A DNA stretch of 64,000 nt, taken from NCBI GenBank assembly GCA_011392765.1, contig WYCW01000004.1, forward strand, positions 404,538 through 468,537. Reading direction: 5' to 3'. Source of the stretch: Candidatus Thiosymbion ectosymbiont of Catanema sp. Cochon2018. GTDB taxonomy: Bacteria; Pseudomonadota; Gammaproteobacteria; Chromatiales; Chromatiaceae. A program made the position numbers and the translations under genes. Under the pieces are notes generated by a model. That model saw only the letters and a list, made by a program, of their open reading frames with translations, made no database searches and was not told the origin of the DNA. Below, one piece after another: positions 1 through 64,000 of this stretch (position 1 is the first letter of the stretch; the number at the start of each line of letters is the position of its first letter).

Positions 1-264
1 CGGGCCAAGGGATTGAAAAAGGCCAAAGAAGTCCTGGATATCATGCGGCTGGGAGAAGAAGAGCGAAGGGCTTACGAGTGGCACATAGAAGAGATGCGCT
101 ACCAGGCTAGTATCTACAAATCCAGCCCCTATTACGAAGGAAAAGAAGACGGAGCAAAGGCAAAAGCCACTGAAATGGCCAGGGCAATGAGACAAAAAGG
201 AATCAGCCTGACCGATATTGCTGAAATTTCAGGACTTCCACCTGAAGAAATCGAAAAACTCTAG
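1..264 (+). CDS. Rpn-family nuclease/transposase, C-terminal part (5' cut by window edge)
   Basis: The reading frame is open from base 1, and its first codons (RAKGLKKAKEVLDIM) match residues about 206-220 of the complete Rpn protein at 1162-2010 almost exactly. It is therefore the last 87 codons of another copy, whose nuclease domain lies outside the window. The tail carries the charged helix and the closing PPEEIEKL segment typical of these proteins. The TAG stop is immediately followed by a small repeat that begins GGGGCG. Known family: recombination-promoting nucleases of PD-(D/E)XK fold. Together with the copy at 1162 it flanks murU in direct orientation. Confidence 0.85.
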   Translation, partial: RAKGLKKAKEVLDIMRLGEEERRAYEWHIEEMRYQASIYKSSPYYEGKEDGAKAKATEMARAMRQKGISLTDIAEISGLPPEEIEKL

Positions 265-431
265 GGGGCGTTCTCAATTGAGCCAAATCATCATAAAAAT
301 CAAACCCGTAGGCTGGGTTACGGCCAGGGACGGCCAAACCCGGCACACGGTATTGCGGATCGGGAAAGCTGGGTTTCGTTTCTCAACCCAGCTACAACAC
401 TTAGATGATTTATTAATTGAGAACGTCCCCT
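264..431. repeat. MITE-like repeat with GGGGCGTTCTCAATT ends (family J)
   Basis: The ends GGGGCGTTCTCAATT (from 265) and AATTGAGAACGTCCCC (to 430) are inverted copies with one mismatch, and each is flanked by TA. Inside is the palindromic cargo that starts GTAGGCTGGGTTACGGCC, which also occurs in unrelated repeats at about 8334, 27786 and 31107. A single end of the same family lies at 11457-11475. The left end touches the TAG stop of the preceding gene. Confidence 0.75.
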
Positions 432-433
432 AA

Positions 434-2010
<1,577 letters not shown>

Positions 2011-2284
2011 TGCAGGAAGACCTTTCCCTGCGGCGTCTGCGATTTGCCGACACATTGAACGTTTCAAAATTCAAAAATAAGGATTGTAGGGAAGATTGAG
2101 AAGTATTCCAGCTCTTTGAACCGCCAATAACCGGTTGTCAGGCTTGATCGTGCTCAGGGTTACTCGGCGATTATCAGCGAATTCCTCAAGACTCACCTCT
2201 TTTACCCAACCTGTCTCCTTTGAATTGTGAATAACCGAGAAAGATTTTCGGCCAATTGCATGTCACCCGTCTTCGAGTAGCACC

Positions 2285-3712
2285 ATGGGCCAGGAAATCG
2301 ATACATCCCGCTTTACCCCAGCCGACCTCGAGACCTTTCGAACACGTCTACGCGAGGAGACGGCGCTGCTGGAGGGCTGGTTCCGGGACGGTGTCTTTGC
2401 ATCGGCCCCCAAGGTCGGGGGTTTCGAGCTCGAGGCCTATCTGGTCGCAGCCGACCTGAATCCCGCTCCGATTGCGGGGCCTTTTCTGGAACGCCTGGCC
2501 GACCCTTTGGTCGTGCCGGAGCTGGCTACCTTCAACGCCGAGATAAACGGCACCCCACAGCGTCTGCGGGGGGACGCCCTGAGCCGCCTGGCGGCAGAGC
2601 TGGAGGCCACTTGGAAACGCTGCGCACGGGCCGCGATCGGGCTCGATGCCCGCCTGGCCATGATCGGCATCTTGCCGACGGCGCGGCCGGAACACCTGGA
2701 CATGGCACACATGAGTCCGCTCAAACGCTACCAGGCACTCAACGAGCGGATCCTCCAGCTGCGCCGGGGGCGTCCCTTCACCCTGGAGATCCTGGGTGAA
2801 GATCGCCTGTTTCTGGAACGGCAGGACGTAATGATGGAGTCGGTTGCCACCTCCCTCCAGATCCATCTGCAGGTAAATCCGGAAGAAGCGGCTCGGGTCT
2901 ACAACTGGTCCAAAGTCCTGGCCGCCCCCATGGTGGCCGTCAGCGCCAACTCTCCCTTCCTGTTCGGCTGCGACCTATGGGCGGAAAGCCGCATCCCCCT
3001 GTTCGAGCAGGCGATCTCGGTCGGCGGGCCTTTTTTCCGCGAGCGGGTTACCTTCGGGCTGCGCTATGTGGAAGACTCGGTGTTCGAGTGCTTCCGTGCC
3101 AACCTGGATCGCTTTCCGGTGCTGCTGCCGCAGGTCATGGACGAACCTCCCGAGCAACTCGCCCACCTGCGCCTGCACAATGGGACCATCTGGCGCTGGA
3201 ATCGACCGCTGATCGGTTTTGACGCCGACGCCGCCGGCACGCCGCCCCATCTGCGTATCGAGCACCGCGTCATGCCCGCCGGCCCCACCGTTGCGGACGC
3301 TATCGCCAATGCGGCCCTCTATTTCGGTGCCGTCCAGTCCTTCGCCGGGGAGGGTGCGCACCCCCGTCGGCACCTGCCCTTCAGCGTTGCCAAAGGCAAC
3401 TTCTATGAGGCCGCGCGTGAGGGGCTCGATGCCGAAATAGAGTGGCTCGACAGGCGTCCGACGACTCTCCACCAAGTATTGACGGACGACCTTCTCCCCC
3501 GGGCGGGTCAGGGCCTGACCGAGCTCGGCATCGACGCTTCGGAGATAGACCGGTGGCTGGGTATCATCGCCGGCAGGCTACGGACCGGACAAACCGGGTC
3601 CGCCTGGCAGCGGGCCTGGGTCGCGCGGCATGGACGAGATTTGACGGCCCTGACCGCCGCCTACCTGGAGCGTCAGGAATCCGGGCTGCCCGTCCACCAG
3701 TGGCCCCTTTGA
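2285..3712 (+). CDS. GCS2-family glutamate-cysteine ligase-like carboxylate-amine ligase
   Basis: 475 residues with the layout of the GCS2/amidoligase family: GGFELEAYLV near residue 46, the FNAEING segment about residue 85, and conserved MVAVSANSPFLFG and RIEHRV stretches further on. Such enzymes use ATP to join an amino group to a glutamate-type carboxylate. The product here is unknown and need not be glutathione. The next gene, an M14-type deacylase, is often found beside this family in sulfur bacteria, which suggests a joint role in making or trimming a small peptide-like compound (inference). The start chosen is ATG 2285. A 573-bp repeat block now separates it from its neighbour. Confidence 0.78.
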   Translation: MGQEIDTSRFTPADLETFRTRLREETALLEGWFRDGVFASAPKVGGFELEAYLVAADLNPAPIAGPFLERLADPLVVPELATFNAEINGTPQRLRGDALSRLAAELEATWKRCARAAIGLDARLAMIGILPTARPEHLDMAHMSPLKRYQALNERILQLRRGRPFTLEILGEDRLFLERQDVMMESVATSLQIHLQVNPEEAARVYNWSKVLAAPMVAVSANSPFLFGCDLWAESRIPLFEQAISVGGPFFRERVTFGLRYVEDSVFECFRANLDRFPVLLPQVMDEPPEQLAHLRLHNGTIWRWNRPLIGFDADAAGTPPHLRIEHRVMPAGPTVADAIANAALYFGAVQSFAGEGAHPRRHLPFSVAKGNFYEAAREGLDAEIEWLDRRPTTLHQVLTDDLLPRAGQGLTELGIDASEIDRWLGIIAGRLRTGQTGSAWQRAWVARHGRDLTALTAAYLERQESGLPVHQWPL

Positions 3713-3725
3713 TTACTCCGTAGCG

Positions 3726-3790
3726 CAGATGAATGATGAATGCGGAATGATGAGTGATGAGTGATGAGTGATGATCTAGGTGATGAATGC
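3726..3790. repeat. ATGA/TGATGA-rich short repeat (family S)
   Basis: Imperfect runs of GATGAATGCGGAATGATGA and GATGAGTGATGAGTGATG. The same words recur at 12968-13020, 13293-13320, 15629-15695, 15786-15797 and 17338-17371. In several places these words sit directly at a gene's stop or start codon. They contain TGA in more than one frame. Confidence 0.7.
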
Positions 3791-3859
3791 GGGAGCAGCC
3801 ATCTCCCTCATTATTCAGCTGCCCGATCCCTCGCTACGAACACGTAAATCAGACAGGCC

Positions 3860-4161
3860 CTAGGATTCCTTGAATGACCGGATTTTGTGCAGATGAATCA
3901 AATTTCGCAAACGTCTAACCCCTCTCGTTGTCGTGATCGTGATCATGATCGTAGTCGAAGCCGCCGTAGGAGGGATAGCATTCTTTCGCAGTTCGTGGTT
4001 TCCTGAGGTCCCGGCCAGGTACCGGGTCGAAACCCGTAGCCATCAGGTTTTCCGTGCCCGCTTTGCCTTGCGTCGCCGATTACGATCACGATCACGGTTC
4101 CGCTTTCGATAGCGATAGAGTGATGATCACGGCTCGTCGGTCTGAGGCGAAGCCTCGCTAG
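3860..4161 (+). repeat. CTAG-bounded modular repeat, copy A1
   Basis: Starts CTAGGATTCCTTGAATGACC and ends in the family right end CGGTCTGAGGCGAAGCCTCG followed by CTAG. The interior holds runs of GTGATCGTGATCATGATCG and, near the other side, ATTACGATCACGATCACG, forming a large stuttered palindrome. A near-full copy (A5) is at 22657-22954. Right of it, copy A2 follows and shares the boundary CTAG. Confidence 0.85.
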
Positions 4162-4376
4162 GATCCTTGAGGGACCCGAATCTTTACAAATGAGTCAAGT
4201 TTGTGCGCTGCACAAAAATAGTTCTGCCTCTTGTTGGGCAGGAATCGCAAATCCTTTGAACCACGGAGGCAGACACGGATAAACACGGATCACAATCTGT
4301 GTTTATCCGTGTCTGCCTCCGTGGTTCTTCGGTGCGGTTGGTTACGCCTCGTCGGTCTGAGGCGAGGCCTCGCTAG
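4158..4376 (+). repeat. CTAG-bounded modular repeat, copy A2, with ACACGGAT palindrome
   Basis: Same left end (CTAGGATCCTTGAGGGACCC) and right end (GTCGGTCTGAGGCGAGGCC then CTCGCTAG) as A1 but a different interior. It contains a palindrome at about 4259-4325 made of CCACGGAGGCAGACACGGAT and its complement around CACAATCTGTG. The same palindrome occurs outside this family at 12618-12949. The right CTAG lies 10 bases before the start of the next gene. Confidence 0.85.
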
Positions 4377-4385
4377 ACCAATAAC

Positions 4386-5399
4386 ATGCTGCAGGAACTC
4401 CACGCCCTCCCCGCCGGTCTTTTGGAGACCGCTCCCCACGACCTCGCGTCCCTGCTCGGCGGTCCGACCCTGATCCATCTTGTCGGAAACCGTGAGCCGG
4501 CTCTGTTCGTCTCCGTGCTCCTGCACGGCAATGAGCCTGTAGGCTGGAACGCCCTGCGCTCCCTGCTCATCGGCTACCGGAAACGCTTCGGCACCCTGCG
4601 CCTACCGCGCACCCTGAGCCTATTCATCGGCAATGTCGCCGCCGCCGCTGCAGGAGTACGCCGTCTCCCGGGTCAGCCCGACTACAATCGGATCTGGCCC
4701 GGCGCCGAATCCCACCCGACGCCGGAGCACGCCATGATGCGCCGGATCGTCACCATCATGCGACGACGAGGCATCTTCGCCAGCGTGGATATCCACAGCA
4801 ACACCGGCTACAACCCTCACTATGGTTGCGTCAACGTCCTGGACAACCGCTACCTGCACCTGGCGACCCTGTTCAGCCGTACCCTGGTCTACTTCACCCG
4901 CCCCCGCGGCGTGCAATCCATCGCCATGAGTCGGCTGGGCCCGGCGGTAACCCTGGAGTGCGGAAAGGTAGGGGAAAAGCATGGCGTGGATCACGCCCGC
5001 AACTACCTGGATGCCTGTCTACACCTGTCCGCACTGCCGCAACACCCGGTGGCCTCCGGCGATATCGACCTCTTCCACACCGTCGCCCAGGTCAAGCTGC
5101 CGGAGGGAGTGAGCTTCGGATTTCCGCCGGGGCAGGCCGACATCCTGTTGAGCCCGGAGCTGGAGCGTTTCAATTTTCGAGAGCTGCCCTGTGGTACTGC
5201 CTTCGGCCGTGTGAACGCGCCCAACGGGGTCCGGCTCGAGGCCCGGGACGAACAAGGCAGAGATGTCGCCGAGCGTTATTTTTATATAGCGCACGGTGAG
5301 CTGCGCCTGAAGCTGCCGGTCATGCCCGCCATGCTCACCCGCAATGAGGCCGCTATTCGCCAGGATTGCCTTTGTTACCTCATGGAACGCTATAGCTAG
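4386..5399 (+). CDS. M14-family succinylglutamate desuccinylase/aspartoacylase-like metallopeptidase
   Basis: 337 residues. The zinc-binding HGNE motif of the AstE/aspartoacylase subfamily is at H47 and E50 (LLHGNEPVG), and the third ligand is probably the His in the SVDIHSNTG segment near residue 139. A conserved VTLECGK motif follows about residue 190. Family members hydrolyse N-acyl amino acids or small amide bonds; the substrate here is unknown. It follows a GCS2-type ligase, so the two may act on the same compound (inference). No ribosome-binding site is obvious at ATG 4386, and the upstream flank is the end of repeat A2, so its original promoter or leader may have been replaced. Confidence 0.75.
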   Translation: MLQELHALPAGLLETAPHDLASLLGGPTLIHLVGNREPALFVSVLLHGNEPVGWNALRSLLIGYRKRFGTLRLPRTLSLFIGNVAAAAAGVRRLPGQPDYNRIWPGAESHPTPEHAMMRRIVTIMRRRGIFASVDIHSNTGYNPHYGCVNVLDNRYLHLATLFSRTLVYFTRPRGVQSIAMSRLGPAVTLECGKVGEKHGVDHARNYLDACLHLSALPQHPVASGDIDLFHTVAQVKLPEGVSFGFPPGQADILLSPELERFNFRELPCGTAFGRVNAPNGVRLEARDEQGRDVAERYFYIAHGELRLKLPVMPAMLTRNEAAIRQDCLCYLMERYS

Positions 5400-6340
5400 A
5401 CATACAAAACCCCGAAAATCAAGCAGGAAGATAATCAATAGAATGTTGATTACTTTCTCCACTACCCATAGAGTAATTTTGTCGTCAAGAAATCCGATAG
5501 TGTCTGTGTCTTTACCTGGAGAATCGGGGCCGATTTTCGATCCGGATGATCCGCGGAGAACTGAAAATACGGGGGAAGACAAAGAGAAGGAGGAAATGAA
5601 AAAAGCGCGCGGTTGAGAGTGAAGATTCTCTGCCGAGGGGTGAAGACCAAATACAAGATGGGTGTCCTTTTATTACTGGCAACGGTTGACAAATGGTACC
5701 GAATGGCTGGTTTTGAAGGGCGTTGACCGCTTCGGTCGTCCTGTTTCACCTTTTCCACGTTTTCCACGGCCCCTCCAGGGCGAGCGCGTATAAATCCCTC
5801 TGAAAACATGATCTTGTAAGTTGGGCAAAGGGCCAGGCATGTCCCGACGGAGGAGGGAGCCCGGCCCGTGCCCAACACCGTTGTTGGGCACGCCCACCGT
5901 CCACAGATGCGGTTCGCGCCTGGCGGTGGGGCAGTCCGAAAAGGACAACACACGCTCACCGCATCCTACGGGCTTTGCCCAACCTACTTGGTCCATGCAG
6001 ACTCTATGCATTTTTATCAATTAGGATAGTACTGGCGGTCGATAAACTATTGCCGGCTACCAGCCATCGGAAGCTGGTGGTTGGTCGGCTGATGGACCGC
6101 AGCGGGCGTAAAGATTTTCCTGATCAGCAATGAGTTTCAGCTACCCGAATCGACTGCTCCGGGGACAGGGCTTCGACCACCTGAAGAACTGAAGGCGTTA
6201 GCGTAATCCGGCACGAGCCAACCTGAGATCGCCGTCTTTTAAGACCGGGGTAAAATTGCCGCCGCACTCCAAAACGTGCGGTAGTCTCTTCCATGATCGT
6301 GAGCAGTTCGGAATCCATAAAGAACCGAGGAAAAAACCCT
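5400..6340. other. Intergenic region with a GTTGGGCAAAG repeat (family D, copy D1)
   Basis: No convincing gene is seen across about 940 bases. A repeat at about 5773-5985 starts CCAGGGCGAGCGCGTATAAA, contains GTTGGGCAAAGG and the inverted GTGCCCAACA / GTTGGGCACG, and ends in CTTTGCCCAACC. Related sequence occurs at about 30817-30945, 36883-37010 and 43411-43607. ORFs here are short and low in coding character. Confidence 0.6.
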
Positions 6341-7669
6341 ATGAGGTACTGCAATAGGGGCATTCGAGCCAATACAATCATCCTTTGTTCAATCGCATTG
6401 TTTTACGCCTTGCCGGTATCCGCAACCAACTGGGTCATGCTCCAGGGGACCGAGCCGGCCAAGGCACCGGCCTATCGCCCCTTCGGGTTCATCGGCATCG
6501 AGTACCAGCAAACCGATGATTCGCAGATTGCGGCCGGTCCCTATAAGGGGCAACCCCTGATGCCGAATCGGATCGGCCCCCGGTTGGAGAATGCCTCCGA
6601 GTTCCAATTCGCTCACGCCCGCCTGGGACTGCGGGGGCGTTTGCTCACCGGTAAGCTCAACTATTGGATCTCACCGCTCGCCGGTGACAACGGCATCTCT
6701 CATAACGGTAGCCCCAATGTGAAGCTCACGGACCTGAGTGTTACCCTCAACCTGATTCCCCACGCCCGGATTCGCATTGGTCAGTTCAAGCAACCGGGCT
6801 CGGAGGAGGGCCTGCAGCCCGCGGTCCTGCGTGATTATATTCGGCCCACCAACCTTTCCAGACAGCTTACCAACGAGCGTTTTTTCGACAGCGACGGTAC
6901 TCCGAAGAATGACGACAATGTCTTCGACGGCCCCTTGAGCGGTTGGCGCGATACCGGCATCCAGGTTTTCGATGCCTTCAAAACGAACGCCTGGGAACAC
7001 ACCTATGCCCTCATGGTGGGCACCGGAACCGGTCCGGCGATCTACAACGGCTCCGGTAGTGGCCGGCCGGAGCGGTATCTCTACTGGAGCTCCGAGCTGA
7101 TCTTCGGCGGCAAGGGTCCCTTCCGCGATGGATTGAAGCTGACCGGCTGGTATCAGGACGGAGAACGCGAGCTCCGGGTCGGTGCGCAACAAAAGACGGA
7201 GACCTTCGACCGCAGGCGTTACGGCCTGGGCGCCACTTTCCGCCGCGGTCCCTGGCGTATCGCGGGTGAGTGGGTCAAGGCCGACGGCATGATCTTCAAC
7301 GGCACGGACGGCGGTGCCGTTCCCGGCTCCACCAGTAACAGCGGTAAGGAGATCTCGGGCTTCAATGTCTTGCCGGACGACGAGGCCGATGGCTGGTACC
7401 TGGATGGGGGTTATCGATTGTTCGGCGACTGGGAACTGCGTGCCCGCTATGATCGCCTCAACCGAGGCACAAACGAGAAGGGGACCGAGCGCCGCTTCGA
7501 GACCTTTACCCTCGGCATTACCTATCGCCACAATAAGCAGGTGCGCGTGCTGACCGACTATGAATTCCGCCAAGTCGAGGCCCCCGGCCTGTCCGACAGT
7601 GCTACCCCCAACCGGATACTGAGTAAGGTGGACGACGTTTTCGGCGTCAAGATCTGGGTCCGGTTCTGA
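6341..7669 (+). CDS. OprO/OprP-like outer-membrane porin
   Basis: About 442 residues from ATG 6341 (an upstream ATG at 6293 is possible but the leader then becomes unusual). A hydrophobic signal segment (ANTIILCSIALFYALPVSA) ends near residue 31. The mature part alternates aromatic and polar residues as in beta-barrels, has the RIGQFKQP and YIRPTNLSRQL segments of the phosphate-selective porin family, and ends in FGVKIWVRF with a terminal Phe typical of outer-membrane barrels. It would form an anion or general diffusion channel; specificity is not visible. It is followed by a secreted DsrE-like gene on the same strand. Confidence 0.8.
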   Translation: MRYCNRGIRANTIILCSIALFYALPVSATNWVMLQGTEPAKAPAYRPFGFIGIEYQQTDDSQIAAGPYKGQPLMPNRIGPRLENASEFQFAHARLGLRGRLLTGKLNYWISPLAGDNGISHNGSPNVKLTDLSVTLNLIPHARIRIGQFKQPGSEEGLQPAVLRDYIRPTNLSRQLTNERFFDSDGTPKNDDNVFDGPLSGWRDTGIQVFDAFKTNAWEHTYALMVGTGTGPAIYNGSGSGRPERYLYWSSELIFGGKGPFRDGLKLTGWYQDGERELRVGAQQKTETFDRRRYGLGATFRRGPWRIAGEWVKADGMIFNGTDGGAVPGSTSNSGKEISGFNVLPDDEADGWYLDGGYRLFGDWELRARYDRLNRGTNEKGTERRFETFTLGITYRHNKQVRVLTDYEFRQVEAPGLSDSATPNRILSKVDDVFGVKIWVRF

Positions 7670-7880
7670 ATTTCCGTGTTCGGGGCACAATTTACCGAGA
7701 AATCTCAATGCCGGTCGTTTTGACCGGTGTTAGATTTTCCCCTTCGCTGCCTCGGGGCGGTGGAGTTTTCCCGTATCCGGTCGCCTTACCGCGTTGGAAA
7801 AGCCGAGTTGGCGGGATGTCCCAAGGGCCGCCATCGTTCTGGACGGCCGTTCGTATTATCTGAGATTTGGAGAAAAGATC

Positions 7881-8315
7881 ATGAAAGCGTTGAGAATCTC
7901 GCTGGGTATCCTATTTGTGCTGCTGGTCACGGCAATGACACCCCTCTCGGCGGAGAAGCAGAGGAGCATTTTCTACAATATAACAACGGATGAGGCCTGG
8001 AAGGTGGGGATGGCCCTGGGACAAGCCACCAAGGCCCTCGAGAAGGGGTACAAGGTCACCATCCATCTCAACACGCGGGCCGTATTCATTGCCTCGAAAG
8101 CTTTCGCCAGCGATCACAACGGCGCGTCCGGTAAAAGCCTGGAAGACATGTTGAAAACCTTGCTGGACAAGGGCGCGCAAGTCCTTATGTGTCCAATGTG
8201 TACGAAGAAGGCTGGCTTGACGAAGGATGACCTGATCGAAGGTGTGATCATGGGCGGCCCGGATATTACCCTGAAGGCGATGACCGCCGATCATACGGCG
8301 GTGATCAGCTTCTGA
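7881..8315 (+). CDS. Secreted DsrE/F-like sulfur-relay protein
   Basis: 144 residues from ATG 7881, which has GGAGAAAAG seven bases upstream; a longer ORF from 7794 lacks support. The N-terminus is a clear signal peptide (residues 1-24, ending PLSA-EKQ). The rest has the DsrE fold pattern, with a CPMC motif at residues 104-107 that probably binds persulfide sulfur. DsrE-family proteins move or bind sulfur in sulfur oxidisers; a periplasmic one could take part in thiosulfate or polysulfide metabolism together with the Sox proteins of this window (inference). Confidence 0.78.
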   Translation: MKALRISLGILFVLLVTAMTPLSAEKQRSIFYNITTDEAWKVGMALGQATKALEKGYKVTIHLNTRAVFIASKAFASDHNGASGKSLEDMLKTLLDKGAQVLMCPMCTKKAGLTKDDLIEGVIMGGPDITLKAMTADHTAVISF

Positions 8316-8329
8316 TTTCCTGATGGTAG

Positions 8330-8449
8330 GACCGTAGGCTGGGTTGCGGCCAGGGACGGCCAAAACCCAGCAATAACCAAAGCTGGGTTTCGTTCCTTGC
8401 CACCCAGCCTACCGATTTAAAATCAATGTGTTAGTTTTTAGACAGCCTC
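8330..8449 (-). repeat. GAGGCTGTCTAAAAA-family repeat (B1), left end worn
   Basis: The end at 8449 reads (reverse strand) GAGGCTGTCTAAAAACTAAC, and the interior is the GTAGGCTGGGTTGCGGCC palindrome shared with copies at 27749 and 31081. The opposite terminal repeat cannot be recognised. The TTA at 8450-8452 is both the expected target duplication and the TAA stop of the methyltransferase gene. Confidence 0.75.
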
Positions 8450-9067
8450 TTAACCGGCATCCTGAAAGTCGTATGCATCTTCTAAACGGGCCAGGGCCAC
8501 CGTGTAACGGGCCCCCTGTTTGAGCTTCTCGTAATTGCCGAAGACCTCGATCAGGTTGCGCTTCAGGTACTGCCGTAACCCGTTGATAGCAACCAGGTAT
8601 AGTCTCCCTCCGGGCCGCAACCGATCACGGGCGTCGTGTAGATAGAGGCTGATCATCTCCTTGCCCACCTTGGCCGGAAGGTTGCTTGCGATCAGGTCGA
8701 AGCGCAAATCCGGGTCGATCTGGTCGAATCCATTGCTGAGTCGGGCGCGGGCATTGCGGATTGCGTTGTGCTCGGCGTTGCGGTTGCTGTACCGAACGGC
8801 GACGAAATCCTTGTCCACCATCAGGGTGCGGCCCTCCGGAGCTAGTATTGCCAAGGCAAGGCCGATGGGTCCGTAGCCGCAACCCAGGTCGAGACAGTCG
8901 TCCGCCGGCCTTACCTCGAGGTGTTCGATCAGGAGCCGGGTACCCTCGTCGATCCCGCGCGGGGAGAACAGGCCCCAGGTACTGTGAATCATCAGGCTGC
9001 GTCCGCCCAACTCGGCGGTAAACCGGATGTCGGCTCGGAGCTTATCGAGTTGCCGTTTGCTGAGCAT
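8450..9067 (-). CDS. MTS-domain class I methyltransferase (RsmC/RlmG-like)
   Basis: 205 residues. SAM-binding motif I is DLGCGYGPIG at residues 60-69, and a region resembling the RsmC/RlmG motif IV follows at 128-133 as SNLPAK, where NPPF/Y is usual in N-methyltransferases. It is shorter than RsmC or RlmG and corresponds to their catalytic half. The likely substrate is the exocyclic amine of an rRNA guanine, but the altered motif IV leaves this open. The stop codon TAA coincides with the target site of repeat B1. It is divergent from pcm. Confidence 0.72.
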   Translation of the reverse strand: MLSKRQLDKLRADIRFTAELGGRSLMIHSTWGLFSPRGIDEGTRLLIEHLEVRPADDCLDLGCGYGPIGLALAILAPEGRTLMVDKDFVAVRYSNRNAEHNAIRNARARLSNGFDQIDPDLRFDLIASNLPAKVGKEMISLYLHDARDRLRPGGRLYLVAINGLRQYLKRNLIEVFGNYEKLKQGARYTVALARLEDAYDFQDAG

Positions 9068-9289
9068 GTTTCTTGTTCATCGGGCACCGAAACAACGGCC
9101 ACCTTTTTCGATCAACTCGGGGCAGCCCGTATCGGAATTTTCCCGGCAGCCCGATGCGAAGTCTAACCTCAGGGCTCGGAAATGCTAACCCGTATACCTC
9201 ACCTGCCTGTCGCGGCTTGCCGAGCGACCCCGGATTCCGTAGTCTTATCTACCTACACTTCCAACCCTTCGGCGCAATACCCTCCGCTC

Positions 9290-9955
9290 ATGGATACCAG
9301 CATCGATAGTGCCCGCTTCAACATGGTCCGGCAGCAGATCCAACCCTGGAATGTCGTAGACGAGAGGGTTCTGTCGGTGATGGCGGATATTCCGCGGGAG
9401 CAGTTCGTTCCGGCGGCCTATCGCAACCTGGCCTATGCGGATATGGAGATTCCCATCGGGGAGGGACAGACCATGCTGGCGCCCAAGGTGGTGGCCCATC
9501 TGCTGCAGGCCCTCGCCGTCCGGACCGACGACAAGATCCTGGAGATCGGCAGCGGGACCGGTTATGTAACGGCCTGCCTATCCCATCTCGGGGGCTGGGT
9601 GGTGAGTGTGGAGATCTACGCGGACCTGGCGGAGCAGGCGCAGACGACGCTGCGATCGCTCGGGCTGCGGCGGCTGGAGGTACGGCTCGGAGACGGTCTC
9701 GAAGGGCCGGTGGCCGGAGGCCCCTTCGATGTGATTGCCATAACAAGCTCCCTACCGAACACCGAATCACTGGGGATACTGGAAGAGCAGCTGGCCCCCG
9801 ACGGGCGCCTGTTCGCCGTTGTCGGTGAAGAACCGGTCATGGAGGCCCTGATCGTGACCCGTGTCACCAACCGGGATTTCCGCCGTCAGTCCCTGTTCGA
9901 GACCTGTGTGCCTGCGCTGGAGAAGATCCCGGAGCCGGAGCGGTTTGTCTTCTGA
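9290..9955 (+). CDS. pcm: Protein-L-isoaspartate O-methyltransferase
   Basis: 221 residues from ATG 9290 (the open frame extends to 9182 but the family start is MDTSIDSARFNMVRQQ). The RFNMVRQQIQPW start, the GEGQTMLAP segment and SAM motif I LEIGSGTGY (residues 84-92) are those of PCMT. It methylates isoaspartyl residues in damaged proteins so they can be repaired. It faces waaA, and a single end of the CTAG repeat lies between the two genes. Confidence 0.85.
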   Translation: MDTSIDSARFNMVRQQIQPWNVVDERVLSVMADIPREQFVPAAYRNLAYADMEIPIGEGQTMLAPKVVAHLLQALAVRTDDKILEIGSGTGYVTACLSHLGGWVVSVEIYADLAEQAQTTLRSLGLRRLEVRLGDGLEGPVAGGPFDVIAITSSLPNTESLGILEEQLAPDGRLFAVVGEEPVMEALIVTRVTNRDFRRQSLFETCVPALEKIPEPERFVF

Positions 9956-10036
9956 GGCTTGGTTGGGACACCTTGTTGACAAAGTGTTAATCGGCTAACA
10001 ATGCCTTTTTGCGTTAAATGGAAGGACATGAATTCA

Positions 10037-10067
10037 CGCCTTGTCGGTCTGAGGCAAAGCCTCGCTA
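10037..10067 (+). repeat. Solo right end of the CTAG repeat (A3) at the waaA stop
   Basis: CGCCTTGTCGGTCTGAGGC followed by AAAGCCTCGCTAG is the right end of family A; no left end is found nearby. The final CTAG supplies the TAG stop of the reverse-strand waaA gene, which reads RINN then stop. Confidence 0.8.
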
Positions 10068-11405
10068 GTTGTTTATTCTGGAAGCGTCGTCGTAGATTTT
10101 TTCAATCAGATCCAACAACCGCTGCAAGGCACCCTGGTTCGCTTGAACTACCCGCCGTCCTTGTTCGCCTACCTGGGTTCGGATCGTCGCATCCCCCAAC
10201 CATTTCTTCATGCATTGCGCCAGCGCATGAGCGTCCTTTACCTGTACCGCAGCACCCTCCTGCATCATCAGCTCGGCAATTTGGACGAAATTGAAGACGT
10301 GAGGCCCCACCGCGACAGGCACCCCCACCGCTGCCGCCTCCAGTAGATTATGGCCGCCGGTGGGGACCAGACTGCCCCCGATGAAGGCCACATCTCCCGC
10401 GGCGAGAAACGCCGGCAGCTCCCCCATGGTGTCACCGAGGAACACCGAAACCTGCTCCCCGCAGGGATCCCTGGTGGAGCGGCGCGCCAGTCCGAAGCCC
10501 CGATGCGCGACCAGTGCCGCGACCCGCTCGAAGCGACCAGGGTGGCGTGGTACCAGAACCAACAAGGCCCCCGGTAGCTGCTCCAGGATCTTGCGATGGG
10601 CGCGGAGAATCTGCTCCTCCTCGCCCTCGTGAGTACTCGCCGCAACCCAGACCGGGCGCTGAATACCCCAGAAGCGGCGTAGTACTTCCGCGTGGTCGAG
10701 CAGACTGCCGGGCCGGCAGACATCGAACTTGATGTTACCGGTCACCTGTACCTGTTCGCCAGGGACCCCCAAAGCCTGAAAGCGGGCCGCATCGTCGGGG
10801 CTTTGGGCACCGATCGCTGCGAATCGCCGCAAGGTCTCACCGGTGAAGCCGCCCAACCGGGCGTACCCCTGAGCGGAACGGGCGGACAATCGGGCATTGG
10901 CCAGCACCACCGGAATCCCGCGGCGTTCGCAGGCGCCGAGCATATTAGGCCAGATCTCGGTTTCCATGACGATCGCCAGCCGGGGCCTGACCGCATCGAG
11001 AAAGCGGTTCATGATCGGCGTCAAGTCGAAGGGCGTATAGACATGGCGAACAGTGTCCTCGAACAGGCCGCGCAGGCGCTCCGAGCCGGTGGGTGTGGTG
11101 GTGGTGACCATGACGCCGGTGTGCGGGTAACGTTCGAGGAAGTGCTTGATGAGCGCTGCGGCTGTCTGGACCTCACCCACGGAAACGGCGTGGATCCAGA
11201 TACCGGCCCGCAGCGGGCGCCGGCTGTAGAGACCGAGCCGCTCGCCCCAGCGCTCGCGGTACGCCGGCGCATGCCGGCTACGCCAGACCAGACGCAGCAG
11301 CAGAAAGGGAAGGGCGAGATAGAGTAGTAGGTTATAGAGCCGCGCCACGGCGGGGACAACGTCAGCATCAGGTGAAAAGGCCGACGCAAGTCTACCACAG
11401 GGCAC
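10065..11405 (-). CDS. waaA: 3-deoxy-D-manno-octulosonic acid (Kdo) transferase
   Basis: Up to 446 residues; a GTG at 11348 (VARLYNLLLYL) matches the usual family start better than ATG 11405. The N-terminal membrane anchor LYNLLLYLALPFLLLRL is followed by the GT30 features HAVSVGEVQT, TTTTPTGSERL, METEIWPNML and, in the C-terminal half, GGSLVPTGGHNLLEAAA. WaaA transfers Kdo from CMP-Kdo to lipid IVA at the inner face of the inner membrane. The last codons are formed next to the repeat end A3, so the C-terminus may have been slightly changed by that insertion. Confidence 0.92.
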   Translation of the reverse strand: MPCGRLASAFSPDADVVPAVARLYNLLLYLALPFLLLRLVWRSRHAPAYRERWGERLGLYSRRPLRAGIWIHAVSVGEVQTAAALIKHFLERYPHTGVMVTTTTPTGSERLRGLFEDTVRHVYTPFDLTPIMNRFLDAVRPRLAIVMETEIWPNMLGACERRGIPVVLANARLSARSAQGYARLGGFTGETLRRFAAIGAQSPDDAARFQALGVPGEQVQVTGNIKFDVCRPGSLLDHAEVLRRFWGIQRPVWVAASTHEGEEEQILRAHRKILEQLPGALLVLVPRHPGRFERVAALVAHRGFGLARRSTRDPCGEQVSVFLGDTMGELPAFLAAGDVAFIGGSLVPTGGHNLLEAAAVGVPVAVGPHVFNFVQIAELMMQEGAAVQVKDAHALAQCMKKWLGDATIRTQVGEQGRRVVQANQGALQRLLDLIEKIYDDASRINN

Positions 11406-11486
11406 GGAAACTCATTCCTCCGCCGGATTCGGCAGCAGGGATGGCGAGTATGGCCTAGGGGGCGTTCTCAATTTATATACGGCACC

Positions 11487-12389
11487 TTAAGCATGGCGCT
11501 CCAGCCAGGCGGTCAAATCACCGGCTGTGCGGAAATCCAACAGGGCCTCGGCCAGTGCGGCCAATTCGTCACGACCGAGCCGGTGAATCCGTTGGCTGTC
11601 GCTTTCCGGGATTGGCCCAATCGCACGTCCAAGCTGGCGTAGAACCAACCCCAGCTCGCCCTCTTCCCGGCCCTTTTGCCAACCCTCTTCTCGACCCTTT
11701 TCCCAGCCCTCCTCTCGGCCCTCTTCCCGACCCTTTTCCCGGCCCTTTTCCCAGCCCTCCTCTCGGCCTTCTTCCCGACCCTTTTCCCAGCCCTCTTCCC
11801 GCACGGCATCCAGGTCCGCGTAGCCGCGCCGTTGCAGCAGGTTGCGCAGTGCGGTCTCGTGGGCCGCATCCGGGTCGTACAGGGCCTCCACCGGCACCGG
11901 GTTGGCGAGGATTCCGGGGGCCTTCAGCTGCTGTCCGGGATACGCCGGAGAAGGGGAAGCGTGCGGCTCGTACACCTCCACCCGGCGCGGTCCAGTCAGG
12001 CGCACGACCCAGACATAGCGCGTCCCTGCCCCAAGCAGGGTGCGAATCTTTTTTTGCAGGTTCTGCTCGTCCTGACCGACATCGGCATACTCCACTGCCA
12101 ACGGCGGTGCCCCGGATATCCAACCCGGAGCGTCCGGGACATTGCCCACGGCGATATCGGGGGCGCGCAGGTTCTCCTCGTCCGGCGTAAATCCGGCATC
12201 GAAGCCGGCTGATTCCACGGCTGGATCGCTCTCCAGCGCAAATCCCCCGTTCAGGCTTGCCTGGGCGTGCCGCCCGCTGCCGGGCAGACACTCGACGGGA
12301 TGGCCGTTGTCGAGCTCGTAAGGATCGCCGTCACGCAGCTGGTTCGCGCGAAAGGGACCCGTGGTGTGGTATTGCTGTTTACTTGACAT
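11487..12389 (-). CDS. Uma2-family (DUF820) PD-(D/E)XK protein with EG-rich tail
   Basis: 300 residues from ATG 12389 (MSSKQQYHTTG), preceded by GGAAC; the open frame reaches 12641 but through repeat-like sequence. Uma2 features are PDIAVGNVPD and LAVEYADVGQDEQ near residues 80-115 and RYVWVVRLTGPRRVEVY afterwards. Residues about 200-255 are a run of GREEGWEKGREEG units, a charged helix also found on Rpn proteins of this window. Uma2 proteins are restriction-like nucleases of unknown role that are amplified in many repeat-rich genomes. A lone family-J repeat end lies just downstream at 11457-11475. Confidence 0.78.
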   Translation of the reverse strand: MSSKQQYHTTGPFRANQLRDGDPYELDNGHPVECLPGSGRHAQASLNGGFALESDPAVESAGFDAGFTPDEENLRAPDIAVGNVPDAPGWISGAPPLAVEYADVGQDEQNLQKKIRTLLGAGTRYVWVVRLTGPRRVEVYEPHASPSPAYPGQQLKAPGILANPVPVEALYDPDAAHETALRNLLQRRGYADLDAVREEGWEKGREEGREEGWEKGREKGREEGREEGWEKGREEGWQKGREEGELGLVLRQLGRAIGPIPESDSQRIHRLGRDELAALAEALLDFRTAGDLTAWLERHA

Positions 12390-12655
12390 CTTGGTCGAGT
12401 TCCTATGATTTGGCGATGTGGTTGCCCGTCTCGTAGACGGCCGCAAGGAGCAACAGCAGCCTATACCCCTCCTCCTCCGGATAACCCTCCGGCGTGGATA
12501 GTATATCTTCCCTGTCTTGATTGCGGTCGGGCACATCACGCCGCCATCCATTGATGCGGTTCGCGCCTCCTCGTGATGCCATTCTGTAAGATCTGCCGCG
12601 CGAACCGCACCGAAGAACCACGGATGGACACGGATAGACACGGATCACAATCTGT

Positions 12656-12920
12656 GAGGCTGTCTAAAAACTAACACCTTGATTTGGTAGTGGTTGAATT
12701 CTAAGTGGTGCGGTCATGTGACTGTTGTCTTCAATTCCAAATCATAGCGGTGGAGGAAAAGAGCCAAGCAGATTTCACCACTTAGGATTTAGCCACTACC
12801 CTTGATTTAAAAATGAAAAATCCTTCGTGTCTTCGTGGCTTTGTGTGTGAAATGAAGAACATCACACAAAGGCACAAAGCCGCAAAGGGGTACTAAGAGA
12901 CTGTCTTTTTAGACAGGCTC
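12656..12920. mobile_element. GAGGCTGTC-family element (B2) inserted in a palindrome
   Basis: Ends GAGGCTGTCTAAAAA and TTTTTAGACAGGCTC with 3-bp duplications TGT (12653-12655 and 12921-12923). The flanks rejoin to the palindrome seen intact in A2: ...CACAATCTGTG / TTTATCCGTG.... Its interior has a CACAAAGGCACAAAGCCGCA arm shared with B3 and a second inserted element (12686-12800). Confidence 0.85.
12686..12800. mobile_element. 115-bp MITE with GGTAGTGG ends and 8-bp target duplication
   Basis: Terminal inverted repeats of about 25 bp begin GGTAGTGG at one end and finish CCACTACC at the other, with AAGTGGTG at their inner edge. It is flanked by the direct repeat CTTGATTT (12678-12685 and 12801-12808). 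Removing element plus one copy restores the ACACCTTGATTTAAAA context seen in other B copies. An 8-bp duplication is what IS1595-type transposases make, and the end resembles sequence near the IS1595-type gene at 21803. Confidence 0.85.
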
Positions 12921-13042
12921 TGTGTTTATCCGTGTCTGCCTCCGTGGTTCCAAAGGGGGTAGAGGGCAGAATGCGGAATAATGATGAATGCGGAATGATT
13001 CATCACTCATCATTCATTTGGAGCGACCTGTGGTGCCGGGGG

Positions 13043-13184
13043 CAATGCCATTAAGTTAGCTGTTGGCCATTTAGAGAAAACTACGAATCACGCGAATTTC
13101 CGCGAATCGATTCGCGAGGATTCGCGTGATTCGTAGTTGCTTCTCTTACTTTGCCGACCGGTAACGCTTAACTTAATGGCATTG
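13043..13184. mobile_element. IS4-like MITE, copy F1
   Basis: Ends CAATGCCATTAAGTTA and TAACTTAATGGCATTG. The interior is a palindrome of CTACGAATCACGCGAATT and its complement. The flanks GTGCCGGGGG and GCGCCAGGGGG look like a worn 10-11 bp duplication. Other copies are at 29573, 46574 and 60136. Confidence 0.85.
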
Positions 13185-13309
13185 GCGCCAGGGGGTGTTG
13201 AATAACCGTCGTACCAACCGCCAATAGGACAAGATTCACAGGATTATTTTTCTTGAATAATAATGATGACATCCTGGTTCGGCAAAAAGCACCCATCATT
13301 CCGCATTCA

Positions 13310-15628
13310 TCACTCATCAACTACCTCGGCCAGAACCGAACAACCCTTGGACTTGGCCTGTTCCCGGAGCGCCTCTTCCAACACCGGATCACCCTTGTTC
13401 CACTCCGTCTTTTTGGCCCGCCGCCACATCCCTTTGGCGATGTACTGGTCGTCGCAGGCGAGCCCGGCGCGATATTCTACATGCTCCTGCTCGACATCCG
13501 GCGGTGCCGGCCAAGCCGCGAACAGGCCCTCTTGATCGTGCATGACATCGAATCCCTGGAGTGGCGAGATCGCCTTCGGCACCAGGGGCAGATCGAAGGC
13601 GTTGGACCAGAAGCGATCGATGGCCTCCGCGACCCATTCCCGCCTATACCGGAACCAGTGTTCTCCTTCCTGCTTCAGCATCTCTTCCAGCTCCTCGATC
13701 TCTGAGAACACTGAAAGCAACCCTTTCCATTCGACGACCGGCGAACGCAGGCCCTGCAGATCGGCAAGTGAGAGCTCCGTCTCGCGGAAATCCGTTCCGT
13801 AGACCCTCGCCTTCCGGAGATCCGCGCCCTGCAGCTGTGCCCCTTCGAGATCCGCGCCTTGCAGGTTCGCCGACGAGAGATCCGCGCCCTGCAGCCTCGC
13901 CCCCCGGAGATCCGCACCCTGCAGCTGCGTCCACAGAATACTCCCACCCCCCAATTCCATCCCTCCGAGATTCGCGCCCTGCAGCCTCGCCCCCCGGAGA
14001 TCCGCGCCCTGCAGCTGCGCCCCCCGGAGATCCGCGATCTGCAGCTGCGTCTGCAGGAGATCTGCGCCTTGCAGCTGCGCCCACTGGAGAACCGCGCCTT
14101 GCAGCTGCGCCCCGAAAAGATTCGCGCCCTGCATCTGCGCCCCCAAGAGAACCGTGCCCTGCAGCTGCGCCCCGAAAAGAACCGCGCCTTGCAGCTGCGC
14201 CTCCCGGAGAACCGCGCCCTGCAGCTCCGCCTCGTAGAGATTCGCGCCTTGCAGCTGCGCCACCCAGAGATTCGCGTCTTGCAGCCGCGCCCTCTGGAGA
14301 TCCGCGTCTTGCAGCCGCGCCTCATGGAGTCTTGCGCCCCGCAGGTTTGCCCCCTGTAGCGTCGCGTGCTGCAGTTGTGTGTCCCGGAGGTCCGCGTTCC
14401 AGAGCTTGCTTTCATAGAAATCGGCATAGCGCAGATCCCGGCCACGCAGATCCAGGGCCTCACCGTCCTTCAGCCAGACCTTTGCCTCCGCTTCGGTATC
14501 CCCTTTGGTTTTACGGGCGGCAGACAACAGTTCCACCGGGGGCTTCTTGCGCACCAGGGTCCGTTCCCGCAGCTCCAGATTCCGATGGATACAGAACAAT
14601 CCCTCTTTGCGTTCAGCATTCCCATAGGTACAGGACCATCCCTGCTCGCGTTCGGCCAGCCGTTTTTCGATGTCGCCGACGTGTGGAACCAACAGGCTCC
14701 AGCTACCGACGAGCAGCAGACCCGTGGCCACCAGGACCCCCAAGATCCTGGATACCAGGATCCCCCACCTGCGCCGAGAGGGTGTCGCAAAGGTCCTTTC
14801 GAACCACAGAGACACAGAGGACACGGAGAAGGGCACAGGCCGATTCTCTGCGTTCTCTGTGTCTCTGTGGTTTAAATTCACGGACTGGCAGGTGGTGCCA
14901 TCGTTTTTGCGACACCCTCGACGGGAGAGGGGCTGTTGCGATACCCCCCGTCGAGAATGGGACCACCAGTCCCGCCAGCGGTCGGAGGGGGAGAACAAGC
15001 GCGGCCAGAAGGCCCACAGCAACAGCAGATCCAGGGTGAAGACCAGTTGGTGATTGATGGTGATTCCTTCGCCGTGATAAGGCAGGAACTTATATTGGAT
15101 GGCCGCCAGCAGGGTAACGGGGGTCAACAGAATGATGAAGACAACCGCTGCCCTGAATGCCCAGCGGATCAGCCGTGAATGGTGGGTGCCGACAATCAGA
15201 TGACTGAAGACCAGCGGAAAGGGCAGCTCCCGCTGGAGCCGTTCCAGTTGCGGCGGCAATGATTCGAGGGCCTGGTCGAGATGGAACAGCTTGCGCGACA
15301 GCAGGAAAAACTGGTTGAGCAGGTGGGCATGGAAGATCAGTACCAGCCAGGGGACGAAGATGTAGAACCCGACCAGGGGCAGCTCCACATTCAGCAAAGG
15401 CAGCTTGGTGCCGGTCTCTTTGAGGAGCTGCTCGTCGGTGGTGGAAAAGACGATGACCGCCACATAAAAGGCGAACAGGAGAAAGGTGAAATAGAGTTGG
15501 CGCACATGGCGCGCGGACTCGTCCGCCGCTACTCGCAGCTCCGCGGGCTGCTTGAGGGCATCCTCCTCCTTTTTAAGGGCAGCCTCCTCTTCCCGCAACC
15601 GGCGTTCTTTGTTCCACCCAGGAGACAT
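13310..15628 (-). CDS. Membrane pentapeptide-repeat protein with an in-frame repeat insertion
   Basis: 772 residues. N-terminal coiled coil (about 8-40), then membrane segments near 45-65, 85-110, 165-190 and 200-215; a further one at about 295-320; then from about 400 to 630 a long right-handed beta-helix of A(D/N)L(Q/R)-type pentapeptides (LQGADLRGARLQGANL style, about 45 units), and a 140-residue C-terminal domain of unknown kind. Role unknown; pentapeptide helices act as scaffolds or DNA mimics. Residues about 237-284 (CRKNDGTTCQ... HRDTENAEN... VSSVSLWF) are the translation of repeat C1, which keeps the frame and separates membrane segments. The TGA stop lies in family-S repeat sequence, so the natural C-terminus may be changed. 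Confidence 0.75.
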   Translation of the reverse strand: MSPGWNKERRLREEEAALKKEEDALKQPAELRVAADESARHVRQLYFTFLLFAFYVAVIVFSTTDEQLLKETGTKLPLLNVELPLVGFYIFVPWLVLIFHAHLLNQFFLLSRKLFHLDQALESLPPQLERLQRELPFPLVFSHLIVGTHHSRLIRWAFRAAVVFIILLTPVTLLAAIQYKFLPYHGEGITINHQLVFTLDLLLLWAFWPRLFSPSDRWRDWWSHSRRGVSQQPLSRRGCRKNDGTTCQSVNLNHRDTENAENRPVPFSVSSVSLWFERTFATPSRRRWGILVSRILGVLVATGLLLVGSWSLLVPHVGDIEKRLAEREQGWSCTYGNAERKEGLFCIHRNLELRERTLVRKKPPVELLSAARKTKGDTEAEAKVWLKDGEALDLRGRDLRYADFYESKLWNADLRDTQLQHATLQGANLRGARLHEARLQDADLQRARLQDANLWVAQLQGANLYEAELQGAVLREAQLQGAVLFGAQLQGTVLLGAQMQGANLFGAQLQGAVLQWAQLQGADLLQTQLQIADLRGAQLQGADLRGARLQGANLGGMELGGGSILWTQLQGADLRGARLQGADLSSANLQGADLEGAQLQGADLRKARVYGTDFRETELSLADLQGLRSPVVEWKGLLSVFSEIEELEEMLKQEGEHWFRYRREWVAEAIDRFWSNAFDLPLVPKAISPLQGFDVMHDQEGLFAAWPAPPDVEQEHVEYRAGLACDDQYIAKGMWRRAKKTEWNKGDPVLEEALREQAKSKGCSVLAEVVDE
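14779..14919. repeat. AGGGTGTCG-family repeat (C1) inside the pentapeptide gene
   Basis: Bounded by AGGGTGTCGCAAAGG and TTTTTGCGACACCCT, with a palindrome of ACCACAGAGACACAGAGGAC and its complement at about 14801-14872. It is entirely inside the reverse-strand gene and is read through without a stop. The peptide HRDTENAEN...FSVSSVSLWF is the hallmark of a translated stuttered palindrome and not of a protein domain. Confidence 0.85.
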
Positions 15629-15800
15629 AGTGATGAGTGATGAATGCGGAATGCGGAATGCGGAATGCGGAATGATGAATGATGAGTGATGAATGGGGAG
15701 TGGATAGGGTTTTCCCTGCCCGCGGGGATGAACCGATTTTTCCTATACTCAATAATGCTCACACCCCGGAGCGTGGGAATGCCACACTCATCATTCCGCA
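15629..15800. repeat. Family-S short repeats upstream of the pentapeptide gene
   Basis: Four tandem AATGCGG units followed by AATGATGAATGATGAGTG run directly up to the start codon of the reverse-strand gene (15629-15695), and a small further patch is at 15786-15797. No ribosome-binding site is recognisable between this patch and the start codon. Nothing else is visible between. Confidence 0.65.
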
Positions 15801-15807
15801 GCCCGCG

Positions 15808-16153
15808 AGGATCCTTGAGTGACCCGCATCGTTACAAATGAGTCGAATTTGCGCGGGGCATGAAAGGAAGGGATTCCCGGTTTTGATCCCCTCTCCCCAT
15901 CCCTCTCCCAGGGGGAAAGGGGGCGCATTTACCGGCTCCTTTCTCCCCCCCTTCTCCCGGCGCAAGCCGGAGGTTGGGGGGGCCTGGGGAAACCGTTGTG
16001 TATTCACCTTACTTCCCGACTGAAAGCCCCTCTCCCCTCGGGGAGAGGGGTTGGGGAGAGGGGGATCAAGGGTTGGTCCTCGGCATTTGCCATTCCGGAG
16101 TGCGCTGCATAACAACTTCACGCCTGGTCGGTCTGAGGCAGAGCTTCGCCAGA
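15808..16153 (+). repeat. CTAG-family modular repeat, copy A4
   Basis: Left end GAGGATCCTTGAGTGACCC, then GTTACAAATGAGTCGAATTT, and right end CGCCTGGTCGGTCTGAGGC then AGAGCTTCGCCAG; the outermost CTAG bases have changed. The interior cargo is a palindrome of the CCCCTCTCCCC / GGGGAGAGGGG type with a CCGGCGCAAGCCGG centre. No gene lies in 15629-16299. Confidence 0.75.
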
Positions 16154-16157
16154 CTTA

Positions 16158-16299
16158 GAGCCTGTCTAAAAAGACAGTCTCTTAATACCCCTTTGTGGCT
16201 TTGTGCCTTTGTGTGATGTTCTTCATTTCTCACACAAAGCCACGAAGACACGAAGAATTTTTCATTTTTAAAACAAGGTGTTGGTTTTTAGACAGACTC
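16158..16299. mobile_element. GAGGCTGTC-family element (B3)
   Basis: Ends GAGCCTGTCTAAAAA and TTTTTAGACAGACTC, duplication TTA at 16155-16157 and 16300-16302. The cargo is the CACAAAGCCACGAAGACACG stutter palindrome shared with B2. The right TTA is, on the reverse strand, the TAA stop of the antitoxin-like gene. Confidence 0.85.
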
Positions 16300-16581
16300 T
16301 TAGGCTAAGCCCCGATCGAGTACCAGTCTGGAATCCATAAAGAGCCATAGAGTATTCCTTTCGGCTTGTTCTTGATTGCCCCTGCCTTCCGCCATGAAAT
16401 CAGGCGCGAATTTTGCGAACTTGGTTGGCACGCCGGACAGCAAACGGCGAGCAGGACGAATTCGGATTTCGTCGCCATTTCGCTCGATCTCCAAGTCAAT
16501 GTCAGTATGTTCATAGGCTAGGTTGGCAGGAATACGAATTGCTTGTGAGTTACCGTCTTTGAAAGCGCGTGTGGTGTGCAT
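16300..16581 (-). CDS. AbrB/MazE (VapB-type) antitoxin, apparently orphan
   Basis: 93 residues from ATG 16581 (MHTTRAFKDGNSQAIRIPA). The SpoVT/AbrB swapped-hairpin domain is clear: FKDGNSQAIRIPANL, then LEIERNGDEIRIRPAR. Family members bind DNA and neutralise a PIN or MazF toxin that is usually encoded just downstream. Here the gene ends at the target duplication of element B3 and no toxin ORF follows. The last 18 residues (after QEQAER) look unlike the family, so the 3' end of this gene and the toxin may have been lost with the insertion. Function as antitoxin is by homology only. Confidence 0.72.
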   Translation of the reverse strand: MHTTRAFKDGNSQAIRIPANLAYEHTDIDLEIERNGDEIRIRPARRLLSGVPTKFAKFAPDFMAEGRGNQEQAERNTLWLFMDSRLVLDRGLA

Positions 16582-16680
16582 GATAAACCCCAATTTTTCT
16601 CGTTCCCACGCGCTACGTGGGAACGCGGAAGCTCCGCGCCGCGGAGAGAATCAAGCCCGTGTCCACCATTCCGTCGATGC

Positions 16681-17325
16681 TCATGCAAACAAGATAGCGA
16701 GCGGGATGTGGGTCCCGTACCAGGTTTCCAGGGCCTGCCCGGAGCGTCTTGTTTCCATACTTCCATAGCCGCCCGTTCGGGGCCGGGTATAGACCTCTAC
16801 GGCACGTGCGTCGGCAAGCACCAGCCAATAGGTGGATACACCCGCACCGGCGTAAAGGTCTGCCTTGGCCCGATCCAGCTCGATGCTGCTCACCGCGATC
16901 TCTATGACCAACTCGGCCGTTGCCGGATGCTGGTGGCGGTAGGTCTCGCTGTCCCCGAGCACGATTGCGAGGTCGGGTTCGGGCTCCGAGGTCGCAAGTG
17001 TCAGCGGGTCCTCCTTGCGCAAGTGATAGCCCGGTGGAAGATCCACCGCAAGGCAGTCGAACAGGCGGTGGGCAAGGAGGGTGTGCAGGGGAGATTTCGT
17101 CATCTTTTCAACGACTACCCCGTTCAATAATTCGGTCTTGACGGGCACCATCCCCAAGTCCCGCAACTTGTGATAACACGCGACCGAAAAGGGTACGAGG
17201 CGGCGCCTTACGGCCGGACGTTCGAGCATCTCGACCATTTGGGGGCGGCGTAGTGATCGGTGAGTGGCTGTCACTCCGCCACCTTTGCCCGGCTCGCTGA
17301 TGATGTGATTTTGATCGTCCGTCAT
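16681..17325 (-). CDS. Uma2-family (DUF820) PD-(D/E)XK protein
   Basis: 214 residues. Core motifs are EPEPDLAIVLGD (about residue 115) and ELVIEIAVSSIELDRAKADLYAGAG (about 137-161), followed by STYWLVLADARAVEVYTRP; these are the D, E and K-region segments of the Uma2 nuclease fold. It lacks the EG-rich tail of the copy at 11487. Function unknown. It is transcribed toward the antitoxin gene, with about 100 bp between them. Confidence 0.8.
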   Translation of the reverse strand: MTDDQNHIISEPGKGGGVTATHRSLRRPQMVEMLERPAVRRRLVPFSVACYHKLRDLGMVPVKTELLNGVVVEKMTKSPLHTLLAHRLFDCLAVDLPPGYHLRKEDPLTLATSEPEPDLAIVLGDSETYRHQHPATAELVIEIAVSSIELDRAKADLYAGAGVSTYWLVLADARAVEVYTRPRTGGYGSMETRRSGQALETWYGTHIPLAILFA

Positions 17326-17337
17326 GAGATTTGCTCC

Positions 17338-17371
17338 TTATTCATCATTCCGCATTCATCACTCATCATTC
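17338..17371. repeat. Family-S repeat directly after polA
   Basis: Reading the polA strand, the sequence after the last codons (EEAH) is TGAATGATGAGTGATGAATG, so the polA stop codon is the first base triplet of a family-S repeat. The same words follow the pentapeptide gene. Confidence 0.75.
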
Positions 17372-20078
17372 AATGTGCTTCTTCCCAGTCTTTGCCTATC
17401 CCCACATCGACCGCCAAGGGTACCCGCAGCTGTGCCGCCGCTTCCATCTCCTTGCGAATGCGTTCCCCCGCGGTCTCCGCTGCTTCTTCCGCTACCTCGA
17501 ACACCAGTTCGTCGTGGACCTGCATAATCATCCGCACCGGCGGTCGTTCGTCCCGGAGCCAGCGATCCACCGCGATCATGGCCCGCTTGATGATGTCCGC
17601 GGCGGTTCCCTGCATGGGGGCGTTGATGGCGGTACGTTCGGCCCCCGCCCGCCGGCCCTGGTTGCTGTGGTCGATATCGGTCAGATAGAGCCGACGACCG
17701 AACAGGGTATCGACGTATTTGTCCTTCCTCGCCTGCTCGCGGATGTTGTCCATGAATGCCCTGACTCCCGGATAGCGCCGGAAATAGAGGTCCACATACT
17801 CTTGGGCCGCCTGGCGCTCGATGCCGAGCTGACGGGCCAGCCCGAATGCGGACATGCCGTAGATGAGCCCGAAGTTGATGGCCTTGGCGGCCCGGCGCCG
17901 GTCGCCGGAGACCTCCTGGGGAGACTGGCCCCAGACCTCGGCGGCGGTGGCGCGATGGATGTCCAGACCGGCATCGAAGGCGGCCAACAGCCTCTCGTCG
18001 CCGGAGAGGTGGGCCATGATGCGTAGCTCGATCTGGGAATAATCCGCCGCGAGGATGCGGTAGCCCGCCGCGGGGATGAAGGCACGGCGGATGCGCCGTC
18101 CGTCCTCGCTACGGATCGGGATGTTCTGCAGGTTGGGGTCGGAAGAGGAAAGACGGCCGGTGGCGGCTACCGCCTGGTGATAGCTGGTGTGTACCCGGCC
18201 GGTGTCCGGGTCGACCATCTGCGGCAGCTTGTCGGTGTAAGTGGATCTGAGCTTGGCCAGGCCCCGATGTTCCAGGATGAGTCGCGGCAGCTCGTGTCCC
18301 TGCTCGGCAAGCTGTTGGAGCACGGATTCGGAGGTCGAGGGGGCCCCCTTCGGGGTCTTGGCGATGATCGGCAGCCCTTTTTCCTCAAAAAAGATCTCTC
18401 CGATCTGCTTGGGCGAGCCCAAATTGAATTTGCGCCCTGCCTCCTCATAGGCCGCCTGCTCCAGCGCTTGCATACGCCGGGCCAGGTCGGCGCTCTGGGC
18501 GGCGAGCAAATCCGCGTCCACGCGCACCCCGTTTCTCTCCATTCTCGCCAGCACCGGGACCAGAGGTACCTCGATCTCCCGATAGAGGTTCAACAGGGAG
18601 GGCTCCGCCTGCAGCCGGGGAAACAGCGCCCGGTGCAGGAGAAGGGTGACATCCGCGTCCTCGGCGGCGTAGGGACCTGCCTCGTTTATGGGGATCTGGT
18701 CGAAGCTCAGTTGCTTGGCGCCCTTGCCCGCGATGTCCTCGAACCGAATGGTGTCCTGCCCCAGATACTTCTTCGCCAGGGAGTCCATGTCGTGGCGGGT
18801 GGCGGTGCTGGCCAGCACATAGGATTCCAGCATGGTGTCCTGGGCGATCCCCTGCAGGTGAATGCCGTGATTGGCCAGCACGTTCATGTCGTACTTGAGA
18901 TTCTGGCCCAGCTTGGGCCGCTCCGGGTCCTCCAGCAGGGGTTTTAAGTTTTCAAGCACCCAGTCCCGGTCGAGCTGGTCCGGTGCGCCGGGATAGGCGT
19001 GGGCCACCGGGACATAGGCCGCTCGGTGCGGCTCGACGGCAAAGGACAGGCCCACGAGTTTAGCCCGCATGTATTCTAAGCTGGTGGTCTCGGTATCCAA
19101 GGCAAAGAGGTCCGCGGTTTTTAAGCGCTCGATCCAGGACGTGAGGGCCTGCTGCGAGCGCACGATCTCATAGCTCGTTTCCGGCTGCACAACCGGCCGG
19201 TCGTCCGCTTGCTCCGTGCCGGACCCGTCTTCCAGGGTCGCCAACAATCTCTTGGACTCGAAACGCTCATACCAGCCGCGCAGGCGGTCCGGGTCGGGAG
19301 GGGTGGGAGTGAGATCCCGGGGGCCCAGGTCCAGGGGAACATCCAGCTTGAGCGTAACCAGCGCCCGTGCGCGGTGCACATGGTCGATGTTTTCGCGCAG
19401 GCCCTCTCCCACCTTACCCGTGATCTTATCCGCGTTCTCGATCACCCCTTCGAGACTACCGAACTCATCGAGCCACTTGACCGCCGTCTTGGGCCCGCAC
19501 TTGGGCACACCGGGGATGTTGTCGACACTGTCTCCGGTCAGGCTCAGATAGTCCACGATCCGCTCCGGCGGGACGCCGAACTTGGCGATAACCCCTTTTC
19601 GGTCGAGCCTAATATCGCCCATGGTGTTGATCAGCACGATGCGGTCGTCGACCAACTGGGCCAGATCCTTGTCGCCGGTAGCGATCAGGGTATCCAGATC
19701 CTCCGCTGCGGCCCGCACCGCCAGGGTACCGATGACGTCGTCCGCCTCCACGTCGGGGACCACCAACAGCGGCAGGCCCATAGCCCGGATGGTCTCGTAC
19801 AGGGGAGTAATCTGCTCGCGCAGATCCTCCGGCATGGGCGGCCGGTTGGCCTTGTACTCGGGAAAGATCGTGTTTCGAAAGGTCTTGCCGGAGGCATCGA
19901 AGACCACGGCCATATACTCAGGTCCGTAATCCTCCACGAGCTTGCGCAGCATGGTGAGCACGCCGACTAACGCCCCGGTGGCTTCCCCTTTCGAGTTGAC
20001 CAGCTTGGGCAGGGCGTGATAGGCGCGGAACAGATAGGAGGAGCCGTCGACGAGGATGAGGGGATAGTGCTTTGTCAT
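17370..20078 (-). CDS. polA: DNA polymerase I
   Basis: 902 residues from ATG 20078 (MTKHYPLILVDGSSYLF). It has all three domains. The 5' nuclease is at about 1-290 (DGSSYLFRAYHAL, VVPDVEADDVIG, ATGDKDLAQLV). The 3'-5' exonuclease starts near 320 with intact catalytic D328 and E330 in ALDTETTS. The polymerase has motif A DYSQIELRIMAHLSGDE, the O-helix RRAAKAINFGLIYG and motif C MQVHDELVFEV (H855, D856). It fills gaps and removes Okazaki primers. The catalytic set is complete, so it is presumably functional and proofreading. The end abuts a short repeat. Confidence 0.97.
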   Translation of the reverse strand: MTKHYPLILVDGSSYLFRAYHALPKLVNSKGEATGALVGVLTMLRKLVEDYGPEYMAVVFDASGKTFRNTIFPEYKANRPPMPEDLREQITPLYETIRAMGLPLLVVPDVEADDVIGTLAVRAAAEDLDTLIATGDKDLAQLVDDRIVLINTMGDIRLDRKGVIAKFGVPPERIVDYLSLTGDSVDNIPGVPKCGPKTAVKWLDEFGSLEGVIENADKITGKVGEGLRENIDHVHRARALVTLKLDVPLDLGPRDLTPTPPDPDRLRGWYERFESKRLLATLEDGSGTEQADDRPVVQPETSYEIVRSQQALTSWIERLKTADLFALDTETTSLEYMRAKLVGLSFAVEPHRAAYVPVAHAYPGAPDQLDRDWVLENLKPLLEDPERPKLGQNLKYDMNVLANHGIHLQGIAQDTMLESYVLASTATRHDMDSLAKKYLGQDTIRFEDIAGKGAKQLSFDQIPINEAGPYAAEDADVTLLLHRALFPRLQAEPSLLNLYREIEVPLVPVLARMERNGVRVDADLLAAQSADLARRMQALEQAAYEEAGRKFNLGSPKQIGEIFFEEKGLPIIAKTPKGAPSTSESVLQQLAEQGHELPRLILEHRGLAKLRSTYTDKLPQMVDPDTGRVHTSYHQAVAATGRLSSSDPNLQNIPIRSEDGRRIRRAFIPAAGYRILAADYSQIELRIMAHLSGDERLLAAFDAGLDIHRATAAEVWGQSPQEVSGDRRRAAKAINFGLIYGMSAFGLARQLGIERQAAQEYVDLYFRRYPGVRAFMDNIREQARKDKYVDTLFGRRLYLTDIDHSNQGRRAGAERTAINAPMQGTAADIIKRAMIAVDRWLRDERPPVRMIMQVHDELVFEVAEEAAETAGERIRKEMEAAAQLRVPLAVDVGIGKDWEEAH

Positions 20079-20152
20079 GGGTAGTGCCGGTCGTATCCGT
20101 TGTCCGCACGATACCACGCAAAGCCGCAACGAGCGGCCGCTTATGGGCGGCC

Positions 20153-20596
20153 TCAGACCAAATGCAGCGTCAGCGGCCGGATCTCACGATAGACCAATGC
20201 CAGGGGGGACTGGCGACTCAGGGTCAGGATGCGGGTGCCGGATGGGTAGATGACATGATAAGTTTGCATCAGATGAAGGTCGCCTGCGGCCTGCACCAGA
20301 TCCATGACGGCGTCGAGCCCGGGCCGGTCCTCGGCACCGAACCGGATTACCACATCGGCGATCCGGAGCCTGTCGGGACCGAGCTCGACCGGGGGTGGGC
20401 TCGCTTCGCGGTTGGTCAGGAATAGGGGGCTGAGGAAGGCCTTTAGCTGTGGCGTCAGGATCAGTCCGATTTGATCCTTACCGAACAGCCACGAAAGATC
20501 CCGTTTTTCGTCGAAGTGCGCATCGTGATTGCCAAATGCGGTCGCCCAACCGTGGAAGTAGGCGGCGTAACGGTAGATCTTGCGTTCTGAAGTCAT
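20153..20596 (-). CDS. Hypothetical protein upstream of polA
   Basis: 147 residues, no signal peptide or membrane segment, start ATG 20596. I recognise no domain. A stretch of WLFGKDQIGLILTPQLKAFL and a C-terminal LTLSRQSPLALVYREIRPL suggest a compact soluble alpha/beta protein. It is on the polA strand 74 bp upstream and could be co-transcribed with it. Confidence 0.6.
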   Translation of the reverse strand: MTSERKIYRYAAYFHGWATAFGNHDAHFDEKRDLSWLFGKDQIGLILTPQLKAFLSPLFLTNREASPPPVELGPDRLRIADVVIRFGAEDRPGLDAVMDLVQAAGDLHLMQTYHVIYPSGTRILTLSRQSPLALVYREIRPLTLHLV

Positions 20597-20689
20597 AGAG
20601 ATCGACCGATCGGAACCAAAAATCCCTTACTTAGAGTCATGCGATCGTGCCGAAAGTTCCCTACCCCCCGGCGGGGCCTGAAGGCCGAC

Positions 20690-20718
20690 GACTGATGCAG
20701 CAATCAGTCTATTTTTTT
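20690..20718 (+). terminator. Orphan intrinsic terminator
   Basis: Perfect 7-bp stem GACTGAT / ATCAGTC with a 6-base loop, followed by TATTTTTTT. It points right, but no forward gene lies upstream (the nearest gene is on the other strand), so it may end a small RNA or be left from a lost gene. The rest of 20597-20976 shows nothing else apart from a TTGACA-type promoter element near 20911 ahead of the IS remnant. Confidence 0.6.
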
Positions 20719-20976
20719 ACCAACGGTGTCCGGTTTACTTTTCGACCAGCGTGATTTTTTAGGCGATGAGACCGGGGCAGTTGATCCCGTAGGCGGCTCC
20801 CGTGCTCATGCCATGAAAAATGCCAGCAAACCAATTGAACGGCGCTCTCGGATGGTGAATTCTGCGGTGAAATTTAGCCCCTAAAAACGCAAGAAAATGG
20901 CAAAAAATACTTGACAACGGTTGCTCAGGGGGCGCACGATTTTTTGTTGTAAAACAACAACTTATCAGAGTACCTT

Positions 20977-21690
20977 ATGAATACTAAACGCTTGACTGCT
21001 TTGATGGAAAGCCTCCTGAATCAAACCGTCTTGGGTGAATTGCTGGCACCCGTGACGAAGGCCTTGGCGCGGGTGCGCGGTTCGCACGCGTTCACGCGCG
21101 TGTTGAGCATGGCTGATTTCATTACATTGGGGATACTGCGCCATCTGCAAGGGATGCCAACCTTGCGCGAGCAGGTGCAATCCCTGCTGCATCTGGAGCC
21201 GGGAGACGCGTTGCAACCGCCGCTGGCGCGTTCCACCTGGTCGGATGCACTTTCGTCGCCGCGTCGCGGTCGTGTCTTGAGAGGCCTTGCTGCCACCGCT
21301 GTTGTCCGAGGCCCGAGCGGTTTTGCCGGATCGATTGGCGGAATTCGCCGCGCTGGAAGGACGCCCGGTGTACGCGATGGATGGCACTTACCACACCGAA
21401 AGTGCCCACTAGGGGCGTTGTACGCCCAGCCACGGGGGTGAGGATAACCCCAAGGGACACGCCTTGCTGAGTTTTTATGAGGTGCGCCTGGGTTGTGTCG
21501 CCGATGTCCACGTCGAGACCCGCAGCCGCCACGAGATGAGGTTGTTGCGCGATTATGACGCATCCGAATCGGCTCTGACCCGGCACCGTCAGGCCTTGTG
21601 GCTGGTTGACCATGCCTTTATTGATGCCGCCTTCTGGAACCGAAAGAAGAAACATGCGGGGATTACCGTCATTACCCGCATGAGGGTCTG
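20977..21690 (+). pseudogene. IS4-family transposase, frameshifted and truncated
   Basis: The N-terminus (MNTKRLTALMESLLNQTVLG...) is open to about 21280. The homologous continuation is then in another frame (LPPLLSEARAVLPDRLAEF, YAMDGTYHTESAH) with a stop, and then in a third piece (DNPKGHALLSFYEVRLGCV to AGITVITRMR). The first two catalytic aspartates are visible in MDGTYH and LVDHAFID, but the Glu part is missing because the IS1595-type element starts at about 21690. It is non-functional. It is a reasonable relative of whatever mobilised the IS4-like MITEs of this window, but it cannot itself do so. Confidence 0.8.
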
Positions 21691-22657
21691 GATAACTTTA
21701 GCATCTTCAGAGTATGCTAAGGTTATGTTATGCAAGGAAAAAACAGGGGTGGTGTTCTGACTTTGTTGTTGCCGAATATAGGGAACTTGAAAACTCCCTG
21801 TTGTGGGGTTTTCAAGGCACCCTATTAAACCGAGAACAACAAAGTTAGAGCGCCACCAAAACAGGTATTTCAGGCGTTCACACCTTTCAGAAGCTAAGTT
21901 CAGAATGATTATACGCTATTTTGCGCACGATTTGCCGGCCTCGAAAATCGCGGAGCTGAGTGGTATAAGTCGTCCTACGATTAATCACTTGTTATTGAAA
22001 TTACGAACTAGAATCGCCCAGGTTTGTGAATCTTCATCACCCTTATCCGGTGAGGTTGAAGTCGATGAATCTTATTTTGGCGCACGCCGTGTTCGCGGAA
22101 AAAAGGGGCGCGGAGCAGGTGGTAAAACGATCGTCTTCGGAATCCTGGAACGCCACGGGAAAGTGTACACGGAGATCGTCCCTGACGCCTCTAAGAAGCA
22201 GCTACAGAGCGCGATCCGGGGTCAGGTAGCCGTGGACAGCATCCTCCACTCGGACGGCTGGAGAGGCTACAATGGGCTGGTGGACATGGGCTACAAAAAG
22301 CATTTCCGAGTGCATCATGGTGAGCATGAGTTTGCCCGCGGTAATTGCCATATCAATGGCATTGAGTCATTCTGGTCATATGCGAAACGGAGGCTTGCAA
22401 AGTTCAATGGTGTTCCCCGACAAACGTTCCTTTTACACCTCAAGGAATGTGAATTCAGATTTAATCACCGAGAGGAAGATCTCTAGGATAGAATACTTAC
22501 TCTACTGAAAGAAAACCCACTCTAAAGTTATCTAGACCCTACCGAATTATTGCCGATTGTTGGCTAGAATATCACTTCAAAAATCACCACTACCAAATAC
22601 CTGTTTTTTCCTTGCATAACATAACCTTAGCATGCAGGTGCAGATGCTAAAGTTATC
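21690..22657 (+). mobile_element. IS1595-type insertion element with long inverted flanks
   Basis: The transposase gene is flanked by inverted copies of about 55 bp. The left, from 21700, reads ATAACTTTAGCATC...GCTAAGGTTATGTTATGCAAG...AAAAAACAGG; the right, at about 22602-22657, is its complement with few changes. A further inverted AGGGTCTRGATAACTTTA copy lies at about 22512-22534, just after the gene, so the ends may be composite. It interrupts the IS4-type gene and directly touches repeat A5 on the right. Confidence 0.65.
21803..22486 (+). CDS. IS1595-family transposase, probably cut short by an amber codon
   Basis: 227 residues from GTG 21803. An HTH-like region (ASKIAELSGISRPTINHLLLKL) is followed by the ISXO2-like DDE domain: D in GEVEVDESYFGARR, SILHSDGWRGY, and NGIESFWSYAKRRLAKF, with HHGEHEFARG before the last. 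The frame stops at TAG 22484-22486, but the same frame continues for 12 sense codons (DRILTLLKENPL) to TAA at 22525, which is how family members normally end. So a single nonsense change has probably removed the last residues. Activity is uncertain. Confidence 0.82.
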   Translation: MGFSRHPIKPRTTKLERHQNRYFRRSHLSEAKFRMIIRYFAHDLPASKIAELSGISRPTINHLLLKLRTRIAQVCESSSPLSGEVEVDESYFGARRVRGKKGRGAGGKTIVFGILERHGKVYTEIVPDASKKQLQSAIRGQVAVDSILHSDGWRGYNGLVDMGYKKHFRVHHGEHEFARGNCHINGIESFWSYAKRRLAKFNGVPRQTFLLHLKECEFRFNHREEDL

Positions 22658-22954
22658 TAGGATTCCTTGAATGACCAGATTTTGTGCAAATGAGTCAAAT
22701 TTCGCCAACGTCTAACCTCTCTCGTTGTCGTGATCGTAATCGTGATCGAAGCCGCCGTAGGAGAGACAGAATACTTTCGCCGATCGTGGCATCCAGAGGT
22801 CCCGGCCAGGTGCCGGGTCGAAACCCGTAGCCATCAGGTTTTCCCTGCCCGCTTTGCCTGGCGTCTCCGATTACGACTACGATCACACGGTTCCGTTTTC
22901 GATCGCGAGAGAGCGATGATCACGCCTCGTCGGTCTGAGGCAACGCCTCGCTAG
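22657..22954 (+). repeat. CTAG-bounded modular repeat, copy A5
   Basis: A near-complete match to A1: CTAGGATTCCTTGAATGACC, the GTGATCGTAATCGTGATCG stutter, GTCCCGGCCAGGTGCCGGG, GATTACGACTACGATCAC and the right end CGCCTCGTCGGTCTGAGGC with CTAG at 22951-22954. Two copies of about 300 bp at two unrelated sites show that this is a mobile or dispersed element. Nothing else is seen up to 23020. Confidence 0.88.
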
Positions 22955-23020
22955 ACCCTAGGGGGGCATAAGTGCGCCGGGTTTTCGCAATAACAACGGA
23001 GAGAACGGCTTTGCGGGCCA

Positions 23021-23518
23021 GTGTTTGCTCTATGTGGTTGCTCGGCTGTGAGCGGAAATCGAGAGCTGCCGCCGCTTAGGATCAAGCCGCGGCCTTCCCG
23101 GATGCTGGCGGCATTTCTACTGGTAACGCACGGTGCGGCCTTATCCGTTGTCGTCGCGATGCCTGTGGACTGGTATTGGCGCCTCGGGCTCGGTGCCATG
23201 GTGTTCGCGAGCCTGATCAACGCGCTGGGGACACAGGTCCTGTTTTTGCTTCCCTGGGCGGGACGGGAGGCGATCTGGAGGTCGGACGGAACCTGGACCC
23301 TGACTCTCGTGTCCGGTGAACAAGTCGAGGCTCGGCTGTTGCCGTCCACTTTCGTGACCCCGGGGCTCCTGGTGCTGAATCTGCGCTGCGGACGTTGGCG
23401 CTCCCGCGCGCTGGTGCTTGTGTCCGACGCTTTGGGGCCCGATCTGCTGCGGCGGTTACGGGTGCGTCTCCGGCTGTGGGGAACCAGGGACGAGTCGGAC
23501 CCCGACGCCCCGGTATGA
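23021..23518 (+). CDS. YgfX-family small membrane protein
   Basis: 165 residues from GTG 23021, or about 156 from GTG 23048 (VSGNRELPPLRI), which fits family starts better. Two hydrophobic segments (MLAAFLLVTHGAALSVVVAM and LGAMVFASLINALGTQVLFL) are followed by a C-terminal soluble part with GTWTLTLVSGEQVEARL and GPDLLRRLRVRLRLWG, as in YgfX/CptA. In E. coli this protein works with SdhE and was described as a cytoskeleton-inhibiting toxin; no sdhE-like gene is next to it here. The assignment is by pattern and moderately sure. Confidence 0.65.
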   Translation: MFALCGCSAVSGNRELPPLRIKPRPSRMLAAFLLVTHGAALSVVVAMPVDWYWRLGLGAMVFASLINALGTQVLFLLPWAGREAIWRSDGTWTLTLVSGEQVEARLLPSTFVTPGLLVLNLRCGRWRSRALVLVSDALGPDLLRRLRVRLRLWGTRDESDPDAPV

Positions 23519-23732
23519 GTCGGCTCCACCGGTACGTCTTTGGCCTACAAATGGGAAGCTGAAAAATCCCTCGCGGGGATTCTTCAACCCGGCGCTCGGG
23601 AGGCGCACTTTGCCGAGTGCCTTCCTGTTCATGCGTTTACCATGCACGGATAGGTCGGCACTATCCGGGCGCCTCGAAGTCTTCACGGTGCCCTGACAAG
23701 GGACAAGGGGTTTCTATGCGGGAGAAGGGCAC

Positions 23733-24743
23733 GTGCACATCTTGGTGACCGGGGGGACAGGTTACATTGGGAGCCATACCTGCGTGGAGCTGTTGGCGTC
23801 CGGTTATCGAGTAACGGTCATCGACAACCTCAGCAACAGCAAGCAGGAAGCGCTGCACCGGGTATCCGAGATCACGGGCTGCGAACTCGACTTTGTACGT
23901 ACCGACCTGCGTGACCGCGCGGTCCTCGAAGCCCTGTTCCGGGATCGGGACTTCGATGCCGTCGTCCACTTCGCCGGACTCAAGGCAGTGGGTGAGTCCA
24001 CGCAGATTCCCCTGGAGTATTACGAGAACAATATCGGCGGTACCCTGACTCTCTGTAAGGCCATGACCGAGGCCAGGGTCAAGAAGATCGTGTTCAGCTC
24101 GTCGGCCACCGTCTACGGCGATCCCGCCTCGGTGCCGATCCGTGAGGACTTTCCTATCTGTCCCACCAATCCCTACGGTCGTTCCAAACGTTTTATCGAG
24201 GAGATCCTGCAGGATCTGTACCGATCGGACGGTGCCTGGAACATCGTCTTGCTGCGTTACTTCAATCCGGTGGGCGCCCACCGCAGCGGACGTATCGGTG
24301 AGGACCCTGACGGCATTCCCAATAACCTGCTGCCTTTCATTGCCCAGGTGGCGATAGGCAAGCTGCCTCGGTTGCGGGTATTCGGGGACGATTACGCTAC
24401 CCCGGACGGCACCGGCGTCCGGGACTACATCCATGTGACGGATCTGGCCAGGGGGCACCTCAAGGCCCTGGAGAAGCTGGCCACGGACCCAGGCGTTGTC
24501 ACCTACAATCTGGGAACCGGCCGTGGCTACAGCGTGTTGGAGATGGTACGCGCCTTCGAGCAGACCAGCGGCCGGTCGATACCTTTCGAGATCGTCGGGC
24601 GGCGCCTCGGGGATATCGCCATCTGCTATGCCGATCCCACGCTGGCGCGAACGGAGCTGGACTGGACCACGGACTTCGGGATCGAGGAGATGATACGGGA
24701 CACCTGGCGCTGGCAGTCCCGAAATCCCGAGGGTTACGAATGA
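23733..24743 (+). CDS. galE: UDP-glucose 4-epimerase
   Basis: 336 residues from GTG 23733, after GGGAGAAGG. Extended-SDR features: the NAD-binding GGTGYIGSHTC at residues 7-17, FSSSATVYG (catalytic Ser/Thr region) near 122-130, and the catalytic YGRSK at about 149-153 (Y149, K153). NPVGAH, and VRDYIHVTDLA near 230, are GalE signatures. It interconverts UDP-glucose and UDP-galactose for polysaccharide or LPS synthesis, and has the normal family length. Confidence 0.93.
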   Translation: MHILVTGGTGYIGSHTCVELLASGYRVTVIDNLSNSKQEALHRVSEITGCELDFVRTDLRDRAVLEALFRDRDFDAVVHFAGLKAVGESTQIPLEYYENNIGGTLTLCKAMTEARVKKIVFSSSATVYGDPASVPIREDFPICPTNPYGRSKRFIEEILQDLYRSDGAWNIVLLRYFNPVGAHRSGRIGEDPDGIPNNLLPFIAQVAIGKLPRLRVFGDDYATPDGTGVRDYIHVTDLARGHLKALEKLATDPGVVTYNLGTGRGYSVLEMVRAFEQTSGRSIPFEIVGRRLGDIAICYADPTLARTELDWTTDFGIEEMIRDTWRWQSRNPEGYE

Positions 24744-24804
24744 CTCCCGGCCCGTGGCCACACCGAGCACGCCGATCGACACATGCCGAGCCCACGTGTA
24801 CCTT

Positions 24805-24951
24805 CAGGGGCTGTTGACATTATCAGCCGGGTAGTAGGTTCGGTGGTAGCCGCCGTGGACCGAATAGACCAAGTGGACCTGGTGGACAGGGACAACCCCT
24901 GGTCCACAGTGTCCACGAGGTCTACCAAGTCCACGGCGATTACCCCGCAAT
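24805..24951. repeat. GTGGACC-stutter repeat (family G, copy G1)
   Basis: Starts CAGGGGCTGTTGACATTATC, then AGTAGGTTCGGTGGTAGCCG, then a palindrome of GACCAAGTGGACCTGGTGGAC words and their complement, ending CCACGGCGATTACCCCG. A second copy (60024-60333) overlaps the start of glnD and carries an IS4-like MITE in its centre. No gene lies in 24744-25021. Confidence 0.8.
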
Positions 24952-25021
24952 CGCCCGCGTTCAGATGATGTCGAAGACCGGATAAGGGTACGGATGCACT
25001 TTCCGTATTTAGAGAAAGCTA

Positions 25022-27274
25022 CTACCCCGCAGGCCGGAGGCGAATGGGAATCAACTTGCCGGTGGGGGTGATACTGCGGTCCGCGTAGCTGTCGATGGGA
25101 ACCAGGACATTGGTCTCGGGAAAGTAGGCGCCCGCGCAGCCTTTGGGTATATCGTAGGGAACCACCTCGAAACCTGTCGCGCGTCTCGGTACGCCATCTT
25201 CGGCTGCGCTGATGAGATCCACCCGTGCGCCTGCCTCGAGGCCACGGGTATGCATGTCTTCCGGGTGGAGGAAGACCACCAAACGTCGCCCCTCGATGCC
25301 GCGATAGCGATCGTTCAGGCCATAGATGGTGGTGTTGTACTGGTCGTGGGAACGCATGGTCATCAGCCGCAATTGGTCCGGGGCCGATTGGGGGTGGGGT
25401 AAGGGATGCACTAAAAAATGGGCCTTACCGGTCGGGGTCTGCCAGCGCCGTTCGCGGGCGCTGTTACCCAGGTAAAAGCCGCCTGCCTGCCGGATCTTGC
25501 GGTTGTAGTCTCTAAAAACCGGAATCACCGCCGCAATTTTGGTGCGAATGCGATCGTAATCGGCAACCAGCTCATCCCAATCGGGGCCTTCCTCACCGAG
25601 GACGGCCTTGGCCATGCCGGCGATAATCGCCGGTTCGGAACGCAGGTGGGGACTGGCCGGCCGGCGATGGCCCCGAGAGGTATGGACCATGCTCATGGAA
25701 TCCTCCACCGTCACCTGTTGCGGACCCGTGGCCTGCAGGTCCAGCTCGGTTCGACCCAGACAGGGCAGGATAAGGGCCTCCTTACCGCAAATGAGATGAC
25801 TGCGGTTCAGCTTGGTACTCACCTGTACCGTAAGTTGCAACCTGCTCAAGGCATCCTCGGTATAGCTCCGGTCCGGGGCCGCGGCCGCAAGGTTGCCCCC
25901 CATACAGATCAGGACCTTTACTTTGCCTTCCGCCATGGCCTTGATGGAGCTGACCGTATCGTAACCCGGACGTTGCGGGGATCGAAATCGGAATTCGCGT
26001 CCCAGGGCCTCTAAAAAGGTCGGGTTGGGCTGCACCGTAATGCCCATGGTGCGATCTCCTTGCACGTTGCTGTGGCCCCGCACGGGGCAGAGTCCGGCAC
26101 CCGGCTTGCCCAGGTTGCCACCGAGCAACATCCAGTTGGTCAAGGTCTGAATAGTGGCGACCGCATGTTTTTGTTGGGTAAGTCCCATGGCCCAGCAGGC
26201 AATGACCCGTTCGGCATTCAGGTAGATCTCGGCCGCTTGCGTGATTTGGGCACGGTTCAGGCCGCTTCCCGACTCGATTTGGCTCCAGGTCGTGTTCTCG
26301 AGGTCCCGGACACAAGCTGCGAACCCCTGAGTATGGTTGTCGATGAAGTCATGGTCCAAGACCCTTCCCACCTGTTGGGCTTCTCGTTCCAAGAGGACCT
26401 TCATCATACCCTTGATGAGGGCCAGGTCGCCGCCCACCAGGGGTTGCAGGTAAAGGCTGGAAATAGGAGTAGGTCGCCGGAGCAGGGTCGCCCCCAGGTG
26501 TCTGGGGTCGATGAATCCTATGAGTCCCGCCTCCTTGAGCGGGTTGACGGAGACAATCCTGCACCCCCGTTTGCTGGCCTTCTCCAGCTCCGTCAGCATC
26601 CGTGGGTGGTTGCTGCCCGGATTTTGTCCGAAAACGAAGATGGCATCCGCCAGCTCGAAATCCTCCAAGGTTACCGTTCCCTTACCGGTACCAATGGCTT
26701 CGGTCAAGGCCACGCCGCTGGATTCGTGGCAGAGATTGGCGGAATCGGGGAGGTTGTTGGTCCCCAACAGGCGCCCGAAAAGCTGAAACAGAAACGCCGC
26801 CTCGTTGCTGGTGCGTCCCGAGGTATAAAGCACCGCCTCGTCCGGATGGTCCAACCCCCGGAGGTGGCTTCCGATGAGTGAGAATGTCTCTTCCCAACCA
26901 ATGGGTTCATAGTGGTCGCTGTGACGATTACGGTAAAGAGGCTCACTGAGACGCCCCTGTTGTTCGAGCCAATAGTGGGATTGCTCACGCAATCGGGACA
27001 GGGGGTGTCGGGCAAAGAATTCGCGATCGATGCGGCGGTGGGTCGCCTCGTGGGCAATGGCCTTGATGCCGTTCTCGCAGAACTCCAGATGGGTAGCCTG
27101 CCTGGACTCGGGCCAAGCACAGCCGGGACAATCGAAACCACCCGGTTGGTTGGCCCTGAGCAGGCATTTCACATCCCCCACGCGGTGACGCCACAACTGT
27201 CGGGCGCTGGAGAGAATCGAACCCATGCCGCCTGCGATCGTCCGGTTTTGTTTGGTTCTCTCTGTCATGGTCAT
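25022..27274 (-). CDS. YdeP-like molybdopterin oxidoreductase (formate-dehydrogenase-alpha family)
   Basis: 750 residues, no signal peptide, so cytoplasmic. The N-terminal FDCPGCAWPE with a later LEFCENG supplies Cys residues for a possible iron-sulfur cluster, as in E. coli YdeP. The molybdopterin-binding regions follow: TSGRTSNEAAFLFQLFGR, LCHESSGVALTEAIG, FGQNPGSNHPRML and, at the C-terminus, MRSHDQYNTTIYGLNDRYRG. The active-site Cys or Sec of true formate dehydrogenases is not present in recognisable form. YdeP-like enzymes have no established substrate; one is linked to acid resistance. No fdhD-like gene is nearby. Confidence 0.85.
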   Translation of the reverse strand: MTMTERTKQNRTIAGGMGSILSSARQLWRHRVGDVKCLLRANQPGGFDCPGCAWPESRQATHLEFCENGIKAIAHEATHRRIDREFFARHPLSRLREQSHYWLEQQGRLSEPLYRNRHSDHYEPIGWEETFSLIGSHLRGLDHPDEAVLYTSGRTSNEAAFLFQLFGRLLGTNNLPDSANLCHESSGVALTEAIGTGKGTVTLEDFELADAIFVFGQNPGSNHPRMLTELEKASKRGCRIVSVNPLKEAGLIGFIDPRHLGATLLRRPTPISSLYLQPLVGGDLALIKGMMKVLLEREAQQVGRVLDHDFIDNHTQGFAACVRDLENTTWSQIESGSGLNRAQITQAAEIYLNAERVIACWAMGLTQQKHAVATIQTLTNWMLLGGNLGKPGAGLCPVRGHSNVQGDRTMGITVQPNPTFLEALGREFRFRSPQRPGYDTVSSIKAMAEGKVKVLICMGGNLAAAAPDRSYTEDALSRLQLTVQVSTKLNRSHLICGKEALILPCLGRTELDLQATGPQQVTVEDSMSMVHTSRGHRRPASPHLRSEPAIIAGMAKAVLGEEGPDWDELVADYDRIRTKIAAVIPVFRDYNRKIRQAGGFYLGNSARERRWQTPTGKAHFLVHPLPHPQSAPDQLRLMTMRSHDQYNTTIYGLNDRYRGIEGRRLVVFLHPEDMHTRGLEAGARVDLISAAEDGVPRRATGFEVVPYDIPKGCAGAYFPETNVLVPIDSYADRSITPTGKLIPIRLRPAG

Positions 27275-27748
27275 GCCCTTTATTTAATCCACAGATTAAG
27301 GTGTACCGCGAAAAGGCGCGCGCTCTCAGTGGATAAACCCAACCATCGCACCAGCCGGCAGCAATCGGAGTGGTCGTGGAGGTAACGAAGCAGCCGAAGC
27401 TTGGGGGTAAAGACCCGCGAGATGTCCTGGATGTACTCCCTCGCTTCCGGATTATATTTGGGTTGTCGATGTTATACTTAAGTTTTCCTTGCGCTCGGAC
27501 CCAATGAGGGGCTGTCGACATTGATTCCTGGGCGCGGGCGATTGCAAGGTTCTCGCGTGCTGACCAGGCGTGGTGAGGGGGAGTCATGGACCTCTATGAC
27601 GAGCCGCAACTCGAGGGAACCTTGAAAAACAGCGGGGCATCCAATACCCCACACGGACATCCTGAATTTTTCAAGATGCCCTTAACGCGCGGAACCGGGC
27701 CGCAATCGGACCTAAAAAGGACGAATGTCACAGTCCCTGATTCCCTAA
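27275..27748. other. Intergenic region, degraded repeats
   Basis: No convincing gene. The stretch from about 27503 (GGGGCTGTCGACATTGATTC) to 27575 (CGTGCTGACCAGGCGTGGTG) resembles 39369-39435, so both are remnants of a further dispersed repeat related to family G ends. ORFs here are short and unlike known proteins. Confidence 0.5.
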
Positions 27749-27892
27749 GAGGCTGTCTAAAAACTAACACATTGATTTTAAATCGGTAGGCTGGGGGGCA
27801 AGGAACGAACCCCAGCGTTCGTTATTGCTGGGTTTTGGCCATCCCTGGCCGCAACCCAGCCTACGGTCTACGCTCCCCTTTTAGACAGTCTC
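27749..27892. mobile_element. GAGGCTGTC-family element (B4), 11 bases upstream of def
   Basis: Ends GAGGCTGTCTAAAAA and TTTTAGACAGTCTC, duplication TAA at 27746-27748 and 27893-27895. The cargo is the GTAGGCTGGG...CCCAGCCTAC palindrome. The def start codon is at 27904, so the element has replaced or displaced the def leader. Confidence 0.88.
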
Positions 27893-27903
27893 TAAAGCAC
27901 ACG

Positions 27904-28440
27904 ATGAGCACCCTCGAAATCCTGACCTTTCCGGATGCGCGGCTGCGCAACCAGGCCAAGCCGGTGCCGGCGGTGGACGACCGCATCCGGCATACCGTCG
28001 ATGCCATGTTCGAGACCATGTACCAGGCGCCGGGAATCGGCCTGGCGGCCATCCAGGTGAATATCCCGCTGCGGATCATTGTGGTGGACATCTCCGAACG
28101 GCAAGACTCCCCCCTGTGCCTGATCAACCCGGAGATCTTCGAGTGCCGGGGACAAGGGGAGATGGAGGAGGGTTGTCTGTCCGTACCCGGATTCCGCGAG
28201 CAGGTCAGCCGTGCTGAGACCATCGGGGTGCGCGCCCTGAACCGCGAGGGTGCTCCCTTCGAGCTGGAGGCGAACGGCCTGCTGGCGGTCTGCATCCAAC
28301 ACGAGATCGATCACCTCGAGGGCAAGCTCTTCGTGGATTATCTCTCCCCCCTCAAGCGCCAGCGGATCCGCAAGAAGTTGGAGAAGGACCGACGCCAACA
28401 GCGTCCCCCACCCGCCACCCCTGAACGGAGGGCCATCTAA
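27904..28440 (+). CDS. def: Peptide deformylase
   Basis: 178 residues from ATG 27904; the open frame continues upstream into the repeat. All three deformylase motifs are present: GIGLAAIQ (residues about 43-50), EGCLSVP (about 88-94) and QHEIDHLEG (about 130-138), giving the Cys and two His metal ligands. It removes the N-formyl group from new proteins. It is normally co-transcribed with fmt, which follows after 178 bp containing a palindromic repeat. No good Shine-Dalgarno is visible upstream of the start. Confidence 0.95.
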
Positions 28441-28456
28441 ACTAAGGCTCCGCAAT

Positions 28457-28582
28457 GGGACAGGATTGACAAGATATCAAATAGTACAGGATTAACAGGA
28501 TTTCCAAGATTAACAAGATGTTTTTATTTAAAATGCAAGCGTCCTGTAAATCCTGTCCAATCCTGTTAATCCTGTACTATTT
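28457..28582. repeat. ACAGGATTAACAGGATT stutter palindrome between def and fmt
   Basis: The arm AATAGTACAGGATTAACAGG (from 28478) is matched by its complement TCCTGTTAATCCTGTACTAT (to 28581), with an AT-rich centre. It has no recognisable fixed ends, so it is a bare copy of the kind of palindrome that other families carry as cargo. Confidence 0.8.
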
Positions 28583-28618
28583 TTGGGGTCCACTTCATTG
28601 GGTCTATGCACGGATTCC

Positions 28619-29563
28619 ATGACGATGGCGCCACTCAAGATCATCTTCGCCGGCACGCCTGCATTCGCGGTCCCGACCCTACGCGCCTTAATCGACGCGG
28701 GACAGAATATTCGGGCCGTCTATACCCAGCCCGACCGCCCCGCCGGCCGTGGTCGCAGGCTCACCGCCGGTCCGGTTAAGGAGACGGCAGTAACCGCCGG
28801 GTTGCCGGTCTTCCAGCCCCCTACTCTGCGTGATTCTGTGGCCGTCGAATCCCTGTGCCGACACGGCGCCGATCTTATGGTGGTGGTCGCCTATGGCCTG
28901 CTGCTTCCGCCGCCGGTGCTCGCCGCGCCGCGGCTGGGCTGTGTCAATGTGCATGCATCCCTGCTGCCGCGCTGGCGCGGAGCGGCCCCCATTGCCCGCT
29001 GCCTACTCGCCGGCGACCGGGAGAGCGGCGTGACTATCATGGGCATGGAAGCAAGCTTGGACACCGGCCCCGTCTACCTGCAACGGGCCATCCCGGTAGA
29101 AGACAAAGAGACCGGACACAGCCTGCACGACAAGCTCGCCGCTCTGGGGGCATCCGCCCTGCCGGAGGCGCTGCCCGGCATTGCCGACGGCACCTTGACG
29201 CCCGAGCGCCAGGACGACGCCTTGGCCACTTATGCGGGAAAAATCACTAAAGAAGAGGCTTGGGTAGACTGGACCCGCCCTGCCATCGAGTTGGACCGAA
29301 TGATACGTGCCTTCGATCCCTGGCCCGTGGCCTGGACCAGGCTCGGCGAGACCACTCTGCGACTCTGGGGCAGTGAACTGCCCGGCGGGAACGCCGGATC
29401 GGAGCCGCCGGGCCGCATCGTGCGGACCGGCAAGGACGGCATCGATGTAGCGACCGGCAAGGGACTATTGCGGATAACACGTCTGCAGCCCCCGGGCAAG
29501 CGCCCGATGACGGCCGCCGCGTTTCTCAACGCCCATCGTCTGGCAGGGGAAACCCTTGGCTGA
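28619..29563 (+). CDS. fmt: Methionyl-tRNA formyltransferase
   Basis: 314 residues from ATG 28619. FAGTPAFAVPTLRAL at the N-terminus, the formyl-THF site SLLPRWRGAAPI at about 112-123, catalytic-region GVTIMGMEASLDTGP, and the C-terminal tRNA-binding domain from about 206 (ITKEEAWVDW). It formylates initiator Met-tRNA. The stop TGA is at 29561-29563, and an IS4-like MITE lies 10 bases further on, its target duplication starting with the last base of the stop codon. Confidence 0.95.
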   Translation: MTMAPLKIIFAGTPAFAVPTLRALIDAGQNIRAVYTQPDRPAGRGRRLTAGPVKETAVTAGLPVFQPPTLRDSVAVESLCRHGADLMVVVAYGLLLPPPVLAAPRLGCVNVHASLLPRWRGAAPIARCLLAGDRESGVTIMGMEASLDTGPVYLQRAIPVEDKETGHSLHDKLAALGASALPEALPGIADGTLTPERQDDALATYAGKITKEEAWVDWTRPAIELDRMIRAFDPWPVAWTRLGETTLRLWGSELPGGNAGSEPPGRIVRTGKDGIDVATGKGLLRITRLQPPGKRPMTAAAFLNAHRLAGETLG

Positions 29564-29572
29564 GTCCCACCG

Positions 29573-29742
29573 CAATGCCATTAAGTTAAGCGCTACCGAT
29601 CGGCAAAGTAAGAGAAGAAACTACGAATCACGCGAATCCTCGCGAACTTGTCATCCCGAACCGAAGGGAGGGATCTTATTCGCGGAAATTCGCGTGATTC
29701 GTAGTTTTCTCTAAGTGGCCAACAGCTAACTTAATGGCATTG
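29573..29742. mobile_element. IS4-like MITE, copy F2
   Basis: Ends CAATGCCATTAAGTTA and TAACTTAATGGCATTG with the 10-bp duplication AGTCCCACCG at 29563-29572 and 29743-29752. The interior is CTACGAATCACGCGAATCC and its complement, with an extra 30-odd bases (GTCATCCCGAACCGAAGG) in the loop that the other copies lack. Confidence 0.92.
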
Positions 29743-29798
29743 AGTCCCACCGTACCGGTTCCGGGAGGACACCCCTGATGCGACCGCTCGCGCCGGGT

Positions 29799-30044
29799 CT
29801 AGGATTCCTTGAGGGACCCGCATCTTTACCAATGAGTCAAGTTTGTGCACGGCACAAAAACTCACATCTCCTCATGCAGCACTTGGGGGTATTGCGCCCA
29901 TTGTTTTTATCCGCAGATTACGCAGATTTTCGCAGATTATTTCTATTCTTAATCTGCGAAAATCTGCGTAATCTGCGGATAAAAGACAGCGCCGGAACGA
30001 GCCGGAAATTCACGCCTCGTCGGTCTGAGGCGAAGCCTCGTTAG
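29799..30044 (+). repeat. CTAG-bounded modular repeat, copy A6, with CGCAGATT palindrome
   Basis: Left end CTAGGATTCCTTGAGGGACC, then ATGAGTCAAGTTTGTGC; right end CGCCTCGTCGGTCTGAGGC then GAAGCCTCGTTAG. The interior is TCCGCAGATTACGCAGATTT and its complement around TATTTCTATTCTTAA. Same ends as A1 but wholly different cargo. Confidence 0.87.
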
Positions 30045-30085
30045 GTATAGACGCAAATCAAATCCCGATGGTCAGGAGAGAAAAG

Positions 30086-30667
30086 ATGCAACCAGCGTTT
30101 CAATCCACGCTCTATGAGTCCCTTGAAGCCCTGCCTGAGAATCTGACCGGGGAGATCCTGAACGGATAACTCTATACCCAATCGCGCCCGTCGGGTTTGC
30201 ATGGCCAAGTCTCTCTCAAGCTTGGTGCCAGGATCGATGGCCCCTATGGTGAAGGTATCGGTGGCCCTGGTGGCTGGTGGATCTGTCCCGAACCGGAGCT
30301 GCACTTTGTGCGGGACACGGAAGTAGCCGTACCGGACCTGGCCGGTTGGCGACGTAAGCGGATGCCTTATCTGCCGGAAGGCCACCGCTTCGAGGTGGTC
30401 CCCGATTGGGTCTGCGAGATCCTATCTCCATCCACCAAGAGGAAGGATCGTGAGACCAAGATGCCGCTGTATGCCTTCTACGAGGTGCAGTATGCGTGGC
30501 TGATCGATCCGATCGAGCATGTGTTGGAAGTGTACCGACTCAACGTCGGCACTTGGGTCGAGAGCGGTCGTTTTGCCGGTGCCGATCAGGTGATTGCTCC
30601 GCCATTCGAGGCCATAAGCCTCGATCTAGGTGCCTTCTGGTCGCCTCGGGGACCGGCTCTCGTATGA
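30086..30667 (+). pseudogene. Uma2-family protein with one in-frame nonsense codon
   Basis: From ATG 30086 the frame reads MQPAFQSTLYESLEALPEN and on through GEILNG, meets TAA at 30167-30169, and continues in the same frame for 166 codons (LYTQSRPSGLHGQ..., then PEPELHFVRDTEVAVPDLAGW, VPDWVCEILSPSTKRKDRETKM and VQYAWLIDPIEHVLEVYRL) to the stop at 30667. The second part contains the full Uma2 nuclease core. A single change of GAA or CAA to TAA would explain it. Restart at ATG 30197 is possible, in which case a shortened protein could still be made. Confidence 0.82.
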
Positions 30668-31080
30668 GCATCGGATAATCCCTCTTCCCCCCGGAAGATG
30701 TCGCAAAAGACCACAGGATCTTTTCTGTCCGCAGATTACGCAGATTTCCACTTATCAGTTGTCAGTCGCCGGCAGTGTAGGTCAGCAAAGCCGGGAGTGC
30801 CCAACCCGCTTGCCCCGCCGGGTTCCAGGGCGAGCGCGTATAAATTTCTTATCGATCAACAAATTGCTACCAGCTCCCAAGCACCGGCGCGGAGCGCGTA
30901 GTTGGGCAAAGCCGGATCAGGGACGATCCGGCGTGCCCAACATGTTGGGTTCCGGACGATTGCGTGGATTTTTTTGAAAAGTCGAGGCTGATGTCGGCTC
31001 CCGTCGTCGCCTGCCTGTCCACCTGCCGCCGTCCCGGGTAGGACCCCAGGACTCGAGTCGCTGGGGACGACAAGCGCTTA
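30668..31080. other. Intergenic region with family-D repeat (D2) and half a CGCAGATT palindrome
   Basis: Begins with GATGTCGCAAAAG, a worn family-C end, followed by one arm of the CCGCAGATTACGCAGATT palindrome (30719). The stretch 30817-30945 shares CCAGGGCGAGCGCGTATAAA and GTTGGGCAAAG...GTGCCCAACA with D1. No gene is supported. Confidence 0.55.
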
Positions 31081-31224
31081 GAGACTGTCTACAAAAGGAC
31101 CGTAGGCCGTAGGCTGGGTTGCGGCCAGGGACGGCCAAAACCCAGCAATACCCAAAGCTGGGTTTCGTTCCTTGCCACCCAGCCTACCGATCTAAAATCA
31201 ATGTGTTAGTTTTTAGACAGCCTC
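31081..31224. mobile_element. GAGGCTGTC-family element (B5)
   Basis: Ends GAGACTGTCTACAAAA and TTTTTAGACAGCCTC, duplication TTA at 31078-31080 and 31225-31227. The cargo GTAGGCTGGGTTGCGGCC is almost the same as in B1, in the same orientation relative to the ends. The 200 bases to the rsmB start show nothing recognisable. Confidence 0.87.
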
Positions 31225-31420
31225 TTAGCTGAATGGCATCGTGATGTATCCCCTGCTTGTAGCTTTGCCTTAAAATGGGCTTGCTATTCCTTCTCTCCGC
31301 GCCCGAAGGGAGACCCCCAATACGCCAATGTTGCATTATAGCGCTTAGCGATCGAGTGATTCTCTGTGCGCGGTGCTTTGTCTGCGGCGCATTTGAGGGC
31401 TTAAGAAACTGAAAAATAAA

Positions 31421-32731
31421 GTGAAACGGGGTACTCGAGTCCGGGCGACGGCGGCCCTTGCCGTGCACGCGGTCCGAGACCGGGGACGGTCCCTCGATGA
31501 GGTCCTGGCAGAGCTCGATGACCTGGACGACCAGCGCGATCGCTCCCTGGTCCGGGAGCTCTGCTATGGAGTTCTGCGCACCCTACCACGCCAGGAGGCC
31601 CTGGCCGGGGTCTTGTTGCACCGGCCACTCAAGCGCGCGGACCGGGATCTGGAGGCCCTGATCCTGGTCGGCCTGTACCAGCTCACGGACACCCGCATCC
31701 CTGCCCATGCCGCGGTGGCGGCAACCGTGGATGCGGCCCGGACCATGGGCAAGACCTGGGCACCGGCATTGGTAAATGCCCTGCTGCGCCGCTTTCAGCG
31801 CGAGCGCGGGCGATTGCTTAATCCGCCCGGCCCCGCCCCCGAGGTCCGCTGGCTCTTCCCACGCTGGCTCCTGGAGCGGCTCCGGACCGCCTGGCCGCAG
31901 CACTGGCGCGAAATCATCGCCGCCAGCAATGGCCGGGGCCCCATGACCCTGCGCGTGAATCGTACCAAGACCACGCGCGCCCGTTACGCACAGCGTCTCG
32001 CCGGTGCCGGCTTGACGGCCCGTCCCACTCAAGACACCGCCGATGGGCTCACGCTGGAGCGACCGGTGGCTACCACCGACCTGCCGGGCTTCGCGGACGG
32101 CCTGGTCTCGGTCCAGGACGCCGGCGCCCAGCTCGCGGCAGAGCTGCTGAACGCCCAGCCGGGGGAGCGCGTGCTCGACGCCTGCGCCGCTCCGGGCGGC
32201 AAGAGCGCCCATATCCTGGAACGCGCCGGGGGGAATCCGGATCTCACAGCCCTGGACATCGATCCGGCGCGCCTCGACCAGGCACGGCTCAACCTGCGCC
32301 GGCTCTCTCTCTCGGCCCGAATCGTCCAGGGCGATGCCACAGCCCCGAACGGTGCCTGGGCCCGGACCCGCTACCACCGCATCCTCCTCGATGCACCCTG
32401 CTCCGCTACCGGGGTCATCCGCCGCCATCCGGACATCAAATGGCTACGCAGAGATAGCGATATCTCGGCGCTGGGCGACTTACAGGCACGCATGCTGGAC
32501 GCCTTGTGGCCCCTCCTGGTCCCCGGCGGCACCCTACTCTATGCTACCTGCTCGCTCTTACCGGCGGAGAACGAGGGGCAAATCCAGGCCTTCCTCGGGC
32601 GCCGGGACGACGCCCGCACACGGTCGCTGGAGGCGGTATGGGGAGTGGCGCAGCCCTGCGGGCGTCAAACCCTGCCTCGGGAGGGCGGCCCCGACGGCTT
32701 CTACTACGCGCTACTGGAGAAATCCGGCTGA
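31421..32731 (+). CDS. rsmB: 16S rRNA m5C967 methyltransferase
   Basis: 436 residues from GTG 31421. The N-terminal NusB-like RNA-binding domain spans about 1-140 (RELCYGVLRTLPR, HAAVAATVDAAR). The C-terminal class I methyltransferase has motif I DACAAPGGKSAHIL at about 249-262, DAPCSATGVIRRHPDIKW (catalytic Cys) at about 325-342, and YATCSLLPAENE (second Cys) about 379. It methylates C967 of 16S rRNA. Stop and next start overlap (TGATG). The first codons resemble a dispersed repeat end seen at 49250, which may be chance. Confidence 0.95.
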   Translation: MKRGTRVRATAALAVHAVRDRGRSLDEVLAELDDLDDQRDRSLVRELCYGVLRTLPRQEALAGVLLHRPLKRADRDLEALILVGLYQLTDTRIPAHAAVAATVDAARTMGKTWAPALVNALLRRFQRERGRLLNPPGPAPEVRWLFPRWLLERLRTAWPQHWREIIAASNGRGPMTLRVNRTKTTRARYAQRLAGAGLTARPTQDTADGLTLERPVATTDLPGFADGLVSVQDAGAQLAAELLNAQPGERVLDACAAPGGKSAHILERAGGNPDLTALDIDPARLDQARLNLRRLSLSARIVQGDATAPNGAWARTRYHRILLDAPCSATGVIRRHPDIKWLRRDSDISALGDLQARMLDALWPLLVPGGTLLYATCSLLPAENEGQIQAFLGRRDDARTRSLEAVWGVAQPCGRQTLPREGGPDGFYYALLEKSG

Positions 32732-33306
32732 TGCGGAGTCCACGACGCTACCCCGTCCCCCACATGTTGCTCATCCTCTGGGCACTGACCATAGCTCCCC
32801 GGGTCGCGGCGGAGTTTATCGTTACCGCAGTGCAAACCAGGACCGAAGGAAAGATGCTGGTCATGGACGCCGACATCGACTACGGCTTCAGCGAAGAGGC
32901 CTTGGAAGCCCTGGACAACGGCGTTCCTCTGATCCTGGAGGTCCATATCCAGCTGCGCTGCGTCGACGACTGGGTATGGGAGCAGAGTCTGGTCGATCAA
33001 CGGCTGCGCTACGCCATCCGCTACAAGCCCCTGTCCGAGCGCTACCTGGTATCCCGGTTGCCGACTGACGGCAGCACCGGCTCCGACTATGTGACCCGAG
33101 ACGCAGCCATCGCTGCCCTGGGGAAGATCGAGGGTCTCCCGCTGGTACCCGAGGAACGGCTCCGCAAGGCAGACGGGCCGTTCCGGCTCTGGGTCAAGGC
33201 CTTCCTGGACCCCGAGGGACTACCCCTTCCGCTCCGGCCCATCGCTTACCTCTTCCCCGCCTGGAAGCTCTCCAGCGGGTGGACCCGATGGCCCCTGCAG
33301 CCCTGA
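32731..33306 (+). CDS. DUF4390-family periplasmic protein
   Basis: 191 residues from ATG 32731, overlapping the rsmB stop. A signal-type segment (residues 11-27, LLILWALTIAPRVAAEF) is followed by a small domain with MDADIDYGFSEEALEAL and a late LDPEGLPLPLRPIAYL. Proteins of this family sit between rsmB and ntrY in many gammaproteobacteria; function is not known. Its 3' end overlaps the ntrY start by 28 bp. Confidence 0.8.
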   Translation: MRSPRRYPVPHMLLILWALTIAPRVAAEFIVTAVQTRTEGKMLVMDADIDYGFSEEALEALDNGVPLILEVHIQLRCVDDWVWEQSLVDQRLRYAIRYKPLSERYLVSRLPTDGSTGSDYVTRDAAIAALGKIEGLPLVPEERLRKADGPFRLWVKAFLDPEGLPLPLRPIAYLFPAWKLSSGWTRWPLQP

Positions 33307-35507
33307 AACCCCTGCGCTATCCGGGCATGATCCCGGTCGCGGCGCTGCTGGTCGTCCTGTTCGTCGCCCTGGACCTCATGAGCGATGCGGTCCAGAACTC
33401 CGAGACCCTGAGCCGCGCCTTCCTGCCCTTGCTCTCCTTGGTACTCCTGGGGCTCCTGGTCTTGGCGGTCATGGTGGTGGTCAACCTCGTCAAGCTGGTG
33501 CACCGCTACCGCCGGCAGGCTACCGGTTCGCGCCTGACCAGTCGCATCCTGGTACACTTTGCGCTGATCTCCCTGCTCCCGGTGGGTGTGGTCTACTATT
33601 ATTCGCTCGGCTTCCTGCTCCACGGGATCGACAGCTGGTTCGACGTGGAGATAGACCGTGCCATGGAGGATGCGATCGCGCTCAACCAGGCCTCCCTCGA
33701 TTTCAATCAGCGGCTGCTGCTCAGATACTCCGAGCAGCTGTTCGCGGGCATCGAGGACAACTCGATGACGGCGTTGGCGCTGAGCCTGGAGGAACTCAGA
33801 CGCCGCGCCGGTGCCTTGGAAGTCTTGATCCTCGGTCCGGGCGGACAGGTCTACGCCCATGCCAACGAGGACCCCACACAATTGGTCCCGGATTACCCGG
33901 AACGGGAGATCCTGCAACGGGTGCGCGCCGGCACCAACTATGTCGGACTGGAGACCCGCGCCGGCGGCGATCCGGTAATCCGGGTTCTGGTCGCGGATAC
34001 CATCAGCCGCCTGCGCGGGATGCAGATCATCTTTCCCACCTCCGAGCATATCGGCCAGCTCTCGCAGCGCCTGGAAGATGCCTACAACCGCTACGCCGAG
34101 CTCTCTTATCTGCGGCAGTCCCTGAAGCTCAGCTTCTCTGTTACCCTGTCGCTGGTGCTGGGGTTCGGCCTGATGGCGGCCTTGATCGCCGCCTTTCATA
34201 CGGCACGGCGCCTGGTGGCACCGGTGGAGGATCTCGCCCGCGGCACCTGGGCCGTGGCGACGGGCGACTACGAGCAGCAACTCCCGGTGCCGAGTCACAA
34301 CGACGAGCTCGCCTTCCTGGTGACCTCATTCAACACCATGACTCACCGGATCGCCCAGGCCCGAGACGCCGCGGCCCGTAGCCGGCAGGCAGTCGAGGCC
34401 CAACGGGCCTATCTGGAGACGGTGCTCGGGAGGTTATCCTCCGGTGTCGTCTCCATCGACTCCGACCAGCGGCTGCGTACCGCCAACCCCGCCGCGTCGC
34501 ACATCCTGGGCCTGGTACCCGACCAGGTGCAGGGACAGAACCTGGCCGGGCTCACCCACCAGCACCCATGGATCTCGTCCTGGGCGGAAGCGGTACAGGA
34601 ACACCTGGACGCCCCCGAGGATTGGCGGGCCGAAATCACGCTGTTCAGTGGTGAAGGCCGACAGGTGCTCCTGTGTCGGGGCAGCCCCCTGTTATGCCTG
34701 GACGACAGTGAACAGGGACATGTAGTGGTCTTCGACGACATCACGACCCTGCTCACAGCCCAGCGCGACGCTGCTTGGGGCGAGGTGGCCCGCCGCCTGG
34801 CCCACGAGATCAAGAACCCACTGACCCCCATCCAGCTCTCCGCCGAGCGCCTGCGTCACAAGCTGTTACCCAAGCTGCGGGATCGGGACGCGGGCATCCT
34901 CGACCGGGCCACCCACACCATCGTCGCCCAGGTGGAGGCCATGCAGGCGATGGTCAACGACTTTTCCAGCTATGCTCGTCCGTCCAGGATGGAGACCGAA
35001 CCGCTGCGCCTGGACGCCCTGATTGCGGAGGTCATGGACCTCTACCGTGGCGCCGGTCCCGAGAGTGGCCTGGAGCTGAGACTGGCGGCCCCGGACACCT
35101 GGATCATGGGCGATCCGCGACGCCTGCGCCAAGTCATCCACAACTTGGTGAAGAATGCCCAGGAGGCCGTGGAGGGCTGTGCCGAACCACACATCCTGGT
35201 AGCTACATCCCGGGTCGAGCACGCCGAACAGCACTACCTCGAGCTACAGGTCCGGGACAACGGGGGAGGCATCGATGCGGCGCTGCTCGGCACCATCTTC
35301 GACCCCTATGTTACCACCAAAGCGAAAGGGACCGGCTTGGGACTCGCCATCGTCAAGAAGATTATCGAGGAGCATGGCGGTATCATCCGGACCGAGAACC
35401 TGAACGGCGGGGTCCGACTCGTCGCCAGGTTTCCCGAGTGGCGGGGCGAGCCCGGTCACCCCGCTTCACCGCTCGACAGAAATCGCCTGAAGACGAGACA
35501 AGCATGA
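33279..35507 (+). CDS. ntrY: NtrY-like nitrogen/envelope sensor histidine kinase
   Basis: 742 residues from GTG 33279 (or ATG 33288). Membrane segments near 15-35, 45-68 and 88-108, a periplasmic region to about 285, another membrane segment (SLVLGFGLMAALIAAF), then HAMP (RRLVAPVEDLARGTWAV), a PAS domain (about 375-490), HisKA with RLAHEIKNPLTPIQ, and HATPase with HNLVKNAQEA, DNGGGI and GTGLGLAIVKK. It phosphorylates the response regulator encoded next, with overlapping ATGA. The gene order rsmB-DUF4390-ntrY-ntrX is conserved in related bacteria. Confidence 0.92.
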   Translation: MDPMAPAALKPLRYPGMIPVAALLVVLFVALDLMSDAVQNSETLSRAFLPLLSLVLLGLLVLAVMVVVNLVKLVHRYRRQATGSRLTSRILVHFALISLLPVGVVYYYSLGFLLHGIDSWFDVEIDRAMEDAIALNQASLDFNQRLLLRYSEQLFAGIEDNSMTALALSLEELRRRAGALEVLILGPGGQVYAHANEDPTQLVPDYPEREILQRVRAGTNYVGLETRAGGDPVIRVLVADTISRLRGMQIIFPTSEHIGQLSQRLEDAYNRYAELSYLRQSLKLSFSVTLSLVLGFGLMAALIAAFHTARRLVAPVEDLARGTWAVATGDYEQQLPVPSHNDELAFLVTSFNTMTHRIAQARDAAARSRQAVEAQRAYLETVLGRLSSGVVSIDSDQRLRTANPAASHILGLVPDQVQGQNLAGLTHQHPWISSWAEAVQEHLDAPEDWRAEITLFSGEGRQVLLCRGSPLLCLDDSEQGHVVVFDDITTLLTAQRDAAWGEVARRLAHEIKNPLTPIQLSAERLRHKLLPKLRDRDAGILDRATHTIVAQVEAMQAMVNDFSSYARPSRMETEPLRLDALIAEVMDLYRGAGPESGLELRLAAPDTWIMGDPRRLRQVIHNLVKNAQEAVEGCAEPHILVATSRVEHAEQHYLELQVRDNGGGIDAALLGTIFDPYVTTKAKGTGLGLAIVKKIIEEHGGIIRTENLNGGVRLVARFPEWRGEPGHPASPLDRNRLKTRQA

Positions 35508-36880
35508 GCGCACCGCACATCCTGGTGGTAGACGACGAACCGGATATCCGAACCCTGGTTCAGGAGATCCTGGAAGACGAAGACTATACCGTCACCGTCG
35601 CCGAAAACGGCGCAGCAGCGCGTCACGCCCTGCGCGACCGCCGGCCCGACCTCGTGCTGCTCGACATCTGGATGCCGGATCACGACGGCATCAGCCTCCT
35701 CAAGGATTGGGTGCAAGGCGATGGCCTGCCCTGTCCGGTGATCATGATGTCCGGCCACGGCACAGTGGAGACCGCGGTCGAGGCCACCCGCCTCGGTGCT
35801 TACGACTTCCTCGAAAAGCCGTTATCCATGGCCAAACTCCTGCTGACGGTGGAACGTGCCCTGGAGGCCGACAAGCTGCAGAGAGAATACGTGGGTCTGA
35901 AGCAACGGGCTGCCATCGCCCCCGAGCCGGTCGGCCACAGCATCCCCATGCAACGGCTGCGCGAGCAAGTCAAGCGTATCGCGCAGCACGATACCTGGGT
36001 CCTGATCACCGGCGAAGCGGGTAGTGGACGCGAGACCTTCTCCCGTTACCTCCACGCCCAGAGTGCGCGCCGGGAGCGCCCCTTCGTGGAGCTGGGGGTC
36101 TCTGCCATTGCCCGCAACAATGCCGCGCGGGAGCTGTTCGGAACCGAGAAGGACGGACACATCCACTATGGCAGCCTGGAACAAGCCGCCGGCGGCACGC
36201 TGCTGCTCGAAGAGGTAGCGGACATGGACCTGCAGGTCCAGGGTCGACTGCTGGGCGCCCTGGACACGGGCTCGTTCCTCCGCGTCGGGGGCTCCGAGCC
36301 GGTGCGGATCGACGTGCGCATCATCGCCGCCACCCAGTGCAATCTGGAGGAAGAGGTACGCGACGGGCGTTTTCGGGAGGACCTCTTTTACCATCTGAAC
36401 GTGGTGCCTCTGCATATCCTGCCGCTGCGTGAGCACAACGAAGACGTCCCCGAGCTGCTGAGCTACTACGTCGACTATTTCGCCACTCACGAGAGACTGC
36501 CCTATCGCCGGTTCAGTGTCGGGGCCCAGAACTTCATGCGCAACTACAGCTGGCCCGGCAACATACGCGAGCTCAAGAACCTGGTACAGCGGGTATTGAT
36601 CCTGGGGAGTGGAGACGAAATCACCCAGAACGAAGTCGAAACCGCACTCGGATCCTCTCCGACCCCTCCCCCCAAGCCGCCGACGGAGGAAGCGGGGACG
36701 GTCCCCCTCAACCAACCGTTGCGGCAGGCACGCGAGCAGTTCGAGAAGACCTACCTGGAATACCAGATGGCCAAGCACGGCGGCAACGTCAGCAAGCTGG
36801 CCAAGGAAGTCGGCATGGAACGCACCCACCTGTACCGCAAGCTGCGCTCGTTGGGAATCGGAATCAAAGAGCGGCGGTAG
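35504..36880 (+). CDS. ntrX: NtrX-like response regulator with degenerate AAA+ domain
   Basis: 458 residues from ATG 35504. Receiver domain 1-120 with phosphoacceptor D54 and DD at 10-11. The AAA+ region differs from active sigma-54 activators: Walker A is GEAGSGRE (residues 170-177, Arg176 in place of Lys), the GAFTGA sigma-54 contact loop expected near 217-222 is absent (ELFGTEKDGHIHYGSLEQ), and Walker B is LLLEEV instead of LFLDEI. The Fis-type HTH at the end is intact (NVSKLAKEVGMERTHLYRKL). It therefore probably binds DNA under NtrY control but not as a sigma-54 activator; this is known for other NtrX proteins. The TAG stop touches repeat D3. Confidence 0.88.
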   Translation: MSAPHILVVDDEPDIRTLVQEILEDEDYTVTVAENGAAARHALRDRRPDLVLLDIWMPDHDGISLLKDWVQGDGLPCPVIMMSGHGTVETAVEATRLGAYDFLEKPLSMAKLLLTVERALEADKLQREYVGLKQRAAIAPEPVGHSIPMQRLREQVKRIAQHDTWVLITGEAGSGRETFSRYLHAQSARRERPFVELGVSAIARNNAARELFGTEKDGHIHYGSLEQAAGGTLLLEEVADMDLQVQGRLLGALDTGSFLRVGGSEPVRIDVRIIAATQCNLEEEVRDGRFREDLFYHLNVVPLHILPLREHNEDVPELLSYYVDYFATHERLPYRRFSVGAQNFMRNYSWPGNIRELKNLVQRVLILGSGDEITQNEVETALGSSPTPPPKPPTEEAGTVPLNQPLRQAREQFEKTYLEYQMAKHGGNVSKLAKEVGMERTHLYRKLRSLGIGIKERR

Positions 36881-36882
36881 GT

Positions 36883-37010
36883 TGGGCAAAGGCGCGCCGC
36901 CTGGTGGTGCATCCTGAATCACAGCCGGCACTTGGGCAAGCATACAGGCTGGACAGGGCATGCCCTATGGGTGGCGCGCCGTGCCCGACGGTTAGCCGGA
37001 AGTTGGGTAC
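36883..37010 (-). repeat. Family-D repeat (D3), inverted partner of 43494-43602
   Basis: Begins GTTGGGCAAAGGCGCGCC right after the ntrX TAG. Positions 36886-36994 are an almost exact reverse complement of 43494-43602 (for instance CCTGGTGGTGCATCCTGAAT and GCATACAGGCTGGACAGGGC). Together the two bracket the Rpn, membrane and TPR-CHAT genes. Confidence 0.85.
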
Positions 37011-37097
37011 GGCGCGACAGAGGTCAGTTTATAAAGAGTGGGTTGAGGAACGAAACCCAGCTTTTACTTCGTCTGCCTGGTAAGAGAGGACCACAGC

Positions 37098-38096
37098 GTG
37101 AAAAAAAGCGGCCGCCAGATCGTCACCTTCGATTGGGCCATCAAGACCATCCTGCGCGACAAGGCCAACTTCGATGTTCTGGAGGGATTTTTAACCGCCC
37201 TGCTCCAACGCTCGGTGGTCATCCTCGACCTACTGGAGAGCGAGAGCAACCGGACCGATGAGGCCGACAAGTACAACCACGTGGATCTCCTGGCTAAGAC
37301 CCACGACGGCGAGCGGATCATCATCGAGGTGCAATACCTCTCGGAAATGGCTTATCTGAAGCGCCTGACCTACGGTACGGCCAAGACCATCGTCGAGACC
37401 CTACGGGTGGGCGAGCCCTATGCCAATCTCAAGAAGGTCTATTCCATCAGCCTCCTCCATTTCGACGTCAGCCATGATGGTGACGACTACATCTACCACG
37501 GCAAGACCGAGTTCACAGGCTTTCATACCCACCACCCCGTGACCTTGAAGAAATCCCTGGTGGGCGAACAGGTTCGCATCGGAGAGACGAACATCTTTCC
37601 CGAGTATTACCTGATTCCCCTGAAACGCTTTACGGACGTGGTCCGGGACGATCTGGATCAATGGGTCTATGCCTTCAAGAACAACGAAGTCCTGGACGAA
37701 TTTACGGCTCCTGGTATCGGTGCCTTAAAGGAGAAACTCGATTACCTGAAGCTGGACGAAAAAGAACGGTACCGCTTCTACAAGCATAACAAGGCTATCC
37801 GATCCGGGGAGGGAATGGTTGAAAGTGCCAGACAGGAAGGGTTTGAGGAAGGACGTGAGAAAGGACGCGAGGAGGGGCTTGCGGAAGGACGCGAGGAAGG
37901 ACGCGAGGAAGGGCGTGAGGAAGGGCTTGAGAGAGGACTTGTGAAAGGACGCGAGGAGGGACTTACGCAAGGACGCGAGGAAGAACGGAAAATCCTCGTC
38001 AAGTCACTCTATGACAATGGGATGGCCATTGAAACCATTGCCGCATTCGTGGAACTTTCCGAACCGGCGATACGCCGGTTGCTCGATGACAAATGA
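37098..38096 (+). CDS. Rpn family nuclease with long EG-rich tail
   Basis: 332 residues from GTG 37098. Nuclease core D63 and E77-V-Q79 (NHVDLLAKTHDGERIIIEVQY), start VTFDWAIKTILRDKANF. Residues about 245-300 are tandem GREEG/GLAEGREEG units forming a charged helix, and the end LSEPAIRRLLDDK is a small HTH-like tail. It is a more distant paralogue of the copies at 1162 and 45603. The preceding 60 bases carry part of the AACGAAACCCAGC cargo palindrome. Family role: recombination-linked nuclease; cellular role unknown. Confidence 0.87.
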   Translation: MKKSGRQIVTFDWAIKTILRDKANFDVLEGFLTALLQRSVVILDLLESESNRTDEADKYNHVDLLAKTHDGERIIIEVQYLSEMAYLKRLTYGTAKTIVETLRVGEPYANLKKVYSISLLHFDVSHDGDDYIYHGKTEFTGFHTHHPVTLKKSLVGEQVRIGETNIFPEYYLIPLKRFTDVVRDDLDQWVYAFKNNEVLDEFTAPGIGALKEKLDYLKLDEKERYRFYKHNKAIRSGEGMVESARQEGFEEGREKGREEGLAEGREEGREEGREEGLERGLVKGREEGLTQGREEERKILVKSLYDNGMAIETIAAFVELSEPAIRRLLDDK

Positions 38097-38137
38097 AATG
38101 AAATCACGATAAGAAACAGAAATTCGAGGTACAAAGA

Positions 38138-38422
38138 ATGCGCTACCCAGTATTGCTTGTGCTTGTGGGCCTGGTGGCCGGTCCTGCATTCGGGTCCGAC
38201 TGCTTCTGCATGATGGACGAGGACGACAAGCTGTGGTTCGACTGCCGGGAGCAGAAGCGGCCCTCGGGTATCCACATCTTCTGCGCCGATAGAAAGACGC
38301 AGGAGCCGGTCGAGCTGACCGGACGTGAGGATCTGAATCGCTTGCCGGACGGAGAGCCCCCTTGCACGCCCTGTCGACTCGACGAGGTTGTCGACATAGA
38401 CCCCCAGCTCCGTGGCGACTAG
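38138..38422 (+). CDS. Small secreted cysteine-rich hypothetical protein
   Basis: 94 residues. Signal peptide 1-19 (LLVLVGLVAGPAFG-SDC). The mature part has seven Cys (CFCMM, FDCRE, FCAD, CTPCR), suggesting disulfides or metal binding in the periplasm. No known domain. The TAG stop is part of the sequence CTAGTACATCATT, which is also the left end of the MITE inserted in intI (49163). Confidence 0.6.
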   Translation: MRYPVLLVLVGLVAGPAFGSDCFCMMDEDDKLWFDCREQKRPSGIHIFCADRKTQEPVELTGREDLNRLPDGEPPCTPCRLDEVVDIDPQLRGD

Positions 38423-38431
38423 TACATCATT

Positions 38432-38500
38432 AGAACCACGGATAGACACGGATAAACACGGATTGTGATCCGTGTTTATCCGTGTCTATCCGTGGTTCTT
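38432..38500. repeat. ACACGGAT stutter palindrome
   Basis: GAACCACGGATAGACACGGA and its complement around GGATTGTGATCC. It is the same word set as the palindromes at 4259 and 12618, without recognisable fixed ends apart from CTAGTACATCATT immediately to its left. Confidence 0.8.
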
Positions 38501-38601
38501 CGGTGTGGTTCGTTTTAGTACAAGTCCAATTAACAAATGGCAATGGAAGATAATGAGTCGCCGCAGGCAGCGGCAGAGACCACGACCGGCGGAGATTGAG
38601 C

Positions 38602-39213
38602 ATGGGAAATAGCCCCCGCGCCTTCGACATCACCCTTGTCGCCACCCTGACTGCGGCCCTGATCTATGCCGGCGGTTGGTCCTACGCCTACCACTGGTAT
38701 GACTATTTCGAGTTGGGACTCATCGGCCTCGGTATCCCCTACGAGTATCACTTCATGTACGGCTTCTGGGTGGTAAAAACCTACTGGTGGCTGATACTGC
38801 CCATCGCCCTCCTGCTCACCGCCGTCCTGGCCTTTTGGGGCCGTCTCGGTCCCATCCTGATCCCGGCCACACCCATCTGGATCCCCTTGGCCTTCCTGTT
38901 GTTCTACTTTCTGGGCGGACTCTCTGCTGAGGCCAACTATCGGGAGCACCGGAAGTTAGGCTTCCAGGGCTATTCCTGGACACGGGTCTGGATTAAAGCG
39001 GATTCGGACACTCTCCCAGCCAAGCTGCAAAAGGTGCATCGGGATTTGGCCGAAGGCAAATACCGGCTCCTGCTGGAGACGGACAAATCCCTGTACCTGA
39101 TCCGGCCCGATAAGAACAGTGATAGAGACGGTGGCGAGATACCGACACTCCAGATACCCCTCAGTCGGGTCCATGCCCTACGTCGGATATCGACCAATCC
39201 GGGTAAATCCTGA
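38602..39213 (+). CDS. Hypothetical membrane protein
   Basis: 203 residues from ATG 38602. Three to four membrane segments: about 10-28, 50-68 (WWLILPIALLLTAVLAFWG) and 82-105, then a soluble C-terminal part from about 125. I recognise no family. The upstream gap contains a stutter palindrome and the downstream flank is repeat A7. Confidence 0.6.
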   Translation: MGNSPRAFDITLVATLTAALIYAGGWSYAYHWYDYFELGLIGLGIPYEYHFMYGFWVVKTYWWLILPIALLLTAVLAFWGRLGPILIPATPIWIPLAFLLFYFLGGLSAEANYREHRKLGFQGYSWTRVWIKADSDTLPAKLQKVHRDLAEGKYRLLLETDKSLYLIRPDKNSDRDGGEIPTLQIPLSRVHALRRISTNPGKS

Positions 39214-39221
39214 TTCGATTC

Positions 39222-39361
39222 CTAGCGAGACTTCGCCTCAGACCGACGAGTCGCTATGGACAAGAACCACGAATGAACACGAATGGACACGAATCGTTCC
39301 ACTCGCGCAACGCACAAACTTGACTCATTTGTAAAAGTGTGGGTCCCTCAAGGAATCCTAG
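39222..39361 (-). repeat. CTAG-bounded modular repeat, copy A7 (reverse)
   Basis: Reads, left to right, CTAGCGAGACTTCGCCTCAG, ACCGACGAG, then the cargo AACCACGAATGAACACGAAT, then GCACAAACTTGACTCATTTG and AAGGAATCCTAG. Both CTAG ends are intact. Here the cargo is one arm only of the ACACGAAT palindrome found whole at 62623. Confidence 0.87.
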
Positions 39362-39795
39362 TGGATCTAAGAACTGTTGACATTTATCCGAACGCGGGCA
39401 ATGGCGAGGCGTTTTCTATGCTGACCAGGCGCAGCGAAGAAGGACCGTGGGCGTAGGGTGGGCTGTGCCCACCGAAAAGCGCCCTATTGGTGGGCACAGT
39501 CCACCCTACGGGTCCGATCTGTCAAGCCGTAACTTAAGAGGCACCCCTGTGGGTGCCCCAACCACGAAAATCACGAAAAATACCCGTGATTATTTACTCC
39601 TGCTTCCGTGAACTAAATAAGCCTTTCATAGAATAATCTCTTTGTAAAACAAAAAGATAAGGTCAAAATTCATTCGATTTTGGATTCACCCGGCAGGTGA
39701 AGTGCCCAATTCTTAAATACCTAATAAAATCATAAAGTTAGTTCCAATCCTAGATTTTATCTCACGGATTCAGGTTACTGACACCTGTGATAGCC
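39362..39795. other. Intergenic region with GTAGGGTGGGC palindrome
   Basis: A palindrome at 39452-39510 (GTAGGGTGGGCTGTGCCCAC and complement) recurs as cargo of element B7 at 56199. From about 39540 to 39795 the sequence is AT-rich and shows no gene or repeat I can name. Confidence 0.55.
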
Positions 39796-39930
39796 ATGAA
39801 TAAGCCAAGATTACCGCCGCTCCTGACACGTGAAGATTTCGACAGCGACGAGGAGTTCGCGCTGTACCAATCGAGCGAGGCGGCAGAATGGGTCTCTACC
39901 CAACACCGGGAGAAACAGCACCAAGAGTAG
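39796..39930 (+). CDS. 44-residue small protein upstream of the TPR-CHAT gene
   Basis: ATG 39796 to TAG 39930, peptide MNKPRLPPLLTREDFDSD and on to QHREKQHQE. It is acidic in the middle and looks codon-like. It ends 12 bases before the TPR-CHAT start. No family is certain; the LTREDFDSDEEFALY segment faintly recalls CopG-type antitoxin N-termini, but that is weak. It could be co-translated with the next gene. Confidence 0.4.
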   Translation: MNKPRLPPLLTREDFDSDEEFALYQSSEAAEWVSTQHREKQHQE

Positions 39931-39942
39931 AGAAAATCAGCG

Positions 39943-42900
39943 ATGAGGACGATGAGTGGAAAGATAAAAGCCGGATTCGGGATAGCCTGCCTGCTGCTCA
40001 TACTGCTGGCCACGGCCGGCCCGGTCTGGGCCCTGGAGCCCGTCGGCCCCGAATCCGAGGCCATGCTCCAAAAGCTCCGTGGGCAGTCAGGCAAAGAGCC
40101 AACCGCGGAGGGTCTGGTCGACGCCCTCAACCGAGCTACGGTCGGCTTTCTCCAGCCCGGCGAGTACGCTCAGGCCGAGATCGTCGCCAGTGAGGCATTG
40201 GCACTGGCCGAGCGGGACCTCGGTCAAGAGCACCAAAAGACACTCGCCGCACTAAACAACCTCGCGGTTTTACTTAATAATCAAGGCCGCTATGACGAGG
40301 CCGAGCCGCTGTATCTACGCGCACTCAAGTCTCACGAGCGGATTCTGGGCGAGGACCATCCCGATACCCTCACCAGTCTCAGCAACCTCGCCGAGTTGTA
40401 TCGAAGGCAAGGCCGTTATGACGAGGCCGAGCCACTCTCGATACGCGCCCACAAGACCCACGAGCGGATACTGGGCCGGGACCATCCCGACACCCTCGTC
40501 AGTGTCAACAACCTCGCCATGCTGTATTACGCACAAGGCCGCTATGACGAGGCCGAGTCGTTCTTTGTGCATGCCCTCGAGACCCACGAACGGATACTAG
40601 GCAAGGACCACCCCAACACCCTCACCAACACCAACAACCTCGCCGGGCTGTATTACGCACAAGGCCGCTATGAGGAGGCCGAACCACTCCTTGTACGCGC
40701 CCTCGAGGCCAGCGAACGGATCCTGGGCCAGGACCACCCACAAACCCTCGGCAGCGTTAACAACCTCGCCGAGTTGTATCGAACACAAGGCCGTTATGAC
40801 GAGGCCGAGCTGCTCTTGGTGCGCGCTCTCAAGGCCCGCAGGCAAGTGCTGGGCCGAAACCATTCCGATACCCTTACCGCCGTCAACAACCTCGCTAGGC
40901 TGTATGAAAGTCAAGGCTATTATCCCAAGGCTGAGCAGCTCTATATGCAGGCACTGGAAGATCGCGAGCGGATACTAGGCCAGGACCACCCCCAGACTCT
41001 GAGTAGTGTCAACGGTCTCGCCGTGCTGTATCAAACACAAGGCCGCTATGGTAAGTCCGAGCTGCTCTATCTACGTGCCCTCGAGGCCCAGGAGCGGGTA
41101 CTAGGTAAGGATCATCCCGATACCATTATTAGCGTCATTAACCTCGCCGACCTGTATCGGGTCCAAGGCCGTTATGGCGAGGCCGAGCTGCTCTACCTGC
41201 GTGCCCTTGAGACCAACAAACGAGTACTGGGCTGGAACCACCCCGATACCCTCATCAGCGTCAACAACCTTGCCGGGCTGTATAAAAGCCAAGGCCGTTA
41301 TGACGAGGCCAAGCCGCTCTATCTGCGCACCCTGGAGGCCCACGAGCGGATACTGGGCCAGGACCACCCCCACACCCTCGTCAGTATCAACAACCTTGCC
41401 GGGCTGCATCGAGTACAAGGACGCTATGATAAGGCCGAACCGCTCTATTTGCGCACCCTCGCAGCCCGTGAACGGATACTTGGCCAAGGCCATCCAGACA
41501 CCCTACTAAGCATCAATAACCTCGCCGGGCTGTATGAAAGCCAAGGCCGTTATGGCAAGGCCGAGCCGCTCTATGTGCGCGCTATCGAGACCGGAAAGCG
41601 GGTGCTGGGTGAGGACCACCCACTCACCCTCAATATTCAGCTCAATCTAGCCGTTGCACTGATCGGCAGTGGGCAGCGAGACCGGGCCTTGGGGGAACTA
41701 CGTCGTGTGGACGAGGGCCTGCGTGGCTTTGTCGGTGCCCAACTCGACACTACACTCAGTGAGCGAATACGTCGCGGCTGGCTGTTGTCCGAATCCAGAT
41801 TCCAGGATGTGGTATTCAGCTTCGCCCTGCAGCACCCGGAACCGGATACCTTACGGCTGGCCGCCGATGTGCTGCTGCGCTGGAAACGCTTGGCCGAGGG
41901 GTCCGAATCCCTGACTGCCCGGTTCGTTCGCTCGACTAAGGACCCGAAGACAAAGGAAACTGCCGAGAAGCTGGCTAAACGTCGCTCGGCGCTGAGCCGG
42001 CTGGTCAACCTGCAAGCACCGGATGACGGCAACAAATCCGCCGCACACGCCAATGCCATCGCTCTAGCGATTAAGGACATCGGGCACCTCGAAGTCGAGT
42101 TGGCCGGACTGAGCGAGGAATTTCGTGACCATCAAGCAAGCCTTGATGTCGATTGGGAGCAGGTAAGATCCGGGCTGCCCAAAGGCTCTGCTCTGCTCTC
42201 CTTACGTGCCTTCAGCCCGGTGGATTTCGCGACCGGCAACTCCGGGGAACCTCATTGGCTAGCCTTGGTAATCCCAGCGGAGCCGGGCACCGGAGCCGAG
42301 ATCCTGCTCAAGGATCTGGGCCCAATCGCACCCACGGAGTCGACACGCAAAGCGTTGCGTAAGACCGGCAACAAGGAATCGGCCCGAACACTCTACCAGC
42401 GGCTCTTCGGCGAGCTGGATGCCGAGTTAGCCAAATATGACCGGCTCTATATCGCCCCGGATGGCGCATTGGATCTGGTCCCCTTTGCTCGTCTGATACT
42501 CCCGAACGGCCGTTATTGGATCGAGCGCCAGGCGTTGCACCGGATCCAGACCGGCCGTGACCTGGTTGCATCTGGTTCGGATTCGGCTTCCGCCGCCGGC
42601 ATGGTCGCTTATGGCGGCGTGGACTATGGTGAAACGGATTGCCCCGAGCCGAAGTCCTCATCCACGGCCAAGCGATCGGGAATCCCATCCCTAACCAGCG
42701 ATGCGGTGGCCGGAGACCGGATGCTGGCTATGAACCGCCGCTTACGTGGTGAGGGACACTGCTTCGATCCGCTCCCGTTTACCGCCCATGAGGCCAAATC
42801 AGTTGCGGATTTCTATTGGGATTCCGACAACCGCAAGGCCGAGATATGGCGAAACCGGGACGCCTCGGAAGACCGACTCAAATCCCTTGAATCCCCGCCG

Positions 42901-43413
42901 CGGATATTGCATCTGGCTACCCACGGCTTCTTTCTCGACCGGAAATCCGGCTCCAGCGAACGACCCCTGACCCTGGCCGGTGTGGCCCTGGCCGGCGCCA
43001 ATGACGGCCTGTACGGTAAAACGGGTCCCGCCGGTGAGGACGGCATCCTCTATGCCTTAGAAACCCTGGATCTGAATCTGGCGGGCACCGAGTTGGTCGC
43101 CCTCTCCGCCTGCGATACCGGCCGCGGCGAGGTGGACTACTCCGAGGGCGTCTATGGCTTGGTGCGTGCCTTTCGTATCGCCGGCGCCCGCCATGTACTC
43201 ATGACCTTATGGCCCCTGAACGACCGTCTGGCCTATAGTTTCATGAAGGATTTCTACGCAAAGTGGTTCGACGACCCTAAACGCCACCCGGCGGAGGTCT
43301 TGAGAGAAATCCAATTGGCTTGGATTCGCAGCAAAGACCCCAAAGATCCGAAAGCTCTCAAGCGTAGCGATCCGAAGTATTGGGCGCCCTATGTCCTGAT
43401 CGAGGGCCGGTAG
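39943..43413 (+). CDS. Secreted TPR-CHAT protein
   Basis: 1156 residues. Signal segment 9-30 (FGIACLLLILLATAGPVWA). From about residue 90 there are eleven 42-residue kinesin-light-chain-type TPR units (NNLAxLYxxQGRYDEAEPLYLRALE...ILGxDHPDTL), followed by a linker to about 760. The C-terminal CHAT caspase-like domain has the catalytic pair H994 (HLATHGFF) and C1057 (ALSACDTG). It is therefore probably an active protease or adaptor exported beyond the inner membrane. CHAT-TPR proteins are linked to programmed responses and peptide processing; target unknown. The TAG stop leads directly into repeat D4. Confidence 0.88.
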   Translation: MRTMSGKIKAGFGIACLLLILLATAGPVWALEPVGPESEAMLQKLRGQSGKEPTAEGLVDALNRATVGFLQPGEYAQAEIVASEALALAERDLGQEHQKTLAALNNLAVLLNNQGRYDEAEPLYLRALKSHERILGEDHPDTLTSLSNLAELYRRQGRYDEAEPLSIRAHKTHERILGRDHPDTLVSVNNLAMLYYAQGRYDEAESFFVHALETHERILGKDHPNTLTNTNNLAGLYYAQGRYEEAEPLLVRALEASERILGQDHPQTLGSVNNLAELYRTQGRYDEAELLLVRALKARRQVLGRNHSDTLTAVNNLARLYESQGYYPKAEQLYMQALEDRERILGQDHPQTLSSVNGLAVLYQTQGRYGKSELLYLRALEAQERVLGKDHPDTIISVINLADLYRVQGRYGEAELLYLRALETNKRVLGWNHPDTLISVNNLAGLYKSQGRYDEAKPLYLRTLEAHERILGQDHPHTLVSINNLAGLHRVQGRYDKAEPLYLRTLAARERILGQGHPDTLLSINNLAGLYESQGRYGKAEPLYVRAIETGKRVLGEDHPLTLNIQLNLAVALIGSGQRDRALGELRRVDEGLRGFVGAQLDTTLSERIRRGWLLSESRFQDVVFSFALQHPEPDTLRLAADVLLRWKRLAEGSESLTARFVRSTKDPKTKETAEKLAKRRSALSRLVNLQAPDDGNKSAAHANAIALAIKDIGHLEVELAGLSEEFRDHQASLDVDWEQVRSGLPKGSALLSLRAFSPVDFATGNSGEPHWLALVIPAEPGTGAEILLKDLGPIAPTESTRKALRKTGNKESARTLYQRLFGELDAELAKYDRLYIAPDGALDLVPFARLILPNGRYWIERQALHRIQTGRDLVASGSDSASAAGMVAYGGVDYGETDCPEPKSSSTAKRSGIPSLTSDAVAGDRMLAMNRRLRGEGHCFDPLPFTAHEAKSVADFYWDSDNRKAEIWRNRDASEDRLKSLESPPRILHLATHGFFLDRKSGSSERPLTLAGVALAGANDGLYGKTGPAGEDGILYALETLDLNLAGTELVALSACDTGRGEVDYSEGVYGLVRAFRIAGARHVLMTLWPLNDRLAYSFMKDFYAKWFDDPKRHPAEVLREIQLAWIRSKDPKDPKALKRSDPKYWAPYVLIEGR

Positions 43414-43607
43414 GTTGGGCAAAGGCGCGCACTGCATGGCCGGCAATCGAGCCGATGACCTTTGTCGCGCCGTGCCCAACTTCCGGCCGACCGTTGGGCA
43501 CGGCGCGCCACCCATAGGGCATTCCCTGTCCAGCCTGTATGCTTGCCCAAGTGCCGGCTGTGATTCAGGATGCACCACCAGGCGGCGCGCCTTTGCCCAA
43601 TCTACGG
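43411..43607 (+). repeat. Family-D repeat (D4), inverted partner of 36886-36994
   Basis: TAGGTTGGGCAAAGGCGCGC at the CHAT stop, an inverted GCGCCGTGCCCAACTTCC / GTTGGGCACGGCGCG pair, and 43494-43602, an almost exact inverted copy of 36886-36994. Confidence 0.85.
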
Positions 43608-43649
43608 GCTTGATAAAATCAAGGTATAGCGTCTCGAAACGGTGCAGCC

Positions 43650-45458
43650 ATGAACCCCACGCGCATGAAATTCCCCTACGGCATCGCCGATTTCCAGACC
43701 ATTCGGGAGGAAGGCTACCTCTATATCGACCGCACCGACCGCATTCCGCTCATGGAGGAAATCGGCAAACAGGTCCTTTTTCTCCGCCCCCGGCGCTTCG
43801 GCAAAAGCCTGTGGCTCTCGACCCTGGAAAATTACTACGATCTGGCGCAAAGCGATCGCTTCGACGGGATCTTCGGGGGGCTGAAGATCGGCCGCAACCC
43901 CACGCCTCGACATAACAGCTATATCGTCATGGTCTGGGACTTCTCCACCGTCGATACCCAGGGGGACGTCGATTACATCCGGGGCGCACTCTACCGTCAT
44001 ATCAATGTCTGCATCAATGACACGCTTGCCCGTTACCCGGAACTCGAGCGTTTTCCCCTGATCGATGACGCCATCGCTAATTTTCAGGCCCTGGTAAAGG
44101 CAATCGCTCGAACCGATCACAAGCTCTATCTCTTCATCGACGAATACGACAATTTTGCCAACGAGGTGTTGGTGAGCCGGTTGCGGGGGGCCGATCAGTA
44201 TCGGGACCTGGTTTCCGGGGAAGGCGTATTGAAGAGCCTGTTCAAGGCCATCAAGAGCGTCGCCCGCGGTCAAGGGTTGGATCGGGTATTCATGACCGGC
44301 GTCTCGCCGGTGGTGATGAGCGATATCAGCAGCGGTTACAACACCATAAAGACCATCTCCGATTACCCGGAATATAATGATCTATGTGGTTTCACCGCCG
44401 ACGAGCTGCGCGGTCTCCTCGACCGGGTAGCCGACGAATGCGGTCTGTCCCCGGACCAGGCCGATGAGGCCATGGAGACCATGCGCACCTTTTATAACGG
44501 TTACTACTTCTCGTCGAAGCAGTCTTCGTCGACGCACGATTCTCTGATCTACAACCCGACCCTGGCCGTCTATTTCCTCGAAGAGCTGGCGAGATATTGC
44601 GAGTACCCGGCAAGGATCCTGGACAGCAACCTGGCCATGGACCGCAACCGCATCCACTTCGTCGCGGGGCTGCCCCATGGGGAACGGCTGGTCACACAAG
44701 CCCTGGCCGCCAATGAGACCAACCCGGACCAGAGTATCTTCATCGACCGGCCGGCCGATCGCTTCGGTGTCGAGGATATGCTGAACGCCCCCCGAGACGA
44801 GACCTTCCTGGCCTCGCTTCTCTATTACCTGGGGGTGCTCACCCTGGCCGGGCGCGACGAACAAGGCAGACTGCGCCTGACCATCCCGAACCTGGTGGTG
44901 CGCAGCCTCTACGCCGAGCGCCTGTACGATGCCCTGGTGCCCGAGTACGAAGACCGAGAGACGCGGCGGGCGGCGGCGGATCGTTTTTATGCCTACGCCG
45001 ATCCGGAACCCCTGTGCGATTTTATCGAACAGCGATTTTTCAAGGTATTCGACAACCGGGACCTCCGCTGGAGCAATGAGCTCACCGTCAAGACCGCCTT
45101 TCTGACCCTACTCTTCAACGATACTTTCTACATCATGGACTCGGAAACGGCCATCGATCGGGGTTACAGCGATTTGAGCCTCATCCTCCGCCCGGACATG
45201 CGCAAATACAAGAAGCTCCTCGACCACCTGCTGGAATTCAAGTATCTCCCGTGGAAGGCATTGGGAACGAACACCGAGACGGTGCGGGGTATGACCCGGA
45301 AGGAGCTGCGGAAACTTCCGCCTGTGATGGAACAGCTGAATATTGCCGGGGCGCAATTGGCCCGCTATCGGAAAACCCTGGAACGGGTCTATGGTAACAA
45401 ACTGAGACTACACACCCATGCGGTGGTCTGTATCGGACTGGAGCGGTTGGTGTGGTAA
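43650..45458 (+). CDS. AAA-ATPase-like / PD-(D/E)XK protein (DUF1703 type)
   Basis: 602 residues. The N-terminal AAA-ATPase-like domain has MKFPYGIADFQTIREEGYLY, a P-loop of the family form RPRRFGKS at about 46-53 and a Walker B of LYLFIDEYDNF near 163-173. The C-terminal PD-(D/E)XK-like domain runs from about 520 (LILRPDMRKYKKLLDHLLEFKYL). The family is amplified in many symbionts and free-living bacteria; biological role unknown. It follows repeat D4. The start is ATG 43650 (ATG 43665 also possible). Confidence 0.82.
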   Translation: MNPTRMKFPYGIADFQTIREEGYLYIDRTDRIPLMEEIGKQVLFLRPRRFGKSLWLSTLENYYDLAQSDRFDGIFGGLKIGRNPTPRHNSYIVMVWDFSTVDTQGDVDYIRGALYRHINVCINDTLARYPELERFPLIDDAIANFQALVKAIARTDHKLYLFIDEYDNFANEVLVSRLRGADQYRDLVSGEGVLKSLFKAIKSVARGQGLDRVFMTGVSPVVMSDISSGYNTIKTISDYPEYNDLCGFTADELRGLLDRVADECGLSPDQADEAMETMRTFYNGYYFSSKQSSSTHDSLIYNPTLAVYFLEELARYCEYPARILDSNLAMDRNRIHFVAGLPHGERLVTQALAANETNPDQSIFIDRPADRFGVEDMLNAPRDETFLASLLYYLGVLTLAGRDEQGRLRLTIPNLVVRSLYAERLYDALVPEYEDRETRRAAADRFYAYADPEPLCDFIEQRFFKVFDNRDLRWSNELTVKTAFLTLLFNDTFYIMDSETAIDRGYSDLSLILRPDMRKYKKLLDHLLEFKYLPWKALGTNTETVRGMTRKELRKLPPVMEQLNIAGAQLARYRKTLERVYGNKLRLHTHAVVCIGLERLVW

Positions 45459-45602
45459 CCGTTCCGTATCGAGGAAAAATCATGATCCTACACTTCCGGC
45501 ACGACCGCGGTGCAACCCTGGGGTGTGGTGAACGCAGCAAACCGGTTCGGCCGCAAGAAGCGACAGGATTTTGCCTTGTTTCCCATCTCAGGGTGGGTCC
45601 TC

Positions 45603-46508
45603 TCACAAACCCTCCACCTCTTCCAGCGTCAGCTGTGTGTATTCCATAATCTTTTCTGCGGGCTCACCTGCTTGCTTCATGATTTTCGCCGTTGCCTTTT
45701 TTCCTGTTTCTATTCCCTTCTCCATGCCCTTCTCCATACCTTTCTCCATGCCCTTTTTTTCTCCTTCCATGTGTCCGTCAACGAAGGAAGAATGGTACAG
45801 GCTGGCCTGATAACGCAACTCTTCGATATGCCATTCGTAAGACAACCTTTCTTCTTCCCCCAGCTTCAGGATATCCAGGACCTCTTTGGCCTTGGTCAGT
45901 CCCTTGGCGCGAAATCCTTCCTCGATCTCTTCGTTCTTCAGAAAATAGATCCACTCATCCAGGGGATCCTTGGCGATGTCGTTGAATCGATTGACCTTCA
46001 GAAGATAGTATTCCGGATAGAGCTCATGGGGGTATTGCTTGCCGAAGAGCGCCTGTTGTTTGTTGTTCAGCTGCAGCTCATCGTGGTAATGGATCCCCTG
46101 GAACCGGGTTTTCCCGTGATAAACATAGTCTTCGCCGTGCCCCAGATCGAAGTACAGGATATTGATGGAAATCACCTTGACGACATTTCCATAGCGTTCC
46201 GCTTTGGATAGGTGCTCCGTAATTGCCTTGGCGGTCGCAAACAGGATCCGTTGCAGATAATCGAATTCCCTTTCGTACTGGACCTCGATGAGAATGATTT
46301 CCTGTTTCCGGTTCCGGACCTTCATGTCCACGCGGTTGGATTTGTCCCGGGCGGTGTCTTGGTTGCTCTCGCTCTCGAGGATCTCCAGGATCTCGATGTC
46401 GTCCTTCAGCAATTCCGACAAGAAGCCTTCCAGTACTTCGTAGTTGGCCTTGCTCCGCAACAGCCGCTTCAGCGCCCAATCGAAGCTGACGAGTTTTCTT
46501 TTGCCCAT
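45603..46508 (-). CDS. Rpn family nuclease / putative transposase
   Basis: 301 residues. Same nuclease core as the copy at 1162 (RVDMKVRNRKQEIILIEVQY, with D and E-V-Q) and the FDWALKRLLRSKANYEVLEG start. The tail differs: after SSFVDGHMEGEKK come repeated GMEK units, a variant of the EG-rich helix. It is convergent with the AAA-type gene. The IS4-like MITE F3 lies upstream. Confidence 0.88.
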   Translation of the reverse strand: MGKRKLVSFDWALKRLLRSKANYEVLEGFLSELLKDDIEILEILESESNQDTARDKSNRVDMKVRNRKQEIILIEVQYEREFDYLQRILFATAKAITEHLSKAERYGNVVKVISINILYFDLGHGEDYVYHGKTRFQGIHYHDELQLNNKQQALFGKQYPHELYPEYYLLKVNRFNDIAKDPLDEWIYFLKNEEIEEGFRAKGLTKAKEVLDILKLGEEERLSYEWHIEELRYQASLYHSSFVDGHMEGEKKGMEKGMEKGMEKGIETGKKATAKIMKQAGEPAEKIMEYTQLTLEEVEGL

Positions 46509-46573
46509 TTCGAGTCCCGTACTTTAGGTCAATGCCATAACGATCGATGTGGTTCGCTGCGCTCACTACATCC

Positions 46574-46726
46574 CAATGCCATTAAGCTAGTCGCTGGTTG
46601 CTTACCGGTGCGGAAGAGAAAACTACGAATCACGCGAATCGGCGCGAATCCGATTCGCGGGGTTTCGCGTGATTCGTAGTTTTTCCTCTGGTTTGCCGAC
46701 TGGCAACGCTTAACTTAATAGCATTG
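46574..46726. mobile_element. IS4-like MITE, copy F3
   Basis: Ends CAATGCCATTAAGCTA and TAACTTAATAGCATTG with the 10-bp duplication CACTACATCC at 46564-46573 and 46727-46736. The interior is the ACTACGAATCACGCGAATC palindrome. The remaining 46737-46850 shows nothing of note. Confidence 0.92.
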
Positions 46727-46850
46727 CACTACATCCTACACCCCCGGCATGACCGCAGGGTGGGCAGTCAGGGCAACCGAATGATAATCCCTGCTGAAAC
46801 AAGATGATCATTTCTTATCTTGTGCCTCTGTTGTTCTATTTCCAAACGCT

Positions 46851-48632
46851 TTATGTGAGCCGACTATAGTTGGTAATCCCCGGATTGCCGGACACTTTCT
46901 TCAAGACCGGAGTATTGAGCTTGTCGATCTTGACTGTCTTCGCGTCGCGCAGGTACTCGGCGACCGTCTCCCAGATGGGCTCTCCGGGGGCCTGGGAGCC
47001 GACGGTGGCCCAGCCGGCGACCGTGTAGGATTTATCGGCCTCGATCCTGGTGCCGTCGTCCAGGGCCATGTCGCCGATGCGTTTGCCGATGGATGCGGTG
47101 GGGTCGCACACATAGTCCAGCCCCCCGACGCGGACCATGTCTCCGCCCTGCTGCATATAGGGGTCCGGGTTGAAGAGATTGTCACAGACATCTTCCAGGA
47201 TGGCCTTGAGCTCACTGCCCTTCATCTCACGGCGATAGGTCTCCGGATAGGTGATGCAGGTCTGGTCCATAACATGGTCCATGGTGATGATCTGGCCCGG
47301 CAGCACGCTCGTACCCCAGCGAAAGCCGGGCGACAGGCCGATCCGGGCATCCTTGACTTTGCGCAGGGCGTCACAGATGAGCTGGTCGAAGGTCCCGTTG
47401 AAGTTACCGCGTCGGTAGAGTACATCCTCGGTGGTGGCCAGCTTCTCCTCCAGTCGGTCCCGGTAGGGGGCGCGCACCTCCTCGATGTATTTGGCCATCT
47501 CGGCATCGGGCGCAAGCAGGTTGGAGAAGACCGGCAACAGCCGGTAGCGGAAATCACGCACCTTGCCGTCCCTGACGTCCAGGTCCATCACTCCTAAGAA
47601 CTTACCGTTGGAGCCGGCGTTGGTGACCAGGGTCTTGCCGCCCGCATTCGCCACGATGCCGGGGGCCGGTATGCCGTCATGGGTGTGGCCGCCGAAGATG
47701 ACGTCGATGCCGGTAACCCGCGAGGCCAGCTTGAGGTCCACGTCCATGCCGTTATGGGAGAGAACCACAAGGACATCGGGTTTTTCCTCGGCGCGAACCT
47801 TATCCACCATCTCTTGCATGCGTTCGTCCTGAATCCCGAATGTCCAGTCCGGGATGAAGCGCCGCGGATTGGCGATGGGGGTGTAAGGAAAGGCCTGGCC
47901 GATGACGGCGACCTTGACGCCACCGACGGCCTTGATGGTGTAGGGCTTGAAGGCCAGGCCCGCATCCTCGTCGAAGCCTGCGAACTCCGAGAACCTGTAA
48001 TCGAACAGGGCCTCGTCGCGCACGGCAACGTTCTGGGCCACGAAATCGCCCTCGAAGGCGCCGATATTCTCGATTATCTCCTCGTCGCGATAAGTAAACT
48101 CCCAATGCCCGGTCATGACATCGACTCCCAGCAGGTTGCAGGCGCCGACCATATCCTTACCTCGGGTCCAATAAGCGGTACCCGAGCCCTGCCAGGTATC
48201 GCCGCCGTCCAGCAACAAGCTATTGCCGTCACCCCGTTCGGCGCGGATGCGGTCCACCAGGGTCTTGAGATGGGCAAAGCCGCCCACCTTGCCGAATTGC
48301 CGGGCGGCCTCTTCGAAGCCCAAGCAGGTAAAGGCATGGGCCTCGATCCCGCCCGGCTCGATACCGAAGTGTCTCAGGAATGCCTCACCCACCACATGGG
48401 GCGCCTTGCCCAGGGCCGGGCCGACGCCCAGATTCACATTGGGCTCGCGGAAATGGATGGGATTGAGCTGGGCGTGAGTATCGGTGATATGCAACAGCGT
48501 GACATTGCCGAATCGAGGTACCTCGTAGAGGTCCGAGGGCCGCCGCATCGCGGTGAATGCGGATGCCGGCAGCATACCGGCCGCGCCGGCTACACTTAAG
48601 AGCTTGATGAATTCACGTCGCGCGAGCGTCAT
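46851..48632 (-). CDS. soxB: Thiosulfohydrolase SoxB
   Basis: 593 residues from ATG 48632 (MTLARREFIKLL); an upstream ATG at 48737 lies in repeat-like sequence. The twin-arginine signal RREFIKLLSVAGAAGM shows Tat export to the periplasm. The calcineurin-like metallophosphoesterase motifs LHITDTHAQLNPIHF, LLDGGDTWQGSG, TGHWEFTY and GGHTHDGIP bind two metals. The late TCITYPETYRREMKG segment is typical of SoxB. It releases sulfate from the sulfur chain bound to SoxYZ in thiosulfate oxidation. It is oriented away from soxXAK, which is 5.6 kb off, with an integron between; soxYZ is not in the window. Confidence 0.95.
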   Translation of the reverse strand: MTLARREFIKLLSVAGAAGMLPASAFTAMRRPSDLYEVPRFGNVTLLHITDTHAQLNPIHFREPNVNLGVGPALGKAPHVVGEAFLRHFGIEPGGIEAHAFTCLGFEEAARQFGKVGGFAHLKTLVDRIRAERGDGNSLLLDGGDTWQGSGTAYWTRGKDMVGACNLLGVDVMTGHWEFTYRDEEIIENIGAFEGDFVAQNVAVRDEALFDYRFSEFAGFDEDAGLAFKPYTIKAVGGVKVAVIGQAFPYTPIANPRRFIPDWTFGIQDERMQEMVDKVRAEEKPDVLVVLSHNGMDVDLKLASRVTGIDVIFGGHTHDGIPAPGIVANAGGKTLVTNAGSNGKFLGVMDLDVRDGKVRDFRYRLLPVFSNLLAPDAEMAKYIEEVRAPYRDRLEEKLATTEDVLYRRGNFNGTFDQLICDALRKVKDARIGLSPGFRWGTSVLPGQIITMDHVMDQTCITYPETYRREMKGSELKAILEDVCDNLFNPDPYMQQGGDMVRVGGLDYVCDPTASIGKRIGDMALDDGTRIEADKSYTVAGWATVGSQAPGEPIWETVAEYLRDAKTVKIDKLNTPVLKKVSGNPGITNYSRLT

Positions 48633-48750
48633 TTGGCGCGCCTCCTCTATCTGCCGAGACTGAATGGATTGGATACCTTCCGCGTCGCGGTGATGGGTAA
48701 GTTTTAAGTGGGAACCGATCCGATCCCCTCTCCCCAAACCCTCCCCCGAA

Positions 48751-48923
48751 GAGGGTGTCGTAAAAGCCCAAATCGGGATCGAAATCGAAATCCCGATCCC
48801 GATTTCGACCTACCCAGGTTCTCCAACGGCCGGTTGGGCGTAGGAGATGGAGCCTTACCAGCAAAATCAGATGAAACGGGATCGTAGGGGCACGGCATGC
48901 CGTGCCCTTTTTGCGACACCCTC
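48751..48923. repeat. AGGGTGTCG-family repeat (C2) upstream of soxB
   Basis: Ends GAGGGTGTCGTAAAAG and TTTTTGCGACACCCTC. The cargo includes CAAATCGGGATCGAAATCG and its complement, the same stutter found at 60546 in repeat A8, and a small GGGCACGGCATGCCGTGCCC palindrome. It lies in the former soxB promoter region. Confidence 0.82.
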
Positions 48924-49162
48924 GGAGGGAGAGGGGTTTGTTGTGCCGACGGGAACATTCGGGTTACTTGTTTCCGGTTTCGTGCGCAGCTGTCGGAGTC
49001 GTTCCATTATGCAAATGACTCACTCGACCACTTGAAAAATTACCATTACCCGCGTCGCTATCAAGTATGCCTGGATCGCGCTTCGGTGGCCATTGCCGTC
49101 CAGCCGTGTGGATTTCCCGCCGAACCCGTGCTAAGGTCAAAATCCTATAATCAAATAAAAGT
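48924..49162. other. Remnant sequence between C2 and the intI relic
   Basis: An open frame runs through 49166 (peptide with ESFHYANDSLDHLKNYHY) but starts inside the repeat and matches nothing I know. It may be a fragment of a lost gene. It does not read as the continuation of the integrase gene in any frame. Confidence 0.35.
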
Positions 49163-49262
49163 CTAGTACATCATTTCACCCGATATTGCGGGTCCCTGCA
49201 CCGAAGCATACGAACCAGCAGATACTATAAAATTCGCAATATCGGTTGAAACGGGGTACTAG
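49163..49262. mobile_element. About 92-bp MITE with CTAG duplication, inserted in intI (family H)
   Basis: Inverted ends TACATCATTTCACCCGATAT (from 49167) and ATATCGGTTGAAACGGGGTA (to 49258) are flanked by CTAG on both sides (49163-49166, 49259-49262). The insertion ends the integrase frame with the TAG of its CTAG. A lone left-end sequence CTAGTACATCATT is also at 38419. Confidence 0.82.
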
Positions 49263-49348
49263 GTGTAGTGCTTAAAACGGATTTTGTCCCGCACCTGGTC
49301 GAGCAGGCGGGGCTTGGTCCGCGTTCCGGCGGAGGGGGTATTTCCCAT
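49259..49348 (-). pseudogene. intI: Integron integrase, first 29 codons only
   Basis: Reading leftward from ATG 49348: MGNTPSAGTRT, then KPRLLDQVRDKIRFKHY, then T and TAG. The second part is the conserved start of integron tyrosine recombinases (compare VKVLDQLRERIRYLHYS of IntI1). The frame is broken by the family-H MITE immediately after the HY that precedes the S(I/L)RTE motif, and no further intI sequence is seen beyond it. The catalytic domain is lost, so no active integrase is encoded here. The gene is divergent from the cassettes, as in normal integrons. Confidence 0.85.
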
Positions 49349-49377
49349 GTCAGTACCTGACGGGTTTGTCCTATACA

Positions 49378-49393
49378 CTGGCAATATATACAG
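49378..49393 (-). promoter_or_regulatory. LexA (SOS) box in the intI promoter region
   Basis: On the intI strand the sequence is CTGTATATATTGCCAG, which matches 13 of 16 positions of the enterobacterial consensus CTG(TATATATATA)CAG, including both CTG and CAG arms. It lies 30 bases upstream of the intI start. SOS control of integrase genes through LexA is established for several integrons. Confidence 0.75.
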
Positions 49394-49399
49394 GTACTT

Positions 49400-49476
49400 G
49401 CGAACAGGCAAGTAGATTAGACCTCACTTTCGACGTATTTTCTTACGTCGCTTTTGAGGTCTACTTGACGTTAGCC
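49400..49476 (+). other. Candidate integron attI (or first attC-like) site
   Basis: Ends in GTTAGCC at 49470-49476, the integrase cut-site form G/TTRRRY, and the first cassette gene starts 22 bases later. It contains an imperfect hairpin (CAAGTAGA...CCTCA...CGACGTA against TACGTCG...GAGGT...ACTTG). A left-hand RYYYAAC box is not convincing, and the site lies between intI and the cassettes, so attI is favoured. A possible cassette promoter (TTGTCC at 49366 and TATACA at 49387, spacing 15) overlaps the LexA box. Confidence 0.65.
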
Positions 49477-49497
49477 CGATCAATCAGGATTTAGGAA

Positions 49498-50583
49498 TTG
49501 AAAAGACTTCCAAGAGATGCCGAAAAATTCGATGTTATGGATTTGTTCGCATCCATGGCATCAGAGTGCGGCTATAAGATCGATGATCCCACTTCGCAAA
49601 ATGATTTTGTGGAGAGGATACGCAACTCATTCGAAAAGAATAGAAGCAATGACATAACAGTTTATGGCAAGAGAACCGAGTCGTTATTCGCATACGTTGT
49701 AGGGGCACTTGGTAAATCGACCCTGTTAAAACAAGAAGATTCGGGAGCTCTTTACAGCGCTGATGACGTGATAATACCGCCCGACTATAGACTGATACTA
49801 AAGGATGGAAATCAGATTCTAGTTGAAGTAAAAAACTTCCACAATCAAGATCCGTCCGCTCAGTTTACTATAAAACGACGTTACTTTAAGAAACTAGAAA
49901 GCTATTCCGATATATGCGGCAATGATCTGATGTTCGCTATTTTCTTCTCTTCATGGAATCACTGGACACTTTTGTCAATTGATGCATTCGAGGAGAACGA
50001 TGACTCATATGGAATCGATTTCGCAACTGCAATGGCAAAATCAGAGATGTCTTTTATTGGTGACCAAATGATTGGCACCGCTCCGGATCTTGAACTTCAC
50101 CTCCTTACCGATGAAGAAGAGGCAAACATTTTAGATGAAAAAGGGCAAGCCCTTTTCACCACAAGAAAGGTAAAGATACTTTGTGCTGGAAAGGAGGTTC
50201 AAGATTCATTAGAACAAAAAATTGCCTTCTATCTGATGCGTTTTGGTGACTGGATTGGAAAAGATGTAGAAGCACTTGTTTCCAATAACAGGTTATTAGG
50301 AATGAAGTTTGTATTTACTCCAGAAGATGAGACCGAAGAGAATTTTTCTCTGATTGGTAGACTCAGCACAATGGTCACGAATATGTTCAAAGAGCATACC
50401 GTCAAAGACGGGAAAGTCGTTGCAGTGAGTAGCAAGCTAGAACCTGAAAAATTCATGCCTTTCATTCCCGATGACTACAAAGGAAAGGATCTCCCACTAT
50501 GGAGGTTCACTATACAGGCTAACCCGGACTTCAAAGGGCTAACAAAAACTTCCAGCCGACGCGCCAAAGGCGCGCGCGGCTGA
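49498..50583 (+). CDS. Cassette gene 1: PD-(D/E)XK-like hypothetical protein
   Basis: 361 residues from TTG 49498 (TAGGAATTG; an in-frame ATG at codon 14 is an alternative). It is visibly more AT-rich than the flanking genes. The restriction-like core is D96 (PPDYRLILKDG) followed by E110-V-K112 (ILVEVKNF). The rest is unrecognised, ending in a basic SSRRAKGARG encoded by the attC site itself. This is the first cassette: integrase cut site at 49470, gene 22 bases on, attC at the 3' end. A DNA-cleaving defence role is plausible from the motif and the setting, but is inference. Confidence 0.7.
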   Translation: MKRLPRDAEKFDVMDLFASMASECGYKIDDPTSQNDFVERIRNSFEKNRSNDITVYGKRTESLFAYVVGALGKSTLLKQEDSGALYSADDVIIPPDYRLILKDGNQILVEVKNFHNQDPSAQFTIKRRYFKKLESYSDICGNDLMFAIFFSSWNHWTLLSIDAFEENDDSYGIDFATAMAKSEMSFIGDQMIGTAPDLELHLLTDEEEANILDEKGQALFTTRKVKILCAGKEVQDSLEQKIAFYLMRFGDWIGKDVEALVSNNRLLGMKFVFTPEDETEENFSLIGRLSTMVTNMFKEHTVKDGKVVAVSSKLEPEKFMPFIPDDYKGKDLPLWRFTIQANPDFKGLTKTSSRRAKGARG

Positions 50584-50598
50584 AGTTTGCCGTTAGGC
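50537..50598 (+). other. attC site of cassette 1
   Basis: R'' box GGCTAAC at 50537-50543, then AAAAACTTCCAGCC, a central GGCGCGC loop, GGCTGAAGTTTG and R' box GTTAGGC at 50592-50598. About 62 bp, folding into the imperfect hairpin typical of attC. The stop codon of cassette gene 1 lies inside it. Confidence 0.88.
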
Positions 50599-50601
50599 CC
50601 G

Positions 50602-50631
50602 AAAAAACTACCCCCGGCGTGTAACCGGGGG
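50602..50631 (-). terminator. Intrinsic terminator of the symE gene
   Basis: On the reverse strand: CCCCCGG, 7-base loop, CCGGGGG, then TAGTTTTTTC. It is 10 bases past the symE stop and next to the attC cut site, so the cassette carries its own terminator. Confidence 0.82.
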
Positions 50632-50641
50632 CATAAAACTG

Positions 50642-50842
50642 TCAATCTTCCTCTTGCGGCACAAGCAGGAGGAAGTTTTTACGTACAATCACCGATAACG
50701 GGGTATCAATGGTAAATCCGGCTTTCTCGAGCCAAATGCCTTTGAGTAGGATAAAAGGGATTGTCGGATTGCCTTTGTGGGATTGGTTTTTAAGGCAATA
50801 GTCCCTGTGTCCCTCACGGACTTTGAGGTGGCGTATTTTCAT
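50642..50842 (-). CDS. symE: Cassette gene 2: SymE-type toxin, reverse orientation
   Basis: 66 residues from ATG 50842 (MKIRHLKVREGHRDY), preceded by AGGAG seven bases upstream; a longer start at 50884 is less likely. The C-terminal domain IPFILLKGIWLEKAGF and TIDTPLSVIVRKNFLLLV is the SymE fold (AbrB-like). E. coli SymE is an SOS-induced toxin that compacts DNA, held in check by the antisense RNA SymR. Its strand is opposite to the other cassette genes, which is common for toxin cassettes with their own promoter. An antisense RNA over the leader is possible (see findings). Confidence 0.78.
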   Translation of the reverse strand: MKIRHLKVREGHRDYCLKNQSHKGNPTIPFILLKGIWLEKAGFTIDTPLSVIVRKNFLLLVPQEED

Positions 50843-51000
50843 GGATTGCTCCTGTTGCAATTTTCGAGTTGCAAAATTACCCATTTAAGGGTGGCCAGGA
50901 GGTCGAAAACAGCAACAGGTACTGCCTCAGCTATTCCCTGCAAGCAGGTATTGTATTCACTGAGCCTCCCAGCCATGAAGTTCCCGGATTTCGGGCGTAA

Positions 51001-51032
51001 AAAAACCGCAGTACTTCCGGGGTGCGGTTTTT
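51001..51032. terminator. Bidirectional intrinsic terminator in cassette 2
   Basis: Stem AAAAACCGCA / TGCGGTTTTT around GTACTTCCGGGG; a T-run follows on both strands (seven T on the reverse). It would shield symE from outside transcription and could end a forward RNA antisense to the symE leader. The 180 bases from here to the attC show no gene. Confidence 0.78.
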
Positions 51033-51211
51033 GCCCGCCTGTTGGAGTTTTCGAGCTCCGAGAAAAAGAATAGTCATACTGGCTAGTTCGTGTCAAGTGG
51101 TAGTAGAGGTATCATGGCCTGACCAAAGGGTAAAGCGGACCAGCCTACCACGGCGTTGGTTGGGAAAAAGGGGCCAGGCTCAATTGACGGGTCGTTTTTC
51201 ACAGCCCATTC

Positions 51212-51315
51212 GCCTAACATTCGGCTGCAGGCGACCCAATGCCGCGGTCCGGCTCCTCAGCAACTTTCAAGTTCAGTGCCACGCGGCATTGGGCGCCTGA
51301 GCCAAGCCGTTAGAA
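51212..51315 (+). other. attC site of cassette 2
   Basis: R'' GCCTAAC at 51212-51218, then ATTCGGCTGCAGGCG and CCCAATGCCGCG, a 35-base centre, CGCGGCATTGGG, CGCCTGAGCCAAGCC and R' GTTAGAA at 51309-51315. About 104 bp. Left and right halves pair over most of their length with the expected single-base bulges. Confidence 0.92.
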
Positions 51316-51334
51316 GCAAAAGGAATATCGAGTA

Positions 51335-52270
51335 GTGCCTATATTTGAGATATCCGGAAAGCATCTGCTGTCGGTAGAGCAGAAGAACTTTTCCGTGGAA
51401 AAGGAACTGCAAAGCCTGATTGAAGGAAATCTAGGGGCCGTATTTAACTGCCGTTTTGTGGCAACCGAATTTTCAACCGGAGCACAACACGCTGGAAGAA
51501 TTGACACGTTGGCATTATCGGAAGAAGACAATCCCGTAATCATCGAATACAAGAAAATTGAATCCTCCGAGCTCATCAATCAAAGTCTGTTTTACCTGCA
51601 TTGGATTCAGGATCATAAAGGAGATTTTGAGATAGCCGTTCAAAAAGCCCTTGGTAATGGAGTGCAGGTTGACTGGTCAGATGTACGAGTCATATGCATT
51701 GCTCCAAACTATAAAAAGTATGACCTGCATGCCGTTCAAGTCATGGGGGCAAACATCGAACTATGGAAATATCGCCTATTCGCAAACAACAGCTTGTATC
51801 TGGAAGAAGTCTTTCACAATACAAAGGCCACATCACCAGCAACAGAACCAACAGAAAAGAATCCTGTTATGGTGGAGGCAGGAAAAAAGGCGGCGCAAGT
51901 ACGGGCAACAGCCACATACACATTTGAAGAACACCTTGAAGGGAAACCGAAAAAGATACAGGAGCTTATCCATAGCATCCGTGAATTTGTCTTAGGACTG
52001 GATTCTGCTATTGAAGAAGTTCCAAAAAAGCTGTATGTAGCTTATAAGGCTTCCCAAAACATAGTATGTGTCGAAGCTCAGACAAAGCATATAAAGCTGA
52101 TCGTAAAGCTCAAACCCTCTGATGTAACCGATCCGCCAAAGACTTTTAGAGATGTCAGCAATATTGGCCACTTTGGGACCGGCGACGTTGAATTCACCAT
52201 CTCAACAACAGACGAGTTGGAAAAAGTCCGGAAGTACATCGAGATGGCATATAACAAGGTCGGTGGCTAA
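51335..52270 (+). CDS. Cassette gene 3: PD-(D/E)XK plus DUF5655-like protein
   Basis: 311 residues from GTG 51335, 25 bases after the cut site. The N-terminal nuclease-like domain has GRIDTLALSEEDNPVIIEYK (D57, then E71-Y-K73) and NQSLFYLHWIQDHK. The C-terminal domain from about 195 (FEEHLEGKPKKIQELIHSI to the end) resembles DUF5655. Proteins of this build are found in defence-type islands and are probably DNA-acting; activity is not demonstrated. AT-rich composition, forward orientation, attC directly after the stop codon. Confidence 0.78.
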   Translation: MPIFEISGKHLLSVEQKNFSVEKELQSLIEGNLGAVFNCRFVATEFSTGAQHAGRIDTLALSEEDNPVIIEYKKIESSELINQSLFYLHWIQDHKGDFEIAVQKALGNGVQVDWSDVRVICIAPNYKKYDLHAVQVMGANIELWKYRLFANNSLYLEEVFHNTKATSPATEPTEKNPVMVEAGKKAAQVRATATYTFEEHLEGKPKKIQELIHSIREFVLGLDSAIEEVPKKLYVAYKASQNIVCVEAQTKHIKLIVKLKPSDVTDPPKTFRDVSNIGHFGTGDVEFTISTTDELEKVRKYIEMAYNKVGG

Positions 52271-52274
52271 TGGC

Positions 52275-52334
52275 TTCTAACATCCGGTTCCAGGCGATGC
52301 TCGTACCTCGCACGCCTGAACCGGGGCGTTATAC
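52275..52334 (+). other. attC site of cassette 3
   Basis: R'' TTCTAAC at 52275-52281, then ATCCGGTTCCAGGCG, a short centre, CGCCTGAACCGGGGC and R' GTTATAC at 52328-52334. 60 bp, a compact attC of the common class. Confidence 0.92.
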
Positions 52335-52365
52335 GGCAATAAATGCATTGCTTCGATCTAAATGA

Positions 52366-53955
52366 ATGGGAATGAAGTCCTCATCATTACAATGCCTGAA
52401 GAAACTCGCAGAAGAGTTTGGATACACACCATACGGGGGAGACCGTCGCGTTTCTTTTCGGGACGAGCGTACCAGTATCAACATAAATTTCGAGTTCACG
52501 AACGATAAGCGAAACACCGTATTCGTATACCTCTATGTCCGCACAACTTCTTGGGATCTGCCAGGTGAACGTACAGATGCGAATGAGTTCATCTCCGTGA
52601 TGTTGGGAGTGTTTCTCCGCGTTGAGGACGGCATCTCTTCAAGTCTTTGGGATATTCCTCATCCCGCAGAGATTTCATTATCCGAAACTGAAATCTATGC
52701 GCGATATCTTGTCGCGAACCAACCATTCGACTCCGAATACGTGCTAGATGATGGTGGCGTCGAGAACATTCGTCACATCTTGGGTACTGTACGGCAATTT
52801 GAATTTAACATGCCATGGCTATTTGACTGGACAGTGCAGGATAAGGACGGAGTGCCAGAGGCGGAGCAAGGCTATGGATGGGTTGAGATCGACGATTGGG
52901 CCAAGAAAATTGCCTCAACGATTGATGAACCCTGGCAAGAACAAGAGTGGCCTGAAAAGATTCTCCAAATGACACCTTCCGAATTGCCTGGTCCAAACCC
53001 GGAAAATATCCAGTATAACTGGCGCATTAACCCAAACTGGAAATACTATCGAAGCATTGCATCCGGTGTAACAGTTTATGAAATGCCTGGTTTTGCTTCG
53101 GCAATCCTGGACCGAATTTCCAAGGAACCGCCCTGGCAAACACTAGACGGGACAAGATGCAAATTGTACTTAACAAACACTACATGCAATGCCATCACAT
53201 ATGCGGATTCCGATCTAGCACATAAGCTGCTTGACGAATTGAGTACTGACGAAGCAGCGACAGCCATTGTATGCATACCTTTGGAGCACGACTTAATTGC
53301 AGCTTCGCCGGAACATATCGTCTTCATAAGACGCGAAACGGGGCGAAAACTATTCGAGAATGAACGTGAATCTATACGCAAGCGACACCAACGCGAGTCG
53401 ACACTTCTTTTCCCAATTCGCAGTTTTGAATGGCAAGAACACATTGACGACCAACAATTTGAGCTAATGATTTTGGATTTGCTTAAACGTGAGCCAGGTG
53501 TTCAACGAGCGCGGATCGTCAGTGGCTCAACCGAGCCTGATGGTGGGCGAGACATCTTGTGCGATTGGCACACGCCACCAACCCCAGGCGATCTAATGAT
53601 TGACAATGTACCCCCTTCTGTTCTTCGCAGAGTAATCGTTCAATGTAAAGCATCCAAAAAATCGGTCAACAAATCAGACGTACAAGATATCCGCGATACG
53701 GTGGAACACAACGAGGCGGAAGGATACTTTCTTGCCGTTTCCTTGCACCTTACAACGCCGTTGACAGACCATCTCGATAGAATTCGGCAGCGTGGTCAAA
53801 TTTGGGTTGATTGGTGGACAAGAAGCGAAATAGAGGAGAGACTGGCAAAGCACCAAGACATCGCACAAAAATACCCTGGAGTGGTTGATGGTGTGCCCGA
53901 CGGACCTACGTACGGACTTGGTACGGCGCCGAGCGGTCTTCCATTTCCAGGATAG
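52366..53955 (+). CDS. Cassette gene 4: Mrr-like restriction endonuclease
   Basis: 529 residues from ATG 52366, 37 bases after the cut site. About 350 N-terminal residues are unrecognised. The C-terminal domain has the Mrr-type nuclease core: QFELMILDLLKREPG, DGGRD (392-396) and Q426-C-K428 in VIVQCKASKK. Such type IV-like enzymes cut modified or foreign DNA. It is AT-rich like its neighbours. No attC is recognisable after the stop, so this may be the last, truncated cassette, or the array end fused to sox DNA. Confidence 0.78.
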   Translation: MGMKSSSLQCLKKLAEEFGYTPYGGDRRVSFRDERTSININFEFTNDKRNTVFVYLYVRTTSWDLPGERTDANEFISVMLGVFLRVEDGISSSLWDIPHPAEISLSETEIYARYLVANQPFDSEYVLDDGGVENIRHILGTVRQFEFNMPWLFDWTVQDKDGVPEAEQGYGWVEIDDWAKKIASTIDEPWQEQEWPEKILQMTPSELPGPNPENIQYNWRINPNWKYYRSIASGVTVYEMPGFASAILDRISKEPPWQTLDGTRCKLYLTNTTCNAITYADSDLAHKLLDELSTDEAATAIVCIPLEHDLIAASPEHIVFIRRETGRKLFENERESIRKRHQRESTLLFPIRSFEWQEHIDDQQFELMILDLLKREPGVQRARIVSGSTEPDGGRDILCDWHTPPTPGDLMIDNVPPSVLRRVIVQCKASKKSVNKSDVQDIRDTVEHNEAEGYFLAVSLHLTTPLTDHLDRIRQRGQIWVDWWTRSEIEERLAKHQDIAQKYPGVVDGVPDGPTYGLGTAPSGLPFPG

Positions 53956-54216
53956 TGAAAGGGCACCGAAACGGTCGAGATATCGCGTTCAGAAGATTAC
54001 CCAAACCGGGTCGATCCACTTCTTCACTTGCTCGTCGAGCCGATAAAGCCGGGTGCGCCGTAATCCGACGGCAAGGACGAACCCGTGGCACTTTTGGTCA
54101 TACCCTATCTGTCGCCGGGCAGACGTCTCGCCTAGGCTAGTCGTCTTCCCCCCTGGGCACGGGGGCGAGTTTGTAATAATATTTTTATATTCACGGATTT
54201 TCACAGAGGCTCTTTA
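53956..54216. other. Junction between the cassette array and soxX
   Basis: No attC found. The GC-rich part 53990-54130 has an open reverse frame (ending RTRLYRLDEQVKKWID) that may be a gene fragment. A possible soxX promoter is the AT-rich AATAATATTTTTATATT at about 54174-54190. This is the only remaining upstream region for soxXAK. Confidence 0.4.
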
Positions 54217-54594
54217 ATGATTGCGCTGAAATCGACCTTGACCAAGGCTGCGTGTACGGCTGTGATGGTTGCCTGCGCGTTGGCACTGGCACCCGGCCTC
54301 GGCACCGCGGATACCCCGAAGGGCGATCCGGAGGCGGGCAAAAAGATTGCGAATGATCGTAAATTGGGCAATTGCGTTGCCTGCCATATGATGCCGGATG
54401 CCGAGAGCCCCGGTCGCATCGGTCCCCCCCTGACCGGAATGCGGGCTCGCTACCCGGACAAGGAGAAGCTGCGTGCCCAGATTCGGGATGCAACCGTCGC
54501 CAATCCCGGTTCCAGCATGCCGCCTTTCGGCAAGCACGGTATCCTCACCGAGCAGCAGCTCAACGACCTGCTCGAGTATATCTGGTCGATCTGA
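54217..54594 (+). CDS. soxX: SoxX, monohaem cytochrome c subunit
   Basis: 125 residues. Signal peptide 1-31 (AALAL/ALAPGLGTA region), then one haem site CVACH at about residues 53-57 and the distal-ligand region PGSSMPPFGKHGIL with Met. SoxX pairs with SoxA to link thiosulfate oxidatively to SoxYZ in the periplasm. The soxA start follows after 40 bp with a strong GGAGGAAAT, so they form an operon. Confidence 0.93.
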   Translation: MIALKSTLTKAACTAVMVACALALAPGLGTADTPKGDPEAGKKIANDRKLGNCVACHMMPDAESPGRIGPPLTGMRARYPDKEKLRAQIRDATVANPGSSMPPFGKHGILTEQQLNDLLEYIWSI

Positions 54595-54634
54595 TCGGTC
54601 GGACTCGCCCGAATACCCGGAGGAAATCAACCGG

Positions 54635-55465
54635 ATGAACAAGATGATCACGCTGATTGCAGCACTGGGCCTGACCTGCGGCGGCACCGCGCTGGCCACG
54701 CCCCAGGAAGACCTGGCGATCTGGCAGGGCTACTTCCAGCAGCGCTTCCCCAATGTGCCGAGGGAGGATTTCGTCAACGGGGTCTATGCGATCGACCCCA
54801 TCGGCCGTGGGAACTGGGAGGCTATCGAGGAGTTCCCCCCCTATGAAATAGCCATCTCCAACGGCGAGAAGATGTGGAACACACCCTTCGCCAACGGCAA
54901 GACCTACCGGGATTGCTTTCCGGACGGCCCCGCGATTGCCGAAAAATATCCGTACTGGGACCAGGAACGCAGCATGGTCGTTACCTTGCCGCTGGCTATC
55001 AATAGGTGCCGCGAGGCCAACGGTGAGAAACTCCTCAAGTATAAGAAGGGTGCCATCGCCGACATCCTCTCCTATATCCGGTATCAGTCCCGCGGGCAGA
55101 TCACCAGGGTAGAGATTCCGGAGGACGATCCCAAGGCACTGGAGGCCTACGAGAAGGGCAAGCAGTTTTACTTTGCCCGTCGCGGTCAGCTCAATTTCTC
55201 CTGTGCCCATTGTCACGCGCTGAATGCCGGTAATGTGCTACGCACCGAGATCCTGAGCCCGGCCTTCGGCCACACTACCCACTTTCCGGTCTACCGTTCC
55301 AAATGGGGCGAGATGGGGACCCTGCACCGGCGTTTCTGGGGCTGTAACAAGCAGGTGCGGGCCAAGCCCTTCAAGGTCCAGGGTGAGGAGTACCGTAATC
55401 TGGAATACTTCCTGACCTATATGCAGAACGGCCTGCCCCTGAACGGGCCCGGCGCACGTAAATAA
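54635..55465 (+). CDS. soxA: SoxA, cytochrome c catalytic subunit
   Basis: 276 residues from ATG 54635; a longer frame from 54473 is not real. Signal peptide 1-21 (ALGLTCGGTALA). Mature domain with NGEKMWNTPFANGKTY. One haem site CAHCH near 189-193 and, towards the C-terminus, the active-site haem-ligand Cys in FWGCNKQVRAKPF. The N-terminal domain has no second CXXCH, so this is the single-haem SoxA type. Together with SoxX it forms the thiosulfate-SoxYZ conjugating enzyme. Confidence 0.95.
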   Translation: MNKMITLIAALGLTCGGTALATPQEDLAIWQGYFQQRFPNVPREDFVNGVYAIDPIGRGNWEAIEEFPPYEIAISNGEKMWNTPFANGKTYRDCFPDGPAIAEKYPYWDQERSMVVTLPLAINRCREANGEKLLKYKKGAIADILSYIRYQSRGQITRVEIPEDDPKALEAYEKGKQFYFARRGQLNFSCAHCHALNAGNVLRTEILSPAFGHTTHFPVYRSKWGEMGTLHRRFWGCNKQVRAKPFKVQGEEYRNLEYFLTYMQNGLPLNGPGARK

Positions 55466-55515
55466 CCGCTTGGGATGTGGGCCTTTGCTTTGGAGCATAG
55501 AGGAGTCTGTCGAAC

Positions 55516-55848
55516 ATGAGAATCGATTGTTTTTCCGCCGGGATCCTGGTCGCTACGTTGGCCGCTGGTCTCCCCGCAGGCAGCCGGGCCGACGACCAGA
55601 CCGATTTCGAGAAGGCCATGACCGCGGCGCAGGAGGCACGCAGACAGGCCGCGGCGGTAGGCGGCGAGTGGCGCGACATCGGCAAGTTCATAAAACAGGC
55701 CGAGCAGGCCGCGGCGGAAGGCGATTTCGTAACCGCCGATCGGCTGGCCGAGAAGGCCAGGCGGCAAGGCGAGTTGGGTTACGAGCAGGCCATGAGCCAG
55801 AAGGATGTGGGCTTCCCCGAATACATGATCGCCGGCAGTGGCAAGTGA
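55516..55848 (+). CDS. soxK: SoxK, SoxXA-binding protein
   Basis: 110 residues. Signal peptide 1-25 (GILVATLAAGLPAGSRA). The mature part is a small helical protein with ARRQAAAVGGEWRD, AEQAAAEGDFVTADRLAEKA and a conserved LGYEQAMSQKD, the pattern of SoxXA-binding proteins in Chromatiales. It stabilises or completes the SoxXA complex. It ends the soxXAK operon; downstream is a composite repeat, and no soxL is seen. Confidence 0.82.
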   Translation: MRIDCFSAGILVATLAAGLPAGSRADDQTDFEKAMTAAQEARRQAAAVGGEWRDIGKFIKQAEQAAAEGDFVTADRLAEKARRQGELGYEQAMSQKDVGFPEYMIAGSGK

Positions 55849-56049
55849 CCTATCGCGCCTCCGCCGTTTGAGGCACTGGCCGAGAAACCATTGCTCGGCG
55901 CCCATCGACCCCGTTGAAGTCTTGCGTAGTGGACCTGATTCGGAAAAGTTTATGCGCGCTCACCCTGCGCAGCAGCTCCTAAGAGGCTGTCTGAGAACTG
56001 ATCCATAGCTTGTCATTTCGAGCAAAGCGAGAAATCCCTGTCCCGACAG

Positions 56050-56150
56050 GAGGGTGTCGCAAAAGTAGCGCAGGCGTCCTCGCCTGCATCGAAAAATGCA
56101 GGCGGGGACGCCTGCGCTACGCCCCACGGATGGGCTTTCGCGACACCCTC
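56050..56150. mobile_element. AGGGTGTCG-family element (C3) with 5-bp duplication
   Basis: Ends GAGGGTGTCGCAAAAG and CTTTCGCGACACCCTC, flanked by GACAG at 56045-56049 and 56151-56155. The cargo GTAGCGCAGGCGTCCTCGCC and complement is nearly identical to C4 at 57210. Confidence 0.85.
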
Positions 56151-56174
56151 GACAGAGGAGGGATCTTTACCTAA

Positions 56175-56307
56175 GGGACTGTCTAAGAACTAACTAACCT
56201 GTAGGGTGGGCCGCGCCCACCAAATACTACGCCTGATCGGTGGGCACAGCCTGCCCCTTACGGGTACGGTTCTATAAAAATCAATGGCTTAGTTTTTAGA
56301 CAGCCTC
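56175..56307. mobile_element. Inner GAGGCTGTC-family element (B7)
   Basis: Ends GGGACTGTCTAAGAACTAAC and TTTTTAGACAGCCTC, duplication TAA (56172-56174, 56308-56310). The cargo GTAGGGTGGGCCGCGCCCAC with its partner is the palindrome found bare at 39452. Confidence 0.82.
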
Positions 56308-56459
56308 TAAAACAATCGCAGCTTGTTTTACGGCCTGAAGAGCTCTCCCTTCGGCCGAGATGACAAGCGGTACGCTGACGTGGAAATCAACGTGTTGGTT
56401 TTCAGATAGCCTCTAAGATTCACGGACCAGCCAAAGCCGTATAGAATCTCTGCTGCCGG

Positions 56460-56544
56460 GCGCAGGTGGCGGAATCGGTAGACGCGCTGGATTTAGGTTC
56501 CAGTGGGGAAACCCGTGGGGGTTCGAGTCCCCCCCTGCGCACCA
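56460..56544 (+). tRNA. tRNA-Leu (anticodon UAG)
   Basis: 85 bases including encoded CCA. Acceptor stem GCGCAGG / CCTGCGC, discriminator A, anticodon arm CTGGA-TTTAGGT-TCCAG with anticodon TAG, a variable arm typical of class II tRNAs (TGGGGAAACCCGT), and T arm with GGGTTCGAGTCCC-type loop. It reads CUN leucine codons. A possible -10 element TATAGAAT lies about 20 bases upstream, just beyond the B6 element. Confidence 0.93.
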
Positions 56545-56575
56545 GTCATACCCGTCACACATGGATTTTCCGCTG

Positions 56576-57073
56576 CTAGAACCCTCGGTAATACCAACGA
56601 TTGTTCCAACCCGGCAGGGGATAGGGCGATGCCGTTTGCCCGGATGCCCTGGTGGTTTCCTCGGTTGGAGACTGCGGAGATGTTGTAGGGGGTCCGGAGG
56701 TTTCTTCCTGCCAAGGACTCTGCCGGAATCTCCAGGGAACTTGGTTGCGGAAGGCCTCACGGTCACGCTTTATATGTTCCAGAAAGGCGTCGTGACGGCG
56801 TTGGGTTTCCTGTTCTCGGAGCTCCTGCCGGGCCGCACCCCAAGGGTCGATCCAACGCCGGCGCGCGTCTCTGGCCTCCTTGGCGACGCGGCGGCGTTCC
56901 TGTCGAATTTGCCGTTGGGCACGGACTTCGTCGAGCCACCGACGGATCGGTTCGGGCTCTGCCGCGGGTATGCTGTCGATCGGAAGGGGAAGCGGCGGTT
57001 GCGCCGCAACGGGAAAGGCCGTGAATAATCCGACGCACAGGGCGACAATCGGTCTTGTCAATCGTGGGGACAT
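56576..57073 (-). CDS. Secreted, Arg/Glu-rich hypothetical protein
   Basis: 165 residues. Signal peptide 1-24 (IVALCVGLFTAFPVAAQ). The mature part is a charged helix from about 45 to 115 (VRAQRQIRQERRRVAKEARD, REQETQRRHDAF) and a proline/threonine-rich C-terminus ending WNNRWYYRGF. No known domain. Convergent with the tRNA gene. Confidence 0.6.
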   Translation of the reverse strand: MSPRLTRPIVALCVGLFTAFPVAAQPPLPLPIDSIPAAEPEPIRRWLDEVRAQRQIRQERRRVAKEARDARRRWIDPWGAARQELREQETQRRHDAFLEHIKRDREAFRNQVPWRFRQSPWQEETSGPPTTSPQSPTEETTRASGQTASPYPLPGWNNRWYYRGF

Positions 57074-57209
57074 TCAATCCCTCTCACCATGTGGCCGGTC
57101 TGCGTGCGACAGAGGGTACTGAGTAGGCTGAACTTAAAAGATTCAATATATACCGAATTACTAACCCCCTGCCCTGCCGTAGATCAAATTTCTTTCAAAA
57201 TTCGACTCA

Positions 57210-57340
57210 AGGGTGTCGCAAAAGTAGCGCAGGCGTCCTCGCCTGCATCGAAAAGTGCAGGCGGGGACGCCTGCGCTACGCCCCACGGATGGGCTTTTAC
57301 GACACCCTCCTATGGCCTACGGCCTTTTTTAGACAGCCTC
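57210..57340. repeat. AGGGTGTCG-family repeat (C4) plus a worn GAGGCTGTC end
   Basis: 57210-57309 has the ends AGGGTGTCGCAAAAG and CTTTTACGACACCCT and the GTAGCGCAGGCG palindrome of C3. It is followed by TTTTTTAGACAGCCTC at about 57325-57340, one end of family B. The glnD stop reads TGACACCCTCGAG, i.e. it lies at yet another C-type end. Confidence 0.82.
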
Positions 57341-57372
57341 TCTGGTCGCACGGAGCTTTGGACTCGAGGGTG

Positions 57373-60039
57373 TCAGCCGTCGGCTGCCTGCTCCAGGCGA
57401 GTACGGATCTCTTTGCGCAGGCGATGCAAGGTGTTCGGCTCGGTAATGGGGGTGCCGTCGGCGGTGGTTATGAAGAAGATGTCGTCCGCCTGGGCGCCGA
57501 TGGTGGCGATCTTGGCGTTCTGCAACCGGATGCCGCAGGCGTCGAAGATGGCCCCGATGGCGGCGAGTAGGCCCGGCCGGTCGAGGGTGACCAGGCGCAT
57601 GATGGTTCTGTGATTGCGTTTATCTTCGGAGAATTGCAGCCGGGTATCGGTCGGAAAATGGCGGAGCTGTCTGGGCACGGGACGCGCGACCCGGAGGTTC
57701 GGTGTCTCCGGCTCCGATAATTCCTGTACCAGTGCCTCCCGGATCTGCCGCACCTGGGTATCGTCGAGGACTGGGGACGATCCCTCCGTTTCCAGCACAT
57801 AATAAGTATTCAGCACCATCTTATCGTCCGTGGTCATGATGCGCGCGTCCAGAATGCTCAGCCCCCAACGATCCAGCAATGCGGTGGTACGCGCGAACAG
57901 GTGCTTCCGATCCCGGGTGTAGATGAGGATCTCGGTGCCACCCCGGTGGGTCAGCGGTCGGATGGCGACCAGGGGCAAGGTCTCCTCGGCGGTCCGGAGT
58001 ATGGTTCTGGTCTGCCATGCCATTTCGTCCGGGGAGTTGTGCAGGAAGTAGTCGAGACTGAACTTGATCCAGAGTGCCGTACAGGCATCGCCGGTTATGC
58101 CGTGCTCGGACAGCAGGCGAACGGTCTCGGTCTGCTTCCGCTGGATCAGGTCGTCCTGGGCCTGGGGGTTGTCCAGCCCGCGCTCCAGGGCGCTCCGCGT
58201 GTTCTGGTAGAGATCCCGCAGCAGTGTGTCCTTCCAGGAGTTCCAGCCTTCCGGATTGGTGCCCTGGATGTCGGCTACGGTCAGCAGGTAGAGGTAGTCC
58301 AGGCGGCTTAAGTCTCCCACTTCCGCGGCGAATGCTTGGATGATGTCCGGATCACTGGTGTCCTGGTGCTGGGCCGTCATGGACATCAGGAGGTGCTTCT
58401 CCACCAGCCAGACGACCAGTTGGCTGTCGTAGTCGGATAGACGATGGGCGCGACAGAAGTCCCAGGCGTCACGGGCCCCCAGGTGGGAGTGGTCGCCGCC
58501 GCGGCCCTTGGCGATGTCATGAAACAGGCCGGAGAGGCACAGTAGCTCGAACTTGGGGATGGTGCGGGCAATGGCGCTGCACAGGGGATGTCCTGGGGGA
58601 GCGGGTTCCGGGGCATACTCCGGGGTCATGAAGGATCTCAGATTGCGCATTACCCGTAGGCTGTGCTCGTCTACGGTGTAGACGTGAAACAGGTCGTACT
58701 GCATACGCCCGACGATATCGGCAAAGGTCGGGAGGTAGGCGGCGAGCACACCGTACTCGTTCATCCGCTGCATCGCATAGGTGACCCCCGGGTAGCGCAT
58801 GATGGCGATGAATAAGTAGCGGGCGCGCGGGTTCGCCCGCACCTTGTCGTCGATGAGGTGGCAGTGCTCGCGGATGAGACGGATGGTGCTGGCCCGGATA
58901 CCCTCGATTTTCGGATAGGTCTGCAGGATGTGGAAGATCTCGATGAGGGCGACGGGATCGCGCCGGAAGACGTCGTCTGCGGTCACTTCGAGAAAGCCGC
59001 TGCGAGATTGGAAACGCTCGTTGATCGCGACCGGCGGCCCCAACCGGTCGTGGAGTAGGATGGCCTCCCGGAATAGCTGGAGCAGCATCTCGTTGAGGCG
59101 ATTGAGCTCCATCACGGTGCGGTAGTAGCCTTGCATGAACTGCTCGACCGCCAGGTTTTCGCGGGCGTCCGCAAAGCCGAACTCCTGAGCCAGGGTGCGT
59201 TGGTAGTCGAACAGCAGCCGATCCTCGCTTCTCCCGGTGAGGCGGTGGAGCGCGAAGCGGATGCGCCATAACAGGGATTGGCCCGCCGCCAGGGTGTGGT
59301 GCTCGCGCTCGGTGAGGAAGCCGTGGGTAACCAAGTCGTGCAGATTCTCGGCATCGAAGTGGCGCTTGGCTACCCAGCCGATCATCTGGATGTCACGCAG
59401 CCCGCCGGGATTTTCCTTGATGTTGGGCTCCAGATTGTAGGCGGTGCCGCCGAATTTGTGCCAACGGACCTTCTGCTCGTCGATCTTGGCAGCGAAAAAT
59501 GCCTCGCTCGGCCAGATGCGGTCGCTGGCCGTGGCGGCCCGCATGCGCTCGAACAGGTCCGGTGAGCCGATGAGCAGGCGGGCCTCGATGAGGTTGGTAA
59601 TCACGGTGGCGTCGGTACCGGCCACCTGTACGCAGTCCTCGATGGTCCGGATGCTGTACCCCGGCTTCAGCCCGATGTCGAAGAGGAAGGTGATCAGCTC
59701 CCCGCCGGCGCGGCTCAGGTCCTCCTGCCCGGCATCTTCCAACAGGATCATGACATCCACATCGGACCCCGGATGCAGCTCCCGGCGCCCATAGCCCCCG
59801 ACCGCTGCCAGTGCCGCGCCTGCTCCCACCGGCATGTGGCGTTGCCAAGCCGCTCGCAGCAGTTCATCCACCAGATGGCTGCGCGCGAGGACCAAGGCAT
59901 CGACCGCTACTCCTTGGTCATAGCGCTCGAACAGGTGCTCCGTGCTCTCGGTCAGAGCTCGACGAAAGGCGGCAACGGGATCGTCTCCGCTGTCCGGGAG
60001 GTGTTGCAGCTTGGCCTGGGTACCAGGGGTTGTCGACAT
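57373..60039 (-). CDS. glnD: [Protein-PII] uridylyltransferase / uridylyl-removing enzyme
   Basis: 888 residues. N-terminal nucleotidyltransferase with GGYGRRELHPGSDVDVMILL (about 81-100), the central HD phosphohydrolase domain with FHDIAKGRGGDHSHLG (about 500), and two C-terminal ACT domains (from about 700 and 810). It senses glutamine and modifies PII, so it belongs with nitrogen control. The start ATG 60039 and the first codons (MSTTPG) overlap repeat G2, whose other copy at 24805 has the same bases without a gene. So the N-terminus has probably been rewritten by the repeat. Confidence 0.94.
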   Translation of the reverse strand: MSTTPGTQAKLQHLPDSGDDPVAAFRRALTESTEHLFERYDQGVAVDALVLARSHLVDELLRAAWQRHMPVGAGAALAAVGGYGRRELHPGSDVDVMILLEDAGQEDLSRAGGELITFLFDIGLKPGYSIRTIEDCVQVAGTDATVITNLIEARLLIGSPDLFERMRAATASDRIWPSEAFFAAKIDEQKVRWHKFGGTAYNLEPNIKENPGGLRDIQMIGWVAKRHFDAENLHDLVTHGFLTEREHHTLAAGQSLLWRIRFALHRLTGRSEDRLLFDYQRTLAQEFGFADARENLAVEQFMQGYYRTVMELNRLNEMLLQLFREAILLHDRLGPPVAINERFQSRSGFLEVTADDVFRRDPVALIEIFHILQTYPKIEGIRASTIRLIREHCHLIDDKVRANPRARYLFIAIMRYPGVTYAMQRMNEYGVLAAYLPTFADIVGRMQYDLFHVYTVDEHSLRVMRNLRSFMTPEYAPEPAPPGHPLCSAIARTIPKFELLCLSGLFHDIAKGRGGDHSHLGARDAWDFCRAHRLSDYDSQLVVWLVEKHLLMSMTAQHQDTSDPDIIQAFAAEVGDLSRLDYLYLLTVADIQGTNPEGWNSWKDTLLRDLYQNTRSALERGLDNPQAQDDLIQRKQTETVRLLSEHGITGDACTALWIKFSLDYFLHNSPDEMAWQTRTILRTAEETLPLVAIRPLTHRGGTEILIYTRDRKHLFARTTALLDRWGLSILDARIMTTDDKMVLNTYYVLETEGSSPVLDDTQVRQIREALVQELSEPETPNLRVARPVPRQLRHFPTDTRLQFSEDKRNHRTIMRLVTLDRPGLLAAIGAIFDACGIRLQNAKIATIGAQADDIFFITTADGTPITEPNTLHRLRKEIRTRLEQAADG

Positions 60040-60333
60040 TATCAGCCGGGTTCCATGAGGCGAGTAGGTTCAGTGGTAGCCGCCGCGGACCAAGTAGACC
60101 ACATGGACCAGGTGAACGGGGGTAGCCCCCGGTCCCAATGCCATTAAGTTAAGCGCTACCGGTCGGCAAAGTAAGAGAAGAAACTACGAATCACGCGAAT
60201 CCGCACGAATCGATTCGCGGAAATTCGCGTGATTCGTAGTTTTCTCTAAGTGGCCAACAGCTAACTTAATAGCATTGAGCCCCCGGTCCACGGTGTCCAC
60301 TCGGCCCACCGAGTCCACGGCGATTACCCCGGA
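60024..60333. repeat. Family-G repeat (G2) interrupted by an IS4-like MITE
   Basis: CAGGGGTTGTCGACATTATC and AGTAGGTTCAGTGGTAGCCG as in G1, then the GGACCAAGTAGACC stutter, the MITE F4, and the other arm ending CCACGGCGATTACCCCGG. The first 16 bases encode the glnD N-terminus. Confidence 0.85.
60136..60277. mobile_element. IS4-like MITE, copy F4
   Basis: Ends CAATGCCATTAAGTTA and TAACTTAATAGCATTG; 12-bp duplication AGCCCCCGGTCC at 60124-60135 and 60278-60289. Removing it rejoins the two halves of repeat G2 to match G1. Confidence 0.93.
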
Positions 60334-60334
60334 C

Positions 60335-60654
60335 CTAGCGAGGCCTTGCCTCAGACCGACGCGGCATGAAGACCCCCAAAGCCCCTCTCCCGTAAGGCCC
60401 CATCTCCTACGCCCAACCAGCCGTTGAAGAGCCAAGGTATACTGCCACACGGCACAATCTGAGCTTTTGAATTTCTCCCTCACCCCCGCCATCTCCCGGA
60501 GGGAGAGGGAGTGAAATGCGCAGATTATGCCGTGTGGCAGTATGGGTCGAAATCGGGATCGGGATCGCAATCGGAATCCCGATCTCGATCCCGATTTGTG
60601 CACTGTATAAACTCGACTCATTTGTAAAGATTCGGGTTCATCGAGGAATCCTGG
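60335..60654 (-). repeat. CTAG-family modular repeat, copy A8 (reverse)
   Basis: Begins CTAGCGAGGCCTTGCCTCAG ACCGACG and ends CTCGACTCATTTGTAAAGA...GAGGAATCCTGG. The interior holds CTCTCCC words, a CTGCCACACGGCA pair and the GAAATCGGGATCGGGATCG stutter palindrome also found in C2. Confidence 0.85.
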
Positions 60655-60675
60655 TCGGTAGGCGCAGGCTAACTA

Positions 60676-61518
60676 TCAACACGTTCCGGTTGCCGCTCCC
60701 GGGGCGGGCGGTTTCTCGCGTTCTTCGCCGCGGAGGGTCAGGATCTCGTGGCCATCCTGGGTAACCAGCACCGTATGCTCCCACTGGGCGGACAGGCTGC
60801 GGTCCTTGGTGACCACGGTCCAGCCGTCGGACAGCAGCTTGATGTGGCGCTTTCCCGCGTTGACCATGGGTTCTACGGTAAAACACATACCGGGCATCAG
60901 GGTGATCCCTTCGCCGGGTTTACCATAGTGCAACACCTGCGGCTCTTCATGGAAGGCGCGGCCGATGCCGTGACCACAGTACTCCTGCACTACCGAGTAC
61001 CGTTTCCCCTCGGCGAAGCGCTGGATGGCGTGGCCGACATCGCCCAGGCTGGCACCGGGTCTGATCTGGGCGATGCCGACCCGCATCGCCTCCTGGGTCG
61101 TCTTGGCCAGGCGGCGGGCGAGGATAGAGGGTTCACCGACGAAGAACATCTTACTGGTGTCGCCGTGGTACCCGTCCTTGATAATGGTGATGTCGATATT
61201 GAGGAGGTCTCCCTTCTTCAGACGCTTGTTACCGGGGATGCCGTGGCATACCTGGTAGTTGACCGAGGTGCAGATGGACTTGGGAAATCCTTTGTAGTTC
61301 AGCGGGGCCGGAACGGCTCGTTGCTCATCGACGATGAAGTCGTGACAGATGCGGTCGAGCTCACCGGTGGTGACACCCGGGCGGATATGCTCGTCGATCA
61401 TCTCCAGGACCTGAGCGGCCAGGCGGCCGGCGACACGCATCCGGGCGATTTCCTCGACTGTCTTGATGGGTACGCCCGTACTGCGGGAAGCTGCATCCGT
61501 GGTGGTTCGCGAAGGCAC
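60676..61518 (-). CDS. map: Methionine aminopeptidase, type I
   Basis: 280 residues from GTG 61518. The five metal ligands of type I MAP are in DLLNIDITIIKDGYHGDTS (two Asp), CGHGIGRAFHEEPQ (His), FTVEPMV (Glu) and WEHTVLV (Glu). The C-terminus has a short extension (EEREKPPAPG). It removes initiator Met after deformylation. Divergent from rpsB-tsf, as in many gammaproteobacteria. Confidence 0.95.
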   Translation of the reverse strand: MPSRTTTDAASRSTGVPIKTVEEIARMRVAGRLAAQVLEMIDEHIRPGVTTGELDRICHDFIVDEQRAVPAPLNYKGFPKSICTSVNYQVCHGIPGNKRLKKGDLLNIDITIIKDGYHGDTSKMFFVGEPSILARRLAKTTQEAMRVGIAQIRPGASLGDVGHAIQRFAEGKRYSVVQEYCGHGIGRAFHEEPQVLHYGKPGEGITLMPGMCFTVEPMVNAGKRHIKLLSDGWTVVTKDRSLSAQWEHTVLVTQDGHEILTLRGEEREKPPAPGAATGTC

Positions 61519-61818
61519 GACAAGGAGACCTGAAGAATTGCTCGAACCTGGCCGCCATGTTATAAAACAAGCTGAGATTCGGCAAACAGATTGCCTATTG
61601 CCGCGGTGAGTACCATGGCGGTAATCCCCGAGAGCGAAAAACGGTCGTTTTTCGCTCTATTTTTTGGCCCATTCTTCGGGTCGGAGCGGCGCACCGTCGG
61701 GGCCGGTCGCCGTAAAAAAACCACACACGCATCGACACGGTGGGCCGGGTGCCTGTAAACGGGTCGCTTGCCGGGATGCGTGGAGGCCAAACCCAAACCT
61801 TGACGAGGTCCTGTATAA
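61519..61818. promoter_or_regulatory. map-rpsB divergent control region
   Basis: It contains the strong hairpin described separately and about 150 bases of rpsB leader with no further recognisable element. Ribosomal protein S2 genes often have autoregulated leaders; whether this is one cannot be told by eye. Confidence 0.45.
61631..61666 (+). terminator. Perfect hairpin with T-run upstream of rpsB
   Basis: 13-bp perfect stem AGAGCGAAAAACG / CGTTTTTCGCTCT followed by ATTTTTT. No forward gene lies upstream of it in this strand, so it is either an attenuator in the rpsB leader or the terminator of an unannotated small RNA. Confidence 0.7.
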
Positions 61819-62592
61819 ATGAGCGAAGTTTCCATGCGTGACATGCTGGAAGCGGGAGTGCACTTCGGGCACCAGACTCGCTATTGGAACCCGAAGATGG
61901 GAGCCTACATCTTCGGCCAGCGCAACAAGATCCACATCATCAACCTCGAGAAAACCCTGCCCTTGTATCAGGAGGCAATGAATTATCTCGGGTCCCTGGT
62001 GGCCAACGGCGGTAAGGTCCTGTTCGTCGGCACCAAACGAGCGGCGGGGAACGCCGTCCGCGAGCAGGCACTGCGCTGCGGCATGCCCTTCGTCGACCAT
62101 CGCTGGCTCGGCGGCATGTTGACCAACTTCAAAACGATCCGCAACCGTATCCGGCGCCTCAAGGAGCTGGATACGATGTTCGAGGATGGCGGTATCGGTC
62201 GTTTCAGCAAGCGGGAGGCCCTCGGCCTGAGCCGCGAACGCACGAAGCTGGAGCGGGGTTTGGGCGGGATCAAGAATATGGAGGGGCTGCCCGATGCCTT
62301 GTTCGTGGTGGATGTGGGCTACGAGAAGATCGCCGTCACCGAGGCCAACAAGCTCGGGATTCCGGTGGTCGGCGTCGTGGATACGAACAATGATCCCGGC
62401 TCCGTGGACTATGTCATTCCCGGTAATGACGATGCCATCCGGGCGGTACACCTCTATATCGAGGGCGTAGCCTCCGCGGTGTTGGATGGGCGCTCCACCG
62501 CCGCCGCGGTCGCGGCCGGGCGAGAGGGCGAGTTCATCGAGCTGGACGACAAGTCGGCCAAGTCCGAGACTACCGAGCCGGCGGAGACCTGA
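61819..62592 (+). CDS. rpsB: 30S ribosomal protein S2
   Basis: 257 residues. S2 signatures [20 protein letters not shown] at 5-24 and [19 protein letters not shown] at about 158-176, plus [10 protein letters not shown]. It forms part of the small subunit head-body junction. It is followed by tsf, the usual pair, with a palindromic repeat in the 116-bp gap. The C-terminus is acidic ([12 protein letters not shown]). Confidence 0.98.
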
Positions 62593-62622
62593 AGCTCAGG
62601 CCGGTGAAGATTTGAACAAACT

Positions 62623-62681
62623 GAACCACGAATGAACACGAATGGAGATGAATAGTCTGTTTTCGTGTCGATTCGTGGTTC
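62623..62681. repeat. ACACGAAT stutter palindrome between rpsB and tsf
   Basis: GAACCACGAATGAACACGAA and its near complement TTCGTGTCGATTCGTGGTTC around an AT-rich centre. It is the whole form of the arm carried by A7. It sits inside the rpsB-tsf operon and would form a hairpin in the mRNA. Confidence 0.85.
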
Positions 62682-62708
62682 TATTGCGCATCCGTGAGAG
62701 GGTCAGTT

Positions 62709-63590
<882 letters not shown>

Positions 63591-63766
63591 CATCATTTTG
63601 GAGTGCGGCGGCAATTTCACCTCGGTAGTGGCAGGATTCCAGGGGGTCTAGCGTTACTGAGGTGCAGACAGATACAGAGGAACCTGCCGCCGCCTTGGAT
63701 GGGACGACGCATTGATCCCGAGGCACGGCGTTGCGGCCAGGGGACAGCGCTGTTGCCACGACGCGG
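63591..63766. other. Short non-coding stretch after tsf
   Basis: No terminator or repeat is obvious. Short frames open here show no family likeness. Confidence 0.4.
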
Positions 63767-64000
63767 GTGGAACCTAAGCGCTCAGCTTACCGGATTATCA
63801 TCGAAAAAGGCTTCGTATTCGATGGTGCCTCCATTCCCAGGTCCCTTTGGTGGCTCTTCAGCCCCACTGGATTGCTGTTGATTCCGGGATTAATTCACGA
63901 TTATGGGTACAGGCACGACCAGTTGTGCCAACTCGACGGAAGCGGACAGATGGTACCCTGCGGAGAAAGGAAGGGAAAAGAGTTCCGGGACAGGTTGTTT
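63767..64000 (+). CDS. DUF1353-like protein, 3' end beyond the window
   Basis: Frame open from GTG 63767 to the window end (78 codons): VEPKRSAYRIIIEKG, then FVFDGASIPRSLWW, LIPGLIHDYGYRHDQL and GKEFRDRLF. The FxxDGASIPR and HDYGY motifs are those of DUF1353, a family common in phages and prophage remnants. The start is uncertain (the frame opens at 63716). No other phage gene is visible. Confidence 0.6.
   Translation, partial: MEPKRSAYRIIIEKGFVFDGASIPRSLWWLFSPTGLLLIPGLIHDYGYRHDQLCQLDGSGQMVPCGERKGKEFRDRLF

Follow-up and report, generated by a model that had tools for sequence, protein, structure and literature searches.

A decayed integron island between soxB and soxX, on a chromosome with 44 or more integron islands

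Results

In the window, i.e. the whole 64-kb stretch of DNA that was analysed, a decayed integron island sits between the divergent genes soxB and soxX (Table 1). The predicted 29-codon reverse frame represents the beginning of an integron integrase, because near-identical DNA elsewhere in the genome (heads that are 94-96% identical) runs on into longer intI pseudogenes, and the likeness to IntI that a first-pass annotation had noticed is thereby borne out. The MITE-like repeat that ends this stub has a 97% copy in the genome of the window (G000), at G000:C1:1897792-1897891. By sequence, a candidate attI lies beside the divergent intI, and GTTA[G/T] occupies the constant right end of the head in 13 of the 14 heads compared below, having been lost in L016. 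The palindrome within the head, whose CTG-N10-CAG form is retained in 12 of the 14, presumably resembles a LexA box. LexA is reported to be absent from Chromatiaceae (PMC3108266).

The three cassettes, which had been remarked to be AT-rich beside GC-rich flanks, have a GC content of 0.42-0.52 vs 0.58 for the window. The expectation that they would obey the usual order of gene cassettes holds for their attC boundaries but not for the genes of cassette 2 (symE and sRNA-Xcc1), which run against the array. The cassette 3 protein matches the PADLOC candidate defence family PDC-S18 (E 5.5e-113), and no attC was found by covariance model R1 in the 64-kb window behind the Mrr-like ORF. As predicted gene products, symE with sRNA-Xcc1, the PDC-S18 gene, the Mrr-like gene and the weakly nuclease-like gene fit a putative stock of toxin genes and candidate anti-phage genes. 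Of the parts of a complete integron, a cassette array ending in attC is present (three attC, E 3e-14 to 1.3e-9) and a functional intI next to attI is not, only the 29-codon stub being found in the window; two or more attC without a nearby integrase, the mark of a CALIN, are likewise present there.

Table 1 Features of the island between soxB and soxX, in window positions
Feature	Position	Strand	Description
Block missing from the G002 spacer between soxB and soxX	49100..54130, approximate		left limit set by eye from the sequences
MITE-like repeat	49163..49262		100 bp, terminal inverted repeats of ~28 bp; ends the intI stub
intI 5' stub	49259..49348	-	29 codons, translation MGNTPSAGTRTKPRLLDQVRDKIRFKHYT, followed by a stop where it meets the MITE-like repeat
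Head (intI start, intergenic part, attI)	49264..49474	+	211 bp
Palindrome CTGGCAATATATACAG	49378..49393		CTG-N10-CAG form
attI candidate	49441..49474, left limit approximate	+	crossover G49470^T49471, core G^TTAG
Cassette 1 ORF	49498..50583	+	361 aa, starting with TTG; its only matches, to PD-(D/E)XK / type II restriction enzymes, are weak
attC 1	50537..50598	+	62 bp, GTT core 50592, crossover G50592; 58.8 bits, E 3e-14
symE-like toxin gene, cassette 2	50642..50842	-	antisense to array; PF08845, E 9.6e-9
sRNA-Xcc1 (RF02221), cassette 2	50885..50974	-	upstream of symE; 56.9 bits vs gathering score 53
150-bp unit (attC 2 with conserved 45-bp lead-in)	51166..51315	+	
attC 2	51212-51315	+	104 bp, GTT core 51309, crossover G51309; 42.4 bits, E 1.3e-9
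Cassette 3 ORF	51335..52270	+	311 aa, GTG start; DUF5655, PF18899, E 6.9e-14
attC 3	52275..52334	+	60 bp, GTT core 52328, crossover G52328; 42.6 bits, E 1.1e-9
ORF after last crossover	52366..53955	+	529 aa, Mrr-type endonuclease domain, PF04471, E 2.6e-7

Model R1, which was trained with attC from other loci (11 sites) and includes no window sequence, detected exactly three attC in the 64-kb window, all on one strand, with zero further matches at E<=5 (E-values in Table 1). A motif-plus-stem scanner scored the same sites at -41.7 (attC 1), -48.9 (attC 2) and -38.8 (attC 3), and when the 4.95-kb stretch was dinucleotide-shuffled 200 times, scores of -36 or better arose 0.005 times per shuffle. 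These scores come from a version whose boxes were loosened because the R' box lies mostly in the next cassette; two stricter versions, with boxes that proved too strict, matched none of the three window sites. In this way R1, the scanner and the DNA copies of the head corroborate an integron remnant with intI stub, attI and three attC-bounded cassettes, at the very places that the first-pass annotation had assigned to it (cut sites 49470, 50592, 51309 and 52328, attC of about 62, 104 and 60 bp). When R1 was applied to a control sample of 16 of 80 integron loci from other organisms, it gave 44 matches in 11 of the 16 loci, every one of them on the expected strand, which is minus for an intI on plus, and zero in the other five. 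A fourth attC candidate near 52803-52888 scored -29.1 with the scanner, which is chance level, and was not matched by R1. That the window combines chance inverted repeats with a chance IntI-like peptide has a negligible probability, as the shuffles and the independent covariance model exclude a chance origin of the attC sites and the DNA copies run on into intI.

In a genome of the same genus (G002) and in two other genera (G021 and G007), soxB and soxX are direct neighbours separated by a spacer without integron, so that the island is most simply regarded as a derived insertion between the two genes. At the ends of the sox block, inspection revealed no GTT/GWT crossover and no target duplication, and the insertion is therefore not plainly IntI-mediated. 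Likewise, no transposase, terminal repeats or target duplication were recognised around the integron at this block, where the MITE-like repeat adjoins the stub.

The genome holds at least 125 attC (124 matches at E<=0.001 plus window attC 3), a lower bound since 150 of 1953 candidates were scored; 11 of the genome sites are training sites of R1. Clustered at 8 kb together with 11 heads, the attC form at least 44 integron islands on the chromosome, ten bearing the same head, one an intact, different intI, and the rest being attC clusters or a single attC. Strands are uniform in 25 of the 26 multi-element islands, the exception consisting of two adjacent arrays that were merged. The intact IntI (338 aa, 459 bits to TIGR02249), in which the motifs that we take to be catalytic are present, is encoded at C11:532233-533174, 78 kb from the window island, with its own array beside it, and this array has the same 104-bp attC family as window attC 2. 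A TIGR02249 search of the genome gave 15 matches, two of them above the curated cut-off; the profile matches weakly in 14 of 14 control genomes, and the weakest of the 15 may be Xer-type recombinases. The intact IntI shares only 58% identity with the decayed lineage that owns the window attI, so that its recognition of the window sites is not assured.

Window cassettes 2 and 3 recur elsewhere. Cassette 2 has a close copy in the array of L016 (SymE 98.5% identical in amino acids, DNA 88.5% over 478 bp), and on the Saccharobesus plasmid NZ_CP026605.1 a cassette 3 homologue is followed by an attC (27.8 bits); a plasmid DNA search with 49498-52330 matched one record, by cassette 3 only. The 150-bp unit of attC 2 has at least 39 further copies, 91-98% identical, among the 40 of 114 candidates scored, and sRNA-Xcc1 has six matches in the genome, four above the cut-off. 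Cassettes are also common to L052 of G002 and L015 of G000, where one stretch of 768 bp is 98.8% identical and another of 366 bp 96.2%, vs 89% for soxB. Such sharing is at most an indirect sign that IntI inserted and excised cassettes. DNA copies of the Mrr ORF or of the right end of the block were not found elsewhere in the genome at E<=0.01.

The 211-bp head, with stub and attI, occurs ten times in G000, the window included, adjoining unrelated genes (AcrB, MacB/FtsX, OAD-beta, Lon, MoeA, STAND-WD40 and ferredoxin-type neighbours). Eight of the nine other copies are 94-96% identical to the window head and one (L017) 82%. The same-genus genome G002 has four copies, 93-95% identical to the window head and none of them at a site common with G000 within the stretches compared. 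In the stretches examined, 13 of the 14 heads have a downstream attC on the proper strand (L054 is without), and three of the ten own heads (L011, L012 and L016) have an upstream same-strand attC. Homology between heads stops at the attI core or ~10 bases or less from it.

Discussion

We consider it very probable that the window contains a decayed integron island, one of many on its chromosome. Its cassettes would be within reach of the intact IntI acting in trans, as is also stated for CALINs; with less weight, IntI may have spread the heads too, with attI or truncated attI serving as recombination ends for larger blocks. The islands may have been moved by an IntI that acts in trans on its sites (attC, attI and truncated attI) or by repeats and rearrangement. 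A bolder and rather doubtful extension is that the integron platform is itself a repeat family, its integrase-less attI heads being copied and moved by IntI in trans and each founding a cassette island. If this were true, a chromosomal integron would multiply its landing sites like a non-autonomous mobile element.

The first-pass annotation had read the locus as an immobile chromosomal integron without its former integrase, and such a single sedentary relic, fixed here and now inert, agrees with the lack of intI past codon 29, where the stub stops at the MITE-like repeat, and with a last gene without attC. It is correct that no functional integrase lies at the window locus, but the wording is not supported: nine further heads, an intact IntI 78 kb away, the copy of cassette 2 in another array and the integron-free sox site in relatives largely exclude a sedentary relic as the full account, which we hold to be improbable. 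Calling the locus a relic chromosomal integron understates the finding. It is also very unlikely that the heads were acquired one by one, each by horizontal transfer of the same integron from relatives. The G002 and G000 heads are indeed interspersed in a weakly supported tree, with a mean identity (L017 left out) of 93.4% within a genome and 92.7% between the two; against this, only three of the 55 genomes searched, G000 itself included, have a head match (G000, G002 and a weak one of 35 bp in G048), and L010 and L011 have one broken intI end in common.

Appreciable, if not preponderant, credence is due to a scattering of heads and arrays by transposons, by MITEs or by homologous recombination among dispersed repeats, with the integron parts as passengers rather than IntI as the mover. 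MITE-like repeats lie at the intI breakpoints of the window and of L015, the latter with a target duplication of 8 bp; the island at L010 lies at a break in synteny rather than at a clean insertion and has an IS200-like transposase ORF directly behind its attI; and the ends of the sox block are without visible IntI crossovers. Moreover, L010 and L011 have ~1.6 kb in common around the decayed intI, which exceeds the need of a recombination site, and since this includes their shared broken end, at least one copying step was later than the decay of intI. What speaks against such passengers is that comparison of the copies revealed no common outer boundary, the left ends varying by copy from -190 to about -1613 and the right end being the attI core, and that the transposase of L010 was the only one found among 30 selected flanking ORFs. 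For L014, no clean empty site was seen in G002.

The sedentary chromosomal integron, or superintegron, of Vibrio (PMC11551772) holds over 100 cassettes with one prevailing attC family. Both traits recur here, but in scattered islands with many heads instead of a single array. In Delta-attI-type cassettes, truncated attI of variable length (up to 244 nt) serve as cassette ends, and the three heads with an upstream same-strand attC are similar; here, however, the elements are chromosomal, at many loci, of another integrase lineage and known from sequence alone, and the window head, being without upstream attC, does not have the ORF between an upstream attI/attC and a downstream truncated attI that defines such cassettes. 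PMC12444791 describes CALINs, attC clusters in which an integron integrase is lacking, as mobilisable in trans, present away from the ilvD integron in ~50% of Xanthomonas genomes and, in species with >10 genomes, at seven chromosomal loci. These CALINs or pseudo-integrons resemble the present islands in that no working intI adjoins their attC arrays, and differ in that here ten islands share the same attI head and a single genome has at least 44 islands. The same text reports sRNA-Xcc1 with symE as a known antisense cassette of Xanthomonas, alike in that sRNA-Xcc1 lies upstream of symE and both are antisense to the array, whereas the present host lineage is another and several sRNA-Xcc1 copies occur in one genome. 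Integration by attC x attG, which puts cassettes into genomes (Loot et al. 2024, cited in PMC12444791), would account for a single attC and small islands anywhere in the chromosome, but the description there concerns cassettes and not heads that carry attI. In the open-access literature consulted, no genome with as many attI copies was found, which does not prove that there is none.

Conclusions

Chromosomal integrons are usually regarded as a single array at a single place. Here, one genome has dozens of platform islands, ten of which carry the same landing site, and a species of the same genus has four copies of it. By-products of the analysis are an attC model and cassette genes of a candidate anti-phage kind. 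Together these genomes offer a natural setting to test the spread of a platform and the service of orphaned attI and attC sites by a foreign integrase, and also to study how cassettes end up between ordinary operons such as sox.

Results

The window island and its attC sites

Two tests confirmed the three attC sites that the first-pass annotation had placed in the window. One, a scan of 4.95 kb for boxes and paired arms, scored them at -41.7, -48.9 and -38.8, and when that stretch was shuffled 200 times a score of -36 was reached only 0.005 times per shuffle. The attC covariance search that this annotation had proposed, run with R1, a model trained on 11 attC sites from other loci, matched exactly these three sites in the 64-kb window (58.8, 42.4 and 42.6 bits). 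In a control sample of 16 of the 80 integron loci fetched from other organisms, R1 gave 44 matches in 11 loci, every one on the strand opposite to intI, and no match in the remaining five.

Features located in the window and elsewhere (window positions unless a contig or locus is prefixed; the window corresponds to C11:404538-468537; G000, own genome; L009, L014 and L017, loci of G000)
Feature	Position	Strand	Remark
Tandem repeats	~40256-41632		period ~126 bp, 72-77% alike
AAA-ATPase-like/PDDEXK_9 gene	43650-45458		beyond soxB
PDDEXK_2 transposase-family gene	45603-46508		beyond soxB
MITE-like 100-bp repeat	49163-49262		its ~28-bp ends give about three dozen weak rows in G000 (E up to 2.9)
intI stub	49259-49348	minus	29 codons, translates to MGNTPSAGTRTKPRLLDQVRDKIRFKHYT*
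Head unit	49264-49474		211 bases
CTG-N10-CAG palindrome	49378-49393		kept in 12/14 heads despite dead intI genes
attI-type core	49470	plus	G^TTAG
Three attC sites, cores	50592, 51309, 52328	plus	
tRNA	56460-56541		
t44 RNA	61704-61792		Rfam RF00127
attC behind L014 head	L014:6819-6878		
Group II intron matches	L009:8130-8402, L017:7547-7623, L017:9137-9228		within or beside arrays; 7/11 loci searched
Further copy of the repeat ending the window intI	C1:1897792		
Intact intI	C11:532233-533174		338 aa, 459 bits to TIGR02249

The product of cassette 1 (361 aa) has nuclease-like matches, all weak. Cassette 2 carries symE with sRNA-Xcc1 upstream, both antisense to the array, and the L016 array of G000 holds a second copy with a 98.5% identical SymE. 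The same antisense orientation is described for the symE/sRNA-Xcc1 pair of Xanthomonas, the most widespread cassette there according to PMC12444791. Cassette 3 encodes a DUF5655 protein that falls into the candidate defence family PDC-S18. A Saccharobesus litoralis plasmid carries a homologue, spread over two reading frames (79% and 66% amino acid identity), with an attC directly after it. The last ORF of the island has an Mrr-type domain, with no attC behind it when R1 was run on the 64-kb window.

Ten heads with decayed intI

The short reverse frame taken to be the start of an integron integrase is indeed one, as copies of the head (intI start, intergenic part and attI) elsewhere in this 5.0-Mb genome of 16 contigs run into intI pseudogenes. 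The head occurs in ten copies, window included, of which eight are 94-96% and one 82% identical to that of the window. Several extend into longer pseudogenes, the longest covering 215 positions of TIGR02249 with an internal stop, and none of the ten has an intact intI. Since TIGR02249 weakly matches in all 14 control genomes, the weakest rows in G000 may be Xer-type enzymes; two rows exceed the curated cut-off.

On the cassette side, homology between heads ends at the attI core or within ~10 bases of it, except at L016, which lost the core; the far-side end differs in nearly every copy. In the window, intI is cut short by a repeat of 100 bp whose ends are inverted. At L015, intI is interrupted from about -493 to -200 relative to attI by a ~290-bp element with inverted ends and an 8-bp target duplication, AAAACGGA. 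Two heads, L010 and L011, have the same broken intI end and ~1.6 kb in common, hence at least one copying step followed intI decay.

One island among many

The window island is one of many in the genome, and these islands have attC sites and cassettes in common. At E<=0.001, R1 gave at least 124 rows, training sites included, a lower bound because scoring covered 150 of 1953 candidates and two known sites (window attC 3 and that behind the L014 head) are missing. Clustering these rows, window attC 3 and 11 heads at 8 kb yielded at least 44 islands, of which 11 contain a head, 16 consist of two or more attC sites only and 17 are single sites. Strands agree throughout in 25 of the 26 multi-element islands, the single mixed one being two neighbouring arrays merged. 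A 150-bp unit around the 104-bp attC gave at least 40 rows, the window's own included.

The intact IntI is 58% identical to the decayed head lineage, for which the nearest relatives among the integron loci fetched reach 73%; G000 therefore holds two integrase lineages. The 104-bp attC occurs both in the array of the intact platform and in islands of the other lineage, as do short repeated units.

Comparison with related genomes

In G002, a genome of the same genus, soxB and soxX lie ~0.5 kb apart without an integron, and their matches are 0.54 kb and 0.27 kb apart in representatives of two other genera (G021 and G007). Given this short spacer in relatives, the ~5.0-kb window block is most simply read as a derived insertion. 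At the other 16 soxX loci compared, no soxB match was seen within the short flank covered. No crossover motif or target duplication was seen at the ends of the block.

Four heads occur in G002. Beyond head, cassettes and short dispersed repeats (<=~310 bp), no match was seen between their flanks and the flanks of heads in G000 over the stretches compared, which for the left flank of one G002 head, L052, came to 0.9 kb only; the other three adjoin genes provisionally assigned from their ORFs to glycogen metabolism, 2-oxoacid oxidoreductase and MoxR/VWA types. Cassettes common to both genomes are up to 98.8% identical, whereas soxB is 89% identical. Set against G002 contig C765 (L156), the L010 island has its left end near the end of a gene whose counterpart in G002 is a longer ORF that by eye resembles a multihaem cytochrome and adjoins the same FtsX gene; this end is a synteny breakpoint.

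Discussion

Decayed and multiple integrons are already known from surveys: one reports more than one IntI in 22% of IntI-bearing genomes and four complete integrons in each of two Klebsiella genomes (PMC9024848), and an earlier one gave 20% and stressed pseudogenes (PMC2426708). In the sections of the integron literature surveyed, we found no description of ten copies of one attI head per chromosome.

The heads may have spread through junctions made by IntI. This is plausible because in class 1 and 2 integrons truncated attI pieces, up to 244 nt long, are described as functioning as cassette ends (PMC12901181), and a same-strand attC lies upstream of three of the ten own heads. A serious rival is that repeats and rearrangement, not IntI, spread them, as the sox block has no visible IntI-type junction, the L010 island coincides with a synteny breakpoint and has an ORF for an IS200-like transposase behind its attI, and some of the breakpoints carry MITE-like repeats. 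The intact IntI could act in trans on the orphan arrays, as clusters of attC sites lacking an integrase (CALINs) are said to be mobilised in this way (PMC12444791).

Across 30 genomes, own included, R1 matched at least 117 times in G000, 56 in G002 and 30 in G011 (same family, other genus), and 0 to 17 times in the remaining genomes among the matches listed, several of the 30 assemblies being fragmented. The matches listed for G011, a 2.4-Mb genome, lie on at least ten contigs, and cassette scattering may be wider than this genus.
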